This document shows, in pieces, positions 1 to 64,000 of a stretch of 64,000 nt of DNA. The position numbers and the translations under genes are program-made. Source of the stretch: Bisporella sp. PMI_857 (lineage: Eukaryota; Ascomycota; Leotiomycetes; Helotiales; Helotiaceae). The stretch spans positions 372,001-436,000 of the forward strand of contig JAJSPD010000006.1 of assembly GCA_021307315.1 (NCBI GenBank), read 5' to 3'. The notes beneath the pieces were generated by a model. It had not been told where the DNA came from. It searched no databases and saw nothing but the letters and a program-made list of their open reading frames with translations. The number at the start of each line of letters is the position of its first letter. Within the stretch, counting starts at the first letter, position 1.

Positions 1-2
1 GT

Positions 3-499
3 CGTGGTGGCTTTCAAGATCGCGGCTATGGAGGCGGACGAGGAGGCATTGGTTTCCAAGGCCCTCCACGCAATGGTGGATTTGGTGGCTCTAACGGGTA
101 TGCGCCTCCCATCAATGCTCCTGCTGGACCTGGTGGTGCACGCTCTGGTGGGTATGGCGGCGGCGGCGGCTTCAATAAAGGAGGATATGGTGGCGCAGGC
201 TCTCCAGATCGCAACGGTTCCGGCAGCTCGGCACCAGCTGGTGGGTTTGATTCTCGAGGTGGCGGCCGCTCATACGATGACAGAAATGGTGGCTATCGTG
301 GAAGCAGTAGTCGAGGCTATGGGGATCGTGATCCCCCCGTGGTGGAAGTGGTAGCAATATGGAGCCGGTAAGACCCAGAGATGGTGGTTATAGGGACCGT
401 GACGCCTATGGTGGTCGACCAAGAGAAGAAGAGCCACGCAAGAGACCTTATGAGGACAATGGCTACGGAGAAGACCCACGCAAGCTACGACGATACTAG
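3..499 (+). CDS. RGG/glycine-rich RNA-binding protein, C-terminal part (5' end outside window)
   Basis: The frame from base 3 encodes a low-complexity tail rich in Gly, Arg, Tyr, Asn and Asp with repeated RGG, GGY and GGF motifs, typical of the disordered C-termini of hnRNP, FUS or DEAD-box-associated RNA-binding proteins. After about 110 residues the frame slips at a run of six C (about 331-337). One more C would keep RGG composition (RGGSGSN...) and lead on to a basic end (RPREEEPRKRPYEDNGYGED, then PRKLRRY) stopping at TAG 497-499. The other frame runs into a stop at 367-369. No folded domain is inside the window, so the exact family cannot be named. Likely role: nuclear or cytoplasmic mRNA binding (inference from composition). 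Confidence 0.7.
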
Positions 500-1154
500 A
501 GACGGCGAGAAGGAACTTCTCTTTCCTGTCATCTTGGTGGGTTTTTCGAGTATTACTTTTTCTTCCCTTCATCAACAAGGGTAAGCTATTTCTCGATGCA
601 CGTTTGCCAAGGTAGTATTGTCTCACAGGCGCCTACATAACCGGAAACAAAAGCTACTACTTGGAATATTTCAACTGATCCTGGACATTACGATTACAGA
701 CTGGATCTCCTAGCTTGGCATACCATGCCTGTATCACCTTGCAGCATTCTCACATTTTTCCTAAGGCTAAGCAGCTTTTCGGCTGTTCTATCCCAGTCAT
801 TCTCGCACATCGCAAGTCAGCGCCAAAACCAAAAGGTTATGAATCGACTGGCAAATCTAGGGAGGTAGGTCAGAGGTAAGCCTGCATCTGACCAACTAAA
901 ATCAGGCACAAAAAAGGTTCTTGTTTGTATTATCAGAAAACACCAATGGGAATTTTGTGGGTGGTAAGATAGTTAAGCAGCCATGCGATGCGCAATTGCT
1001 CTTTTGATTTCCAATAATGAAGGTAGCGCCTTGAACGCCGACCAAACTCCTAACTGTATGATAGAGAATCGACAATGCGTGTTTAATTTCTACTCTTCCA
1101 TTGCATCTACTTCCGTGACTTCACTTGTTGCTGCGCTCCAGTACCTATTTTCTG
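500..1154. other. intergenic, convergent 3' ends
   Basis: The stretch lies between the 3' ends of the RGG gene and MRT4. Only short ORFs without recognisable features are present; I see nothing else. Confidence 0.6.
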
Positions 1155-1917
1155 TCAATAAGAGTATAGAACGGTTTGCAATTGAGATACATACGCAACC
1201 AGCTTGACCGTGAACTCCGCTGTACAACGCCAAACAGCTTCAATAACCTCGTCTGCCTGCTATCCAGAACCTCTCCCTCCTTACACACAGAATACGGGTT
1301 CTGTAGCGTAACCTTGCCCTTCACCAAGCTCGTCGGCATATTCAATCTCCTCAGCTCGGGTTCCAGACTGTGTGCAATGGGTACGTCGTCTGCCACGTCC
1401 ACTTCGCCACCCAGGGAATATACGATTCCGGCCGGAATGGTGAAGTCGCGGGTAGCTGCGGTGCCGGCGCGCGCGAAGTCGTTTTGCACATGGAGTTGAA
1501 GTAGGCGGTGACGTCAGCGGGGGAGCGGTTAGTGAGGAGCAAGCCTTTGTCGCCGTGGAGATGAGGAGAGAGGTGGTATGAGCCGGGCTGGTGCGAGTCT
1601 TCAGGTGCGGTGCCGAGGGCTTTGGCCATGACCTTTGTCTTGCCGAAGAATAATCTTTTACCAGTCAATTAGCTTATGTCATTCTTAGAATAAAGGCCCC
1701 GGGGAAACGGCGAGGGGGAGACGAACCGGCTATCAGAGAATTCGGTACGGACGTCTTTGAGGTAGGTGTTGCGCATGTTCTCGACGGAGAAGACGAAGCA
1801 GTATTGGTATTTGTCGAGGGATTCTCGCACGTTGTTGAAGAGTTTTATCGTCCCTTCCTTTCCCTTCTTGTCAACCTTCGAAAGGTGTACAACCTTTGCG
1901 CGCTTTGACTTCGGCAT
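1155..1917 (-). CDS. MRT4: Mrt4, ribosome assembly factor of the uL10/P0 family
   Basis: Mrt4 is a nucleolar paralogue of P0 that holds the stalk site on pre-60S particles until P0 replaces it. The N-terminus ([20 protein letters not shown]) and [19 protein letters not shown] fit the family. A GTTCGT...AAAAG intron (1655-1726) splits codon R and joins to [14 protein letters not shown]. The C-terminal half is also clear: [39 protein letters not shown] and [15 protein letters not shown]. The frame slips near 1487-1490 (between YFNSM and QNDFARAG) and again near 1228; after the second slip the protein ends [21 protein letters not shown] at TGA 1155-1157. Start ATG 1915-1917. It is head-to-head with MDM10. 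Confidence 0.9.
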
Positions 1918-2148
1918 TTTTGCTGTTGTATAGGAGGATATAAGGTGTTGGCGAGGGGTCGATTTGATGTTCAGATAACTTTTGGGAAAAAATAGTTTAT
2001 CGCAACGATAACCTTTTTGTGGGGTAAGCGGCCGCGCCAAGAATTGGACCTGTACGGATTTGTTGATCGCTGAAGCAGACATCACCTTTGTTGCATATGG
2101 GGATGTGAGAACGGTTTATAGACGATTGACGGCTTTTTCATTTCTAAG
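1918..2148. promoter_or_regulatory. shared divergent promoter MRT4 / MDM10
   Basis: The two start codons are only about 231 bp apart and face away from each other, so both core promoters must lie here or overlap the 5' ends. No TATA box or known operator is obvious. Confidence 0.5.
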
Positions 2149-3383
2149 ATGTTGGAGTTTATGGATTATGTGCAGCATGCGTTCTATAACGCTTCTAATT
2201 GGAACTATGAGAATTCTTATTCGCAATTGACGGCCACAGCGCGAGGTATTACATCCCTATAAATCATATGGACTGTGCTAATTATGTGGAAGCTCTTCTT
2301 GACTTTGAAACTCCTCGCGGCTTACGACTTAATGTATCTTCTCTTTCATCACCGAATTTCGCTACTTCATATAATCTTGGGAGCGTAGGGCTAGTCGACG
2401 GTTCATTCTCCTACCTCTACAGCTCATGCCCGCTACGCACAATATCTCAAAGCAGCAAGATCGATCTACATGATGTAATACGTGGGTACCGACAGATACA
2501 AGAATTACGGAAACCAGATGAGCCTTGGGAATGGGAGCAATGGCATGCAGGGAGGCGCATAGATTCACGAGACACTCTGTTGTATGGACGATTATACCTC
2601 CCGCTCAGCACGCTAGAAGCCTTATATCTGCGGCGTCTGAGTCCCACCCCAGCAGCTGAAGTTATCTGCCGTGAGCGATAGCCGGATGCGCAATGGCGGA
2701 ACGATATTAGCTTTGCATCAGCATGACGTTGGGAAGTATAGTACAGAGACTCTGTATTCTACAGATGGGGACTTATTGGGCTGAGAGGTCTGTAAATTTT
2801 GGAGCAGATCCTAGGATGAACGGAAAGAGCCACGAGGACGGAGGACCGAATTTATGGGCGGTTTAGTGCCGGTGCAGAAATGTATTACGGTGCGCTGAAT
2901 AAGTCGGGTGGCGTTAGTTTTGGAGGAAGGTTTGCGACATTACCCGCGCATAGGGGACTTCCACTGACGGCGACATTGACGTTGAACCCGTTGATGGGAA
3001 ACATAAGCACGACTTACGCTGTGAAGGCTGGCAGAGATCTTTCGCTGTGCTCAAAGTTTGACTTCAATGTCTACAGCTATGAGAGTGACGTTATGATTGG
3101 CTGTGAATTATGGCGAATGAAGCAAAAAGTCGAGAAGAAAAGAGAACGAAGCATGGCTGCTAAGCTTGCTTGGAAGCTAGATGACATTGTGGAGCCTGCA
3201 GTTCCAGAGCCTGAAGAAGTAGCAGGCGTACTAAAGGCGAGAATCGACCAAAATTGGCGACTTGGGCTTCTGTGGGAAGGCAGAATTAAGGAGTTAATGT
3301 TTACTTTGGGATCGTCCATCGATATGAAGAGAAGAGACCAGCCTTTCCGAGCGCTAGGCCTAGAGTTGCAGTACTCGTCATGA
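2149..3383 (+). CDS. MDM10: Mdm10, beta-barrel of ERMES and the SAM complex
   Basis: Mdm10 is a mitochondrial outer-membrane beta-barrel that anchors the ER-mitochondria tether ERMES and helps SAM assemble TOM40/TOM22. Exon 1 (2149-2245) encodes [19 protein letters not shown] and ends ATAR; an intron follows at 2246-2292 (GTATTA...GTGCTAAT...GAAG). Exon 2 opens [20 protein letters not shown] and [20 protein letters not shown], matching the family N-terminus. The last third ([51 protein letters not shown]) is equally clear. Between about 2645 and 2860 the frame slips at least four times (near 2647, 2783, 2791, 2857), yet conserved words such as [14 protein letters not shown] and [15 protein letters not shown] appear in the shifted frames. 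I read the gene as intact with sequence errors. Confidence 0.88.
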
Positions 3384-4959
3384 ACACAACAGCCGCGCAC
3401 AATTATGGAGAGATCAAAACATGGAAAAAAACCGTCGGCGTTCTAGTCATGGCGGATTTCGGCATCTGCCATAATGCTCAAGAATATCTGCTTGTTATTA
3501 GACAAGGTTTGTGACTTGATCAAAAGCAAAGCTCCAGGGCCTAAGATAGAGAGAAATGCCCCATGTACGAAGGCAAAGACAACACAGAGAAAACCGATAT
3601 GGGGCATGCAAAGGTGTCTTGCCAGCTGTTACACTAAAGTAACTTTATACTAGTTCACCCTATGCTCAGGAAGGAACTAAATGTTTAGGCTTAGGACCAC
3701 AGGATGTACTTTCAAAGGATATACCCTTGAGTAGAGGACACGAACGGGCTTCTTGGAAAGCCTAGCCTGTCAATCTTAAGTCAGACTGATAGACCACGAA
3801 AAATTATTTGTATTGCTTGTGTTCCCTCAAAGCGTCTCACAGATGTACCCTATAGTCACATGTTGTAGAAGGATGCTGAAAATATGTTGTCGCTGATTGG
3901 TTGTTTCCCATCACCAAGGATGAGAGAGGGGTCAGCTGAAGTGCTTGTTTGACCATCCACATCTCACACCACATTTGTGCGATGAGATTACTTTTTATAA
4001 CGAAACCTAGAACCATTCATGCCTCCTTACAACAGAGATCTTCTATGATTCTGTCCTCTTGAAGGAATAAGCAGAATGCAGCCACCTTCTCGAAACAGAA
4101 TTACGCCGGAATCGTGCACAGGGCCGATGAAACCAGAACCGGCGGGTTCCAGATCTGCGCGAACCATGACAACAAGAACAACAACAGCCTTTCACCAAGA
4201 GCTGAACCACAAAAACGCCGTTTTAGGATGCTGATGATGATTAGTATATATTTGAAATGAAATAGCCAAATGGGTATGATAGAGAGGAAAGAATGATGAG
4301 GGTCAAAGGTTTGTGACTATTTTCATTCATCTTTGATCTGGTTTTCGCTTAACATGTGTCGATAACAATTACGACCCTGGCCTGGCCATCAAGGTGCTTT
4401 GCGGTTGCGCATTACAGATCTGAAGTTGCTTTTTGAATAGCAGCCGTGTCCATCCCCCACCACCCATATTTCTTACCTGGCTCACCCTCCCTAGAATCTC
4501 CCTATAAACTATATAAACTCTCTTTGTACAACCACACTATCGCTTGCCGTGGAGATTCAATCCCTCCGGAACTGGCTAACTGCAAAGAGTTGTTGAGTGA
4601 GTGTAATCACAACCAATGGTGGAGTCAGTGAAAAACACCCAAGTATGTCCAAACTGATTAAAAATCCAAAGGATACCCTTTCACATTGTCGAGAAGCCAG
4701 GCTCACAATATTTCCAGATATTCTGCTGTTAAACACTTCATCTTTTAATGCTGTGCAAAAACTCTCTTCGACTTGCTTCACGCTCCAGCTTCTCCGACAA
4801 ATATCGGCCAATCCCCGCCTCAACTCTACTGAAGATTGTCAAGCCTCAACAAGAAGCACCCCGAGACTGCTTGCCAGGTCACGACGACTCAGATATCACC
4901 GACGCGGCACAAAATAAAGAAGTACAAAGCTTAAGACTTGGAGCAAGTATTGCTGCATT
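3384..4959. other. intergenic
   Basis: About 1.6 kb with only short unsupported ORFs. The last few hundred bases, with pyrimidine-rich tracts near 4450-4520, presumably hold the promoter and 5' UTR of the ZIP transporter. Confidence 0.5.
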
Positions 4960-6384
4960 ATGGCTGATGCACTCGACCAAACCTACGCGATAGAATATGA
5001 ATGTGGCAGTGGGAATGAGTTTGACGGACGGCTGGGCCTTCGGATATCTTCAATTTTTGTGATTGGGTTTGGTTCATTGCTAGGTAATTTGGGCATAATC
5101 CTGTTTGGTGACTATTGACCGCACCGCTAATCTCTATAAATAGGTGCATTGCTGCCAATTGCAGCTGCTCGAACGAAGCGCATGCGTGTCCCTCCGTTAG
5201 CATTCTTCATAACAAAATACTTCGGATCTGGAGTAATAGTAGCAACGGCTTTCATACATGTAAGTGCTTTATCTACTTCGCATGTTGTTGAATCGCGGGT
5301 CATCGTGCTCATTTACAATGACTTCAAAGAGACACATACCCTAGAGAGAGTTAACATATTTTAGCTACTCTCACCTGCAAATGCGAATCTCAATTCGCCT
5401 TGCTTAACAGGACCTATCACAGATTATGACTACGCGCAAGGAATAGTTCTTATGACCATATTCCTAATGTTCTTTATCGAACTTTTAGCAGCACGATTTG
5501 ACGTATTTGGCACGTCTCACAATCATGACGTAGAAGCGCTTGACCCTTCAAGTGATTATATGAGGCAGGTTGAGAAACATAACATTGAACAAAATCAGAT
5601 GCAGATGGCAGCGTCTCCACCGAATCAAGTACGAAATGATCTCGACAGCAGTGAAAACTCACAATCATATTTATTCGTCCCCAATGCCCATGAGCGTCAT
5701 AAGAATGACAACTCTCCTGGATCTAATAGCATTTCTGAGACAGATTCTGGTACGGGTGCTTCTAAGCCTGAACCTGGATCCCATCAGACGCATCATCAAA
5801 GTGTCCCAGTCAGACCAAATGACTTCAGCTATCCTCCTGGAGGCGAAGATCATTTGGGTCACCATCGCGATCATGATGTGAGTGATAATCATTTTGCAGC
5901 CCAGTTGACTGGACTCTTCATCCTAGAGTTCGGTGTGTTGTTTCACTCCGTCTTCATTGGCCTTAGCCTAGCTGTTGCTGGTGACAACTTCACTGTCCTA
6001 TATATTGTTCTTGTTTTTCACCAAACATTCGAAGGCTTGGGTCTGGGATCCCGACTCGCCACAGCCAGATGGCCACGGTCAAAGAAGTGGATGCCATGGT
6101 TCTTGGGAACCGCTTATGGGTTCTCAACACCCATCGCAATTGCAATAGGACTTGGTGTCCGTGCTACATTCTCACCTGGCAGTCAAAGGACGATGATAGT
6201 GAATGGCGTCTTCGATGCTATTAGTGCTGGGATCTTGATATACACTGGTCTGGTGGAATTAATGGCTCACGAATTCATGTTTAATCACGAGATGAGGAAA
6301 AGTTCTATCAAAATGATGATGTTTGCTTTCAGCTGCATGTGTCTCGGCGCAGGTCTCATGGCTGTTTTGGGAAAATGGGCTTGA
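4960..6384 (+). CDS. ZIP-family zinc/iron transporter (plasma membrane type)
   Basis: ZIP proteins move Zn2+ or Fe2+ into the cytosol through eight membrane spans. Exon 1 (4960-5083) starts MADALDQTYAIEYECGSGNE; introns are 5084-5143 and 5260-5364. Seen in order: the GLRISSIFVIGFGSLLG span, FFITKYFGSGVIVATAFIH, a long cytosolic loop rich in His, Ser and Asp (about residues 100-230, including HHRDHDVSDNH), the signature span LEFGVLFHSVFIGLSLAVAG, then VFHQTFEGLGLGSRLA carrying the paired His and Glu metal ligands, and the last spans to AVLGKWA. Total 419 aa, typical for Zrt1/Zrt2 homologues, with no frame slip. An in-frame TAA at 4915-4917 upstream supports this start. Substrate preference cannot be told from sequence alone. 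Confidence 0.93.
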
Positions 6385-6991
6385 ACCCACATCTCATTGA
6401 TGGTAAAGTGAGGGACATAGGCAAATTTGTGGAAGCCAAATACAGAGAAGTCCGCAAGACGCTACCTAAAATGGAGGACCTGAGGAGGGAATCAATAAGG
6501 GCCAATGTAGCGCCAGAAAGGAGGGAGGCCAAGAGATTGAAATGCTCTGATAATGCAAACGAGATGTTGATAGAAGAATGGTAGATAGAGCTAGGCCATG
6601 TCAGTATGATATCTCAAATTCTAGCTCCAATAAGTGCTCCATGTCCAAGATACGCCTGTAATTGCCATCAATTTCTGAAACCGTGCTCTTATTGTGTTAA
6701 TTTAGTAATCTTGCACCTTCCCAAGTGGATGTACTAAAATGGAGGCCACGACTACTTTATGGCTTCATAGTATGGTTTTGGGTGTAACTACAAGATTCGT
6801 GCCTTCTTCGGCTACCCAGCATCACTAGTACTCTCTTTCTCTCTCTTTTCAAAGATCTACTCCCATACAACTATGGTATATACTGAAACGCTCATGAAAA
6901 CCGCATTGCTTTTCTTATTCTGCAGGTTATTCTGTTTGTTTACCAAGTTTCCATCCACTTCATACGGCATCACCATTCTTAGTTAATCAAG
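6385..6991. other. 3' flank of the ZIP gene
   Basis: A charged reading frame continues to 6584 in another frame (KFVEAKYREVRKTLPKMEDL...), but I find no start, partner exon or known family for it. The rest shows nothing recognisable. Confidence 0.35.
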
Positions 6992-7620
6992 ATGGATGCC
7001 ATCTACGGCCAGAGTACACAGCTTCTGATCGAAAATCGTCGGAGTGCAAGCCAACTTCTATCAAATTCATCTGATTCGGGGATTGGTATGCAGTTTACAC
7101 ATGTGGATAGCGGAAGACTGGAGCATTGGTAAGCAACCCCCGACGAAAGCTGCTCCCTAAACGGTTCTGTTCTTGGCATACGATATCTTCCCAATAATTC
7201 CGCTAAATGCCTCCGTTTAGGACTTGTAGTAGAGGATATACAGGCTTCCAGAATACCTTGGAACTAGAATTGGCGCTAGAGCTCATTCATGAACGCAGAT
7301 GGAAGTACGGGTTAGGCAGAAGTGCGCAGCAGGAACTTTGGACGAGTGCTCCTAGGCTCAACCGATTCGAGGTATGGAGTACGTTGAGTTTTCTCAGAAG
7401 ACCTTCGTTGCTAACGTGAAGATTGCACAGCGGCCACTCATGAGAGACAAAGTTACCCCTCTTAAGCCATACAATGATGTATATCGTGTTCATCGTTGCG
7501 CTCGCGGTTCTGGTAAGTTAGAAAGGTGGATTTGGTATTTGAACCATCTAAAATTACATATCAGCATCACTTTTACGGAGTCGTGAGAAAGCTCTAGCAT
7601 TGCGTTGCTGTGGGGAGGTA
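6992..7620 (+). CDS. putative multi-exon gene of unknown function (boundaries tentative)
   Basis: I do not recognise this gene. ATG 6992 opens a 30-codon exon (MDAIYGQSTQLLIENRRSAS...) ending at GGGATT-G before GTATGC. After the acceptor CGTTTAG (7221), a frame reads GLVVEDIQASRIP and, after a one-base slip, LELELALELIHERRWKYGLG. An intron GTATGG...GCTAAC...GCACAG fits 7371-7429, and a GTAAGT donor follows at 7514. Four donor/branch/acceptor sets in phase suggest a real gene, but the 3' end is unclear and could lie near 7770. The protein seems hydrophilic, and a hydrophobic stretch (MMYIVFIVALAVL) appears in an alternative frame of the fourth exon. Confidence 0.35.
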
Positions 7621-10600
7621 AGCCAAAGATTTTCCTCCTTGTGGATGTCAAAATCAATGCCCACCTCATAATGTAGTTTAAGTCAACTCCCGGCACCCTA
7701 CGGTCCTTCTGTCAGTAGCGAAGGCTCCTCAAATTTCTTTCCAACTTTGAGAAAATTTGTCTGAGATGTTTAAATGTCTACGTTGTTGCAGCTACAAGAT
7801 TCAAATCGGTACATCTTGAAGCGAATATCAATCCTGCCGCCCACTAGTATATAATTATTTTCTGCGCTAGGGTACTTCCACGTAAGGCCGAGACTGACTT
7901 TCTCCAGTCAGTATCATCTGAATTCCAGGAGCCATGTTTCTACAATGTTGACGGGACCGAGCAAGTAGAACAGGAACCATGCTTCTATAACTTTGTCCAG
8001 TTGCGAAACGACGAAGGTTTGCTACCTTCAGAGATTCAAATATTCTGACATGGGCCAACTAACGGTTCTATAGCTGATGATATCACTGTCCGTCTTGCCA
8101 AACTATGTCTCTAAAACGGAAATTTGATTCGCAGGGTCGGTAAAGAGCCTTCATTCTTCGGCTCAGCTTATCTCTAGCTAAAGCCCCGATCAGTGAGTCG
8201 AACCCAAACTGTAGATGTACTGGCGATATTGTTGATGTTTCAGTCTCCGGTACTGTGTGATAAGTAATACGTCTTGGCGGCTGTCCGCTTTAAGACACAG
8301 CGTTTAAACCTTTGAAAAGGTGTTCCATTTTTTAGATTAAGAAAAGGGTAAGCTGTGGCGTAGGGATATTTGTTTATTGTGATAGTGGTTCATTGCTATC
8401 AGCCACTCATTTGGACCGTACTGTATGTAGAATATCAATATAGTCAATCATTCGCAGCATTCACTTTACAAGTTCTTGTCACTACTGTTTATCAGAGAGG
8501 CTCCCTACCAACTTATGACCTGGTTAACTGAGAGATAAAGGTCGAGTTTGACTGATGAGTTTGGAGTTAGGATATATCGGAGATGTTTCTGATGTTCATA
8601 TGTGTGGTAATAATATATTGTAGACGATAGATGTAGCCGCTTGAAGGGGAAAATGTAGATCGGGGAGCAATACGATATAATATAAGCCAAAAGTATGCTA
8701 ATGAAGCAAGACAGCAGCTCTGCGGTAGAGGCATTCTTTCCCATTTAAGATGACGGCGTGTGAGGGCGTAAGTTGTAAGGATCATACATTGCGGTGCTGG
8801 CGAGTTGACTGGCTGGGAAGCTGTAACGGTCTTATCCGAATTTAGAAGACTGCGATCCAAAATATTTACCCAGGATGAACATTCCGGCCTGCCGCGTTCA
8901 GCATGCACTTAATGCTCGTCTATGTCGGAATGGCGTTAAATATGGCCTAGCGCAGGGGCTTAAGCGAATCCGTGGCAATGGCGTGCGAACGATTGGCTCG
9001 CGTATCGGACCGGTTTGTTGGATTGGATAAGGAGGCGGGAGGATCGCAAAGCCTCAAGATTCGCTTCGGATATTATAGATCTGGCCCGGAAGCTTTGGCG
9101 TGCCGCGTATTGTGGATTTAGAACTACGTCTGGGAGATCGGTTCGCTTGGGATGTTTGTCGTCGGGCAAAAAATCAACCAGGCAGCTTCAACTTCTCCTT
9201 TCCTTCCCCAGATATATGTATATGCTTTGCAAAGCGAGCATTATAAGCTGTTATAACCTGGGAGGCCGTCAGATGTAACAACTCTTCGTTTGCTAGACGA
9301 AGCTGCCGTATAGCTAAATGGGTTTGCTTGGGTAACATGTGCGACCGATTAGGTGATGGACTTGCATCTTGAGGGCTGAAAGCTTCGCGAAACGATGGAA
9401 TGTTTATTCTTCATCGAGATATTTGCTGATTTTTGGTAGGGAGCGATCCCGCTGATATTTACCTGTAGCGGTAGTTCTTAGCTTGCGACATATGGATCTC
9501 TCTGTCAAGTCCCTGCTGATAGGTAATACGCGGTTAAAAAGGAATGCCTCTGAATCCCCAAGTTTCGATGAAGTTCAGGATCCAGAGTCCCAGGAGCAGG
9601 TATAAGCTCTAATATTGAATGCTCATCGAGATTCAGCTGTGCAGTATGCTCAAGCTGGGGGCTTGTTACGTCGGAAAGGGTCTTCTCCCAGCGGATTCCG
9701 ATTTATTGGGCAGCTCATCTTCCAACCTACCGGCTAACTCTGCGCACACTCCCTACTTCCCAGCAAGCGCAGTATCTGCACCTACCGAGCCTGGGCCGCC
9801 GTTGTAGCCCCTGGAAAACCCTCCCCCTAGAAGCATGATAAACCTTCATAACTTGAAACTTGTCTGTTTTTTGGCTGAGTTAGTTCGTACGTCTTCACTG
9901 CCCTAGGAATGAATGCCTCGATGACATTTTTCAAGTTCATTATCGAGGAAGCACAGCGAGGCGCTCCTGTGGCGTTGAGATCTAGAGCAGATCGGATGAA
10001 CGCTAAGCCATTGTAGAAATTGTCTCTTGCTTGCCGGATTCCACCGCTTCGATCAGCTCGGATCTCTTCTTCGCCTTCGCAAAAACTAGCTTCCAATCCC
10101 ATGGATTTTGGAACAGAACCACAAATATGTTCTTTCTTTGCCGACATCTTCTGTCCGCCTTTGCGTAGGGATGGGCAGCCATAAGATTCCGGTTAACGAA
10201 GTTGCGTTCTGAAACACCCTCTTTCAACGAAAATGGCTTACTAAACCCGGCCGCAGTTAAGATATGGGAGTTCTGTACATTAGGCAACTATCGGCAGCAC
10301 TGTGGCCGCCGGTTTTGAGTCCGCTTTTAACATAGATGAAGTTGAGCTCGTGGGTGGCAAGGCTGCAACTCTAGCCATTAAGGTCATTGCTATAGATACA
10401 ATGACAAGGGGAGTCGTAAAGTTCTGGATTACTCAAGGTCGGTAGTGTCGGGTGTGAAGTTAGGAAGAGTGCTTTGAATGAAATATTCATGTCCTTGGAC
10501 TCTTCACCAGCCCGCCGTCGTCAACCCGTGGCCAAGAAAGCTGACCATTGGCATGAGCGGAGCCCCTTTTTTTGATGCTGAATGATCCTCAACTCATTCT

Positions 10601-10676
10601 GATCCATATTGCAAGGTATTCCTCTTAGAAAGAAGTTGAGGCTAACACTTGGAAGCAGTGCACGTTCCTGTTCGTG
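7621..10676. other. long gene-poor stretch
   Basis: About 3 kb with many short ORFs but no recognisable protein, RNA or repeat family. Two overlapping minus-strand frames at 9827-10287 have protein-like composition and could be one frame-slipped exon, but nothing identifies them. Confidence 0.4.
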
Positions 10677-11112
10677 CTAAGTTGAAGAAAAGCAATCAAT
10701 GCGCTCCATGGAAAATTTATCTTGTGGTGCTACTGACTCCGTGATAAAGACGTCAGGTATCTGCCCTGCTGAACCCTTCACAGTATCTATAGCGGTAGTA
10801 ATTCCACCCACCAGTAACAAGAAAAGTGTTGGTAGTGCACCAGTCATGGCTATGAGTACAATCGCCATCGAATATTCATGTCAACAGAATGATATTCCAG
10901 ACCATAAACTCACCGTTAAGATTAAGAAATCACCATATGTTGAACTCTCAGACTGACAATGCAGAGTCTAGCAACGATGAATACAAGAGCCTGGGCCTCA
11001 AAGACACAAACTTGAGCTCTTGAGACTCAGGGTGATAAACAAAGGCAAGACCACACGGCATGACAACGATTAATACGGAAGACAAAAGGAATAGGGAATC
11101 AAAGCGATGCAT
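10677..11112 (-). CDS. possible small membrane or secreted protein gene
   Basis: On the minus strand ATG 11112 opens about 53 codons beginning MHRFDSLFLLSSVLIVVMPC, a good signal peptide or membrane anchor. After a one-base slip near 10955 the frame can run to a GTGAGT donor and, past a CTCATAG acceptor near 10853, into a frame with the strongly hydrophobic span ALPTLFLLLVGGITTAIDTV and a polar tail ending at 10677. The join is my inference. There is no known domain, and the gene could continue further downstream. Confidence 0.3.
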
Positions 11113-11359
11113 ATTTCATGCCTAATTACACAATAAGCCTGGAAGCAAGACCGCCACGAGGAACAAGCCTCCAGCTTCAGAAATCCAGTGTGCCATCCCC
11201 ACAAGCATCCTCACCTCACCCACGTGTAATCGATAGTTCCCAACCATTCATAAAAAGTCGTGCGCAAATTCCTGCCCGCGTGTAATGCATCCTTGAAAGT
11301 GAAAAGAAAGAACCCGCGTAAATTGCTAACCCAATATGTTCTATCTCATTGACGTGGTG

Positions 11360-13319
11360 TTATTCGGTATTGGCGACCTTCTCCGGCAACTTTAACTGAA
11401 TATCTATAGCGTTGTTCAGCGAGGCGTTTGCACCTTCAATGCTAGCTTCTGGTGCGTCGCCATCAACCAGAGTAGGCTCTTCTTCGACAACTTTCTCCAT
11501 GGCGCCGATACCGGGTATAGTTTCGCCATCAATCACCTGAGGATCGTGACCTTTGCCAGAATTGCTGCCGCTAACCCCAATCCCAGGAACTCCATCCTCT
11601 GCCACCCTTCTCTTTGCGTCATTGACAATCTTCTCTACCTCAGAGATTTTGCCTGGATGAGAAAGAGGGTCACCTTCTACGCCAATCGCTGAGGAAGGTT
11701 CTTTAGCAGTTGTCAGTAGAGCTGTTTTATCGAAACGAACAACCATGCAAGAGAGATTGTCGGTACTGAAGCGGGCAAGAGCATGGTCAACGAGTTGCTT
11801 AGCTGCTGAATTGGGATCTTGTTGATTGCGGACTAGGTCGACAGCTTCCTGATCAGAACAGACATCCCAAAGCTGTGAGATACATTAGTACATTCTGGAC
11901 TCCTAGGGGAAGGCTTATGAACTTACGCCATCGCAAGCAAGAATCATGAATTCGTCCACATCGGGTTGAATGACAGTCTCAGTAGTATATGGGTGGCCCG
12001 TTACGAGATCTTTCATATAAGCATCCCCTAACGCCCGAGTGACTGCCAAAACGCCATTGACGCGGTTGTTGAGAATCAGACCCCCAGCATTAGCAATACG
12101 CTTTCCCTCATTCTCATCACTTCCCTTGTGATCATAGGATAGACGTAGGGCTTTCCCGCCACGACACAGTATAATTCGAGCATCACCAACATTTGCGGTA
12201 TAAAGAACTCGTTGGCGTGAGGCAGTATTCTTTAGCTTTGCGTGGGTCGCCTCATTCGACTGGGGGCTTGCAATTGCAGCGCTTGCAGCACTAGCAGCCG
12301 CATTTGGTTGTTGTGCTGGTGTTTTGCTTATGTCGACCGCACCATCGCCAGGCTGATCCTCATTCTTGATCGCCTCCTCTGAAGCTTTCAGGGCTGCAGC
12401 CGTAGCTGTAGCAATAGCAGTGGAACCAGTCGCTGACTGCGCATTGGGTATGCGGTCTTCCCAACGAAGAACTGCGGTTACAGCTGTGCATCCACTATTC
12501 TTTACAGGGAGTTTCTCTAGTTGATTATCGACGCTTGTGAAGGTCATATCAAGGAGTTCGGGAATAGATGTGTTAGGATTTTTTCGAATCATTTCTTCAA
12601 GAATGATATGCAACTTCTTACCACACCAATCAGCTGCAAAAGTGCCGGCATGACCATCAAAGATCGCAAAATAGCCATTATCTGTTTCCAACATTTCTGC
12701 CGAAGAGGTCACTAAAGTAAGGTTGTTGGCCGAGTCATCAGCGTCAGTTGCGTCGTCGCTGGACTTTCGTGATTTGGAGCTGATTGAAGGCGACTCTTGT
12801 CCCAGAGCAGGTGCAGGCGTGTGCAGAAAGTTGTATAAAAAAGCATGTGTGTCCTCCATCGTTCGTCTACATTTCTTATTCTTGTCTTCCCAGACGCCAA
12901 CTCTGAAGGTAGATCGTGGTCCCGGATGAGATTCGCCCGCTGAGTTATTATGCTGTCCTTGAGGAACGCTTAGAGCAGGATCTTCTTCCAAGCTTCTGTA
13001 GCGGAGTTTGAATATTCTGCTCAGCTCCCTTCCCTCCAGAGTTTGGACTTTGGCTGAAGTGATTCTGTGCTCTGGCAATAAGAGACCCAGCCTTGCCGGC
13101 TACTCCGCTACTACGACGTTTCTTTTCTCCTCCATTATCTCCAAAAGGTCGGCCTTGAGGACTGCCGTTACCACTTCGCTTTTCCCCGTTTCCGGTATCA
13201 TCCTGAGTTTTTGATGTAGAACTGCTCTTATTTGAGTTCGCAGACGTCACAGGCGATTCCGAATTAGATGATTCCGCGTCCTTCTGAGGTCCAGAGTTGC
13301 CAAACATTCTGTTTAGCAA
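11360..13319 (-). CDS. PP2C-type serine/threonine protein phosphatase (Ptc1-like)
   Basis: PP2C enzymes dephosphorylate stress and MAP kinases using two bound metal ions. In order: a disordered Ser/Asn/Lys-rich N-terminus of about 120 residues, [20 protein letters not shown], metal-binding [18 protein letters not shown], a long Ala/Ser-rich insert, [48 protein letters not shown] joined across an intron (11873-11926, GTAAGT...TACTAAT...CACAG), and [15 protein letters not shown] with the last metal-ligand Asp. An acidic tail of about 120 residues closes the protein. One frame slip lies near 12988 (a G missing before GAAGAAGAT). All catalytic motifs are present. The Ptc1 assignment is tentative; the PP2C family is secure. 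Confidence 0.9.
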
Positions 13320-14055
13320 TCCTCCTGGGAGGATATACTCCTCCGTTTGCCGCCTGCCACTTTGTTTGAATGTGTTGTATGTGTCTCTGGGAGAGACTGA
13401 AAGGGTTACGGCTCTGTCGCAATCGGTAGGAAAGGGTGTTTCTGACTACCTGGAGGCAGATTTATCCTTTCCCTTCACTGAAATTGGGCGGAATCTGGCA
13501 CTTGTTCCGCTTTTTACGACGTATATATGTGAAAGTCGCAGTAACGTTCCCTAAATATAATCGATCTTAGCTTTGGGTTGAAAACAAGGGCATAGCCTCT
13601 ACGCTTGGAACTTTTCCTCCCTCTTGAGTATGGGGGTGGGGAGAGTCCCCCTCCAAAGATTTCTTACTTGCGGCTTAAGTCAAAATATGATTTTGCGGAT
13701 GCTCGACAATTAGCTTGGTGAAGGTCCTTATATGGTTGTGATCTTCGTGTATGTTCCAGAAGATAGGCTCTACAGTGGGCAATCTTGAATTCGCCTGTTT
13801 CTTCTGGTTCTTGCGCTTGTGTGTGTTGAGAGTGATGATGTACCTAAATGTCTAGAGTCGCCGATCTTTCGGGTGGTACCAACAATGCGATAAGTGGAAG
13901 TTGGGCCCTTCTGGCGACCCCTGTAAGCTTGTTTGGGTCAGAATCACGGAGGGTTAGTTGATTGTTGGCGGAACAATGAATTACACCAGTTGCTGTGAGA
14001 AACGCGGGCTGGCTACTACAGTACACAGATGAAAAGCGGCTACGGAATGAAAACA

Positions 14056-14087
<32 letters not shown>

Positions 14088-14546
14088 TATAACTTCTTCG
14101 GCGGGAAGAAGGAGCAACGCAAGTAAGCACTGAACTCGAAAGGATTTGGGCTATGACAAAGATGCTGGCGCATGATGTGGTGGGATGGAAGCCTGAGTGG
14201 TTCACAAGGTTGCTACAATGTGGGTACTTCAGGGCCAAAAGCTTCTACAGTGCGGGATCGAGGGGACAATTTACAGAGGGTATCATTCTTGCTAATCCCT
14301 GAAATAGATTTTAACCAAACGCGACTCTCCTTATAAGACCTATTCTAGCCTGGACCTGGCGGCTAGAGAATTCATGGAAATCAGGTACCTCTGAGGTCTC
14401 TAAAGCTAAAGCAGCTAAGTCATCACAAAGCTTTCACTATGCATAGTGTGGGGTACCGCAATACGGAAAACAAACAATGTCCATCGCTAACCGACATCAA
14501 GGGAAACGCCTTTGCTAATTGAAAGCCTCTAATGTATATCACCGTC
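13320..14546. other. intergenic between PP2C and VPS2
   Basis: About 1.2 kb holding the PP2C upstream region and a CA microsatellite. No gene is supported; minus ORFs over the microsatellite encode only Cys-Val repeats. Confidence 0.5.
14057..14084. repeat. (CA)14 microsatellite
   Basis: Fourteen uninterrupted CA units lie in intergenic DNA. A length-variable marker in principle. Confidence 0.95.
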
Positions 14547-15366
14547 TTAAAAACTGTCCAGCCTAGCTTGTAGGTCATCATCTCCTGGGTCCCCACCCCC
14601 TCCAGCACCCACAGGTTGAGCAATTCTACCCTCGGATATCACGTTGTTTTGAAGCCCTTGTGGTGTCTCTCCCATCTGAAGAACGTTAGGGCAAGCAGAT
14701 AGGAACGAAGATATGAGCAACTTACAGCCTGTCTTAAATCCACACCAATCTCCTCCAGTACTTGCTCGACTATTTCTTCGCCGTCTGCCTCATCTTCTAG
14801 GCCGGTCACATCGTCGATGGCGTCGTCCATCATCTCTTGTCTCTGGTCCATGATATCATTCTCTCTCTCAAATTCCATAGCTATCCGTTGGAGTGCTGGC
14901 AAGTTCATGCTTCGTTCATGCTGCCTAAAACTCCTGTTGCACCTTTCATCGCCTGCATCATCTGCCGTTCGTCCGAACAGTCTAGCGCGATTGTCAGCAG
15001 CAGCAACTAGGCTCTGAAAAGCTGTATGTACCTGTATGCGCAGTGATATAGCTTGTAGCTGTGTTCTCATGGAATAAAACTTCTCAATATATCGCCTGGT
15101 CCGAACTAGATCCTTTGCCTGGATCTTGCATGCTCCCATCTGCCCATTCTTTGCACTCTTCTTGATTTCTTGTATCAGCTTCTTTTCCTGATTTTTCTAA
15201 TTTCACCCTTTCACGGTCGAGTTCTCGTTGGTCTTTTCGAGGGATCTTTGGTGCTTGCGAAGACGCTCCGCTGGCGTCATACGCTTTCCAAAAGCCCATT
15301 CGACGATCTGGGTTGTTCAAAGTCAGTATAAATATGATTCACGGCCATTATATGCCTTACATTCAT
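14547..15366 (-). CDS. VPS2: Vps2/Did4 (CHMP2), ESCRT-III subunit
   Basis: Vps2 polymerises with Vps24 and Snf7 on endosomes to form intralumenal vesicles and recruits Vps4. Exon 1 is only ATG AAT (15361-15366). An intron (15308-15360, GTAAGG...TACTGAC...CCCAG) leads to EWAFGKRMTPAERLRKHQRS, then QMGACKIQAKDLVRTRRYIE and MRTQLQAISLRIQ. Introns 14982-15031 and 14676-14725 follow, with MNLPALQRIAMEFERENDIM, DQRQEMMDDAIDDVTGLEDE and VLEEIGVDLRQA. The tail ends DDDLQARLDSF, consistent with a C-terminal MIT-interacting motif. Frame slips occur near 15232, 15199, 14965 and 14913; each restores family sequence. Confidence 0.92.
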
Positions 15367-15987
15367 GGTCCTTCGCGCTCTGCGGCTCGATTAAGGTTGC
15401 TTGTGTCTTGAGTGTAAGTATGGTAGTGTGAGTGACGACCTTCGTCATTCCATAAGGTTGCAAGCCTTGGCAGCCGCTTCTTCCTGCCTGAGGCTAAAAT
15501 CGAAAACACAATGTGACAATAACGAAACCATGTAGAAGTAATGAATGACAAGCCGATATGGGTAGAGAATCTTTAGCAGGAGTGAGATCTCAATGACTCC
15601 AGAGTCAAGAAAGATTCATGTAGTAGGAAGAATGGAACTTTCGGGAGAGTAACCCTACAGTAGGGTGCAAAAAAGTCTCGACACCCCCCCTTGCTAGCGT
15701 GACTGTATATACGCAGTTTCAGGGCTGCAGTTTAATGTACGCATTTTCACTCCCCTGAAGCAACCGCGCTAGCAAGGGGGGTGTCGACACTTTTTGCACC
15801 CTACTGTAGTATAATTTAAATATGGAGCAAGCCGATAAGATAAATAAATCATGCACATCAGCCACAGCGGCGCGTACTTAAATGGCGGATTTCGATATCG
15901 CCTCATCTCATTAAATTCTTGATGACAGAGACACCAACAACCTCACGAATTTGCGCCACCCGTTTAATGAATGGTTGATTATCAACA
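15367..15987. promoter_or_regulatory. divergent VPS2 / FZO1 intergenic region with a MITE
   Basis: About 620 bp separate the two divergent start codons. The region must carry both promoters and includes the transposon relic at 15658-15806. No further motif was recognised. Confidence 0.45.
15658..15806. mobile_element. mimp-like MITE (Tc1/mariner-type, impala-related ends)
   Basis: A 149-bp element bounded by TA on both sides (15656-15657 and 15807-15808). Its ends are nearly perfect inverted repeats of about 40 bp. They start CAGTAGGGTGCAAAAA, continue through a GTCGACACCCCC-like segment, and finish TTGCTAGCG. The two arms differ only in homopolymer lengths and one base (GTCTCG against GTGTCG). 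The interior (about 70 bp) has no ORF. TA target duplication and ends opening CAGT are hallmarks of Tc1/mariner elements. The terminus matches the mimp search pattern known from Fusarium (CAGTGGG..GCAA[TA]AA) at all but one fixed position (G to A). It is non-autonomous; any transposase would have to be elsewhere. Confidence 0.85.
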
Positions 15988-18941
15988 ATGAGCCAGGAGC
16001 AACAGCAGCAGGAGGGAAGGGTAAAGGCAAGTCTGCGTTTCGGCCGCAGTACGTGCAGGTTGGACATGGATCGACATCTGAGAGTGCAAACCGCTTACAG
16101 GCACTCCTGGACAACGATTCTGGTATGGAGGAAGCCTTGATGGCGCGTCGAATTGGAACCCAACTATGACCGCCGATACGCCGACGCCTGCACACACACC
16201 TACAATACGAGGGAACACAGTGAAGCAGCGGAAAAGGAGAGACAGAGTATGTTGTCAACAACCATGCGCAATATTTCATTGATGCTTCCAGTACAAGCAG
16301 GGCTTTTCTGATGGTTCACAGGTCAAGCCACAGCTATACATCAATTATGGTACAATCAGCATCGTGGAACACTGGGCCGGTCTATAAATACGGTGAGCGA
16401 CTTGACTTTGGTGACGAGTATTACAGAGCCATTCAACCTCACTAACACTGGCTTTTGTAGGTAGTAGAGACGTTGAAGTCGTTGCAAAAATGAATGCGAT
16501 ATGGCCAGCTACATATCCTTCGGTACAGAACGCAGAATCATCAAGTAGGCAAGAACCTCGACCAGGCCTTATTCATACTCAATCGACCCTTTCTGGCGCT
16601 TCAAATATCACTCCGCCGCGACCAGGCACTCTGAATCGATCTCAAACGTCAATTGGCGAAAGTGCTTCGGCAGAATCGAGCAAAGCGGCTGAGCAGAGGA
16701 TAGCTCCTGAACCTAGATTGGTCTCGCCACAAATTGCACAGCAGTTTTCGGTACTGAAATTGGACCTGAAGCTTGGAAATCTACACCAGACGGAACTAGT
16801 ACACTCATTAGAAAAGAATGCGATCGCCTCTCTGCTTGATGGTCAAATCAGCTCTAGCATTAAGCATCTTCTGTCACTTCGCGAACGCATTGAAGATACA
16901 TCGAGCAAAGTGCTAGTAACGGGAGATGTGAACGTTGGTAAATCGACCTTCTGTAATGCTCTTTTACGGAGAAAGGTTTTACCAGAAGATCAATTACAAA
17001 CACAAGCATCTTTTGCGAAGTATTAGATTCAAGAGAGAATAGCGGTATTGAGGAAGTCCATGCCATTCGAAAGAATATGATATACAACCGTCACGACGAG
17101 AGCTCATATGACGTGTATACGTTACATGACCTTGAGAAGCTGGTTACCGATGATGCTACATATAGCAACTGCAAGATCTACCTTAGAGATGTGCGATCAA
17201 TCGACAAATCACTATTGAACAATGGCGTCGTTGATATTGCCATTATTGATGCCCCCAGTCTTAATAACGATACAACAAGAACCACGGCGGTTTTTGCTCG
17301 TCAAGAAGAGATCGATGTCGTTGTGTTTGTGGTTTCAGCTGCAAACCAGATTACCTTGAGTGCAAAGGAATTCATATGGGCAGCAGCTAATGAAAAGGCA
17401 TACATTTTCATGGTTGTCAACGGATATGAGATTATCAAGAATAAAGAACGCTTTCAGGAAACCATTTTGAAGCAGATCCATGGCCTTAGCCCGAGCACAT
17501 TCAAGAACTCGTCTGAACTCGTCCACTTTGTTTCTAGTAACGCCATCCCAACAGCACCGCTTGGGCCAGGCGGTCCAGGAGGAAGCGGAAGTGGTAGCGG
17601 AAGTAGCGGAAGTAGTGGTGACGAACCGGACGATGATGACTCGGATCCCAAGGGGAAGGGCAAGGAGAAGGAGAAGATCCAAGACTTTGAGCGTCTGGAG
17701 GAGTCATTAAGGCGCTTTGTTCTTGAGAAGCGTGCTCGGTCGAAGCTTGCACCTGCAAAGACATATCTCTTGAATGTGCTTGGGGATGTCCACACATTAG
17801 TAAGTTTAATCCTTAACCTAGTAGTAAAGCCGAGCTAATCATAAAATAGGCCACTGTCAACCAGGAAGTCGCTCAGTCAGAACTTAACAGAGTGACAAAG
17901 GATCTGTCTGATATAGAGCCAAAATTAGAGGCTTCGCAGAAAGCTAAGGCAGAAGTCAGCGATGATATCGACAAGACGATTGAAGGAACCTGCAAGGATA
18001 TTTATAGTAAGAACTCATCATAAGTTTAAAATGAACAAGTAATAGTAACACTTATATAGGCTACACTCGATCTACCATCACGTCCTCGATCGAACAAGCA
18101 GCGGCGGACAATCATGGCATCCCATATCCAGGCGCCTTCTTCGCTTTCGATTATGCACATAATCTCACTAACGCCATGCTTTCACAAATATCGGATTCAG
18201 TCGAGCACTGCGAGAAGCACGCCAGAAAGCGGACTGTAGAAGGCGTAAGCTCAATTAAAGAGCTCGGCTTCCTTCATCTCGGTGACGAATACACAGACCT
18301 CCAATTCCGTTCCGATGTAATGTTCAAGCGCAGACGCGACAATGCAGCTAAGAATATCAAGATCGAGACCGAGATATGGGATTTCTTCGACTGGCCCACC
18401 CTTATGCAACGACAAGAAAAGGTTGCCGGAACTGGCATGGCAATGACAGTAGCAACCGTCGTAGGTGGGCGCGTCATGGGTGGGTTTGGCTGGGTCGACG
18501 GAGCCATTGGTGCAGCACGAGTCGTTGGAAACAATACCCTCCGCAAAATCGTCCTTCCTGGCGGCATCATCGCCATCGCGATCCTCGCAACAACGTACAT
18601 CATCCACCAGATTCATACTCCGCTCCCCACGACGGCTTTCAAGTAAGATCGCGGCCCAGCTCGTAGAACTGGACTACGTGCACTCGAATAGTGACCGCAT
18701 CTCTTCTGAGGTCCGTAAGGTGTTGCTCTTCCCCGCCAATCATCTACGCGTCGGTCTGCAGCGCTCAGTCGAGAGCCTCGGCGCGCGCAGAGACGAGACG
18801 CTCAAGATCCGCGGCGAGAGCGAGGTTGCGAGGAAGTACTTCTCCAACCTCGTCACTAAAACCACAAGCCTCAGGAATACCGTCGAAGCAGTAGATCTAG
18901 AAGGCCCAGCGCCAGGAGTTGCGGCTGCTTATGACCCATGA
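15988..18941 (+). CDS. FZO1: Fzo1 mitofusin, dynamin-like GTPase of the mitochondrial outer membrane
   Basis: Fzo1 drives outer-membrane fusion. ATG 15988 opens a Gln/Gly-rich stretch; the next exon blocks give RGTLGRSINTVVETLKSLQK. Introns fit 16247-16300 (acceptor uncertain), about 16392-16459, 17800-17849 and 18007-18059. The P-loop is GDVNVGKSTFCNALLRRKVL. Then DVRSIDKSLLNNGVVDIAII, RQEEIDVVVFVVSAANQITL and ANEKAYIFMVVNG (NKxD region) follow, with HR1 coiled-coil sequence, the LPGGIIAIAILATTYIIHQI membrane span, and a C-terminal heptad region ending TVEAVDLEGPAPGVAAAYDP. A Gly/Ser run at 17566-17619 interrupts the GTPase-HR1 linker. Frame slips lie near 16017, 16118, 16317, 16487, 17008 and 18630. 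The G3 motif reads DAPS where DAPG is usual (codon 17257-17259). Confidence 0.92.
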
Positions 18942-20071
18942 GGCAGCATGTTTCGATGCTCTATTTTTGATCGCTACAGCACAAAAGACTGAAAGAGAAA
19001 TGACGAATTGACAATGCACGACGGATGGAGTTTCTTCTTTTGAGGGCGTTTTAGGGAAAATACGTGGATGGAGAATCATCATTCCGGGCTTGGTACATTG
19101 AGATCCCCACTTGTTCTTTGTGCATATTGTTACCCTAAGCTAGAAGACTTTGTAGTACATAATAAGATTTCGGTGTCGCTTTTGAAAGCGCTTCCTTTCT
19201 CTCTCTCTCCATGCGAACATCAATATCTCATTTACCTACCGTGGTCAAGTTTGTGATATCCTGCAATTGAATTCCTCTCAAAGTTACTGTTACTAAGCCA
19301 ACAGGGTAACTCAAACGTGAACGACGTTTACACTTCCATACCAACCCACTGTTTTATTCAGAGGACCTATTCTACTTACTTCATCTCAAGTATACAACGT
19401 AACTGCCATCGCCATCCATCCACCCCACGCACATCTATTCCGTCATATCCACTCCCTTTACGATTCCCTGTCACCACCACCACCCTCCACCAACATCCTA
19501 GAGCACCTTTTTTCATCGCTGCCAAAACCCTGCCCTTTCAAAGGAGATATCGTCAACTCGCCGTTGTGATAGGTACAAAACTGATCGGTAACGAAATCTC
19601 TAGGCGCTCTCGAAAAGCCCACAGCTGAATCCTTGTGCTGCTCGGCGAGTGGTATTAGAATTGAACTAGCAACGGGCGCCAGGGCTTTGTCGCTCGGGAG
19701 CCTTCCATACTCATTACAGAACGTGAGCATGATATAGAACAGTATTTACGCGAGTTCATGACAAAGTGAGCCGGCAACTTTTTTTTTCATTGCTAAGGAA
19801 ACTATCGTGTTCCACTTCGACTTAATATCCTTCCCGATTGTTTTTTTTGAGGCCCTCTTTCCCCATTATCCGCACAAGTCGTACAAAACATGGCGACATA
19901 AAGACAGAAGAAATCCTCCTCCATTACCGCCATATATTCCCTCCTCCGTTTTTGTTATGCAGTGGTATACGCATTATGGTATCGTCGAAGACAAATTCTC
20001 TCAAGAAAGTTAAAATTCAGAAAAATGACAGTAAGGGTACGACTCATAAGTGTTTGCGCAGAGCACATGAT
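18942..20071. other. intergenic, convergent 3' ends of FZO1 and the HAM1-family gene
   Basis: About 1.1 kb with pyrimidine-rich stretches and short ORFs on both strands (for example 19317-19628). None has a recognisable domain, splice pattern or signal peptide. Confidence 0.45.
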
Positions 20072-22917
20072 TTAGGAGCCACCAGCGATTGCGAAGTTAT
20101 TAGATGAATGGGGAATGTCACGCGCCTTGTCGGTTGTCTGACCGTTGGAGAAAGCTTGATCAACTCGCTTGCTAAAACCGTTGGTGTTGCCGTTGGTGGG
20201 TGGAGCGGTTGAAGTAACACCTCCATGGCCGGGATGGCCAGACGAGGTGGGACCTCCATTGGTTTGGCTCACCGCTTGGGCACTGGGGTCGTGAAGTGAT
20301 TGATTGCTGGCTGAGTTTGTATTCCCAACATTTTGAGGACCCTTGACTCCACCCGAGGTGGCGGAGTGCGGCTTTCGGGTCACTTCAGTCGTAGCTGGTG
20401 ATGTCCGAAGATGTGGAAGCTGAACCCAACTGAAAATTGGCGATCTCCATTCTTCTCCCTTGAGGGCCAACTCCCTATATTCAGTCGCCTTGGAAGAGAT
20501 GCCTCCTGGTAGATGGATATCCGGGAAGATGGAGTCTTGCGTGGTAATGGCAGTGTTGACCTTGGTGTCCTTGGTACGTTCCTTGATCTGCTCCGCCTTC
20601 TTCTTGCCTTCCAAGAATTTCTTTTGTGCAGCGGTAGCGTATCTGTTATAAATATTTGGAGCGTTCTCAGGGTTCTGCTTTATCTCCTGCTTGGCGCGAT
20701 CGGCTTCAATTTTATATTTCGTAGGCCAAGCTATCAATCTCATGGAACTTGTCCTTGATGACCTTCTCAATGGCCTTTTGCAGGGCAGGGCGAAGAACCT
20801 TGAGCATTATAGGTTTAGCAACAGCAAACAAAAGCTTGTGCTTCGACTGCTTTAACTTGATGTTGAAATTCTTCACATCAACATCAACCTTATCAATCTT
20901 GAAGAAGTTCTGCCGATCATTTTTGTCCGCAGTGGACAGCTTCAACTTGAAGCTGAGGCCAGAGCCACCAAGGAGGATGTCAGCAACACCCAGGTCCGAG
21001 ATACTTGGGAAGCCCTGCTTCCTCTTAACATAGTACGCAACATCTCTTAAATCCATCTGAATTCCAGAAACGGAAAGCTGGATGGAATTCTTGTTCTTGC
21101 TTTTGCTTCCAGCACGTCCCCATTTGAAGTAGTTGTCATTCGCAACTTCGAGCACGTTAGGCATGAGATTGTTGCTCTCAATAACCAAGTTCTCAACAAC
21201 AACATCGATCGTTGGATCGCTGACTTCGATTCTTGGGATAGGAACATAGCGGACATTCTCGAAGACAGCAGGTATGATGACCTCACTTAGGTCCTGACTA
21301 AATGAGGTTTGAAAGTAGGCTTTCCATTCTCGTCGTTACCAAGGTCCTGGAAGAGTTTGTTTACTGAAGCAGCAAATTGCTTGTTCAGCGGGTCCTTGTC
21401 GAATTGGCCGGCAAGGAACTTGACCTCGTCGACGATGCGGTCTGTGTGATTGCGATAACGCTCACGGAGCAAGAGGTGCCTCGATTGTACAGCTCGTTCC
21501 ACTCATCAGTTGCAGCATCATCCATGATATAGCCTTGTTGTTGCAGCATTTTCTGATATAGCGATCGACTTGAACCAGGACTTGAGCTCAGGATCCCGGT
21601 CAGCGTCTCTGTAGATTTGATTGATAGCATCGAAGAAGTCATTAGTCGAGGTACCATTGGCAAATCGCTCAATAAGCGTCTTCAAGTCATTCTCGGCTTT
21701 CTTCAAAGAACTATCAGCGTGAGCACCTTTGACAGATCCAGTACTCTGGTTGGCAACAGTGTTAGCGTGGCCGGCGTAAGTCTCGGCCAAAGTAAGCAAT
21801 GTGTTGATAGCTTGAGCGTAGTCGGGATGACCTTGGACCTCAACGACCATCTTGCGCAGTCTCCATATTGTCTGATCACGGCGGTCTTCAGGCATCTTGC
21901 TCCTGAGATAGTGTTGGGTTCTCTCCTTGTGGATACGAGCTTGCTCCTTGCTATCTTCTTTGATATTAGAGTCATTGGACCGTTCATTGAGTGTATTGAT
22001 TCCAGCTTGAACGCCAGCTTGAGCGTCAACGCCAGTGCTGGTACCTTGCTGCTGATCATGCTGTGCATAATTAGCAGCATCTGCTGGGTCGCGAGAGCCA
22101 TCTGGATTTGCTTGTTCGCTTGCGTTGCCCGCCGCATCCTTTAAGTCACCTGTTGTGACTGGGGCATTCTTGTTGAAACTGGTCTTGAACTGATTTTTTA
22201 TGTTACCAGAAGAGAGGTCCGGAGTATCGTGCCAGGTGTTATCCGCTGCTGGCCTATCAATTTGGGACAATTGCTCCTCAGATGGATTAACCTTGCTCGC
22301 AGCCTTGGTAGCAGCATCGCCGGCAATATCGCGGATAAGGATTGTGGCATCGTTCACTATGAATGTCAGCAAAAGAGCAAGAAGCAAAGATTTGTAAACT
22401 TACGTAGCTTGCGGAATTGCCCATTAGAAATGATGAGCGTGCCAAGTGTTCGAAGGCCCTCCAGAGCCTCGTTGCCATGTTGCTTTGCGGTATCTTTGTC
22501 AACTGGCGCGCCGGGAATTGATGCATTGCCACCATCGATGTGCTGTGACTGCCAAATGAAGTCCTGCAGGAGATCGCCCTTGTTTTTGGATAAGAGGAGG
22601 TGCTGAGCCTGCTTTACGACATCTCTGAAGTCTGCGACGAGGGTCTGACCCTCAGCCGAGAGCTCCTTTGACGGGCTTGCGAGAGCTTTTGACTTGAGAA
22701 AGCTGTTGAGGGCAATATCGATCTGCTCGTTTGACGGCACTTTGCCAGCGGAGAAAGCTGTAGCAATCCCGTAGATCTGGAGCTTGCGGTTGACATCGGC
22801 CTACAGACAGCGACAATTAGCATGATTAACCACGAGCATCGAGGGACATGAAGCGAACGGGGTTTTGCATACCTCTTTGATCTTGGTGTTGGTTGGGACA
22901 TTTACGTTTGTAGACAT
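20072..22917 (-). CDS. HAM1-family protein (fungal BPI-like lipid-binding family)
   Basis: A large fungal protein matching, from memory, the HAM1 N- and C-terminal domain family, often labelled bactericidal-permeability-increasing-like; its biochemical role is not established. Exon 1 (22873-22917) encodes MSTNVNVPTNTKIKE; introns are 22801-22872 and 22357-22403. Landmarks: QIYGIATAFSAGKVPSNEQI, NDATILIRDIAGDAATKAAS, a Gln/Gly/Asp-rich linker, RRDQTIWRLRKMVVEVQGHP, RERYRNHTDRIVDEVKFLAG, then the C-terminal domain with PIPRIEVSDPTIDVVVENLV, DLRDVAYYVKRKQGFPSISD and DKFHEIDSLAYE. A Ser/Thr/Gly/Asn-rich disordered tail follows. Frame slips lie near 21560, 21478, 21290 and 20712. The N- and C-terminal frames agree on strand and order, so I treat them as one gene of about 920 aa. 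Confidence 0.82.
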
Positions 22918-24557
22918 TGTTTACTGTGATTATAAAAAGACAACGACAGGGGTATCAAAAAAAAAGAGAAATAATAAGTTCTTCAGGTATCTTGGGTATT
23001 ATTAGGTATTGCTGTAGTTATTTTCTGGTGGTATGAAGAAAGGAGAGAAAAATGATTAAATTTGGGGGAACAAGGCACTTAAGGGCAACTGGCGACCAGG
23101 TGGTGATATTTTCTTGGTTTTGTCACTGAATGAGATCAACACTCATCTTTCAGATGTTTTCTAACTAACTAACGCGTATCCCTATCCTGGTAGCGGTACC
23201 TAGGGTGGTGTAAATCTGCTTCATTTCCGCATAGAAAACGGCTACGTCACCACCAGATTCCTCCTCTCAGGGTTCACTCAGGGCCTCTCTTTGCCTTCGA
23301 CCTATCCCTGCTTTCGCCAGAGATGCGTCATTCCATTGATGCATTCATTCATTCGATTGATTGAATAATCAATCAATCACTCTATCCATCTATATGGGTA
23401 GCGTGTCCTTCTTCTTTGATGTTCGCTCCCTGGGAATACCCCAATACGTCGTCGACATTACTCCTTCTCCCAGTGTTTTGGAACGCAAGAAGGTCGATTG
23501 GGCACGATGAAATTGGTTTTTATCCCCATTGCATTGCCTCCTGTACCAGTCGACCGAACGCAATCCCATGCACACTCAACATTCGATCGGATGGATCGTC
23601 TATGGACAGCCAAGGCGGGAGCACGAAAGGATTGCCGGATTGGTGATGGCCTTGGCACTGACACTGGCAATGGCATTTGATACAAAATGCATCACTGACG
23701 TTCCAGGATATTTGATCCCCCCTGTTCAGCCAATCCGCCACAATTCCTGACATCCTGGAGAAAATCCATTTTCCAACCCGCCCGCATGCTGCATCATTAA
23801 GTAATACACTACTGTACAGTGCAGTACAGGATCCCACACACATACATCATTGTTAATTTCCCGGCAACTAGAACATCTGAACCGGCCAAACATCCTTGCC
23901 AGACAAGACTACCTCCTTTACTTCTCCGACTTAATGTATCTGAACAACAAAAATCCAAGACTGCATTTGGTTAATCTTTTTTCTTAAAATACGTGGTATC
24001 AATTGCGATGTTCCGAATAAGCAGATCATAGATAGAATCATTGCTGGCGATGTGCCATGCGGCCGCCCGTCACACATAGGTTTGCTTGTGGCCGTGACAA
24101 CAGCAGAGGCTCCAGCGATGACTTCATCCATCGCAGCTCACCTCGTCCCGTCTCCCCCCACCTCCAGCCAGTTACACCTCGTCACGCACCACTGCTTGTT
24201 ATGCTTTCATCATGTGATACTGGTGCTGAATGAGCTTGGCCGAGAGTCCAGATCCGGCCATGTCACGCCTTGTCGTCACGGGTAGCACGGGTCCCTGGTT
24301 CGTCTTGGTATATTGCGTTTGCCCTGAACAAACAAGAGGCAGGGCCGTTTGCCGTTGAGGTTGACGTAACATGTGATACAAATTTGTCCAACTCAGCTAG
24401 GGTGAAGATTCATTTGGTGGTGATTCTAGACAATACTCATATAGATGCTTTGATTGCTGTTGTATCACCACTCTGTGAAGGTATTTTCCTCCCCTCATGT
24501 GCCATGACTTAAATGATTCGATAACCTAACAGAGCTGCGCTATGAGAAACTGATAAC
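22918..24557. other. intergenic upstream of the HAM1-family gene
   Basis: About 1.6 kb. Apart from a short inverted repeat at 23355-23378 I see no supported feature; overlapping ORFs on both strands at 23390-23843 look like shadows of non-coding DNA. Confidence 0.45.
23355..23378. repeat. perfect 9-bp inverted repeat (GATTGATTG ... CAATCAATC)
   Basis: Two 9-base arms separated by six bases (AATAAT), next to ATTC direct repeats at 23343-23353. It may be a simple-sequence hairpin; no function is implied. Confidence 0.7.
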
Positions 24558-25520
24558 TCACCTGGCTTGTCTGGTCACAATCCTGTTGCTCTTTTGAATT
24601 TTGCATGTTTGCTGAAGTATGATTTTTTTTCTCGAGGTTCTCCCATCATTCCAATTTATCGTCACTTGCCTCACCTCCTTCTTCCTCCATTCAGATCTGA
24701 AGCTCAACTGCTGAGAAGAGGGCTGCAGGTCCGGTATGCCATGATATCTCTGCAGCATTGAGTCATAATACTCCAGCATTTCCTCCGGGTCCTTAAGACC
24801 GACTTCTAGTTCCTCCATAGAAGTTACCCATTGTGCATTTGTGATTTGAGTAAAAGCAAGAGCGAACCAGAGTCAAGGACTCAAGCTCAGGAAATCCATA
24901 GACCTGGTTTGCACAGGCATATGCAAGCCGGTCGCTAGAGTTGTTTCCCAAATAGCAGTAAATTTTATGATCATCCAGTGCCAAGTGTAGCACATCTCTC
25001 AATCTCACGCCTTGAGCATTCAACTCATTCTTTAGCTTTCGTAACAACTTGTTCCGATCCCGCGTTCTTATCCGGTCGCTGCGGTCGCCGATGACATATA
25101 GGCAGTCGATCTGAGGGTTGATGCGGCAAAGGCTCTGCCCTGGCCCTCTTACGCAGAGTTTCCATACCTTCATCATCTCCTCGCGAGACTCATAGCTCAC
25201 AAAAGCAATTCAGGGCTGGCCTTGGGAAATGTATTGCCTGGAGTAGCAAACTTTCCGTTGGGAGACATTGCCAAAGGGATGAACCGTTGTTTTTCTTCGG
25301 CCCCAGCCATTCTCCAGATTTTGATCCGTAATTCTGCAGGAAGGTCCCTGAATCGTTCAAAGCCCCCTTTTTTGCTTCGTATTTGTAGTACGAGAGTTTC
25401 TGAGCCCACTAACCTCCATATTAGCGGGTGATATACACCCGAATTCGTCGAGTAAACCATGGCGCAAGCTGAACTGCCACGAAGCTCTATTTTCTCTTTA
25501 TTTTGAGTTGTCTTGCCCAT
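24558..25520 (-). CDS. 2EXR-domain (fungal F-box-like) protein
   Basis: The segment FERFRDLPAELRIKIWRMA is the hallmark opening of the fungus-specific 2EXR domain, a family greatly expanded in Leotiomycetes and of unknown function. PELL-(F)VSYESREEMMKVWKLC follows after a slip near 25198 (one T short). Later segments are INPQIDCLYVIGDRSDRIRT, DHKIYCYLGNNSSDRLAYAC and YGFPELESLTLV, then after a second slip near 24850 TNAQWVTSMEELEVGLKDPE and a basic tail ending at 24558. The N-terminal 55 residues are not diagnostic and the true start could be internal. No intron is needed. It is accessory rather than housekeeping. Confidence 0.8.
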
Positions 25521-26341
25521 TAAATAAATTCTCAGAATTAAGCTTATGTGGCTGCATCATTCTGTTGGCGTACTATAGTTTAGTTTGTGCCACTATTTCG
25601 ACGGAGCAGAGTTCAACATTTTACTAGCTTAGTGAGATCTTATTCTGCTCTACCGCACGTTTACATTCTACTGCTGCAAAAACTTACTTCCGCACTGTCT
25701 CTAAATCGTATTGCCCAAAATCTACTTACTCGCTTTCCGATGTCGTTCAGTACTTCTTCTATTCAGTAAAATCTATATTACTAAAATAAACTGGAGTGAG
25801 GTAAGCTACACGCCAGAAATTATACTTTTGATTCACTAGCTAAGGTTCCAAAGAGTCCTTATGTATGCTTAATGGCTGAGAAAATGAGAAGAGCAATGTT
25901 TACATTGAAACTTACTTTTGAATACCTACTCATATTTATGTAGTAGAGGAAAGGTTTTTTGGTTGCGAAGTCGCTTTTACCTCAAGGAGGTCAGCTCGCC
26001 TCGTCAGGGAGGCCGATCGTTCTGCGTTACACAGTGCTTTCGATATTGCACATCTCCCTTCGATATTAATTTTAATTACTACATTATGAAGAGTAGTATT
26101 ATATAAGTACGAGTGCTTGTGTACCAAGCATTAGAACATAGGGGGAAAATATTTTAAAGGGTGATTGAAGCCTCAATCGACATATTCGTGACAGGAAAGG
26201 TATTATTACCCTCCTCAATTGTGGCGCAGTGAGGCTGATCCACGGGCGCTCTCATCTGCTTAAATCCTGCCTTCCCGCAGCCTTAGGATATAGATTATAT
26301 TTCAATGTGTCCACAGAAGTGGGTTCCTTGTTTCTACAAGC
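25521..26341. other. intergenic
   Basis: About 0.8 kb of moderately AT-rich DNA. It would hold the promoters of the 2EXR gene and the SH3 gene; no specific site was recognised. Confidence 0.45.
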
Positions 26342-28173
26342 ATGGAGATCGCGGGGCTTACGCTGGCCATACCGCCGACAGTCGCGGGAATCCTCAAATG
26401 CATCAAACTGTTTAACGAGATCCACGACAAGCTTGGAGGTGCCAGCGATAAGCTGCAACGGGTCTTGGTCAAATGTCGTATGCTTGAGATGGCCTTGGAG
26501 CAATTGGCCGCCATAGGGACAACTCGTCCGGTGATCCTCTCACATTGACTACTGCGAATTGTGCAAAAGTAATCAAGTCGATGGAACACCTGTTGCGGAA
26601 GCTCAGGGTTGATCCAGACGATGCGAGCACTTTACACGACATCAAGGTCATCGATTTTATCTGGAAAGACGCCGAGGTCAAGTCGCTGACAAATTTACTG
26701 AATGAGTGTCGAGATGATGTTGCCTTTTATCTCATGGTTCAGATGTATGCCCCTGGCCCCAAACTAGGAGTATCTGAGGAGGCTGACCGTGTCCAGTATT
26801 CATTCCCAAGTATCAGATAAGGCTCAACTCACCAGCAGCAGAAGACTGCCGCTCGTCAAAGTTCTATCCCTCAGTCTGACAATGATACGTTAAGGTTCAG
26901 CTTCTTGACAAATGATAGCGAGTTCTCCACCACGCATTGAACATCAATCCTGAGGGGTCAAGTCTGGCCAATGTACAATTTTCTTTTGATCAGATTATTC
27001 AATCATCAAGAGTGTATCAGAAATTTGCTCATGCAGCTTTGCCTTCCCTGCCTCCCGCGTCAAGAATACAAAATGATCATCAACAAACACTGGCCCAGGA
27101 ACTCCCAAACTATGTCAACAAAAAAGACGAAGACGCGGTAGCTGCAACCCTGCCTGATAGCTTGTCCAATTACTATATCTTTTCCATTCTCGACGGGGGG
27201 ACAACAGCCGTGCAAGCAGTCCGCTGCTGCGCTCACCAGGCCTGTCTGTTACATCAGACTAGACAATGATGATATAAACATTCATGATGCCTCCAGCCGC
27301 TTGGCAAAGCCGAGGAGCCAATTGATTTTGTTCTAGAACAAAAGGAAGCTAGACTGAAAATTGCGGAGGAACCAGCGATTCCCAATGCGTTCTACGTTAG
27401 AGCCATCTATACCTATAAAGCACACGATCGGACGAGCTTGAGCTTCCGAGAGGGAGATGTCATCAAAGTGATAACCCAGCTTGAAAGTGGTTGGTGGGAT
27501 GGTGTCTTGGACCAAGTTCGTGGCTGGTTTCCCAGTAACTATACAAGAATCATCTCTTCTGTCGAGGCTAAGGATTCTGAAAAGCCTAGAGAGGCAATGT
27601 TGGATGATATCATTGAGGAAGATGAACTATCTGATGAACCTGGTGCCTTTGAGGATTTAGACGAGCACCAACCAGCAGCTGCATTTTGGATCCCTCAAGC
27701 CAACTCCAACTGGTATTTGGTTCGAATACAATGTAATGAAAGGGGATTCAACCCTCGATCTAGTTTCGGGAGGCGATATATTTTCTAAAGACGAAATGAA
27801 TAATACCAATAGCCATGGTGGTGCTCTGACGTCTGATCTTGGAACTGCAAATGATATGGCCCCTCCTTCAAAATACATGAGGGGACCCAGCTGGAGCACT
27901 CTGGATGGAACGGACCTCTCGAAAAATTGTAAAATCGTTAAGGATTTAGGTCCTCTCCAGCGACAAATTGCTTCGAATCATTTTGATGCGTCAACTAGAT
28001 ATGGACCTGCCCACCTCGAGTCCTACTTTCATTCAGGTCGCTCCCCTTCTTCACAACCATTAGATGAGCCTCGGTTTTCCCCTAAGGCAACTCCATCGAT
28101 GAAAGTAGAAGATACTGAAAATAATCTTGCGAAATGTTGGGATCTTATAGCCTTTGGTCGTGTCATCCCGTGA
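26342..28173 (+). CDS. chimeric protein: fungal STAND/HeLo-like N-terminal domain plus Cdc25-type SH3, no RasGEF
   Basis: ATG 26342 opens MEIAGLTLAIPPTVAGILKC, then LFNEIHDKLGGASDKLQRVL and LEMALEQLAAIG, the helical pattern of fungal N-terminal domains on STAND/NLR-like and HeLo-like proteins. It continues (slip near 26518) as VIKSMEHLLRKLRVDPDDAS. A linker follows (VQFSFDQIIQSSRVYQKFAH). At 27388-27546 lies a full SH3 domain: YVRAIYTYKAHDRTSLSFRE, GDVIKVITQLESGWWDGVLD, RGWFPSNYTRI. Then an acidic stretch and AAFWIPQATPTGIWFEYN, a WW-like motif that in fungal Cdc25-type RasGEFs follows the SH3. The frame then runs to a stop at 28173, and no REM or RasGEF domain is found downstream. Several slips are needed (about 26518, 26820, 26935, 27240, 27295, 27710). 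Membership in one transcript is inferred. Confidence 0.68.
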
Positions 28174-30009
28174 ATGCATAGGAGGTTTATACACATTGAG
28201 AAACGGTCTGAAGTTCAGTTTTTTTTATATCACATTTGGTTGTATCTTAACAATATAACAGACGAGGAAGTTACTCAACTGCACTATTGGCGAGTTTAAT
28301 CATAAGCAGCATGAACCGGTTGTCTTTCAACCATCTACCACCTTGCACGTACAGGCAAACCTTATTATCAACTCTTGTTTGGGGCAAGCTAAGAACTGAA
28401 GCTTTTGTCTATATCCGATATTCGTTCTCGACGCTTAATTCAGTCTTATTCACGTCCAGAAATTCAACAAGCATCTCCGGATCCTAGAACCAGGAACCTA
28501 ACAGCCAGTCGCACAGGCTCCACTCCAATACAATTCTCAAGCCATAGCGGCTCGCTACTCTCACCAAAAAAAAAAAGCTGATCCTCGGCTCAAATAACCA
28601 TGTTGTGGTCTCAGCTATGCGCCTTGCGTCCCTCGCTGCAAGTTCCCGTGCCTCGCGATGCCGGTCTCCACGCATGAATACCCTCAATCGGAAACGGAAC
28701 ACCGACATGGCTTCAGCGCTCGTATTATGGGGAGATGTGGTTGGAACCGTTGAAAGATATCCAGGACGAGGGACTATGTCCGGCAATATATGCGCGCGTG
28801 ATGATAGGAGGATGATACTAGTTCAGTCCTATAAATGTGGAGAACTAGCCGAGAAAGCCTTGTCTCTTCTAGAAACAGATATAAGCTGAATTTGAAAATT
28901 TCCGCTGTACTTTAGAAGCTTGAAATAATGCTAATATATATAACGTTCTCTCGCTCTCTCCCCCTCGAACACGCCAAGGATTTTCTTGGCACTATTCGAT
29001 TCTTAGCGCCATCGTAACCAAGGCCATGCTTCATTACTATTATTTGCGTCGACCTCAAACCCATGTTTCTTCTAGAGATTTCATGGCGTCTTAAATCTGC
29101 GGAACTTCCTAACCCCTTTTCAACCCCGTACGAAGCGAGATTTAAGCGAGACTCCTATAACTTAAGTAAAGAGAAGCCAAGCCCCTAAACTTTTTTATAT
29201 GCATGTGTTAACTTCCTTGAGCCATTGTATCTGGGTATGATGGCCTTGAGACATGGTAGCGACATACCCTATGATAACACATTAATAGACAGCCGCAAAA
29301 CATCCAGTCCACCGGCATATATTTCTAGATCTTCTGGTTCTTGCAGTGCTTTAAATTCTTCTGGTTCATCTGACCTGCCGCCCGATGTTAACCCTGGCTA
29401 GAAATGAACAAGGTACGAGTACTGCGCAGTTTTCGGTTCCGAGAATTGCCAACTCTAGCTGCCTATGTTGGCTACGGGTAATACAAGTACCTCTTCCCAG
29501 ACTAGAAAATTAAGGCGGACAGGTGAACAACAATATATTTCATTGTAGCGGGTTTCTTGAGAGTGTATTTGCCCTTGCTATTGCCGCAACTTGGCCGTGC
29601 AATACGTTATACGGTAAATGATCAAGCTGAATGATATCGTTTGGCTCTGGAAAACATGACACCAAGTATCTAAGCGGTGTTGAGAAATCATCTTCCTTTT
29701 CCACATCTTCGAGAAGGATGATAGAGGTTACATTACCTTGAGAGGAGATCTCAGGAATAGGAAAGTTTCCCTTTATGCCTCTTCATGTCTTGAGTTTCAG
29801 CCAGCCTGATAGCGAAGGAAATAATTAAACAAAACTTTTCATGCTCGATGATAGACGCTACTTAAGTTTTATAGTGAGAGTGCACATGTAAGTATGATCC
29901 CCAAAGAGAGTTTCTAATCGGTCTGTCCATTCATACCATGTCACAAGCCAGGCCACACCACACCCGTCTTCCTTCCTACCGCATACCCTCAACCAGCCTC
30001 ATCGATTTC
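28174..30009. other. long gene-poor stretch downstream of the SH3 gene
   Basis: About 1.8 kb including a 12-A run near 28566-28577 and CT-rich repeats near 28950. Nothing resembling a RasGEF catalytic domain or any other known protein was found in any frame. Confidence 0.5.
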
Positions 30010-30494
30010 CTATGCAGGACATGGGGTCGCCACGATCGGCGACCCGTAATTACAATACCCGCTCAAATACTCGGTCTTCGCAGCCGCACAATTATTCGGA
30101 TCGTTCGGGTCCCTACAGATGATCTCCGTCAGGCAGCCGACCCGTCGCCTTCACAACCAAGCGTCAAAACTGGGAGTAGAACGTACCGATGAACAGACAC
30201 TTCGCACCACATGAGCGTATCCAAGTAGTTCCAGGCAAGCTTGTCGGCGATGACCAGAAGGGCGTTTCCGTCCTAGAGTGTTTGTCTAGTGAGGTGATGT
30301 TTCGGTCGATACACGAGCGAGAGGCGGGGAGTTATAATGAGATGGGGGAAGAGATGGGGGAAGAGATGGGGGAAGAGACGAACGGGATCGAGAAGGTAGC
30401 AGCATCTCTGCAATTCTTGACGGGATTCAATCGTGGTGGGAGATGCAAGCACGAGAGCCGGTGCTAAGGTGAGGAGGAGCGTCGGGAATTGCAT
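30010..30494 (-). CDS. candidate small secreted cysteine-rich protein
   Basis: ATG 30494 opens MQFPTLLLTLAPALVLA, a textbook signal peptide followed by SPTTIESRQE. My model has three exons: 30384-30494, 30187-30272 and 30010-30112, joined in phase across introns GTTCGT...CTCTAG (30273-30383) and GTACGT...CTGAC...TGTAG (30113-30186). The total is 300 nt, 99 aa, with no frame slip. The mature part has six cysteines, including an adjacent pair after the signal (RCCYLLDP), one in TLMWCEVSVHR, and three in the C-terminal DPNDPNNCAAAKTEYLSGYC...TPCPA. No homologue is recognised. Size, signal peptide and Cys content fit fungal secreted proteins of the candidate-effector type; the function is unknown. 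Without the first intron the frame would read a FPHL repeat and stop at 30273. Confidence 0.55.
30341..30376. repeat. 12-bp tandem repeat, three copies
   Basis: Three identical units of GATGGGGGAAGA lie in tandem inside the proposed first intron of the secreted-protein gene. On the minus strand they would read LFPH repeats if retained. Confidence 0.85.
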
Positions 30495-31102
30495 GATGGT
30501 TGAGATTGAGATTGTGTCTTTGACTTGAAGACTTGTGTTGGTAAATAGGGCTTGTATAATGATTTTATACTCATCCCTGCCAGGGCCGCGTGCCCGAGTA
30601 AGCGATGTTTGAACGGTAGTTGTCCAATATTCTTAGCGAGATGTAACCTTCTCCACGCTGCCAAGTCAGAAACTCTTGATTATTTGGTATATTGCCTGCA
30701 GAACGTATATTGCAATGGTAGGCTAAGGGTCTAGCAGTTGCTGATTACTAGCTAGCTCGGTAAGGAAGAAGCTAGTGTTAAAAAGCTGCGGTGTCTCGTA
30801 TGAGTAAATTCATATATTTGGAGAGATCATCTGCTTCGTCGAAGTTCGTATCCAGATTTTCCTCGAATGAATTTCGCGGAGCTATATGTTAAGAGGCTAA
30901 ATTTTGTATCTGTAGGTAATTCTTTTATACCAGGGTACCTAAAGCCCTCCTGAGGGATGCTAATCCCTCTTAGCCATCGACGGACAGGACGGTCTGTAGA
31001 AGTTGAATACAGTCCATCGTAAATTGCAACAACAAGCTGGGGTAACACGTGAGGGTTTAGGGAGTTAGGATTCTAATATTTAAGTAGATACATGCATTAG
31101 GG
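30495..31102. other. intergenic
   Basis: About 0.6 kb upstream of the secreted-protein candidate and downstream of the DUF4211 gene. No supported feature. Confidence 0.45.
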
Positions 31103-33249
31103 TCAAGCCCTTTTCTCCCATCGTCCACCAGTTTTAGCCTCTCGAGCCGCATCAAGTTGACCTTTGAAATCGCGATATAAATCTCTAATAACCCCATCAA
31201 CCGCCCACTGGTCGACGAGGTCGTTAGCGTAGTTAGCTCTCTTTTTAGCGTTCATTTTGTCCCTAGCAGCAAGCTTCGTAGGCGTAAGTTCCCCGGTATT
31301 AGCCAGATTATCGACTACCCAGTCGTTGAGGGCATATTTCCAATGAATTAAGGTATGAGCGTGCTGGGCATTCGAGAAACAGGTTACGCCAGCATACCAC
31401 TCTTTAGTTTCTGCAGGAAGAACATATGAGTTTTCATCAACCTCCTCTCTGCTACTATCATCGCTGTCCTGATCCAGCTCTTCAAGTGTATTCTTGTCAT
31501 ATGGTTTGCCTTGAAAAGCTACCGCATAAGTCGGGACGTGTTTCTGCCATCGTGTCAATGTGTATGCTCAGAACCTAGAACCTTATGACGTACTCGATGA
31601 TTGCAAGCATCGCATTTATAGACACCTTCTACTGTTAAACCTTCGCCTTCATTTAGTGGATGGCGCTCTACTAGAATTGGGCGTGCAAATATAGCTCTCG
31701 TAAAATCTGCAGTCCATTGTGTTGACACGAATTTAGACTTCGCGTAGCCGCTGTATTCGGCGTCGAGCTTAATAAAAGCTTGTCGGTACACTGGATCATT
31801 TCGAGGGAAGGCCGGATTGATCTTATTGTGAACCATCCATTCTACCGCATCTTTGAAATGTTCCTTGAGAGGTTTATGTGCTTGATGAGTGAACTCAAGA
31901 GGAATCTGCATAGTTGGAACCCCTATCGGATCGTCTACCAAGAGTCAGTAACACTTTGTGTAATATTGAAAGTATTGTTTTCAGGCATATTGGAAATAAC
32001 TGAATTACGAGACCTTCGATCAACATACCTTCATCATCGGTCACTAGAAAATCTGATAAGTCCTCGTAATCGCTGTCATCCTCTCCGCCAGTAGTTGGGT
32101 TTGACTTTGACTTTGCCTCTCTTTTAGGCTTTGAGCGCCTTTCGACTACTTCTTCTTGTTCTTCTTCGTCCTCGTCTTCAAATTCAGACAGCGCCTTCAG
32201 GTCTGAATTTGCGTCACTATCATAAATTCCTACTCTAGGGCCACCAGAATCAGATCCAGAGTCCGTTACTTCCTCAATATCTTCACCAGCTCGTTTACGC
32301 TTTAGTAACTCTAAATTCTTCTCTTTTTCGGTGCGATGCCGTGGTTTTTGAAATGCCCGTCTAGTGTTCCGATTTGATGAGGCAGGAGGAAGATCATCCT
32401 CATCCTCATCTTCATCTGTGCCGACTCTTTTTGCTCGGCGACGCTTCAGTGGCGAGGCAACCACTAGATCAGAATCATCTGAGTCCTCCTCGATTGCTTG
32501 TCGTCTTCTTTTCAGGGGCGATGTGATGGGCTCTTCGTCATCTGAGTCCTCCTCCACAACTTTGGAATTCTTCTTGTTAGGCCGCCTCGCCGATATAACT
32601 AGGTCCTCGTCCGATGACTCTAACTCTATCACATGTTTTGGAGGAGTCTTCTTCGTCTTGAATAATGGCGCTACTCGTCTTCCCAATCGTGGGGGCGGCA
32701 GACTGATTTCGTCTTCTGGTGTAGAACCATCGGATGAGTCGAGGTCAACATATGCTGGCTTCGTTGCTGAATGACGTGAGCTGGAACGTGGAATTTGATT
32801 TTCGTCTTCTGAGTCTGTAAAATGCGAACAATAGCAATCAGAGTATATCCAATATTGTACATATAGAAACGACACATCGAAATCATCTCATAAATCAGAA
32901 AACTGGACTCACCGAGAGCTGGGACCTGCTGGGAGGACTGTTTTGGCGTAGGAAGCGGTTTGAAGGGTATTCTGCCTCTGACTTCTTTCAATTTAGTTTG
33001 CATCTTCTTGATAGGCGTAAAGGCACTCCTTTGCGCAGAAGAGAGTATATCATCACTTCATCTTCACCTGAAAGTGTCTGTGCGCTGGATGAGGGGGTTT
33101 GTCGTTCATTTGCATGTTGGTATCGCGCTTTCGCAGGAGACTTGTTGATCGGTGATGAAGATGGCGCTTGCTGATCGGAGCTGACAAGGATCGAACGTAA
33201 GACGAGTTTGACGCTTGCGCCGTGCGAGACGCTCCAAGTTCGAGGGCAT
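31103..33249 (-). CDS. DUF4211-domain nuclear protein
   Basis: The protein opens MPSNLERLARRKRQTRLTFD and has a basic, Ser-rich N-terminus. After an intron (about 32819-32909, GTGAGT...TTTTACAG) comes a long acidic and basic low-complexity region with repeated DSSDED, SPLKRRR and EEDEEEQEE blocks, typical of chromatin-associated proteins. A second intron, GTATGT...TTGGTAG (about 31935-32028), precedes the conserved domain DDPIGVPTMQIPLEFTHQAH and HFKDAVEWMVHNKINPAFPR. A third, GTACGT...GGCAG (about 31544-31591), leads to VEGVYKCDACNHR-KHVPTYAVAF and FSNAQHAHTLIHWKYALNDW with paired Cys and His that may bind a metal. It ends GGRWEKRA. Frame slips lie near 33192 and 33050. The function of DUF4211 is not known to me. 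Confidence 0.82.
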
Positions 33250-34147
33250 ACTGTAACGAGAGTGTGCGAAGCAGAACGGCTTGAAGTTACTTCACCGTAT
33301 GAAATAGTGCTAGAACATAGGGGAACCTAATCATGAAGAGAAGCTCAGTAAGCGATGGAGAAATATGAACATAGACGGAATACGTTGCAGTGATATCAAA
33401 TCAGAAATTTTGTTTGCAGGTAGCCGATTTGGGGTGACGCGACGAGGCAAACATCGCCTGGTCACGTGTGCTACGAGGCTGAGTTAATTATATTATAACC
33501 TTTGAGCTAGATTAATGGCTCGCTCGACCAGGCAATGATGTATTCAGCTTTCATCGCATTGAGAGAGAACACCAAAGTGTTCCTTTGATGGTCAGAGAGT
33601 TGAGTTCATACTTGGTAGGTTAGATTTTAATGCTCCGTTTTGAAGGTTACACGAGGTTGGCACACAGCATTGCGGGCCTGGTATCAAATGAAGTATCATA
33701 ATATCTATCATATGCACCGTTGTCTATGGCACACACATGTCTTGTTAGTGATATCCTCATTCACATTGTTGATTGCTTAAGCAACGGAGTCATGAAAACG
33801 AAATTGTTTCCAGTCTGTCAGAAGCTACGCCATACTTTAACGCCGATCAACTGTCGTCTGTGTTCCCTTGCGGTTCTTCAACCTCAGTATGAAATTACGC
33901 GCCTTAGAATGGGATACAAAATGTAGTATATTGAGTCCTCGGGGCCGGACCCTTAAGAAGCCTGGAAATCCACCAATGCAGAATCGGTAACACGACAGAA
34001 CGGGATGGAACTAGGAAGGCACCTCTCCTGCTACCTTCCTGCTCTTCTCCAGTCTCTTCTTTCACCTTCACTCTTCTCTTTCTCTTTCACCCTCCACATC
34101 CATGCGTTCGCGGATTTCTACATACAACTCATTGAATGTTCACCGAA
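33250..34147. other. divergent intergenic region (DUF4211 gene / DUF3237 gene)
   Basis: About 0.9 kb between divergent genes, with a CT-rich tract at 34020-34100 just upstream of the DUF3237 start. No other signal was recognised. Confidence 0.45.
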
Positions 34148-34858
34148 ATGTCATTCCCAAACCTGATTCCCGCATTCGTCACTCATGTAAATGGCCCAGC
34201 TTCATCAGATCCGAACCTGTGACGGAGAAATTCTGATACATGCAAATAGATTGTCCTCGATCCAGCCTTTAGCATTGGGGATATATCCTCCGGTGGCCCC
34301 TTGACTGTCGTCCCATTTGCATCTGAGGATAGTTACCTACGTTCAGTTGAAAACTACCCTATCAAAGTCGATGCAATTTTCGTTCATGGCTCTGAGTAAT
34401 CTTAATCCCTCATAATATCCCATGACTGACTCTCAAGGATGTTATTGGAAATACAAAGACTGCAGTGCTAATCCGGCAACAGTTTCATCCGTCAAGACCC
34501 GTCAGGCTCCCATATCCGCCTCAACGTAAACAGCGTCCTGCGCGACCGCACTTCCGCTCTACTTAGCTTTAAATATGATGGCATCATCAAGGTAACGCCT
34601 TACGTGGCTGCTGTTTTAGGAGGAAGCCCTGATACGGCAAGTACTGAGTTTGGTGATGCGTGTATGTCTCATTTCTATCCCTAATGCCGCAACTTGGAAA
34701 ATACTTACTCGGGTACAGTTACGCATGTAGTTTTCGAGGCAGGTGCAGAAGAGTTGAAAGCGCTGGAACAAAAAGTCTATGTTGCAGCAGGAAGATTCAT
34801 TGTCGGAAAGGGGAAGAAGACAATAGTCGAGTATTTGATCAGTGAGGTAGGTATTTGA
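34148..34858 (+). CDS. DUF3237-family small protein
   Basis: DUF3237 proteins are small beta-rich proteins of unknown function common in fungi and bacteria. The proposed start gives MSFPNLIPAFVTHVNGPASS. A short spacer (about 34214-34251) that may be an intron precedes IVLDPAFSIGDISSGGPLTV and VENYPIKVDAIFVHGS. An intron near 34395-34438 (GTAATC...CTCAAG) follows, then NSFIRQDPSGSHIRLNVNSV (frame slip near 34495), LRDRTSALLSFKYDGIIKVT, an intron GTATGT...GGTACAG (34661-34719), and VVFEAGAEELKALEQKVYVA, AGRFIVGKGKKTIVEYLISE. The last block is the family's typical closing motif. The first intron phase does not fit cleanly, so the N-terminus is approximate. Confidence 0.75.
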
Positions 34859-35170
34859 AAACGGTGCTCTGAGTTGGTAATTGATGACCTTAGAGGTCTG
34901 GCGGTCCTGTGTGCAACCTCATCGAGAGATTCTACACCATTTAGAATTTAAGCTTATCAGGGGGTGGAATAGAATTCAAAATTTGTCAAAATTGCTTTGG
35001 CATTGATCCAATCCAAATAACAACCCCCTTACTTTAGTACATGTTGAACAGGTGACGCACGGAGAGTTTAGAGCATGCTTCTATATTTCAAAGCTAATGC
35101 AACCCGAGGAGAGTGCCTTGATCATCCAGAGCCTCTGTGGTATCTATTATGTAGCGCTAAACACTTTGTC

Positions 35171-36924
35171 CTATGATGACGGATTAGGCTGATCAGCCCA
35201 CGCTAGCCTCGTCCCACTGCTGTTCCCCGTTGTTGGCTCTAGCCTGTTATTCATGCTCAAGTAGTCATTCCCCACCGGAAACGAATGTCCAGGAGACACA
35301 CCACTGCTCTTCCTTTCTGTCCCTCCTAACAACGCACTTCCCTCATCCGCAGAGTAGTAATCGCTACTATTCCTCAAATTTGAAGGAACAATGCTATTTG
35401 ATGACTTCGTCCGTCTCTGTCTCTCTCGTGCTGCATTATCTCTCTCAATCTCTTGTCCGAGATTGTTGACTGTGATCTTCAGAAGATTTTGTTCTGAGGC
35501 GGTGTTTTCACCCATGTAGTAGTCGTTGATGCTACTTGCTCCGGAGGTCAGTCCATCGCCGATATGAGGACGGAAGATCCCTCCTCTGCCTCCTTGGGTC
35601 TGCCACGCTGCTAGCATGACTTCAACTTCTTTTCTTGCATCTTCTACGATGTCGTCCAAGTTTATGTCGATTTTGGCGACACCGAATGGATCCTCGTACG
35701 TCTGGGCTATGCCTTCGATGCCATACCTATTACCACTATTAGCTTAAGGTGTCGCTGGGAAATATTGTCGATTCGGGCAGAACGCCGAGGAGATGGTTAA
35801 AGAGCGCCTTACAGTGTGAAAGCCACGAAGGCAACAAGAGGAACGGCCCACCAATCCATTTCAGAGGCCATGGCAAATGGTAGGAATGTACAAAACAATG
35901 CCAAAGTCTGTTTATGATGTATTCTTTGGTGATTTAGCGAGTGTTTGTGACCAATGTTGGATACACTTACAAGTGCGCTACAGGAATAGGAACAAGACGA
36001 ATGACTTCCATGCTACCGTAGGAAGAAACTAAAACGTTCAACTCAGAGAGCATGGCCGATGAAGCGGCATTATGGATCCATTTCCTGGATCTGATTAGTT
36101 TGATGCCATGGAAATGTTTTAAAATCGACTTACTTTTGTACTCCAAAATTGATAAAGTCCTCAACGAAGGTTGAAAGCTGCAACGTCAAACCAAGTCCCC
36201 TATGCTCATAACCTTTCAATCCTGGTGGTAGCAAGTCCTTATATTCTTCTGTTGTCGCCTCTTGGCCGTCTTTTGTTAGGCTCGTGCCAGGCGACAGAGC
36301 AACTCCCCACTCGGCGCGCAGATGATTCTTGATGGTGTATAACATTGCCACAAGAATTTTAACCGTCTCGACTGTTCTAGTCTCATCCACCTTGGACATA
36401 AATGACTCCGCTGTGACTTCGTTCACAGGAGGTAACGACATCGTCGACTGTCCAGCTTTCGGAGTCCTCGTTCCGGGGGTGCCAAGATAATCACTTGCAA
36501 GAAATGATGCTGGGCCGTTAAACACTGCTGGAGCAGGCGCTAGAACAAGGATTTGACGTGAGAGACATCGCACTGCGGTGGTAACTTTGTTGATATATTG
36601 TCGGCCATCCCAGAACCTCGAATACGCTGTCTGATTACGAAACACCAGCATCAAACCTACGACGATGGACAGTGAAGGAATCTGTAACCTCGGTGAGCCA
36701 TGTTTCACAGAAGCTTGAGGGGATTTACGGACGATGCTACTCGGGAGATTGAGATCTGAGTTGATATGCTGATTCATGTACACAACGAAAGCAGCAATCA
36801 AAGTATGGACGAAGACTGGGAGGAAGATTGCTGTGTCACTTGTTAGCACGTGCTTTCTAAGAGGTTGCATATCAACATACTCCCATGAATCGACCCTTTC
36901 CAAAATCTCAGCACTAAAGGCCAT
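35171..36924 (-). CDS. bestrophin/RFP-TM-type anion channel protein
   Basis: The N-terminal half matches the fungal bestrophin-like family: WEYVDMQPLRKHVLTSDTAI, FLPVFVHTLIAAFVVYMNQH, then LSIVVGLMLVFRNQTAYSRF and WDGRQYINKVTTAVRCLSRQ, the signature membrane segment. It continues LPPGLKGYEHRGLGLTLQLS and, after an intron (36085-36133), MLSELNVLVSSYGSMEVIRL plus PIPVAHL. A second intron (35908-35970) and the block LALFCTFLPFAMASEMDWWA, a third intron (35727-35812), and GIEGIAQTYEDPFGVAKIDI follow. An acidic pore-lining element and a disordered Ser/Asn-rich tail close it. The phase at the second intron is off by one, which I read as a base missing. Predicted to conduct chloride or bicarbonate (family knowledge). 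Confidence 0.88.
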
Positions 36925-37700
36925 CTAAAAATATGTCAAATTTCAAATAAACATATACCAATATGTGAAGAGACGGACCGTCTATCCTTCTTTCTCGAAG
37001 AATTGGCTAAAGGGTAGGTACTGTTGCGTTTTCGTTCTCGGGTGTTTTCTATCCATGGACTCCTCGTTGGTAATATGGAGACTCGACCAGAGAACAGACT
37101 AGTCATTTTGATAAATTCTACATTGATTGAGAGTTGAGGAGCATCTTGTTGTGAAGCTATGGGTTGAGAATGGATTCTATTTCAAGGTTCTGGCAGGGGA
37201 GCCACGCATTGATGCGAGACACACAGCCTTGCAGGATTGGGCAGTTTAATGTGTGGGGTAGGTTAGAAAATAAGTACAAGATCATCTACTTCGAAGTAAT
37301 TTCGCTGATTCTTTGAGGGTCGCCATCGTCATATGAATATGTTCTGCTTTGCGGACGATAAGTTTGACCACAATATCGTATGTCGCTATATGTGTATCCT
37401 GCCGAAGACTGCACTTAGGAAGTCTGCGATAGCACACTCCTTTAAGCATTCCCTATGAACTTATACCAACTGATTCACTTTCTTCACTGCATGGATAGGC
37501 TGCCTTCGAAGTCACTACTAGAATATGGTACAATCCATAACACGGAGAACATTTTGTCCCTGAGCTGAGATACTAGAAATACAACGCAGGCTTGGCCCCA
37601 AACCTTGGAATTATGCAACCTCCCACCCTAGTGATGTACAATTTTCATAATCAATCATCTCTCCCATACAAGCTCATCTAATGTACCACGCATTCATGCA
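36925..37700. other. intergenic upstream of the bestrophin-like gene
   Basis: About 0.8 kb, also the 3' flank of TOM22. Only the expected 5' flank; no specific element was recognised. Confidence 0.45.
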
Positions 37701-38253
37701 CTACAACGATTGCTGCGCTTGAGGAGCCACACCTTGTTGGAGGAGCTAGACAATGTTAGCCATGCTGCTACTCTGGATATAGAAGCATCATCATGCATCT
37801 AATTTTTAGATTTGACATACTTCTTGACCTGCTCTCTTGCCTTCATCTCCTTCTCCATCTCCACCATTTGTTGTTCCTCTGCAAACGCTAGTGCCCAAGG
37901 TACACCGAGCAATAGAACACCAGTGCTGATAACCCATAGGCTCTTGCCACCAAATATAAGACTGGACTTAATCCAACCTGTAGTCGTATCGACTTTGCCA
38001 GAGATGTATGATCGAGTTGTGGGAGGAATTATGTCGCGAAGGGCAGCAATTCTGTCAGTAAAAGTTTCGTCTTCCGCAGGATACTCATCCTCATCAGAGG
38101 AAATCTCGGAATCTAATTTACGATGTCAGAATATATTACGTTAGAACATGCAAGATCATGTACCTGTATCACTGTACTCTTCGTCGTCTCCTCGGATAGA
38201 CCAGCTTGCTTATTCTCAAAGGACTCGTCCTCGACTTCCACTAATTCGACCAT
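37701..38253 (-). CDS. TOM22: Tom22, central receptor of the mitochondrial TOM complex
   Basis: Tom22 is a tail-anchored receptor that binds preproteins and organises TOM40 pores. ATG 38253 gives MVELVEVEDESFENKQAG, an acidic cytosolic domain. After a slip near 38180 it continues DDEEYSDT-D, then past an intron (38113-38163) SEISSDEDEYPAEDETFTDR and IAALRDIIPPTTRSYISGKV. The membrane anchor is KSLWVISTGVLLLGVPWALA followed by FAEEQQMVEMEKEMKAREQ, the family's hallmark after the span. A last intron (about 37749-37822, GTATGT...GTCTAG) leads to LLQQGVAPQAQQSL. The phase there needs one missing base, so the extreme C-terminus is tentative. The acidic N-terminus fits presequence binding. Confidence 0.9.
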
Positions 38254-39025
38254 TTTGCTTTGCTCGGTAGATGATTTAAATGCCTCTGGGAATGATGGCG
38301 AAAATGCTTCAAGACTTTGTTCAGTTGTTTGGAGGAATCACGATGGGCTTGTCTTCTGGGTCAAAGTGCTTGAGCAAAAACATTCTGACCTCACCCTGAA
38401 AGCACTAAGCCCATTTGGGGATCTAGCTCCACCCTTACAAGGTTTACTTCAACCTCAAATCACTTCAAATTTGATCAACCTTCAGATTATGGTCAACTTG
38501 TGACAAAATTTCTATAAATGATACACAATGATATTCCCAGCTTTGCTATTTAATTTGCAGGGGATAATTAGATACCTGAGCCTCTATGAGGATGTTGATT
38601 CATTTTGATTCATAATATCGAACTTCCAGCGCAGAACGACTTAAAACTTGCGAATATAGCAACGCGGAGTTACACATAATTGTACAATGGCTGGGAGGCC
38701 TTGATGTTACTTGCTGCTATCAAGAGGTATTGGAAGTAGACTTTCTCTTGTTAGCCTGCATAGAGTTAAGATAATTCTCCTTCATAGTCACCATTGTTGT
38801 AGTGCTTACATGAAACTTTCGATCAGAATTATACGTCACGCATCACATTATCCAAGTCAAATGAGTGATTTTGCCTGTGTATTACATCTAACAAGCTATT
38901 TGCTCTCTTCATGTATCTCGTATTCGAGCCTGATTACTGCTTGAGCTAGTGTGCCTTCAATGTGACACCGAGCAGAACCTCAGAATGCTGTGGAATATGC
39001 AACCTCTCAATTATCCTTCCCCTTG
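38254..39025. other. intergenic
   Basis: About 0.8 kb including the TOM22 upstream region. No supported gene. Confidence 0.45.
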
Positions 39026-39908
39026 TTATTCTTCTTCTTCTTCTTTCTTCTTCTGTTTTGTCTTCCCACTGGTGACGCTGACTCCCTCAATGTCCTTCCC
39101 CAGAGCATCATTCTCCAGATCAACATATTTTGCTCTGGGATCGTACTCTGCAGCGTTCAGGGCTTCCATGGAGTATTCTCCGTCTTCGAAGCAGCTCTTG
39201 GCATGATTCAAGGCACTGGTAAAGAATACCAGAACGGGAAATACTGAATATGATATATCAGTCTTATATCACAGTTATATTTTTGAATAAGGTGTATTTT
39301 TGTTAGGAAGCTTACACTCACCTCTATTTTTGGCCTCCACCACTGAGAACCTTTGAGAAATCTCTTCTTGTTCGATATCAAACGTTCGAGCTCTAGCATG
39401 CTCGAGTATCTAAAAGCTTAGTTAGACATTATCGCACGGGACTTTCGGTGATTGAGAAGAAGTGAAGGTTCCGAGATTCAAACAAGCTGTGATTGTCCAT
39501 GAACCGCTCTTCAGCAGTCCAACTTACTATTTCGAAGAAGTCAGGCTTCCATGGACTATTTGGTATCCTCATAAGTTGTGTAGCCATCTTTCTGCCCCCG
39601 TCGATTGCCTCCAGCATATCGCCATGACGGTAGTATTTAATCCAGTCGTCTATACACTGGACAATATTGTGGACCTAAGACATCATTCATTAGTGAAATG
39701 CTACACATGTATATTGAACTTAGTCACAGACGAGCATATCTGGGCGTGCTTTGAAAGCATCGAGGGGTACCTGATCGTTGTATGAATGCTTCATTATTGG
39801 CTTGTGGACTTGAGTGGCTGGAGCTTTTGTATCTGGTTCCTCTGATGCACCTCTAGCACCATGTTTCCCTTCGGCGATTGTATTTAGCATATTCTTCTGA
39901 GTGGCCAT
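39026..39908 (-). CDS. unrecognised fungal protein, helical with acidic/Lys tail
   Basis: I do not recognise this gene. Exon 1 from ATG 39908 starts MATQKNMLNTIAEGKHGARG and ends near DAFKARPDMLVCD. The next exon (after a CTTAG acceptor near 39674) reads VHNIVQCIDDWIKYYRHGDM and LEAIDGGRKMATQLMRIPNS. Then come ARTFDIEQEEISQRFSVVEA and a GTGAGT...ATTCAG intron (about 39243-39320). The final exon reads VFPVLVFFTSALNHAKSCFE and NAAEYDPRAKYVDLENDALG, ending in KQKKKEEEEE. The exon 1 donor is CTAAGT instead of GTAAGT (near 39726), possibly one base lost. Protein-like composition and several good splice sites make it credible; there is no domain call. Confidence 0.6.
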
Positions 39909-40991
39909 ATTGTGAGAAATAGTCTATCTATTCTGAGGTTGAGGCAATGGAGTGGAATTATTGTTTTTCTCTGTGAAAAACGAGCATGTACCCAATCACG
40001 AGGTGGCTGCGGTCATGATGGCCATTAGGGTTATTTCGATACAAAGCTGGCAGGATAGGTAATAAAGGTTAACTAAATCGAAGAAACGTGGGCTGATAAA
40101 AGCGGATTAAGCGCAGCAAGCACATATTTTGAATCATGCTTATAACAGAACTACGGTATGACAACTATGCAACTTAAGCTTTCTAGAACTCATACTTTTA
40201 AAAATGAGTGTACCTTTATTGTACTTTAAACTTCTCCATTAGCCTCTCAACATATAAGGTGAATTGTATCATGGTTCAGTTGTCAAATTATACATGATCA
40301 TAGGGGACGAGCGGTCTGGCTATTGAATCTTCTCAGACACGCAAAATATGCAATCCAATCTGAACGGAGAGCGTCATTTGCTAGATGAGGAGACCGGAAA
40401 CCTGCAGATATGGGGAAACCATGGGATGCTAGAATATATAATGCTATTCTGTATCTGTTGTTACCGAATCAAGGCTTTGGTGTAAGATTTTTTTTATATG
40501 AGACGTCCTTTGAAAGGTAATTAGTGGTTTATTCCTAGTGGAAATTTGCCCTCCTTGCGCTCTCTTTCTCTTCAGATTGGCAGCCTTGAATTCCAGGATG
40601 AGAGCTAATATATTGCTCATGGTAATCAGGCTCTGATGTACGGGGTATTGATAGTTGCCAACCCAGTAGACTTGCAAAGTGGCTGATCAAGCAATAAACT
40701 AAAATGCTTGAGAACGAATGACTCCAGGTATAACAACTAGAAACACTTTATTTTCCAATGTAACACGATCAACCTTAAGTATATTCATTGAAATGATTGA
40801 CGACTGGAGCAAATAGTACCAAGGTGACCATCAGAAGTGGAAAGCATACTTTGAATTCAATTCCAAAATTGGGAATCGATCCCTTTAGGCCAGTAAGATG
40901 GATACATGAGCACCAATACATTAAAATAGTGAGATGGTCACCACAATGTATCATTGCACCACTGAGTTGATAAGTAGAATTACTACATCCA
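39909..40991. other. intergenic
   Basis: About 1.1 kb of AT-rich DNA. A 77-codon minus ORF at 40444-40677 has no supporting features. Confidence 0.45.
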
Positions 40992-43230
40992 TTAAGTAGG
41001 TACTTCCATCACGAGGCGGCGGTTTGCTTGCCTTTCTGATACACAGACATCTTCTACACCAGGTAAGTCTAGTCTCGCCTGGAATCTCTTCGGCTTTCTC
41101 TGCTCCTGCTTCTCCTCCTCTCCGATGATCGTGGTCATGGTCGCGATCTCTGCTTTTCTCACGTCGCCTGTCCCTATCTCTATCCTATCCCTGCCCCTAC
41201 CTATCCCGGCTTCGATCTCTATCTCTTCTAGAATCCTTATATTTGTCGTACGGGCTGCGGCTGCGGCTACGATCGTCCTTTCCGTCCCTTCTGCGACTTC
41301 GAGAACGGCTTCTCCTCCGGTGTTTATCATCGTCCCGTGACCGTCGGCTATCTCGATCCTTGTCTCTATCTCTATCGCGCCGACTCTCTCCTATCTCTGC
41401 TCCTGTCTCTGCTCCTGTCTCTCTTTCTACTTCTTAGCTCCAGGCACATATCTATCAATATTGACCGGACTAGTAGATCTGATCCGGAGCGGCGGACTAC
41501 GATCCCTGCGAGAAGAACGATCCTGGCCCTATCTCGATCATACGAATAATCTCTGTTCCTTGACGAAATAGGACTGTCCACTCTGTCGTCCCGATGCTGT
41601 GGGTTGAGGAAACCTTAGATCTCCGATTAAAATATGGGAGGTTGTATGCCCTTCTTGGCCTCTTTCATTGGAGCGAGATAAGCTTGGCTTTCTTCGGCTC
41701 TCTTTTCTGCCTCGGATTGTTTGAATTGTTCAATCGGTCTTGAGTCTCGAGGTAGAGGAAGCGCATTACGGCTACGTCGATCTGGGCTGCGGGATCTGTA
41801 GCTCTTTCGTCGATCACGAGAAGGAGATCGTGTACGACGACGTTCCTCTCTCTCTTTACTTGACCTCCGCCGTCGATAATCTCTCTCTTGACTATCATGC
41901 CGCCTTCGGTCTCGACTATTTCTCCTATCGTCGGAATCTACAGCTCGATGGCGGTGACTGGGACTTCTGCTTGATTTACGTGCTGACGGCCGGTCATCAC
42001 TAGGGCTTCTGTAACTACTCCGCCTATCCCTATCATCAAAATGTCTGGAGGATGAGTATGGCGTCTTGAAGGAGGTACTCTTAGGCTCGGCTGAGTTGAC
42101 AACAGAGTCTTTGGGTATGATTGCAGAAGCTGGAATAGCCTTTCGTGGAGGTGGTGCAAGAGAGCGGTCAACAGGAAAGCCCGATTGCTGTCTTGATGAC
42201 ATTTCAGCTACTCGTTTGCCTTCGTCTAAAAGATTATTTAACGCTTCTTGTTCTAGGCGGTCGCTTTCTTCCTTTGATAACGCTGGCTTGGAATCCGATT
42301 TGTCGCGAGAATCTCTTGAGCTTTCAAGTCGGGGTTCGTCGTCATATCTTCTATGTCGATCATCCTGGTGATTGTCTCTGTCTCTGTGGCCGAAGCCTTC
42401 TCTCTCTCTATCTCTCCCTCGATCTCCCCTATCCCTATCTCTATCACGGTCTCGTCCACGCTCAAGATCTTGCTTGTCTCTCATTTCCTTGTATCGCTTT
42501 TCTCTTTCTTCGGCTTCTTCTCGTTTTCTTGCCTCTTTCTCCTCCTTTCTTCTCTCTTGTTGCTCTTCAATTCGTTTCTCTTCCTCTCGTCTCTTTGCCT
42601 TGTCGGCGCGTCTTTTCTCGTCAATAAGTTCCTGCGCCTTGGCCCGTCCCTCCATTCTGAGCTTTTCTCGGGTGTCTCTCTTTCTTGCGTACTCCTCCGC
42701 ATATTGCTCATCGGTCTTGCTGCCTTTGGCTTGCTCAGATTCTGCAGCTTCGTGGCCTATCTCGTCGGCTCTGTGCTTCCGAACCGCTGCCTCGATGGAT
42801 GGTATGTGTTCGCTGAGTATTCGGTCCAGCTGCGCCTCCGCATCCGAATAAACTGACGAACGTTCTAGCGCGCCTTCAATGAGCAGTGTCGCTTTGCCTC
42901 GATCAAGTTTAAGTAATTGCTCGGGATTCTTTTCCAATTCTTCTTCAGCAATGCGCGATAGTGCGTCCGTGAAACTGGCCGCAAAATCCTAGGCTATGCG
43001 TTAAATCCACCATGACCAGAACAACAAGGAATACTTACGCTGCGTTCCAATTCCTGCCACACCTGTTGCCGTAGAGAGTCATAACCACCCTTCTTCTTAT
43101 ATGTCCGTTGCAGGCCATCAATCGCAGAGCGCGTTGCGGAAGCAAGAGGTAGATCAGAAGTTTTTAGCTTCTTTCGAGCAGGGGCGCCAATCACCTTGCT
43201 ATCTTTTGAGTATGACATTGTAGCAGCCAT
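40992..43230 (-). CDS. COMPASS Shg1/BOD1-domain protein with SR/RD-rich tail
   Basis: Shg1 is an accessory subunit of the Set1 (COMPASS) H3K4 methyltransferase complex. Exon 1 (MSYSKDSKVIGAPARKKLKT..., internal Met at 43218) contains GLQRTYKKKGGYDSLRQQVW. An intron (42989-43038, GTAAGT...CCTAG) joins QELERS to DFAASFTDALSRIAEEELEK, then LLKLDRGKATLLIEGALERS; this is the Shg1 domain. A charged region of about 90 residues rich in Glu, Arg and Lys (probable coiled coil) precedes RD and RS repeats. The open frame stops at 41627, but the family word NIDRYVPGA and more RDRDRD and SRSRSR text follow in shifted frames to about 40992. The real C-terminus is therefore probably past several slips. Confidence 0.8.
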
Positions 43231-43529
43231 AACAGGAAGATAGAACTTTCATATCATGAATAGTGCGTGTCTGTTTGAAGAGCCCTGGATTAAGTAGGTT
43301 GAGCTTAAGGAAATCTTGTTGAAGACAGGGGTGCTGCGAGGCTGGCGTTTTAGCGCAGTGAGCAAGATGCAAGATCCACTTTTTGTAACCTCACCTCTTC
43401 AAACATCTGATGAATTGACAAACCATTGACCACGAATTGTTACTCTGCGCGTCCCACAGCGAGCTTCAGACGACCAAGTACCTATTGAAATCCCGAGCTT
43501 GAGCTCAGCTTTGTCGTCTATTGGTCACA
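43231..43529. promoter_or_regulatory. shared divergent promoter, Shg1-type gene / small mitochondrial protein
   Basis: Only about 300 bp separate the divergent start codons, so it must contain both 5' UTRs. No consensus element is evident. Confidence 0.45.
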
Positions 43530-43890
43530 ATGGTTAATAAAATACTGTTTTTCACAGGCTTCGGTCAGTATTTCCCAATGCCTAAAAGAGATTCCTCTAG
43601 AGTTTGCCGATATCATGCGCCTGAAGAAAAGAAGTGAGATACCCAGATTCTGATTGTGTGCAGGCCTCGCCACCCGGTTCTGGCAGCTCGGTCTTGAGAT
43701 GCGACCTTTCTTCAATAAAGAGTCACTTTGGGTCTGGCCTCTATTCGGTGGTCTCGGAGCAAGTTTTGGTTATTGGATGCAAGGAGTGGAGGAGCGACAA
43801 CAGGCCATTTTGTTGAAGAGGAAAGAGAGTCTGCTGGCCAAGAGGGCAAGAAGGGCGGAAAGGGAAGCACAGGCTGCAGAAGAAGCTTAA
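43530..43890 (+). CDS. small mitochondrial membrane protein (complex I accessory-subunit-like)
   Basis: Two exons (43530-43563 and 43664-43890) split by GTCAGT...GTGTGCAG give an intact 86-aa protein: MVNKILFFTGFG, LATRFWQLGLEMRPFFNKES, LWVWPLFGGLGASFGYWMQG, VEERQQAILLKRKESLLAKR, and a basic helical tail ending EREAQAAEEA. The layout (short N-terminus, amphipathic helix, one span, charged C-terminal helix) resembles small fungal NADH:ubiquinone oxidoreductase accessory subunits, and I remember similar fungal sequences annotated that way. The gene is solid; the subunit assignment is not. Confidence 0.75.
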
Positions 43891-44312
43891 GAGGAGTCTA
43901 TATGCGACTACGGAAATGGCTGGAGCTCCACGGAAGATCGAGAGAATTTGTACAAAGTTAGAGGGAATCGAATTGGCAACTGATATGGCCGCGAGTCTTT
44001 GCTATCTTACTTGAAACTGGTGGTGGCACGAAATATGTCCCATAGCTACTGTTCATGAAGTTATCTTCATGCAAGCATGGATTGGGACACCCCGCAAAAC
44101 TACCTTATATACCAAGCAATGATTTGTTCTAAAGTAAGCCGTAAGAGACTGGCATGTGAACCATCAACCAAAATCATGAAAACACCAAAGTACGCAAGCA
44201 TTTAGCACTTGTTTTCATTGCCAGACTGCTTCCCTTTGGCTAACTGATAATGATACACAGTACATAAGACTAAATCCTTAGTGTCAAATAGTCATAACCC
44301 TTCTCCAGCCCA
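43891..44312. other. intergenic, convergent 3' ends
   Basis: About 0.4 kb between converging genes; no feature seen. Confidence 0.5.
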
Positions 44313-45747
44313 CTACTCAGTTTCATTCACCACACGGTACAGGGACGGTACGGAGGTAGGAGGCAGGCTACCATACTCTGTAATGACAATGTGGATGTAC
44401 TCTGCAGGTGTCACATCGTACATGAGATTGAGCAATTGAAGCCCCTTAACCTTCTTCCAACTCTCTAATGGTCCTGGAATGACCAATTCATCTGCTGGCG
44501 CAACCTCATTATGGACTATAGAGTCCAGTGCTACTCTTTCGGTAAACTTGATCGTCTCGCAGAGTACAAGAACTGGTATGTCAGCAACCCTAGCTTCCAT
44601 AGCTACCACAGCAGTTCCCACTCGTGAGAATAGTCGCCCATTGCTCATCATAGCGTGTGCGCCCAGGAACACCTTCGTAGCATCCCGAATATTATGGATC
44701 AAGCCATTGATCAAGCAGTATTTTACTTCAAGTCCAATCCTTTGAGTGAAGTTGCGAGATGTAGCCCCTCTTGTAAAGGTCTCGAATCTACGACAATCAC
44801 ACGAAATATCTTCCCATCTGCATGTGCCTGCTGTAAAGCTCTTTGTACAAACTGCTCTTTCCGTAAGTGAGAATAACATCCCCATCTTTGATCTTCTCTG
44901 CCGCATCTTTGACAATTATCTGATCAGCGACAGTGACACGGTCACGGATATATATGTCAATTGAATCGCACAGGGATGCCTTTGACTCTGAATCCGGGAT
45001 ATCTATGTCGACCTTAGAAATTTCAAGCTTCAACCACCGAATAGCATTTCCCATAGATATTGAGATAGGTCGACAAGATGCAATATAGTCAATATTAGGA
45101 GATAGGACGTGAGATGTAAGATGCCGAGAGAGTGTGTTCCCGGGGGGCGTTCTGTACGATGCAATAACCTAATAGGTCAGCCCGAGGTTAGAAATAGGCA
45201 AGTTATATAGTCACAACTGACCTCTTTCAGCGCTTGTAATGTAGCAACTAGTCTTGCACAGCTACCGCATATAGTATAATTGGCAATCTGTAATCCAACA
45301 GTAAGTACAGCAGGGTGGACTTCTTTGCCCGCATCTGAATTTGCCGTTTTCCTAGGTCGATTTAGATGTCTAAAGAACTCCACGGTCTTATCTTCTTCTT
45401 TGGGGATTTTAGGCGCTGAAGTAGGTATTTGCTTCTGTGATTGCCTTGACGGTATATGTTTTGTATCCCCACCTAATGGTCCAGTCTTCTTCTGCTGCTC
45501 TGACTTAGATTGGCTCGGCTTTGGCGCGTGGCCAGCGGAAGGTATCTGCACTACACTGTTAGGACATTGGAATAAAAGAGTAGGATGCAATTACCGCTCC
45601 ACCCGCTCCCTTCTGTAATTTCTCTTGTGCTCTCCGCTTCGCTTTCTCTTCCTTCTGTAACTTTTTCAGTTCCGCTCCAGAGAGCTTCGGAGGTTCTGTA
45701 GGTGTGACAGGGCCAGCGACCTGCGGGGCAGGGGAAGCTTCAGACAT
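44313..45747 (-). CDS. GCD2: translation initiation factor eIF2B, delta subunit (Gcd2)
   Basis: eIF2B recycles eIF2-GDP; the delta subunit belongs to the regulatory part that senses eIF2alpha phosphorylation. ATG 45747 starts MSEASPAPQVAGPVTPTEPP, then a Lys-rich helix. Introns 45551-45594 and 45169-45221 join in phase. The Rossmann-type domain reads LTVGLQIANYTICGSCARLV, SYRTPPGNTLSRHLTSHVLS, ISISMGNAIRWLKLEISKVD, ADQIIVKDAAEKIKDGDVIL, TYGKSSL. After slips near 44870-44820 come IVVDSRPLQEG, KYCLINGLIHNIRDATKVFL, GAHAMMSNGRLFSRVGTAVV and VPVLVLCETIKF-like PVLVLCETIKFTERV. It ends SVPSLYRVVNETE. About 430 aa, slightly short at the N-terminus. It is divergent from MFAP1. Confidence 0.92.
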
Positions 45748-46062
45748 GGTGTCTCTTCAGGCTAGAAGCGCGACTAGAAAAAAAAAGTTTTTTTTTATTC
45801 TATGGCTGTGGGGTTTTCTTCTGCTGGTCTTCTGTTGTAGGATATGGAAAATATTGAAGGACAAGGCTAGGGTTTCTAAAAAGGGTCCGTTCGGACTCAT
45901 CAGGCTGAAGCAATTATTGTGACTCGACGCTAAAAATCCATCTGATGGCCCTTGCAGATCTTGGCACGGCTGAAGAAAGCGTCTATTGCAAGCCCGTCAG
46001 TTCCATTTGTATTAAGCAAAAGCATTTTCATAACCAACATTTTCGGATAGGCACATCTCAAA
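45748..46062. promoter_or_regulatory. shared divergent promoter GCD2 / MFAP1
   Basis: About 315 bp between divergent starts, including A-rich and T-rich runs at 45778-45799 which may exclude nucleosomes (inference). Confidence 0.45.
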
Positions 46063-47229
46063 ATGTCTGGCAAACGTATGACTGCGAATCCATTAAACCT
46101 AGTCGCCATCGGCCAAATAAAGTTGTTGCCGAACAAGACTCTTCAGATTCAGAATCAAGCGATCAAGAAGTTACTCAGCCTACTAAGCCTCCACCAAAGG
46201 TCTCCTCTGCAGGAGGTATTACTAGTAATCTGAGCAAGGTCGATCTTAATGAGCGACGGAGGATTGCAGCTGAGAAGGAAAAGGCACGAATAGAAGAGGA
46301 GCGGGCTTTAAAGGCCAAGGCGGAAGAAGGCTTTGAAACCGCGAGTGAAGAGGAGAGTGAAGATGGCTCAGGCAGCGAAGGAGAGCAGCGAAGAGGAATC
46401 AAGCGAAGAAGAGGCTCCCAGGAGGTGATGTTACGGCCGACATTCATCAAGAAAGATAAGCGGAATAACCCCGCCGCTACGAAAGATACCAAAACAGACG
46501 AAGCATCAGCCGCAGCAGAGGAAGCAAGAAAGAAAGAACTTGCTAATGAAATTGTCGAGGAGCAGATTAAGAAAGATATTGCTGCGAGAGCGGCAGGGAA
46601 GAAGAATTGGATGACGACGAAGATGAGGACGAGGTTGATACCGATGATGATTTGAGCCCTGAGGCTACCGAAGCTGAGTACGCTGTGGAAACTAAGAGAG
46701 ATACGAAGGACTAAGAGGGAGAGAGAGCTTATCGAAGAACACGAGAAGGAGAAAGCTGAGGTGGAGCGGCGGAGAAATCTTACAGAGGAAGAGCGAAAGG
46801 CGGAGGACGATGAATATATTGCGCGCCAGAAAGAAGAGAAAGAAAGTCGAGGGAGGGCAGGGTACATGCAGAAGTATTACCATAAAGGCGCTTTCTTTAG
46901 AGATGAAGCAGAAGCTCAAGGACTGGATCGTAGAGATCTCATGGGAGCAACATATGCTGATGACGTTCAGAACCGGGAGCTGTTACCACAAGCATTGCAG
47001 ATGAGAGATATGACAAAGATAGGCAAGAAAGGTGCAACGAAGTACAAAGATCTCAGAAGCGAAGATACTGGACAGTGGGGTCAGTTTGATGACAGGAAAC
47101 CTGGAAAAGGAGATTTGGAGGATATAATCAGGATGATCGATTTAGGCCTGATCGAGATAGAGATCGAGAAGCTGCTGTGGAAGTGGAGCAAACAGCATGC
47201 CAGTGGCCAAGCGGCGAAGAGTTGGCTAA
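46063..47229 (+). CDS. MFAP1: MFAP1-family spliceosomal protein
   Basis: MFAP1 joins the spliceosomal B complex (with Prp38 in metazoans and fungi). ATG 46063 gives MSGKRMTANP; after a slip near 46100 the frame reads SRHRPNKVVAEQDSSDSESS. Then ERRRIAAEKEKARIEEERAL, an acidic region, MLRPTFIKKDKRN, and ELANEIVEEQIKKDIAARAA with KKNW. After slips near 46610 and 46700 follow VERRRNLTEEERKAEDDEYI, ARQKEEKESRGRAGYMQKYY, HKGAFFRDEAEAQGLDRRDL, NRELLPQALQMRDMTKIGKK and KYKDLRSEDTGQWGQFDD. After further slips near 47135 and 47185 the family ending (DDRFRPDRDRD ... ANSMPVAKRRVG) appears with stop at 47227-47229. Long charged helices are typical. Confidence 0.9.
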
Positions 47230-47435
47230 GCCAGTGTATATCATAAATCTAATATATACCAACATCTGATGTTCTTTCATTTCTAGAGGCCGGTGAAATT
47301 ACCATGGCCAAAAAAAAGGAATTCAAACAAAGTATTAAAACACCCCTAACCCTCCGTTCCCCACCCAAGAAAAAAGTCATAGACACATGCTCTTAAAGAG
47401 CATAGAGAAGAAGAACAAGAAAAAAAAGAGAGTAA
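47230..47435. other. 3' flank of MFAP1 and tRNA terminator region
   Basis: Short AT-rich spacer. The A8 run at 47420-47427 serves, on the minus strand, as a T-run terminator for the tRNA-like locus. Confidence 0.5.
47420..47427 (-). terminator. Pol III T-run terminator of the tRNA-like locus
   Basis: Eight T on the minus strand about 9 bases after the predicted discriminator base, as expected for RNA polymerase III termination. Confidence 0.6.
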
Positions 47436-47588
47436 TACTCGACGCGGGGCTCGAACCCGCAGCCTATAGATGAATTCACATGAAATTTTCTTTCATAGTG
47501 TAGAAGTCTTGGTGAAAGTCAGTTCTACATCCTGAGAGTGATTGGCAGTTTAACAAACCTTGCGCGCTACCTATCAGCTTCTCGGAGT
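47436..47588 (-). tRNA. tRNA-like locus, Arg(UCU)-like, with two inserts (possible pseudogene)
   Basis: The minus strand has a perfect T-arm (GCGGG TTCGAGC CCCGC, a good B box), a 3' acceptor strand GTCGAGT, a D-arm-like AGCTGATAGGTAGCGC and an anticodon-loop-like ACTTCTA. The total span is 153 nt. Removing a 51-nt block at 47508-47558 (GTTTGT ... AACTGAC ... CCAAG) and a 29-nt block at 47472-47500, just 3' of loop position 37, leaves 73 nt, a normal tRNA length, with anticodon UCU. The 29-nt block contains an ATGAAA/TTTCAT hairpin and sits where classical tRNA introns do. However, the acceptor stem (about 5 of 7 pairs), D-stem and anticodon stem (3 of 5) are poorly paired, so this may be a degenerate copy or mis-parsed. 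The shared AGGCT variable region links it to the Arg gene 1 kb away. Confidence 0.45.
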
Positions 47589-48436
47589 AAATATTCCAGA
47601 TCAAGCAAATTTTAGAAGTTGAAAGTATGTTATAAGATTATAAACAAAGAGTAAATAGTGCTTTTGGGGTACAAAGAACAAACCTCTAAGATGAATCAAA
47701 ATATAGATTTAATATTAATTACATTGCTGACGTTTGATACAGTATTATACTGTTTAAAGAAACTAAACCTTTACATACTAGGCGGAATATATCTTGTAAG
47801 ACAAATCGCTTACCTTTTTGCAAACAAAACAAGTATCATGCGTAAAGTAAGCACTTTAAGCAGTTAGTTACATAGGAGAGAGTCTAGCTGAATCAAATGT
47901 TTAGATTTTTGCGGATAATTTTAGTTCCCACTTTTTGTATAGGTGCTGCTGAAGCTGGAGGCTGCACTAACCATCCAACCATCCAAATATTAATTCCTCC
48001 AACAGCAGCAGCCTCCAAATCTGGATAGAGCCTCCATAGCTTTGATATCCAGTATTAGCAGCCTAATTAGCAAGACTTTTAATAAGAAAAGTTTTGGAAG
48101 TTGGGTATGCTTTGTATTTGATACTGTTCAGTCAAAGTTTCACTTGCACACAGTATGAAGCGATTGTTAGTTATGTAATGTTAAGCTAGACAATGGTAAA
48201 AACAGCGTATCCTGTTGGGCTTAATAGTTCAGAATAGTGAAGTATCTTAGCAGGCTTTATGGAATGTTTAATCCTCAAAGGTTTGTGTCTTAAAGCACTG
48301 TATGGTTGAGCAATATGGGAGGGAAAGTGGTAGGCTAAAAAAAACAAATAAAGGATAAAAGAGAAAAAAATAATTTTATGCTTAAAAGTTTACCTAAGAC
48401 AAACAAAATAAAGAGGGGTAGCAAAAAGAGATATAT
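47589..48436. other. AT-rich spacer between the two tRNA loci
   Basis: About 0.85 kb without a supported gene. It contains a partly palindromic segment: a 10-bp arm at 47956-47965 (TGGAGGCTGC) and its complement at 48008-48017. Confidence 0.5.
48423..48427 (-). terminator. Pol III T5 terminator of tRNA-Arg
   Basis: Five T on the minus strand 9 bases beyond the discriminator base of the tRNA-Arg gene. Confidence 0.65.
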
Positions 48437-48560
48437 CACTCCAAGAGGGCTCGAACCCTCAGCCTCGAGATTAGAAGTCTCGCGCGCCTAGGAAAGACGT
48501 TAGGAATAATTGAAAGAGGTGGTGGTTTAGTATAACTTACTACCATTGCGCCATTGGAGC
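48437..48560 (-). tRNA. tRNA-Arg(UCU) with a spliceosomal-like intron in the D-arm
   Basis: Minus strand. The 5' half (48541-48560) is GCTCCAA, TG, D-stem GCGC, D-loop AATGGTA. The 3' half (48437-48487) is D-stem GCGC, G26, anticodon stem/loop CGAGA-CTTCTAA-TCTCG (anticodon TCT), variable AGGCT, T-stem GAGGG, loop, CCCTC, acceptor TTGGAGT, discriminator G. Acceptor pairing is complete with a terminal G-U. Joined, the halves make 71 nt. The T-loop is one base short (6 instead of 7), most simply a missing C as in the neighbouring genes. Between positions 21 and 22 lies the 53-nt insert 48488-48540. The A box (TGGCGCAATGG) and B box are both outside the insert, so Pol III recognition should survive. 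Confidence 0.85.
48488..48540 (-). other. 53-nt GT-AG intron-like insert in tRNA-Arg D-arm
   Basis: On the minus strand the insert begins GTAAGTTATACTAAACC and ends ATTCCTAACGTCTTTCCTAG: perfect 5' splice site, CTAAC branch site 9 bases before the terminal AG-containing acceptor tract, and a pyrimidine stretch. Length and signals equal those of mRNA introns elsewhere in this window (44-60 nt). Excision between GGTA and GCGC restores the usual GGTAGCGC of fungal tRNAs. This is not the classical 37/38 site cut by tRNA endonuclease. Confidence 0.8.
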
Positions 48561-49603
48561 AGATCTACTTATTTTGCTAAATGGAAAATTATCCAAATAT
48601 ATATTAGTAACATGGATTGTGCCGCATCTCGCCTTCGCTTAAATGCTTGTTGACCAAACGATTGCTTAACAGGTGCTATAATACGTTTTCAACCCAGTGA
48701 CTCATTTGGTAGAAAAAAAAATAGGTAAGGAGGTAAGCAAGTTCTTATACAGCAGATGGCAATGGTTGGTTCAGTGGATGAACACTAAAGGGGCATTTGC
48801 GCGCCTCGCCTCATAATGATACCACGGGCCTGTGCCTAAGTTCTGGAAGTTTATATACCAAAGCATATAATACATTGCTAAATCCGAGACTAAGCTAGAA
48901 ATGTTTTTCACATATTTTGCAAGGACTAAGATTAATATGGGATTCGCCTAGAACTCTGTAATTAAGTAACTTTTATCTCCACCTGCGGGTGTTTGAAGTT
49001 ATAGTAAAATATCAGCCCACCTTACAGCTAGTAGTCAAGGTAATAACAATAAAGCTTTGTAGCTCGTAAGTTAACTCACGATCAAAGCTCTAGTATAAGT
49101 GGCAAAAGAAACTGTTTAGATACTAACCGCAATCTTTGTGAATTCTGCTATTTGTGAAGTACTGTATTACGCATGCAAGCCACTTGCATCAAAGGTTTCA
49201 CAGATTGAGAATAAGCTTATAAGTAAGCATCCGCAGAGCATAGCATAAAAATTAACGTTGTTTACTGCATACCTGATCTGTGCTATACTGCATCTGCATC
49301 GTCTGATATCTCTTAAGTTTTCCGATGTGAGAAACGTGTTTAGGAAAAAGTCTGGTGTATATTGAATGCAATCACAAGCTTCAATGTTACAAAATGAAAA
49401 AAAGAGGCGTCATGAGAATTAACATAAGACAAGGTTAGTTCAGTAACAATTGGTCAACGAGCTTGAGTATATCAAACAGGCGTAGAAGCATCCCTTGGAG
49501 CATGAACATCGTGAATCAATTATTTACCTTTTACAACATTTCGCATCAAGCCAACATCTGGGACTCAAGTACAGTGTCATTACTCGCCATCATCATGAAT
49601 TAT
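48561..49603. other. AT-rich intergenic
   Basis: About 1 kb without recognisable genes; minor T-rich and A-rich runs only. Confidence 0.5.
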
Positions 49604-51745
49604 TCATATCCTTAAAATATCCACACGTGCTCTCTCAAAAACCTTATGACAATCATAGTTTTCGAGTCTCGTTCCTCCTCCGACATAGAATATGGATGTA
49701 TCGTCAGTCTTGAATATGTTCCGCGCCTGCGCTTTGACAGATATCCAGGATTCACAACAACAACACTCTCGACAATCTAAATTAGTTAGCAAATGAACCC
49801 ATATGATGACACGAGCACATACTTTCGCGAAAGGAGGCATAGCACTTGGTATAATCATCAAGTCTGGCCTCACATTGACCATTCTCCAAGCTTTAAATAA
49901 CTAACATCGAGCATTGCTCCAACAGGAGTTTCTTCCCTCGTGCCAGCCTTGGGTAGATTTTTCCGATCCGATGGAGGGTATATAGGAAAGAAATTCCGCT
50001 GCTCGATTACATATTTTGGTAGTCGAGCCAAAATATTATCCTTGGGCTGACTACCTAAAACTTCTTCGTTGCGGAGATGTGAAAATACATCTAGTGAGGA
50101 GATCCCAATGGATATTTCGTTGAGTGATAATATCATGGGATTTCCAATAATCTTGACATTTTTATGGAGTCCAAGAGCTTGCTTTGAAAAGGGTTCCTGG
50201 GGCCAGGAAACGTGTTTGCTGATGGCGTCTTTCACGGAAGGAACTAGAATAATAGTGATATGCGGATTTGAAGCAACAAGCTGGTTTAATGCTGGCGAGA
50301 TCAGATATTTGAATACAGTTGACATAGTGATACTGTCCGGTTCTGCCATCGCTTCTTCTGGAAGATCGAAGTCACCTGACGCTATTAGAGGGTGGTCGAT
50401 ATCAATAAATGGGCCTGTTAAGATAAGTGCGTCGGCATATGTATCTGCAGCCTGGCTACAAAGCACGTGAAATGGCTCGAAGTCTAAGTTGTCATCTGCT
50501 GAATATGGACCTGCACCTAGGAGAATGCTCAGCGGTGCAGGATCAGAACCGTCGTCCATAGCATCCGGATCACTCCTTAATCGCTGAATATGAGCTTCAA
50601 GTGCACTGGGCGCTGATGCTGCCCTCCCAATAGAGGCACATCTAGCACTTCATTGACAGTAAATCGATCGCCGGTTGCATTTACGCCTCTCAAGGCAACA
50701 ATCTGACCGGGGAAGAATTGAAATCCTGGCAACGCATCAGTATTTAATGGTACTCGTAACCCCACCCATTCGCCTTGATGTTTCTAGTACAAGAGACGAG
50801 GTATTGAGTTTTCCTTCTAATGAGTCTGATGCAATCCTTCCAACAGCAATGATCTCACTGATTCCCTTACTGGCAGCACTTCCAAACTGGGAATCATCAA
50901 GTTTATGATGCTCCTGGAAAAGTCCCATAAACTCGTCAATGCGGTCGTCTAGAATCTCGGAAGCTTCGGATAACTTCATAGCCATCGGCTTGTAGGAGAG
51001 CTTCTTGATGTCTGAGTTTGCTACAAGCCTAATGCGAGGCTGAGGGTATGGAGCAATAGGTGGCTCTGCAATTTGTAGATGGTGGTTCAGCACTTCGACT
51101 TCTACGCCAGCATTTTCGCGATCATTGAAAGCAGCTCTGCAGATTTTAGCCTTTTCATGAAATGCAATGTGACAGGTCTGAACATAACGGCTGGCCAGGC
51201 CTAGTCCCGGGGCTTGTATGGAGTTTTGAAAGTCGGTGGGCTGCTGCCAATTTCTGCCTTGACCCTGGATACCGAAGGAGTCTCGTGTGGTCTTCGTTTT
51301 GCTGTCCCATTGATTCTGCTAGCCGAACCGACTCTAGGAGTATTGGGCACTAGACTGTCTAACCTGAAAATTGTGAGTTATGCCTCAATTATATAATCAC
51401 AAGAGCATTTGTATTCTCACATTCCGAAAACATCTCCAGTATTGGCACTACGAGGGGTCGCTCCTCCACGCTTGTTGGAGCTCAGCACATGCGCCTTGCT
51501 TCTATTCTCCCGCTCAAGTTCATCCTGAATATGTTCTTTGAAGGTGCGCGCAGTATCGATGTTCAGTTTCATATCATCTGAGCCCATTTCATACTGTATG
51601 ACTCCCATTTGTACCAAAGTTCTTGCGAATCAATCGCATGCAGCCGCATAATCGATTGCAATTCGGCAAGGACATCGGGTTCGATTTCAGCATTGACTGA
51701 GGCAAATCGCTCTTTGAGCTCTGAATCTATTGATGCTTCACCCAT
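49604..51745 (-). CDS. POL12: DNA polymerase alpha-primase subunit B (Pol12)
   Basis: Pol12 is the regulatory B subunit tethering Pol alpha-primase to the replisome. ATG 51745 starts MGEASIDSELKERFASVNAE, with an N-terminal helical domain. A linker continues past an intron (51364-51420) as VPNTPRVGSASRINGTAKRR. Then IRLVANSDIKKLSYKPMAMK, ASEILDDRIDEFMGLFQEHH, an OB-fold stretch (FFPGQIVALRGVNATGDRFT) and the calcineurin-like phosphoesterase-derived domain: SILLGAGPYSADDNLDFEPF, DALILTGPFIDIDHPLIASG, HITIILVPSVKDAISKHVSW. It closes VNVRPDLMIIPSAMPPFAK, an intron (49777-49822), VESVVVVNPGYLSK and VFERARVDILRI. Slips occur near 51205, 50765, 50570, 49880 and 49650. Catalytic metal residues are naturally absent in this family. 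Confidence 0.92.
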
Positions 51746-54129
51746 TTTGGCAGTGCTATGTATGCTTGGTGTTGTGTTCGTCCCGATGTCTTAGAGAAGT
51801 CTTTTCGGCGCGTTGGCAGTAACCAGACGACGCGACGCGTAAATTGATATTGAGCAATTTTTGCACAGCCACAGAACTTGCGCCACCTCCTCCACCAACC
51901 GAAGTGTCCCCCTAGTAAACAAATTTTATGCTATTGATGCTTCATCCGACATGAATTCTCTCAAGAGTAAAGCAGCCTCATACATTGGCTATTATTCTTC
52001 ATAACGGCTATGTGACTCTGAGGCTATATTTGTAACAGAAAATAGCCCCTATGATACTTACAATCTGATATCATCAATCTTCACAGGAGTAGAAATCACC
52101 CCGACAATAATTGATGCTCTTAAAAATCTCTTTCTGACTTTGATACCTTCCATTGTTGGTGAGTCAATACGCTTTATTCTTCTCAGTAACCAAGTTTGAC
52201 CGCTTTACTACAAGAGCCCTAAGTACTAATGTAGATATGATGAGATTATAGAATGTACCTAATAGTTGATCGGCCAGATGTATGTGGCCTAATGCATTTC
52301 AAGAGTGGGTTACCCTCCTATTTATTATACCGACATCGCTTCCTGTAATTCGCTAAGTCATATGAAAATATTTGTTGTAGCTCGACTTTCATAGCACCAG
52401 TTATGGGAGGATATAATATAGCGTGTTCTCGCGACCTAGTTGCGTCACAGAAATAACGAATATCGGAAATCTGAGGCTGAAGATTGGCGATTCGCACAGG
52501 TCTAGATCATCAATGCAGCTGTGGATACTAGATAAGAGTAAGTCTAGATCCACGGATGGGTCAAGCGATAAATAAGCATGCTGCAGTTGATCACACAGCA
52601 AAACGCAAAGCTTTTAATTTGAAAATGCATAAACGAGAAATATGCAATACATGAACTGACAAGGTGTATGACCTTTTAGTCTTTAGCCTTGAGTTCTGGT
52701 CACACAATTGATCGTTCTCAGAACGCTTGTCTCCTTTTTAGACAAAGCGTTCATGCACACATTGGTTCTCGCCATTGCAGTTGTGGTCTAGAATACATCT
52801 TTCTCCATATCAGGAGACCTCAAACCCAGGGCGGCTGTGTCCAGTAGAGAATAACAATTCTCATCACAGACTTGCCACTTCCTGAATTCAGGGACGCTAA
52901 CCTCTGAACAAGTCGTATGAGCTTCAATGCAACTTCATAAACTCCAATTGCCCATGCTTATAGATCAATAATGTGTGATCTAAGTAACGTATATGGAGCA
53001 TGTTACTAAAAAGACACGTACCAAGATAAGTGAAGGATTTCCCTTGAGTCAAGGGATGTGACGTTGTAAGTAGTGTTTTGTGGAAACCTAATCGCAGAGC
53101 CCCAATAGACACCCGTGATGTAAGAAAATCTGGGACTCCAGTAGTAACGGTCGATCAGGAGCAGCTTTTCCAAAAAGCGAAATGCATCACAAAAGATGCA
53201 GAAATATAGAATCTCTAAAATATTTGGCTGGGATTCAAGTCCAAGAGAAGAAACCCTAATTCGTTTTGTGCGTGTTTCAAGAACAATAGCACGACCATCA
53301 ATTCCTCGTATACTCATCATAGGTTCTATGACGGTTAGACCTTTATCTTTGCATCAGACACTTGCTGTTTCGTCGTTCAATGTGATTGAATGATTGAAAA
53401 AAGACCCTCCAAAAGGAACCCCACTGTTCGTGTGCGGTTCAGGTTGAGAATACGCCACAGTTAGATCGTCACATAACTCGAAGGTTGCACCGAAAACTTC
53501 GACGGTTTTCAATATCATGAAGTGATATTGAGGTGTGATTGGGGAAAATGCACACATAAATAAAGAAATAAACCATCAAGCTGTGCTTCGACTGGCCTCC
53601 AACTGGATTTATACCAGGTTGGTTTTGAACTTGCTTAGCGGATGGATCCCCGCTCCACCCATGTCCAGAGGTCTAGTACTGTACGGTAGGACACAAATCT
53701 CGCCCCAGCGCTCACCAAAACATCCAGGCCACACTGTCCGCTACAAAGAATTCCAACGGAAATTGAATTGTCCGTGCTAGCGTCGTCTCTCTGCAGCTTT
53801 TGCTGAGAGGCTTAGGTCGAATCGGGCTACGTCAGGGCAGAGTGGGGGTTAGGAATCGATTTTCCTATCACGCCTGCAGCTCCATGCAGCTCCCGTTTCC
53901 CCCCCTAGTTCTTTGTGCGCCTCGTTGTCACTCATATATTCTGATCTACCCTCCTTTTCATTCCTTTTTCATTCGTCCTACTTCATGTGTACGATATCAT
54001 TTCTCTTTTTGCAGATTGCCCATACCTACGTTTTCATCATTCTCAATTCCCCATAGATCAATCGTTACAACTAGCAAAGGCTCCCAGCTGCAGCCAACAA
54101 CCCCGCCTCGCTCCATATTCCGCCTAGTT
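51746..54129. other. long intergenic region
   Basis: About 2.4 kb with only short ORFs (for example 53006-53320 minus, 53535-53780 plus), none with recognisable motifs. Its right end (53840-54100) is CT-rich and probably the GUT1 promoter and 5' UTR. Confidence 0.45.
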
Positions 54130-55884
54130 ATGGAGCAAGTTCCCAGCTTGATACCGGCTCCATTAGATGCCCCGTGAAGCAACAACTGCCCGATGTAAAG
54201 TCCGAACATGTTGAAGATGTGAAGGTTGCCGCGGCAGAATCTCACAAGCATCTACCAAAGGGCGTGGCCGAGACTAGGAGAGGAAGGCACATTGGTTCAT
54301 TGGCAGCATAGACTGTGGGACAACCTCATCACGTTTCCTCATTTTTGACGGTACAGGCACTCCTGTGGCGGGCCATCAAATCGAATTCGAAAATCTATAT
54401 CCAGAATCTGGGTAAACTTATTACTCCATTTCGAAACTTAACTCTTAAGCTAACTCTCCATAGATGGCATGAACATAATCCCCAAGAATTGGTTGACTCT
54501 GTCAACGAGTGTATCGACAAAGCTACGGAAGAATTTCTCAAGCTCGGGCACAAGAAGACAGACATCAAAGCCATTGGCATAACAAATCAGCGAGAAACTA
54601 CTATTTGCTGGGATACGAATACTGGCGAGCCGTTATATAATGCTATAGTTTGGCCAGATACGCGAACGACCGCCCTAGTGCGAGAACTTAAGAAGCGAGA
54701 AGGCTCTGAAGAACTACAACAGCTCTGCGGTCTGCCACTTTCGACATATCCTTCTAGTGTAAAATTTCTGTGGATGTATGAGAATGTCGAATCGGTTAAA
54801 AAAGCATATGACGAGAGCAGGCTGTCCTTCGGAACAGTGGATACGTGGCTGGTATACAAGCTTAACGGTGGCAAAGAGGCCAACATTCATGTCACAGATG
54901 CGACAAATGCCTCTCGGACAATGTTCATGAACCTCCATACTCTCCAGTACGATGACAAACTCCTCGACTTCTTCAAACTTGACCAGAAAAATATCACTCT
55001 ACCTAAAATTGTACCATCGTCCGATAAAGATGCGTATGGAAAACTATCCAGCGGCGCCTTAGAAGGCATAAAAATCACAGGCTGTCTAGGTGACCAGTCT
55101 TCCGCACTAGTCGGACAATGTGGTTTCGAACCTGGTCAGGCAAAAACACATATGGCACAGGATGCTTTTTACTGTATAATGTTGGCGAAAAGCCAGTCAT
55201 ATCGAAGTATGGCCTTCTTGCAACAGTAGCGTACGACTTCGGTGGTGGTCGTAACCTATATACGCTCTTGAAGGCAGTATCGCAGTCGCGGGGTCTGGAG
55301 TCAAATTCTTAATCAATAACTTAGGTTTTCTCCAAGAGTCCGCAAAGATTACAGAACTAGCAGAAACCGTCACAGATAACGGCGGTGTAGTATTCGTCAC
55401 CGCTTTTAGTGGCCTTTTTGCTCCGTACTGGATTGATGATGCAAAAGGAACCTTGTTTGGAATCACACAGCATACCCAGCGTGGCCACATCGCACGCGCC
55501 ACACTGGAAGCAACCTGCTATCAAACCAAAGCTATTCTAGACGCGATGGAAAAGGATTCCGGGCACAAGCTGGAGAGCTTGGCAGTCGACGGTGGCATGT
55601 CAAATTCGGACCTGACCATGCAGACCCAAGCAGATATCACTGGCATACAAGTCGACCGACCGGCCATGCGAGAAACAACTGCGCTTGGAGCAGCGATTGC
55701 TGCTGGTTTTGCAGTTGATATTTGGAAAGAGTTTGCTGAGCTGAAGGAGATCAATGTTAATGACAGGAAGATCTTCAAACCGGCCATGGACCCGAAGATA
55801 AGCGCAGCGATGTTCAAGAAGTGGGAACAAGCTGTAGAGATGAGTAGAGGCTGGGTGCTCCAGAATTCAGAGAGTGATGAATGA
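54130..55884 (+). CDS. GUT1: glycerol kinase
   Basis: Gut1 phosphorylates glycerol to glycerol-3-phosphate (FGGY family). ATG 54130 gives [14 protein letters not shown]; the N-terminal 50 residues precede [20 protein letters not shown], the first phosphate-binding loop. An intron (54412-54463, GTAAAC...CCATAG) joins LYPESG to [20 protein letters not shown]. Then [142 protein letters not shown] and [20 protein letters not shown]. Slips occur near 54174, 54289, 55146 (one A short) and 55253 (one A short). All catalytic motifs are present, including the DTR and the Asp in FAPYWIDDA. Confidence 0.94.
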
Positions 55885-56875
55885 TCTGCATGAGGGAGGA
55901 TAACGAAGTGATGAATTTCTCAAATAGTTTTGAGCGAGGCGAACTGTTACTTGGGGGTGCAGTTTGCGTTTGGTAGGATACCCCTAGTTGCATGTACGAA
56001 GTATGTTAGCTTAATGCCTACCTATAATGAAAATACCATAAATAAATCTCAATGTGCCAGTAATTGAAACACATTTGTGATTTGCGCTCACATTGAGGAA
56101 GGAGGTGGTCAAAGACAACCATCTCCCAACTCCTAACCTTAATCTTGATCATATTTTGCTTTACCAAACATTTCCAAAGAGTTTTTGAGCTAGGATATCA
56201 ACAGCCTTTAACTTTGATCTGGAACCTCCTAACTTAGGCGAAACCGAGATCAAAGTACTTCCTGCTATTCGGGGCGGAAATACGGGCCGGTATTTACACC
56301 TTACGCCTCACAAACCAACAATTTGCTATCAACTGCAGTTACATTCCATTTCAAAATGATAGCCTAGAGCTTTTATAGGCTTAAAGTACTTTCACGAAAG
56401 CAAGACTTATCTTTAATTATGGAAGTGAGATAAATCGCCATTGTTCATCTAAGCGAAGAGTGCAATTATCGACCTCCATTTTTCGACCCAGAGAGTTCCT
56501 CTCTCCTGAATAGAAAAGTGGGTATAGCCCGTACCACATGTTAATGTTAAACCTTTTGCACCAAAGCCACTCAGTGCAGCACCTGACAGGGATTAGTAAC
56601 CAATGTTCTCCGCGTGACGGTCGTTGCATCCTCCTTCCCCAGAAAACATGTGAAATCGACCCATCTTTATGCGGCGGCTGATTGGATGAGCGTGCCTCGG
56701 TCGGACAAACTTGACAATGGCAGAGATACATATCCGTCAGATCCTGCTAGGTCTCGGGTTTCTTCATAATCATCTCTCCTCCTCCCTCACCAACTTCAAC
56801 TTTTTTTTTATTTATCTTACAAGGATTCAATTTGACACAAAAATTTGATACACCAAAACATCAAAGCAAGTCATA
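55885..56875. other. intergenic upstream of the thiolase gene
   Basis: About 1 kb; a T-rich stretch at 56798-56822 lies shortly before the start. No oleate-type element was confirmed. Confidence 0.45.
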
Positions 56876-58389
56876 ATGTCAAAGGGTTTGTGCTGTTTGG
56901 AAGGAATGGAGGAAAAGCGAGGCTGACATCATGCAGCACAGAACAGACTCGGACAGGTCTCGGGCCACCTCTCAGGCCAACCTAAGCTCTCTGGCCGTGA
57001 GGCCATCCTAAAGAAAAATCCAGACGATGTACGGTTCCCCAGTCTCTTATTTGGCACATCTCCTAACCACCTCCCAGATCGTCGTAACAGCTGCTCTCCG
57101 AACAGCCTTCACAAAAGGTGGCAAAGGCGGGTTCAAAGACACTGCAGCCGCGGATCTACTAGTCGGAGCTTTCAAATCCCTCATTGAACGCTCAAAGATT
57201 GATCCTGCCCTTGTGGAAGATATTGCGGTTGGCTCCGTACTGCCTCCCGGAGGCGGAGCCACCGAGTTCCGCGCTGCGGCGCTGGTTGCTGGGTTCCCAG
57301 TATCCTCAGCGGTGAAGAGCTTGAATCGACAATGCTCGTCGGGGCTGCAAGCTTGTATTGATATTGCGAATGCCATTAGCTCGGGCATGATTGAGATAGG
57401 GGTTGGTGCTGGTGTGGAGAGCATGAGCTCTCAATATGGGTACGTGATTCCAGATATCAAAGCATACATAGGCAACAAAAAAAGAAAGGAACGAGATTTC
57501 ACAAGCACTTGCTGACATGATACTTTAGTCCTGGCGCAGTTACAGAGTTTTCTGAGCTACTCGAAGCACACCCCGAGTCTAAGAACTGCAAGGTTCCCAT
57601 GGGTGTACTCTCCGAGCAGATGGCTAAAGATCGCAACGTCTCTCGTGCTGTGCAAGATGCGTTCGCTGCCTCTTCTTACCAAAAGGCACTCAAAGCACAG
57701 GAGGCTGGTTTGTTTGACGAGGAAATTGCCCCCTTGACCGTCAAATGGGAAGATCCTAAGTCTGGGGATGTCAAGGAAATAACTGTTTCTAAAGATGATG
57801 GTGTTAGACCCGGTATCACAGCTGAGAGCTTGTCTAAGATCAAGCCTGCGTTTTCAAAAGATGGCTCTATCCACGCTGGAAATGCTAGTCAAATCTCAGA
57901 TGGGGCAGCTGCAGTGTTACTCATGAAACGTTCTACTGCTGAGAGATTAGGACAAACTATTCTCGGAAAATATGTCACCTCTTCAGTAGCCGGTGTTGCT
58001 CCTCTTCTCATGGGGATTGGCCCTTGGGCCGCCATTCCTAAAGTTTTTGAGAAGGTTGGCATCAACAAGGATGATGTAGATATCTTTGAGATCAACGAGG
58101 CTTTTGCTTCACAGGTATGTCTTCTCTCTGCGCTTGCTTCGAATAAATTCAAGAAACCTACTAATTGGATGCACTAGTGTGTATGGTGTGCAAATGAGCT
58201 CGGTCTAGATCCAAATAAGATTAATCCTAAGGGGGGTGCTATTGCTTTTGGTCACCCCTTGGATGTACAGGTGCTAGACAAGTCAGTACACTGCTTTATG
58301 AACTGAGAAGGAGAGGAGAGAAGGTCGGAATCACGAGTATGTGTGTCGGTACCGGAATGGGTATGGCAGCTCTATGGGTTGCTGAATAA
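56876..58389 (+). CDS. POT1: peroxisomal 3-ketoacyl-CoA thiolase with PTS2 signal
   Basis: Catalyses the thiolytic last step of beta-oxidation. Five exons, introns 56886-56936, 57029-57077, 57440-57528 and 58115-58177, all in phase. The N-terminus [20 protein letters not shown] contains RLGQVSGHL, an exact PTS2 motif (RLx5HL) for Pex7 import. Then [40 protein letters not shown] with the catalytic Cys (CSSGLQA), [60 protein letters not shown], and [11 protein letters not shown] with the catalytic His. The end [20 protein letters not shown] carries the second catalytic Cys. One slip near 58258 (a G missing in GGG) separates the last 40 residues. About 415 aa, normal length. Confidence 0.94.
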
Positions 58390-59750
58390 GCTTCCTGCTG
58401 TGTCGTATTGGGATGGAATATTTGCATGAAAAGATGTATGAATAGGCATAGAAATGAGTAGCATGTATTTGAGAATCAAAGTACAATAGACCTTCAACTT
58501 CACTGACTTTTTAGGCCAAAGCGACGTGATACTTCAGTGTCTTTTATATAGACAATTCAAACACCTCGCCTGTGCATAACTTTTGAAGCAACTCTTGGTC
58601 GTCAGCGATAGGGTCAGAATTAGTGGGGCCATGATAGAAGCCATGAGCTGGCAACGCCAGCAAAACAACTGGGACTAGCCGTGGAAAGGACAAAAAGGCT
58701 AATAAAATGCTACGTAAGCATATAGAATTCGAAAATAGGTGTTGGTTTGCCATTCTGCTTCGAATGTGGAAGGTAGCGAAAGGGTAGATATATCAAAAGG
58801 AGGTAATTTGCTTGCAAAGGGAGCAAATGGCGCCTTAAATGCGCACAAGAACTAGTTTCACCCAGTCTCACTATCCATATTCCATCTACCAGAGCACGTC
58901 TTGTTACTCGCCCAAATTGAGATCAGATGACGAGACTAATAAGTCCGATAGTCAGGACGCTGGTCGATTACGAAGGATGCCTGGTTCGAGTTCTGCAATG
59001 TGAAACGATTCCGGGGGGTTTACTCCCTCTAGGCTTGAAGAAGGGACAACAATAAAATAAACTCAAGGGTTTCTTCATAGGTGCGGGAGCATACATTCTT
59101 TGCAGACATGAACTTGGAATAAAGGAACAAAAGCATAAGGCGTGGTGCTATCGAGTTGTTTCATTCCCCCCGCTGCTCAGGTGCTTATCGTCTTACAGTA
59201 CGATAAGCTTAGCATGCACTAAACTGGCTTAGGGACCCCTCCCCGATGTTGTATGGCAATGACAACCCCTCCTTCATGAACCTTCAACCTTCCTGTGCAA
59301 ACACTTATATTCCCTTTTTCTGATTCCGATTGTGGATACTTTGAGCTGCCTCATCTACGTAGCTAATAGGACTCGTTCGACTTGAAGTCGGCTTACTTTG
59401 ACACCAAATCCCGTTCGCAAGGCAACCGGTTCAGGCAGTGACGAGTTCCCTTTCTAGTCATTATAAGCTCGATACTGAACCTCAACTTCTCTTGAACTCC
59501 CTAGTATGCCGCCTAGCTCTTTTGTTCTTTCACTACCTCTAGAACCCTTTGGCGCTTTCATATGCAACTACCTCTGTCTATTGTCTTGAAATTCCAGATG
59601 ATATAGCTGGGCTAATGATATGGATCGAAGCCAGCGCCAGCCTTCTACCAGAGCCCAAGCCAACATTCGGCAACATCCTCGGACTTCAAGTTTCCTCTAC
59701 CTGCTACAGAACCCAAAGTAAACTCTTGGCTAAATAGTATACTTCCAGTC
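58390..59750. other. intergenic with one weak ORF
   Basis: About 1.4 kb. Apart from the weak minus ORF at 58544-58753 nothing is supported; the right end is CT-rich, as expected for a fungal promoter. Confidence 0.45.
58544..58753 (-). CDS. small hydrophobic ORF, possibly secreted or membrane protein
   Basis: 69 codons: MANQHLFSNSICLRSILLAF, then FPRLVPVVLLALPAHGFYHG and a polar tail. The hydrophobic N-terminal half resembles a signal-anchor. No homologue, splice pattern or partner supports it, so it may be chance. Confidence 0.22.
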   Translation of the reverse strand: MANQHLFSNSICLRSILLAFLSFPRLVPVVLLALPAHGFYHGPTNSDPIADDQELLQKLCTGEVFELSI

Positions 59751-62366
59751 ATGGCTCGTAGTGAGGCAGATGACAGCCTCGCCGGTTCAGCTTATGAGTT
59801 CATCGATACTGACGGCGAAAGCCATGATGACCTGTCAGAGTCCATGGCATCTACGGATTTTGGCGGCAGACCCGACGATGTTGCCAGTCTGGCAGATGAT
59901 ACCGATGAGAGCGGAGACGAGAGCGGACGGGAGGATGTTGGTCCTGAAGGTAAGTCATACGCTTATGCTGAAGTCCTATTCCTGTAGGATTCTTTATCGG
60001 TTTCTCAAACCGCCGTCGAATTCATTGCTTTCCTGTGTGCATGCACATATGCTTACCTCAACCGTGGTAGTCCCAAACCTCCCTGCGGTAGAAGAAACCA
60101 TCGACAATGCGTTCAACACCCCACACTAGGCCGGACAGTTGCAGTGTTGCAGGAAGATGGGGACAAGCCCATGACCGAGTCTATCGCATTTGAAGAGCCA
60201 AATGACGCTGTGGGAACTGAGACTATATTTGCCAAACATACAATCACGGATTACAGTGAGGAAGAGACGACCAGCATTGCAGAAGAAATGAACTTACCAC
60301 GGCATCCAAATCGTCTTGCATTAACGATTCGTCAAACTATGACCAAACAATGCCTTTCCATCAGTGAACCTCTCCGGATACTATACGTTGGCAACGACTC
60401 TGCGCGGCACGACATTTTGTACAAGATAGCAAGCTCAGTTCCTGCATCAGCAGAAAGGGGAAAGACAGGAGGCAATCGTCGACAGTCATCATCGCAACTA
60501 TACAATGTCGTTCCAGTATCTGCATTTGGTTCATTACAGACACCGGAAATAGAGCTTTTGCAGTCTTCGGAGTTCCAAATCAAGGTTGAGGCCTGTACTT
60601 TGGCCCGGAGCCTGAAGTTTGAAGATGCTCCGGAGAAACCAGATGTCGTGAAACTGACTTTAGAAGACAACATCTCATACCATTCGGTCCCTGAGGGAGA
60701 AGGATTTATTGTCGAGCCAGCATGGGAGCTTCCTCATATCGCGGTGATCTATTCCTCTTCTCTTGATGACCTCAGCGCAAGACGTACCTCGACACTGGTT
60801 AGGAAGTTCATGAAACGACACAATGTTCCTTCCATCGTAATAGCGCATAAGCAATCGTTCAACAGAGGCGATTGCATCGTTCTTGATCAACACTCCATCC
60901 ACATGTGTTTGGAGTCGCGAGATCCTGACAGCCGCGGAAGCATGATTCATCGACGACTGCCTATTGACTTGGCTTCGTTTCTGAATATCGATGCTAGACA
61001 GATGAACAGAAACTTAGCGTATCTAACAGGACTTCATGAGCCATTGCAGACGACAGCGCATGTAGAAAGCAATCCGACAGCGAAGGTTGAGGCCTCTACA
61101 GAGTCTCGGATTTCGGAGAAGACTTCTTTTAATGTAAAAGAAAGCATCAGCGCCGCCTTCGATCGAATTAGAGTAGAATGGAGAGCCGTCATTCCTGTTA
61201 GTTTACTCGTCTTGAGCGCCCTAGCTGTAGCCCTAGCCGGAGTAGCTAGCTCTGGCATTTCTTCTCAGCCAGCTATATCAGTGAACAGTAGAATCATCTC
61301 AGCAACGCCTATACTCACATCTTCATCCACCTCATCCATGTCAGTAGTGAGCGGGATACCGACATCTAACACTATCGTGATTCCCACATCTACCAAGACA
61401 GTCACGGTAACTCAATCCGCCGGGCCAAATAGCCTCTCGGTTGTTCCTACAATGGAACTTGGAAAGTCGTTTAAGCCTGCCCTAAGCAAGCCGTCTAACA
61501 AGTCAAATGTCTGCACAGCGGAAATCTTAGGAACAAGAGAGGTGTTGATTCGAATTCCATCAGCAACAATGCTTAAGTGGCTCAATAGAGAAGCACTGTC
61601 GGTCAATGTCACGAGAGGCAACGTTTCTGTCGACACTGAAAGAGCCTACAGCACTAGCGAAGGGGTTGTGTTGCTGCTTGCCCAAAATCAAGCTTACGGT
61701 GTTCTCAATATTCATGTAATAACTACGACGCGACCTCGAGTCAATGAATCATTCCAGGTTGATTTCGGCAAAAGCATATGGCAGGCGATCTTGGAGAAGT
61801 ATCACTCATCGTTCACAGAAGAACCTGGTCCTCAAAGCTATGAGCAAATAGTTGCTATTATGGATAAAATAGTCAAGGATGCACAGGTCAACTCGAAACA
61901 GGCCTTTGACAGGATAGACGAGCTCAGAAAGATCGCCCAGGAGCAAGCATTCTCATCTACCTCTCACTTAGCCAGATTCGCGAAAGCATTAGCACAAGAA
62001 GCCACGGAAAGAAGCAATACTATCTCAAAGGAACTCAATAACCAACTAAATAGCGCAGAAGCTAAGCTATCAAAATATTCTGAATCACTGCAGGAACTCC
62101 AAGAGCCTTTAGAAAAAGGTCTACTCAAGGCGCAAGTACAATCCAAGTTACTATGGCTCAAGTTACAAAGAAAGCATGATGACTACCGTGAATATGAGAA
62201 ACGTGCTATAGCAGCTATGGGCGCTAAGCCTGCGGAAGGAAAGAACTGCTGGAAAACAAGCAGGAGCCGAAAGGAATCTAGGACGAGGAAGAGCTGTACG
62301 GCAAGGATGGCCGCGAGGAGAGAAGGGCGAACAGATAGGAAATCTGGTAGGAAGCAACGTACGTGA
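59751..62366 (+). CDS. unrecognised membrane protein with central span and C-terminal coiled coil
   Basis: Exon 1 (MARSEADDSLAGSAYEFIDT, acidic) ends at a GTAAGT donor at 59950. The acceptor CGTGGTAG (about 60070) leads to PNLPAVEETIDNAFNTP and, after a slip near 60122 (one C short), a 740-codon open frame. It contains a folded-looking domain (RILYVGNDSARHDILYKIAS, ELPHIAVIYSSSLDDLSARR, HNVPSIVIAHKQSF), a Ser/Thr-rich segment after one clear membrane span (AVIPVSLLVLSALAVALAGV), a beta-rich domain, and a coiled coil (ELNNQLNSAEAKLSKYSESL and on). The last 30 residues look frame-shifted. I know no family name. The layout suggests an endomembrane or nuclear-envelope protein, which is inference only. 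Confidence 0.7.
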
Positions 62367-63042
62367 TACATCGGATATGGATCGTAAGGAGTATGGCAGG
62401 CATGTCTTTACTTTATTAAGGTTATGGTTGAGGGATTTCGTATAACTAGGAGTTGAATTTTGCGGGGGGCCAGGGACTGGCAATACGGCCTGGGCTGGCC
62501 TTGCATACTACTCGGAGATGGCTATCGGTTTGGCGCAATGATGGTACTCCTGGTTACACGGGCCTCGAAGCCTATCTCAATTGATTGCAATATATCCTTC
62601 CTGGGCTCCTTGTTTGTATTGATGTAGTGCCACGAGAAATGAGTTTACGTGTATAATGGTGTTGTGAAGGACGGACTAGATTTTTTCTAGAGCATCGAGT
62701 AATGCAACTGACATTATGAATGATATGTTGAAATCTATATTAAGAGCGTTGTTGAAATTAGTCAAAATATTGCTATAGAAATTACTTCGAGACATGGTGA
62801 AGACTTTTCCTTGAACATTGAGTTGGTCGGGTGGTCCCTGTCAGGGGTGTAGAGATAGCGCCTTCGCTTAACCAGAGGCGGTACTTTAGGCCGCAAACAC
62901 CAAAACAATCAATAGAGGGGCTTGATCAAGTTTGGCCTAACTGATAATACTTAGCTACCACTACGTGTTTACTAGGCCATCGCAATTTCTCCCGACCTTC
63001 ATCACAAACAACGTGACTACATCATAAGATAACAAACTCAAA
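62367..63042. other. intergenic
   Basis: About 0.7 kb; upstream region of YRB1. No specific site recognised. Confidence 0.45.
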
Positions 63043-64000
63043 ATGACCGATGCCAGCGAGACCAAACCTGTTGCCACAGAGCCCAAGGTTGAGGCGCCTG
63101 TTAAGGATGATTCTGTAAAAGAAACCGAAGCTGCTCCCGCCGTAAGTAGCTACATTTTTGCAGGGCTGTAGGCTCTGTCACATCTTGGGAGGTAATCATC
63201 GTACTGACAGCGCCAGACGTTGACTGAGCAAGCCACCAGCGCTGCATCGCCTGCCGCAGCTACCGTTACCTCCGCCGCCACTGGTGTTGCCGACAATGTT
63301 TTCTCTATGTTTGGTGGAGGAGCTAAGAAGGAAAAGGTTGAGGATGAGGACCGTGGGGACACATCAGGCTCTGCAAAAGCTCAAAGAGATGCCGCTGCTG
63401 AGGAGAACCCAGAGGTGAGTTAGACGTCCCTACCCCGCAGAGGGGCACCAAAAAAAAAACGCTGATGATATTGCAACAGGAAGAGGCACCAGAGTCTGAG
63501 GATGTCCATTTCGAGCCAGTCATTCGTCTAACCGAGAAAGTCGAGGTCAAGACAAACGAGGAGCTCGAGGAGCAGACCTTCAAGATGCGCGCGAAACTGT
63601 TCAAGTTCGTCAAGGATTCCAATGAGTGGAAAGAGCGTGGAACTGGAGATGTTCGATTGTTGAAGCACAAGGAGAATGGCAAGACCCGTTTGGTTATGCG
63701 AAGAGACAAGACCCTCAAGGTTTGCGCCAACCACTATGGTGCGTTGCAAGAATTCAGTAGTGGGGAATCCAAGAACTAATTTTGAGATAGTCGTCCCTGA
63801 TATGAAGCTTTCTCCCAACGTCGGTAGTGATAGAAGTTGGGTCTGGAATGCTGCCGCTGATGTCAGTGAGGGAGAGCCAGAGGCACAAACTCTTGCAATT
63901 CGATTTGCCAACTCTGAGAGTAAGTCGATCTACTTTGACTACCAAGCCAAAGCTCACACTAGCAGACGCAAATCTCTTCAAGGAGGCTTTCATCAAGGCT
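63043..64000 (+). CDS. YRB1: RanBP1 / Ran-specific GTPase-activating protein 1 (3' end outside window)
   Basis: Yrb1 binds Ran-GTP in the cytoplasm and promotes GTP hydrolysis after nuclear export. Exon 1 starts [20 protein letters not shown]. Introns 63142-63216, 63415-63479, 63739-63790 and 63920-63965 keep phase. An acidic, Ala-rich N-terminus precedes the Ran-binding domain: [115 protein letters not shown]. Every hallmark of the domain is present (WKERG, VRLLKH, MRRD). No frame slip was found. The window ends inside the domain's last helix. Confidence 0.95.

Follow-up and report, generated by a model that had tools for sequence, protein, structure and literature searches.

Introns with spliceosomal signals in nuclear tRNA genes of the fungus Bisporella sp. 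PMI_857

Introduction

The usual substrate of the spliceosome is RNA made by Pol II. Spliceosomal introns also occur in the rRNA genes of Pezizomycotina, and an mRNA intron in 18S rDNA is referred to in PMC11782384, which for nuclear tRNA genes names archaeal-type introns. According to Yoshihisa 2014 (PMC4090602), eukaryotic tRNA genes with short insertions in the D or T arm, mostly one gene among many synonymous ones, are supposed to be pseudogenes, with exceptions in a red alga and in nucleomorphs. The main text of that paper contains no word with the stem "spliceosom-". Soma 2014 (PMC3978253) deals with BHB-type disrupted tRNA genes in algae.

Here, we describe a tRNA-Arg(UCU) gene with a GT-AG insert in its D-arm, located in a 64,000-nt stretch of the Bisporella sp. 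PMI_857 genome (C241:372001-436000, henceforth the window), and compare it with other small RNA genes of the same genome. An earlier note on this DNA, made from the sequence alone, had known of no described spliceosomal intron in a nuclear tRNA gene. Our search of open-access full text likewise found none.

Results

A tRNA-Arg(UCU) gene divided by a GT-AG insert

The earlier note had placed a 53-nt insert between positions 21 and 22 of the gene, beginning with GTAAGT, carrying TCCTAAC near its 3′ end and finishing with CCTAG. Upon re-reading of the sequence, the coordinates, strand and letters all proved correct, the finish lying 12 nt after the branch-like A (Table 1). That both Pol III boxes lie outside the insert was borne out as well, with the A box, assigned by its consensus, wholly in exon 1 and the B box in exon 2. 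When the letters of the insert were shuffled 200,000 times, GT..AG ends arose 97 times, and such ends together with a strong 5′ site and CTAAC not once. The same counts were 898 and 2 for the insert of a tRNA-Pro(UGG) gene (L093) and 546 and 0 for that of a tRNA-Lys gene, and a chance origin of the signals is rejected by these numbers.

Table 1. Features of the tRNA-Arg(UCU) region in window coordinates, and other tRNA loci with GT-AG inserts (positions in our own tRNA numbering)
Feature	Location	Strand	Details
tRNA-Arg(UCU) gene, split	48437-48560	-	read from sequence
Exon 1 of tRNA-Arg(UCU), 20 nt	48541..48560	-	acceptor 5′ strand, D-stem 5′ strand, D-loop to A21; read from sequence, fold by ARAGORN after splicing
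A box (TGGCGCAATGG)	within 48541..48560	-	whole box in exon 1
GT-AG intron, 53 nt, position 21/22	48488..48540	-	GTAAGT..CCTAAC..CCTAG; tRNA restored on excision
Branch-point-like CTAAC	48499..48503	-	12 nt from second A to intron end
Exon 2 of tRNA-Arg(UCU), 51 nt	48437..48487	-	D-stem 3′ strand, anticodon arm CTTCTAA (UCU), variable loop, T arm, acceptor 3′ strand, G73
B box (GGTTCGAGCCC)	within 48437..48487	-	T arm of exon 2
T5 run	48423..48427	-	about 10 nt past the gene end; possible Pol III terminator
TATA-like run (AATATATATTT)	48595..48605	-	about 35-45 nt upstream of the gene; putative function
Second tRNA-Arg(UCU)-like element	47436..47588	-	about 1 kb downstream of tRNA-Arg(UCU); 5′ half degenerate
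T8 run by second UCU element	47420-47427	-	
L093 tRNA-Pro(UGG)	insert at 46/47		GTGAGT..TACTAAC..AAAG; Rfam match
L095 (C213) tRNA-Lys(UUU)	insert at 9/10		GTAAGA..CTAAC..CCAG; Rfam match
L108 second tRNA-Pro(UGG)	insert at 46/47		CTAAC pattern
L110 (C2) tRNA-Ala(CGC)	insert at 21/22		CTAAC pattern
L126 (C217) tRNA-Ala(CGC)	insert at 20/21		plus 37/38 intron; CTAAC pattern
L114 tRNA-Thr(UGU)	insert at 29/30		plus 37/38 intron; CTAAC pattern
L109 (C35:46400-47000, minus strand) tRNA-His(GUG)	inserts at 19/20 and 64/65		both GT-AG, plus ordinary intron at 37/38; CTAAC pattern

As a check, it had been proposed to run tRNA models on the gene with and without its insert, and the outcome agrees with the claim that excision restores the tRNA: ARAGORN called tRNA-Arg(tct) on the spliced gene and made no call on the unspliced one. 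In an Rfam scan of the window, the gene was the sole match above threshold (30.1 bits), with the 5′ half of the alignment wrongly placed inside the insert, and ARAGORN in its intron-free mode found no tRNA gene in the 64,000 nt. In our own scoring, which takes in the acceptor, D and anticodon arms and the conserved positions within them, the gene reached 20/20.

The T arm is a real worry for a spliceosomal reading. One ARAGORN run gave it a full 5-bp stem with a loop of 6 nt (TTCGAG) where 7 nt are expected, a second run gave a 7-nt loop on an imperfect stem, and neither yielded a 7-nt loop together with a full T-stem. Both forms are unusual or rare in cytosolic tRNAs. The 6-nt loop could stem from decay or from a sequencing error, and it speaks for the view that the Arg gene is no longer in use, a dead copy hit by intron-like sequence. 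Against this stand the 20/20 score of the other three arms and the intact splice signals, and we regard a dead copy, on all the evidence given here and below, as unlikely.

Copies of the gene and the need for a UCU tRNA

The gene is present twice, on contigs C241 and C263, and a genome search with it returned only itself and this identical copy. C263 and the window are 100% identical across all 37,475 overlapping bases compared. The identical stretch, on two contigs of about 1.2 Mb, suggests a duplicated contig or two haplotypes, and the two copies were therefore counted as one locus. Another stretch (L100) lies outside the span of the window.

AGA accounts for 35 of the 2403 codons in the 11 exons counted. 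By the wobble rules, decoding of AGA calls for a UCU tRNA, and since AGA is in use, such a tRNA is needed. The earlier note had raised the objection that an intact UCU gene might exist elsewhere, and we searched the genome with three patterns, which would miss a T arm that departs from them. Patterns for the UCU anticodon loop and T arm hit the two copies of the Arg gene and 28 other places (1 + 27), all 28 of which were without tRNA pairing in a structure check. A wider pattern that allows for a 37/38 intron gave 15 places. The 13 that were checked (all but C255 and C259) comprise the Arg gene twice, a second UCU element twice, places within Ala(CGC) and Ser(UGA) genes, and seven without a full T-stem. 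Thus, aside from C255 and C259, the three-pattern search found no intact second tRNA-Arg(UCU) gene, only the identical Arg copies and one degenerate element in two copies. That no intact UCU gene was found by these patterns while AGA is in use is a further point against a dead copy.

The second UCU element, about 1 kb away, is a point in favour of a dead copy. Its 3′ half is intact (CTTCTA, a 37/38-type insert, AGGCT, GCGGGTTCGAGCCCCGC and GTCGAGTA), and upstream of the anticodon there is a possible GTTTGT..CTGAC..CCAAG insert. Allowing for up to two GT-AG introns, the best score for its 5′ half was 17, equal to the best of 30 shuffled sequences, and no upstream acceptor strand was found for it. 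A gene for MFAP1, which acts in pre-mRNA processing, adjoins the two tRNA elements (46656-47246, plus strand), which is probably a coincidence.

GT-AG inserts in seven further tRNA loci

The genome of 55.6 Mb was surveyed in two ways. An Rfam tRNA search, in which 63 of 2170 first-look candidates were scored so that the census is partial, gave 49 matches that were run through ARAGORN; a tRNA was found in 48 of the 49 loci, and two (L093 and L095) have GT-AG inserts at non-canonical places. A pattern of CTAAC plus B box gave 478 matches, and our results rest on 100 of them (contigs C1 to C57): most were judged by eye, the regions of 18 were extracted (one of which, L121, missed its match), 13 were inspected as sequence and 29 were stem-tested. 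A narrower GG..CC form of the pattern gave 31 matches, all listed.

Besides tRNA-Arg(UCU), seven tRNA loci with GT-AG inserts of 52-56 nt were found in this manner: two each for Pro(UGG) and Ala(CGC), and one each for Lys(UUU), Thr(UGU) and His(GUG), with a pair of inserts in the His gene (Table 1). None of the inserts lies at 37/38; their positions are 9/10, 19/20, 20/21, 21/22, 29/30, 46/47 and 64/65. The D-loop introns of the two Ala(CGC) genes are one nucleotide apart. In the partial census, no uninterrupted copy was found for Arg(UCU), Pro(UGG), Ala(CGC) or Thr(UGU). For His there are sister genes free of GT-AG inserts, L083 and probably also L088, whose sole introns are at 37/38.

All eight precursor sequences, including that of Arg, are present letter for letter in their source contigs. 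ARAGORN found a tRNA in all eight spliced forms, with the intended anticodon in six, and on the unspliced forms it found none in three and proposed other intron-bearing forms in five. The Thr gene is named from the anticodon in its loop; ARAGORN placed the 37/38 intron otherwise and called Ala(tgc). The His gene was called Thr(tgt) in a form that retained the 37/38 intron, and with only its first intron removed and the 64/65 insert kept, it gave no tRNA.

Other candidates were set aside. In four tRNA-Asp loci (L127-L130) we see only 37/38 introns, their CTAAC being part of the D-loop. A tRNA-Gly(UCC) gene (L096, C230) has a 27-nt insert that is not GT-AG and resembles a partial repeat of its own D-arm (TGGTCTAATGGT).

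Shared signals of the tRNA and U6 introns

The nine introns in the eight tRNA loci start with GT, end with AG 10-12 nt past the A of the last YTAAY, and measure 52-56 nt. Their 5′ sites are GTAAGT (three), GTGAGT and GTATGT (two each), GTAAGA (one) and, in the first His intron, a poor GTTGGT; the branch site is CTAAC in eight and a weak TTAAT in the second His intron. Five of the loci (L108, L109, L110, L114 and L126) were found by a search that requires CTAAC, so that in them CTAAC is no independent evidence, whereas GT, AG, spacing and restoration of the tRNA are. T runs longer than 3 nt are absent from eight of the nine, among them the Arg intron, and the Lys intron has a T5.

The earlier note had pointed to intron-bearing U6 genes of other fungi as a precedent, and the precedent now comes from the same genome. 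A U6 search, with 47 of 3744 first-look candidates scored, found five genes, three of which (L016 on C124, L017 on C1 and L018 on C213) have GT-AG introns of the same anatomy. These introns measure 53-58 nt, end 11-13 nt after the A and lie at one position, CAATTT|GAAACGATACAGAG, with unlike interiors; the other two genes (L014 and L015) are uninterrupted and diverged. GT..AG ends fall on the boundary that restores the host in all nine tRNA introns and all three U6 introns, where for the six inserts tested this was chosen among two to three equivalent boundaries each. All 12 have a branch-like A at a distance of 10-13 nt from the 3′ end. No introns were seen in 5S genes: in a search that scored 47 of 2336 candidates, each of the ten matches spans the full model.

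Other intron classes do not fit. Among 66 pairwise comparisons of the interiors of the 12 small-RNA introns, the top z was 2.9, with no likeness beyond the signals. A recently copied mobile or introner family is ruled out by these unlike interiors and by the single-gene match in the genome search. A group I or II intron is rejected as well, since Rfam gave no match to a ribozyme core in the window, in 47200-48800 or in the 13 loci scanned, and the inserts are only 52-56 nt long.

For comparison with introns of mRNA, seven junctions were tried in two protein genes of the window. Clear introns were obtained for glycerol kinase (52 nt, GTAAAC..GCTAAC..ATAG, 3′ part GCTAACTCTCCATAG) and bestrophin (47 nt, GTAAGT..AAAG, with an AAAG end that is also found in both Pro introns). 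An 86-nt intron (GTAAGG..GCTAATAG..TAATAG) is likely, and the GT..AG solutions of the remaining four junctions (49-117 nt) are doubtful. Only two of the seven junctions thus gave a clear intron resembling the tRNA introns, and the comparison rests on few cases. The best named homologues of window proteins are from Leotiomycetes (bestrophin), a Dothideomycete (HAM1) and a lichen fungus (glycerol kinase), all of them Pezizomycotina.

Precise removal would yield proper tRNAs

The tRNA-Lys(UUU) gene L095, minus its insert, equals the uninterrupted tRNA-Lys(UUU) gene L068 (C232) in 74 of 74 nt. At the level of sequence, the two genes represent the states before and after the gain or loss of an intron. 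The intact sister is a point for a dead copy; L095 may be a failing copy, because of this sister, the T5 in its intron and an A box split by the insert at 9/10.

Between the two Pro(UGG) genes, the exons are identical (45/45 and 27/27, 72/72 in total), and the introns, aligned over 59 columns, agree in 38, most closely around the splice signals. The flanks show no relation on the 5′ side (z 0.5) and a weak likeness on the 3′ side (z 3.5). That the exons are identical at two loci despite diverged introns and unrelated upstream flanks argues against dead copies, as do nine precise GT-AG inserts, which are not expected from random decay. Gene conversion could also have kept the Pro exons equal, but it would have needed to spare the introns. 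Together, the Lys copy and the Pro pair show, as far as sequence can, that precise removal gives a proper tRNA.

Could it be the tRNA splicing endonuclease (the Sen complex) that removes the inserts, on the model of red algae and nucleomorphs? Two matches to its catalytic domain (PF01974) are present in the genome, which fit with the 37/38 introns found there. Non-canonical tRNA introns are known from Cyanidioschyzon and nucleomorphs (PMC4090602, PMC3978253), many Guillardia nucleomorph introns are without a defined BHB (PMC3978253), and the enzyme of eukaryotes is believed to work by measuring distance (PMC4090602); if it does, a missing BHB does not by itself decide against Sen. The earlier note had remarked that the tRNA endonuclease cuts by structure and not by GT-AG signals. 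A BHB with a 4-bp central helix between two 3-nt bulges was absent from the Arg, Pro (L093) and Lys inserts, which at no equivalent boundary reach more than three of four central pairs or form a full flanking helix, and the predicted fold of the Arg precursor, as we read it, contains none. On these grounds a BHB intron was rejected for the three inserts tested. Furthermore, in the 48 scanned tRNA genes, some of which have 37/38 introns, GT-AG and CTAAC signals occur only in Pro(UGG) and in one chance match inside Arg(ACG). We know of no GT-AG or CTAAC rule that belongs to Sen, and we consider removal by this enzyme most improbable.

Another route would have the tRNA parts lie within a longer Pol II transcript that is spliced like an mRNA, with the tRNA then cut out. 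The usual substrate of the spliceosome speaks for it, as do the T5 and the split A box of the Lys gene. The Arg gene, in contrast, has both Pol III boxes intact, a T5 just after its end and a TATA-like run upstream, and U6, which is normally a Pol III gene, has the same kind of intron in this genome. We therefore hold the Pol II route to be very unlikely.

Discussion

By sequence, we have shown the anatomy of these introns, their recurrence in eight loci, the restoration of the tRNAs and the same intron type in U6. We think it quite likely that the spliceosome removes GT-AG introns from tRNA precursors in this fungus, and that the nuclear tRNA-Arg(UCU) gene is divided by a spliceosomal intron of the U2 type. 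Pol III transcription and spliceosomal removal are what we infer from these features. The earlier note had suggested that a tRNA precursor made by Pol III may here be processed by the spliceosome, an idea that gains support from seven more tRNA loci and three U6 genes with the same anatomy.

According to this model, Pol III would transcribe the Arg gene from its intact A and B boxes, and the spliceosome would recognise GUAAGU, CCUAAC and CUAG and join exons 1 and 2, after which RNase P, RNase Z and CCA addition would complete the tRNA. Several other tRNAs of Bisporella sp. PMI_857 would take the same route, and the His, Thr and one Ala precursor, with their extra 37/38 intron, would depend on the tRNA endonuclease in addition to the spliceosome. 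A point against spliceosomal removal is that exons in the interrupted tRNA genes are as short as 9-20 nt. It seems likely that the spliceosome is a regular enzyme of tRNA maturation in this organism: several tRNA families would exist only or mainly with mRNA-type introns, the single proper Arg(UCU) gene would depend on it, and some precursors would pass through the spliceosome and Sen in succession.

If this is true, a single RNA brings together mRNA splicing and the making of tRNA, which are usually taught as distinct pathways, each with enzymes of its own. It would also mean that spliceosomal introns can invade genes that have no reading frame and tiny exons, and that the spliceosome acts on small structured RNAs beyond U6 and U3. 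Gene finders miss such tRNA genes, as seen in the window with ARAGORN in its intron-free mode and with the half-misplaced Rfam alignment. Furthermore, the interrupted and uninterrupted tRNA-Lys copies in one genome offer a natural test of intron gain.

How do these introns relate to known systems? Canonical nuclear tRNA introns, which are removed by Sen, likewise interrupt tRNA genes, and by our reading the His, Thr and one of the Ala genes (L109, L114 and L126) carry both kinds. The canonical ones differ in that they usually lie at 37/38, are without a clear local splice-site motif and are handled by protein enzymes, as described in PMC4090602. The introns of archaea, Cyanidioschyzon and nucleomorphs are alike in occupying several positions, including the D and T arms, with up to three per gene (PMC4090602). 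However, these are mostly read by way of a BHB, whereas the three inserts tested here have none and spliceosomal signals are present. Spliceosomal introns in ascomycete rRNA resemble ours in having hosts other than mRNA genes, but that host is a Pol I rRNA gene and not a tRNA gene. The mRNA-type introns of fungal U6 snRNA and U3 snoRNA, like the tRNA inserts, are short GT-AG introns in genes for small structured RNAs. They are spliced by the spliceosome, and in both length and branch spacing the three U6 introns described above agree with those of the tRNA genes; what differs is the host, here a tRNA gene. Most likely, these inserts represent a new class of host for a known kind of intron, one that works like the introns of U6 and U3.
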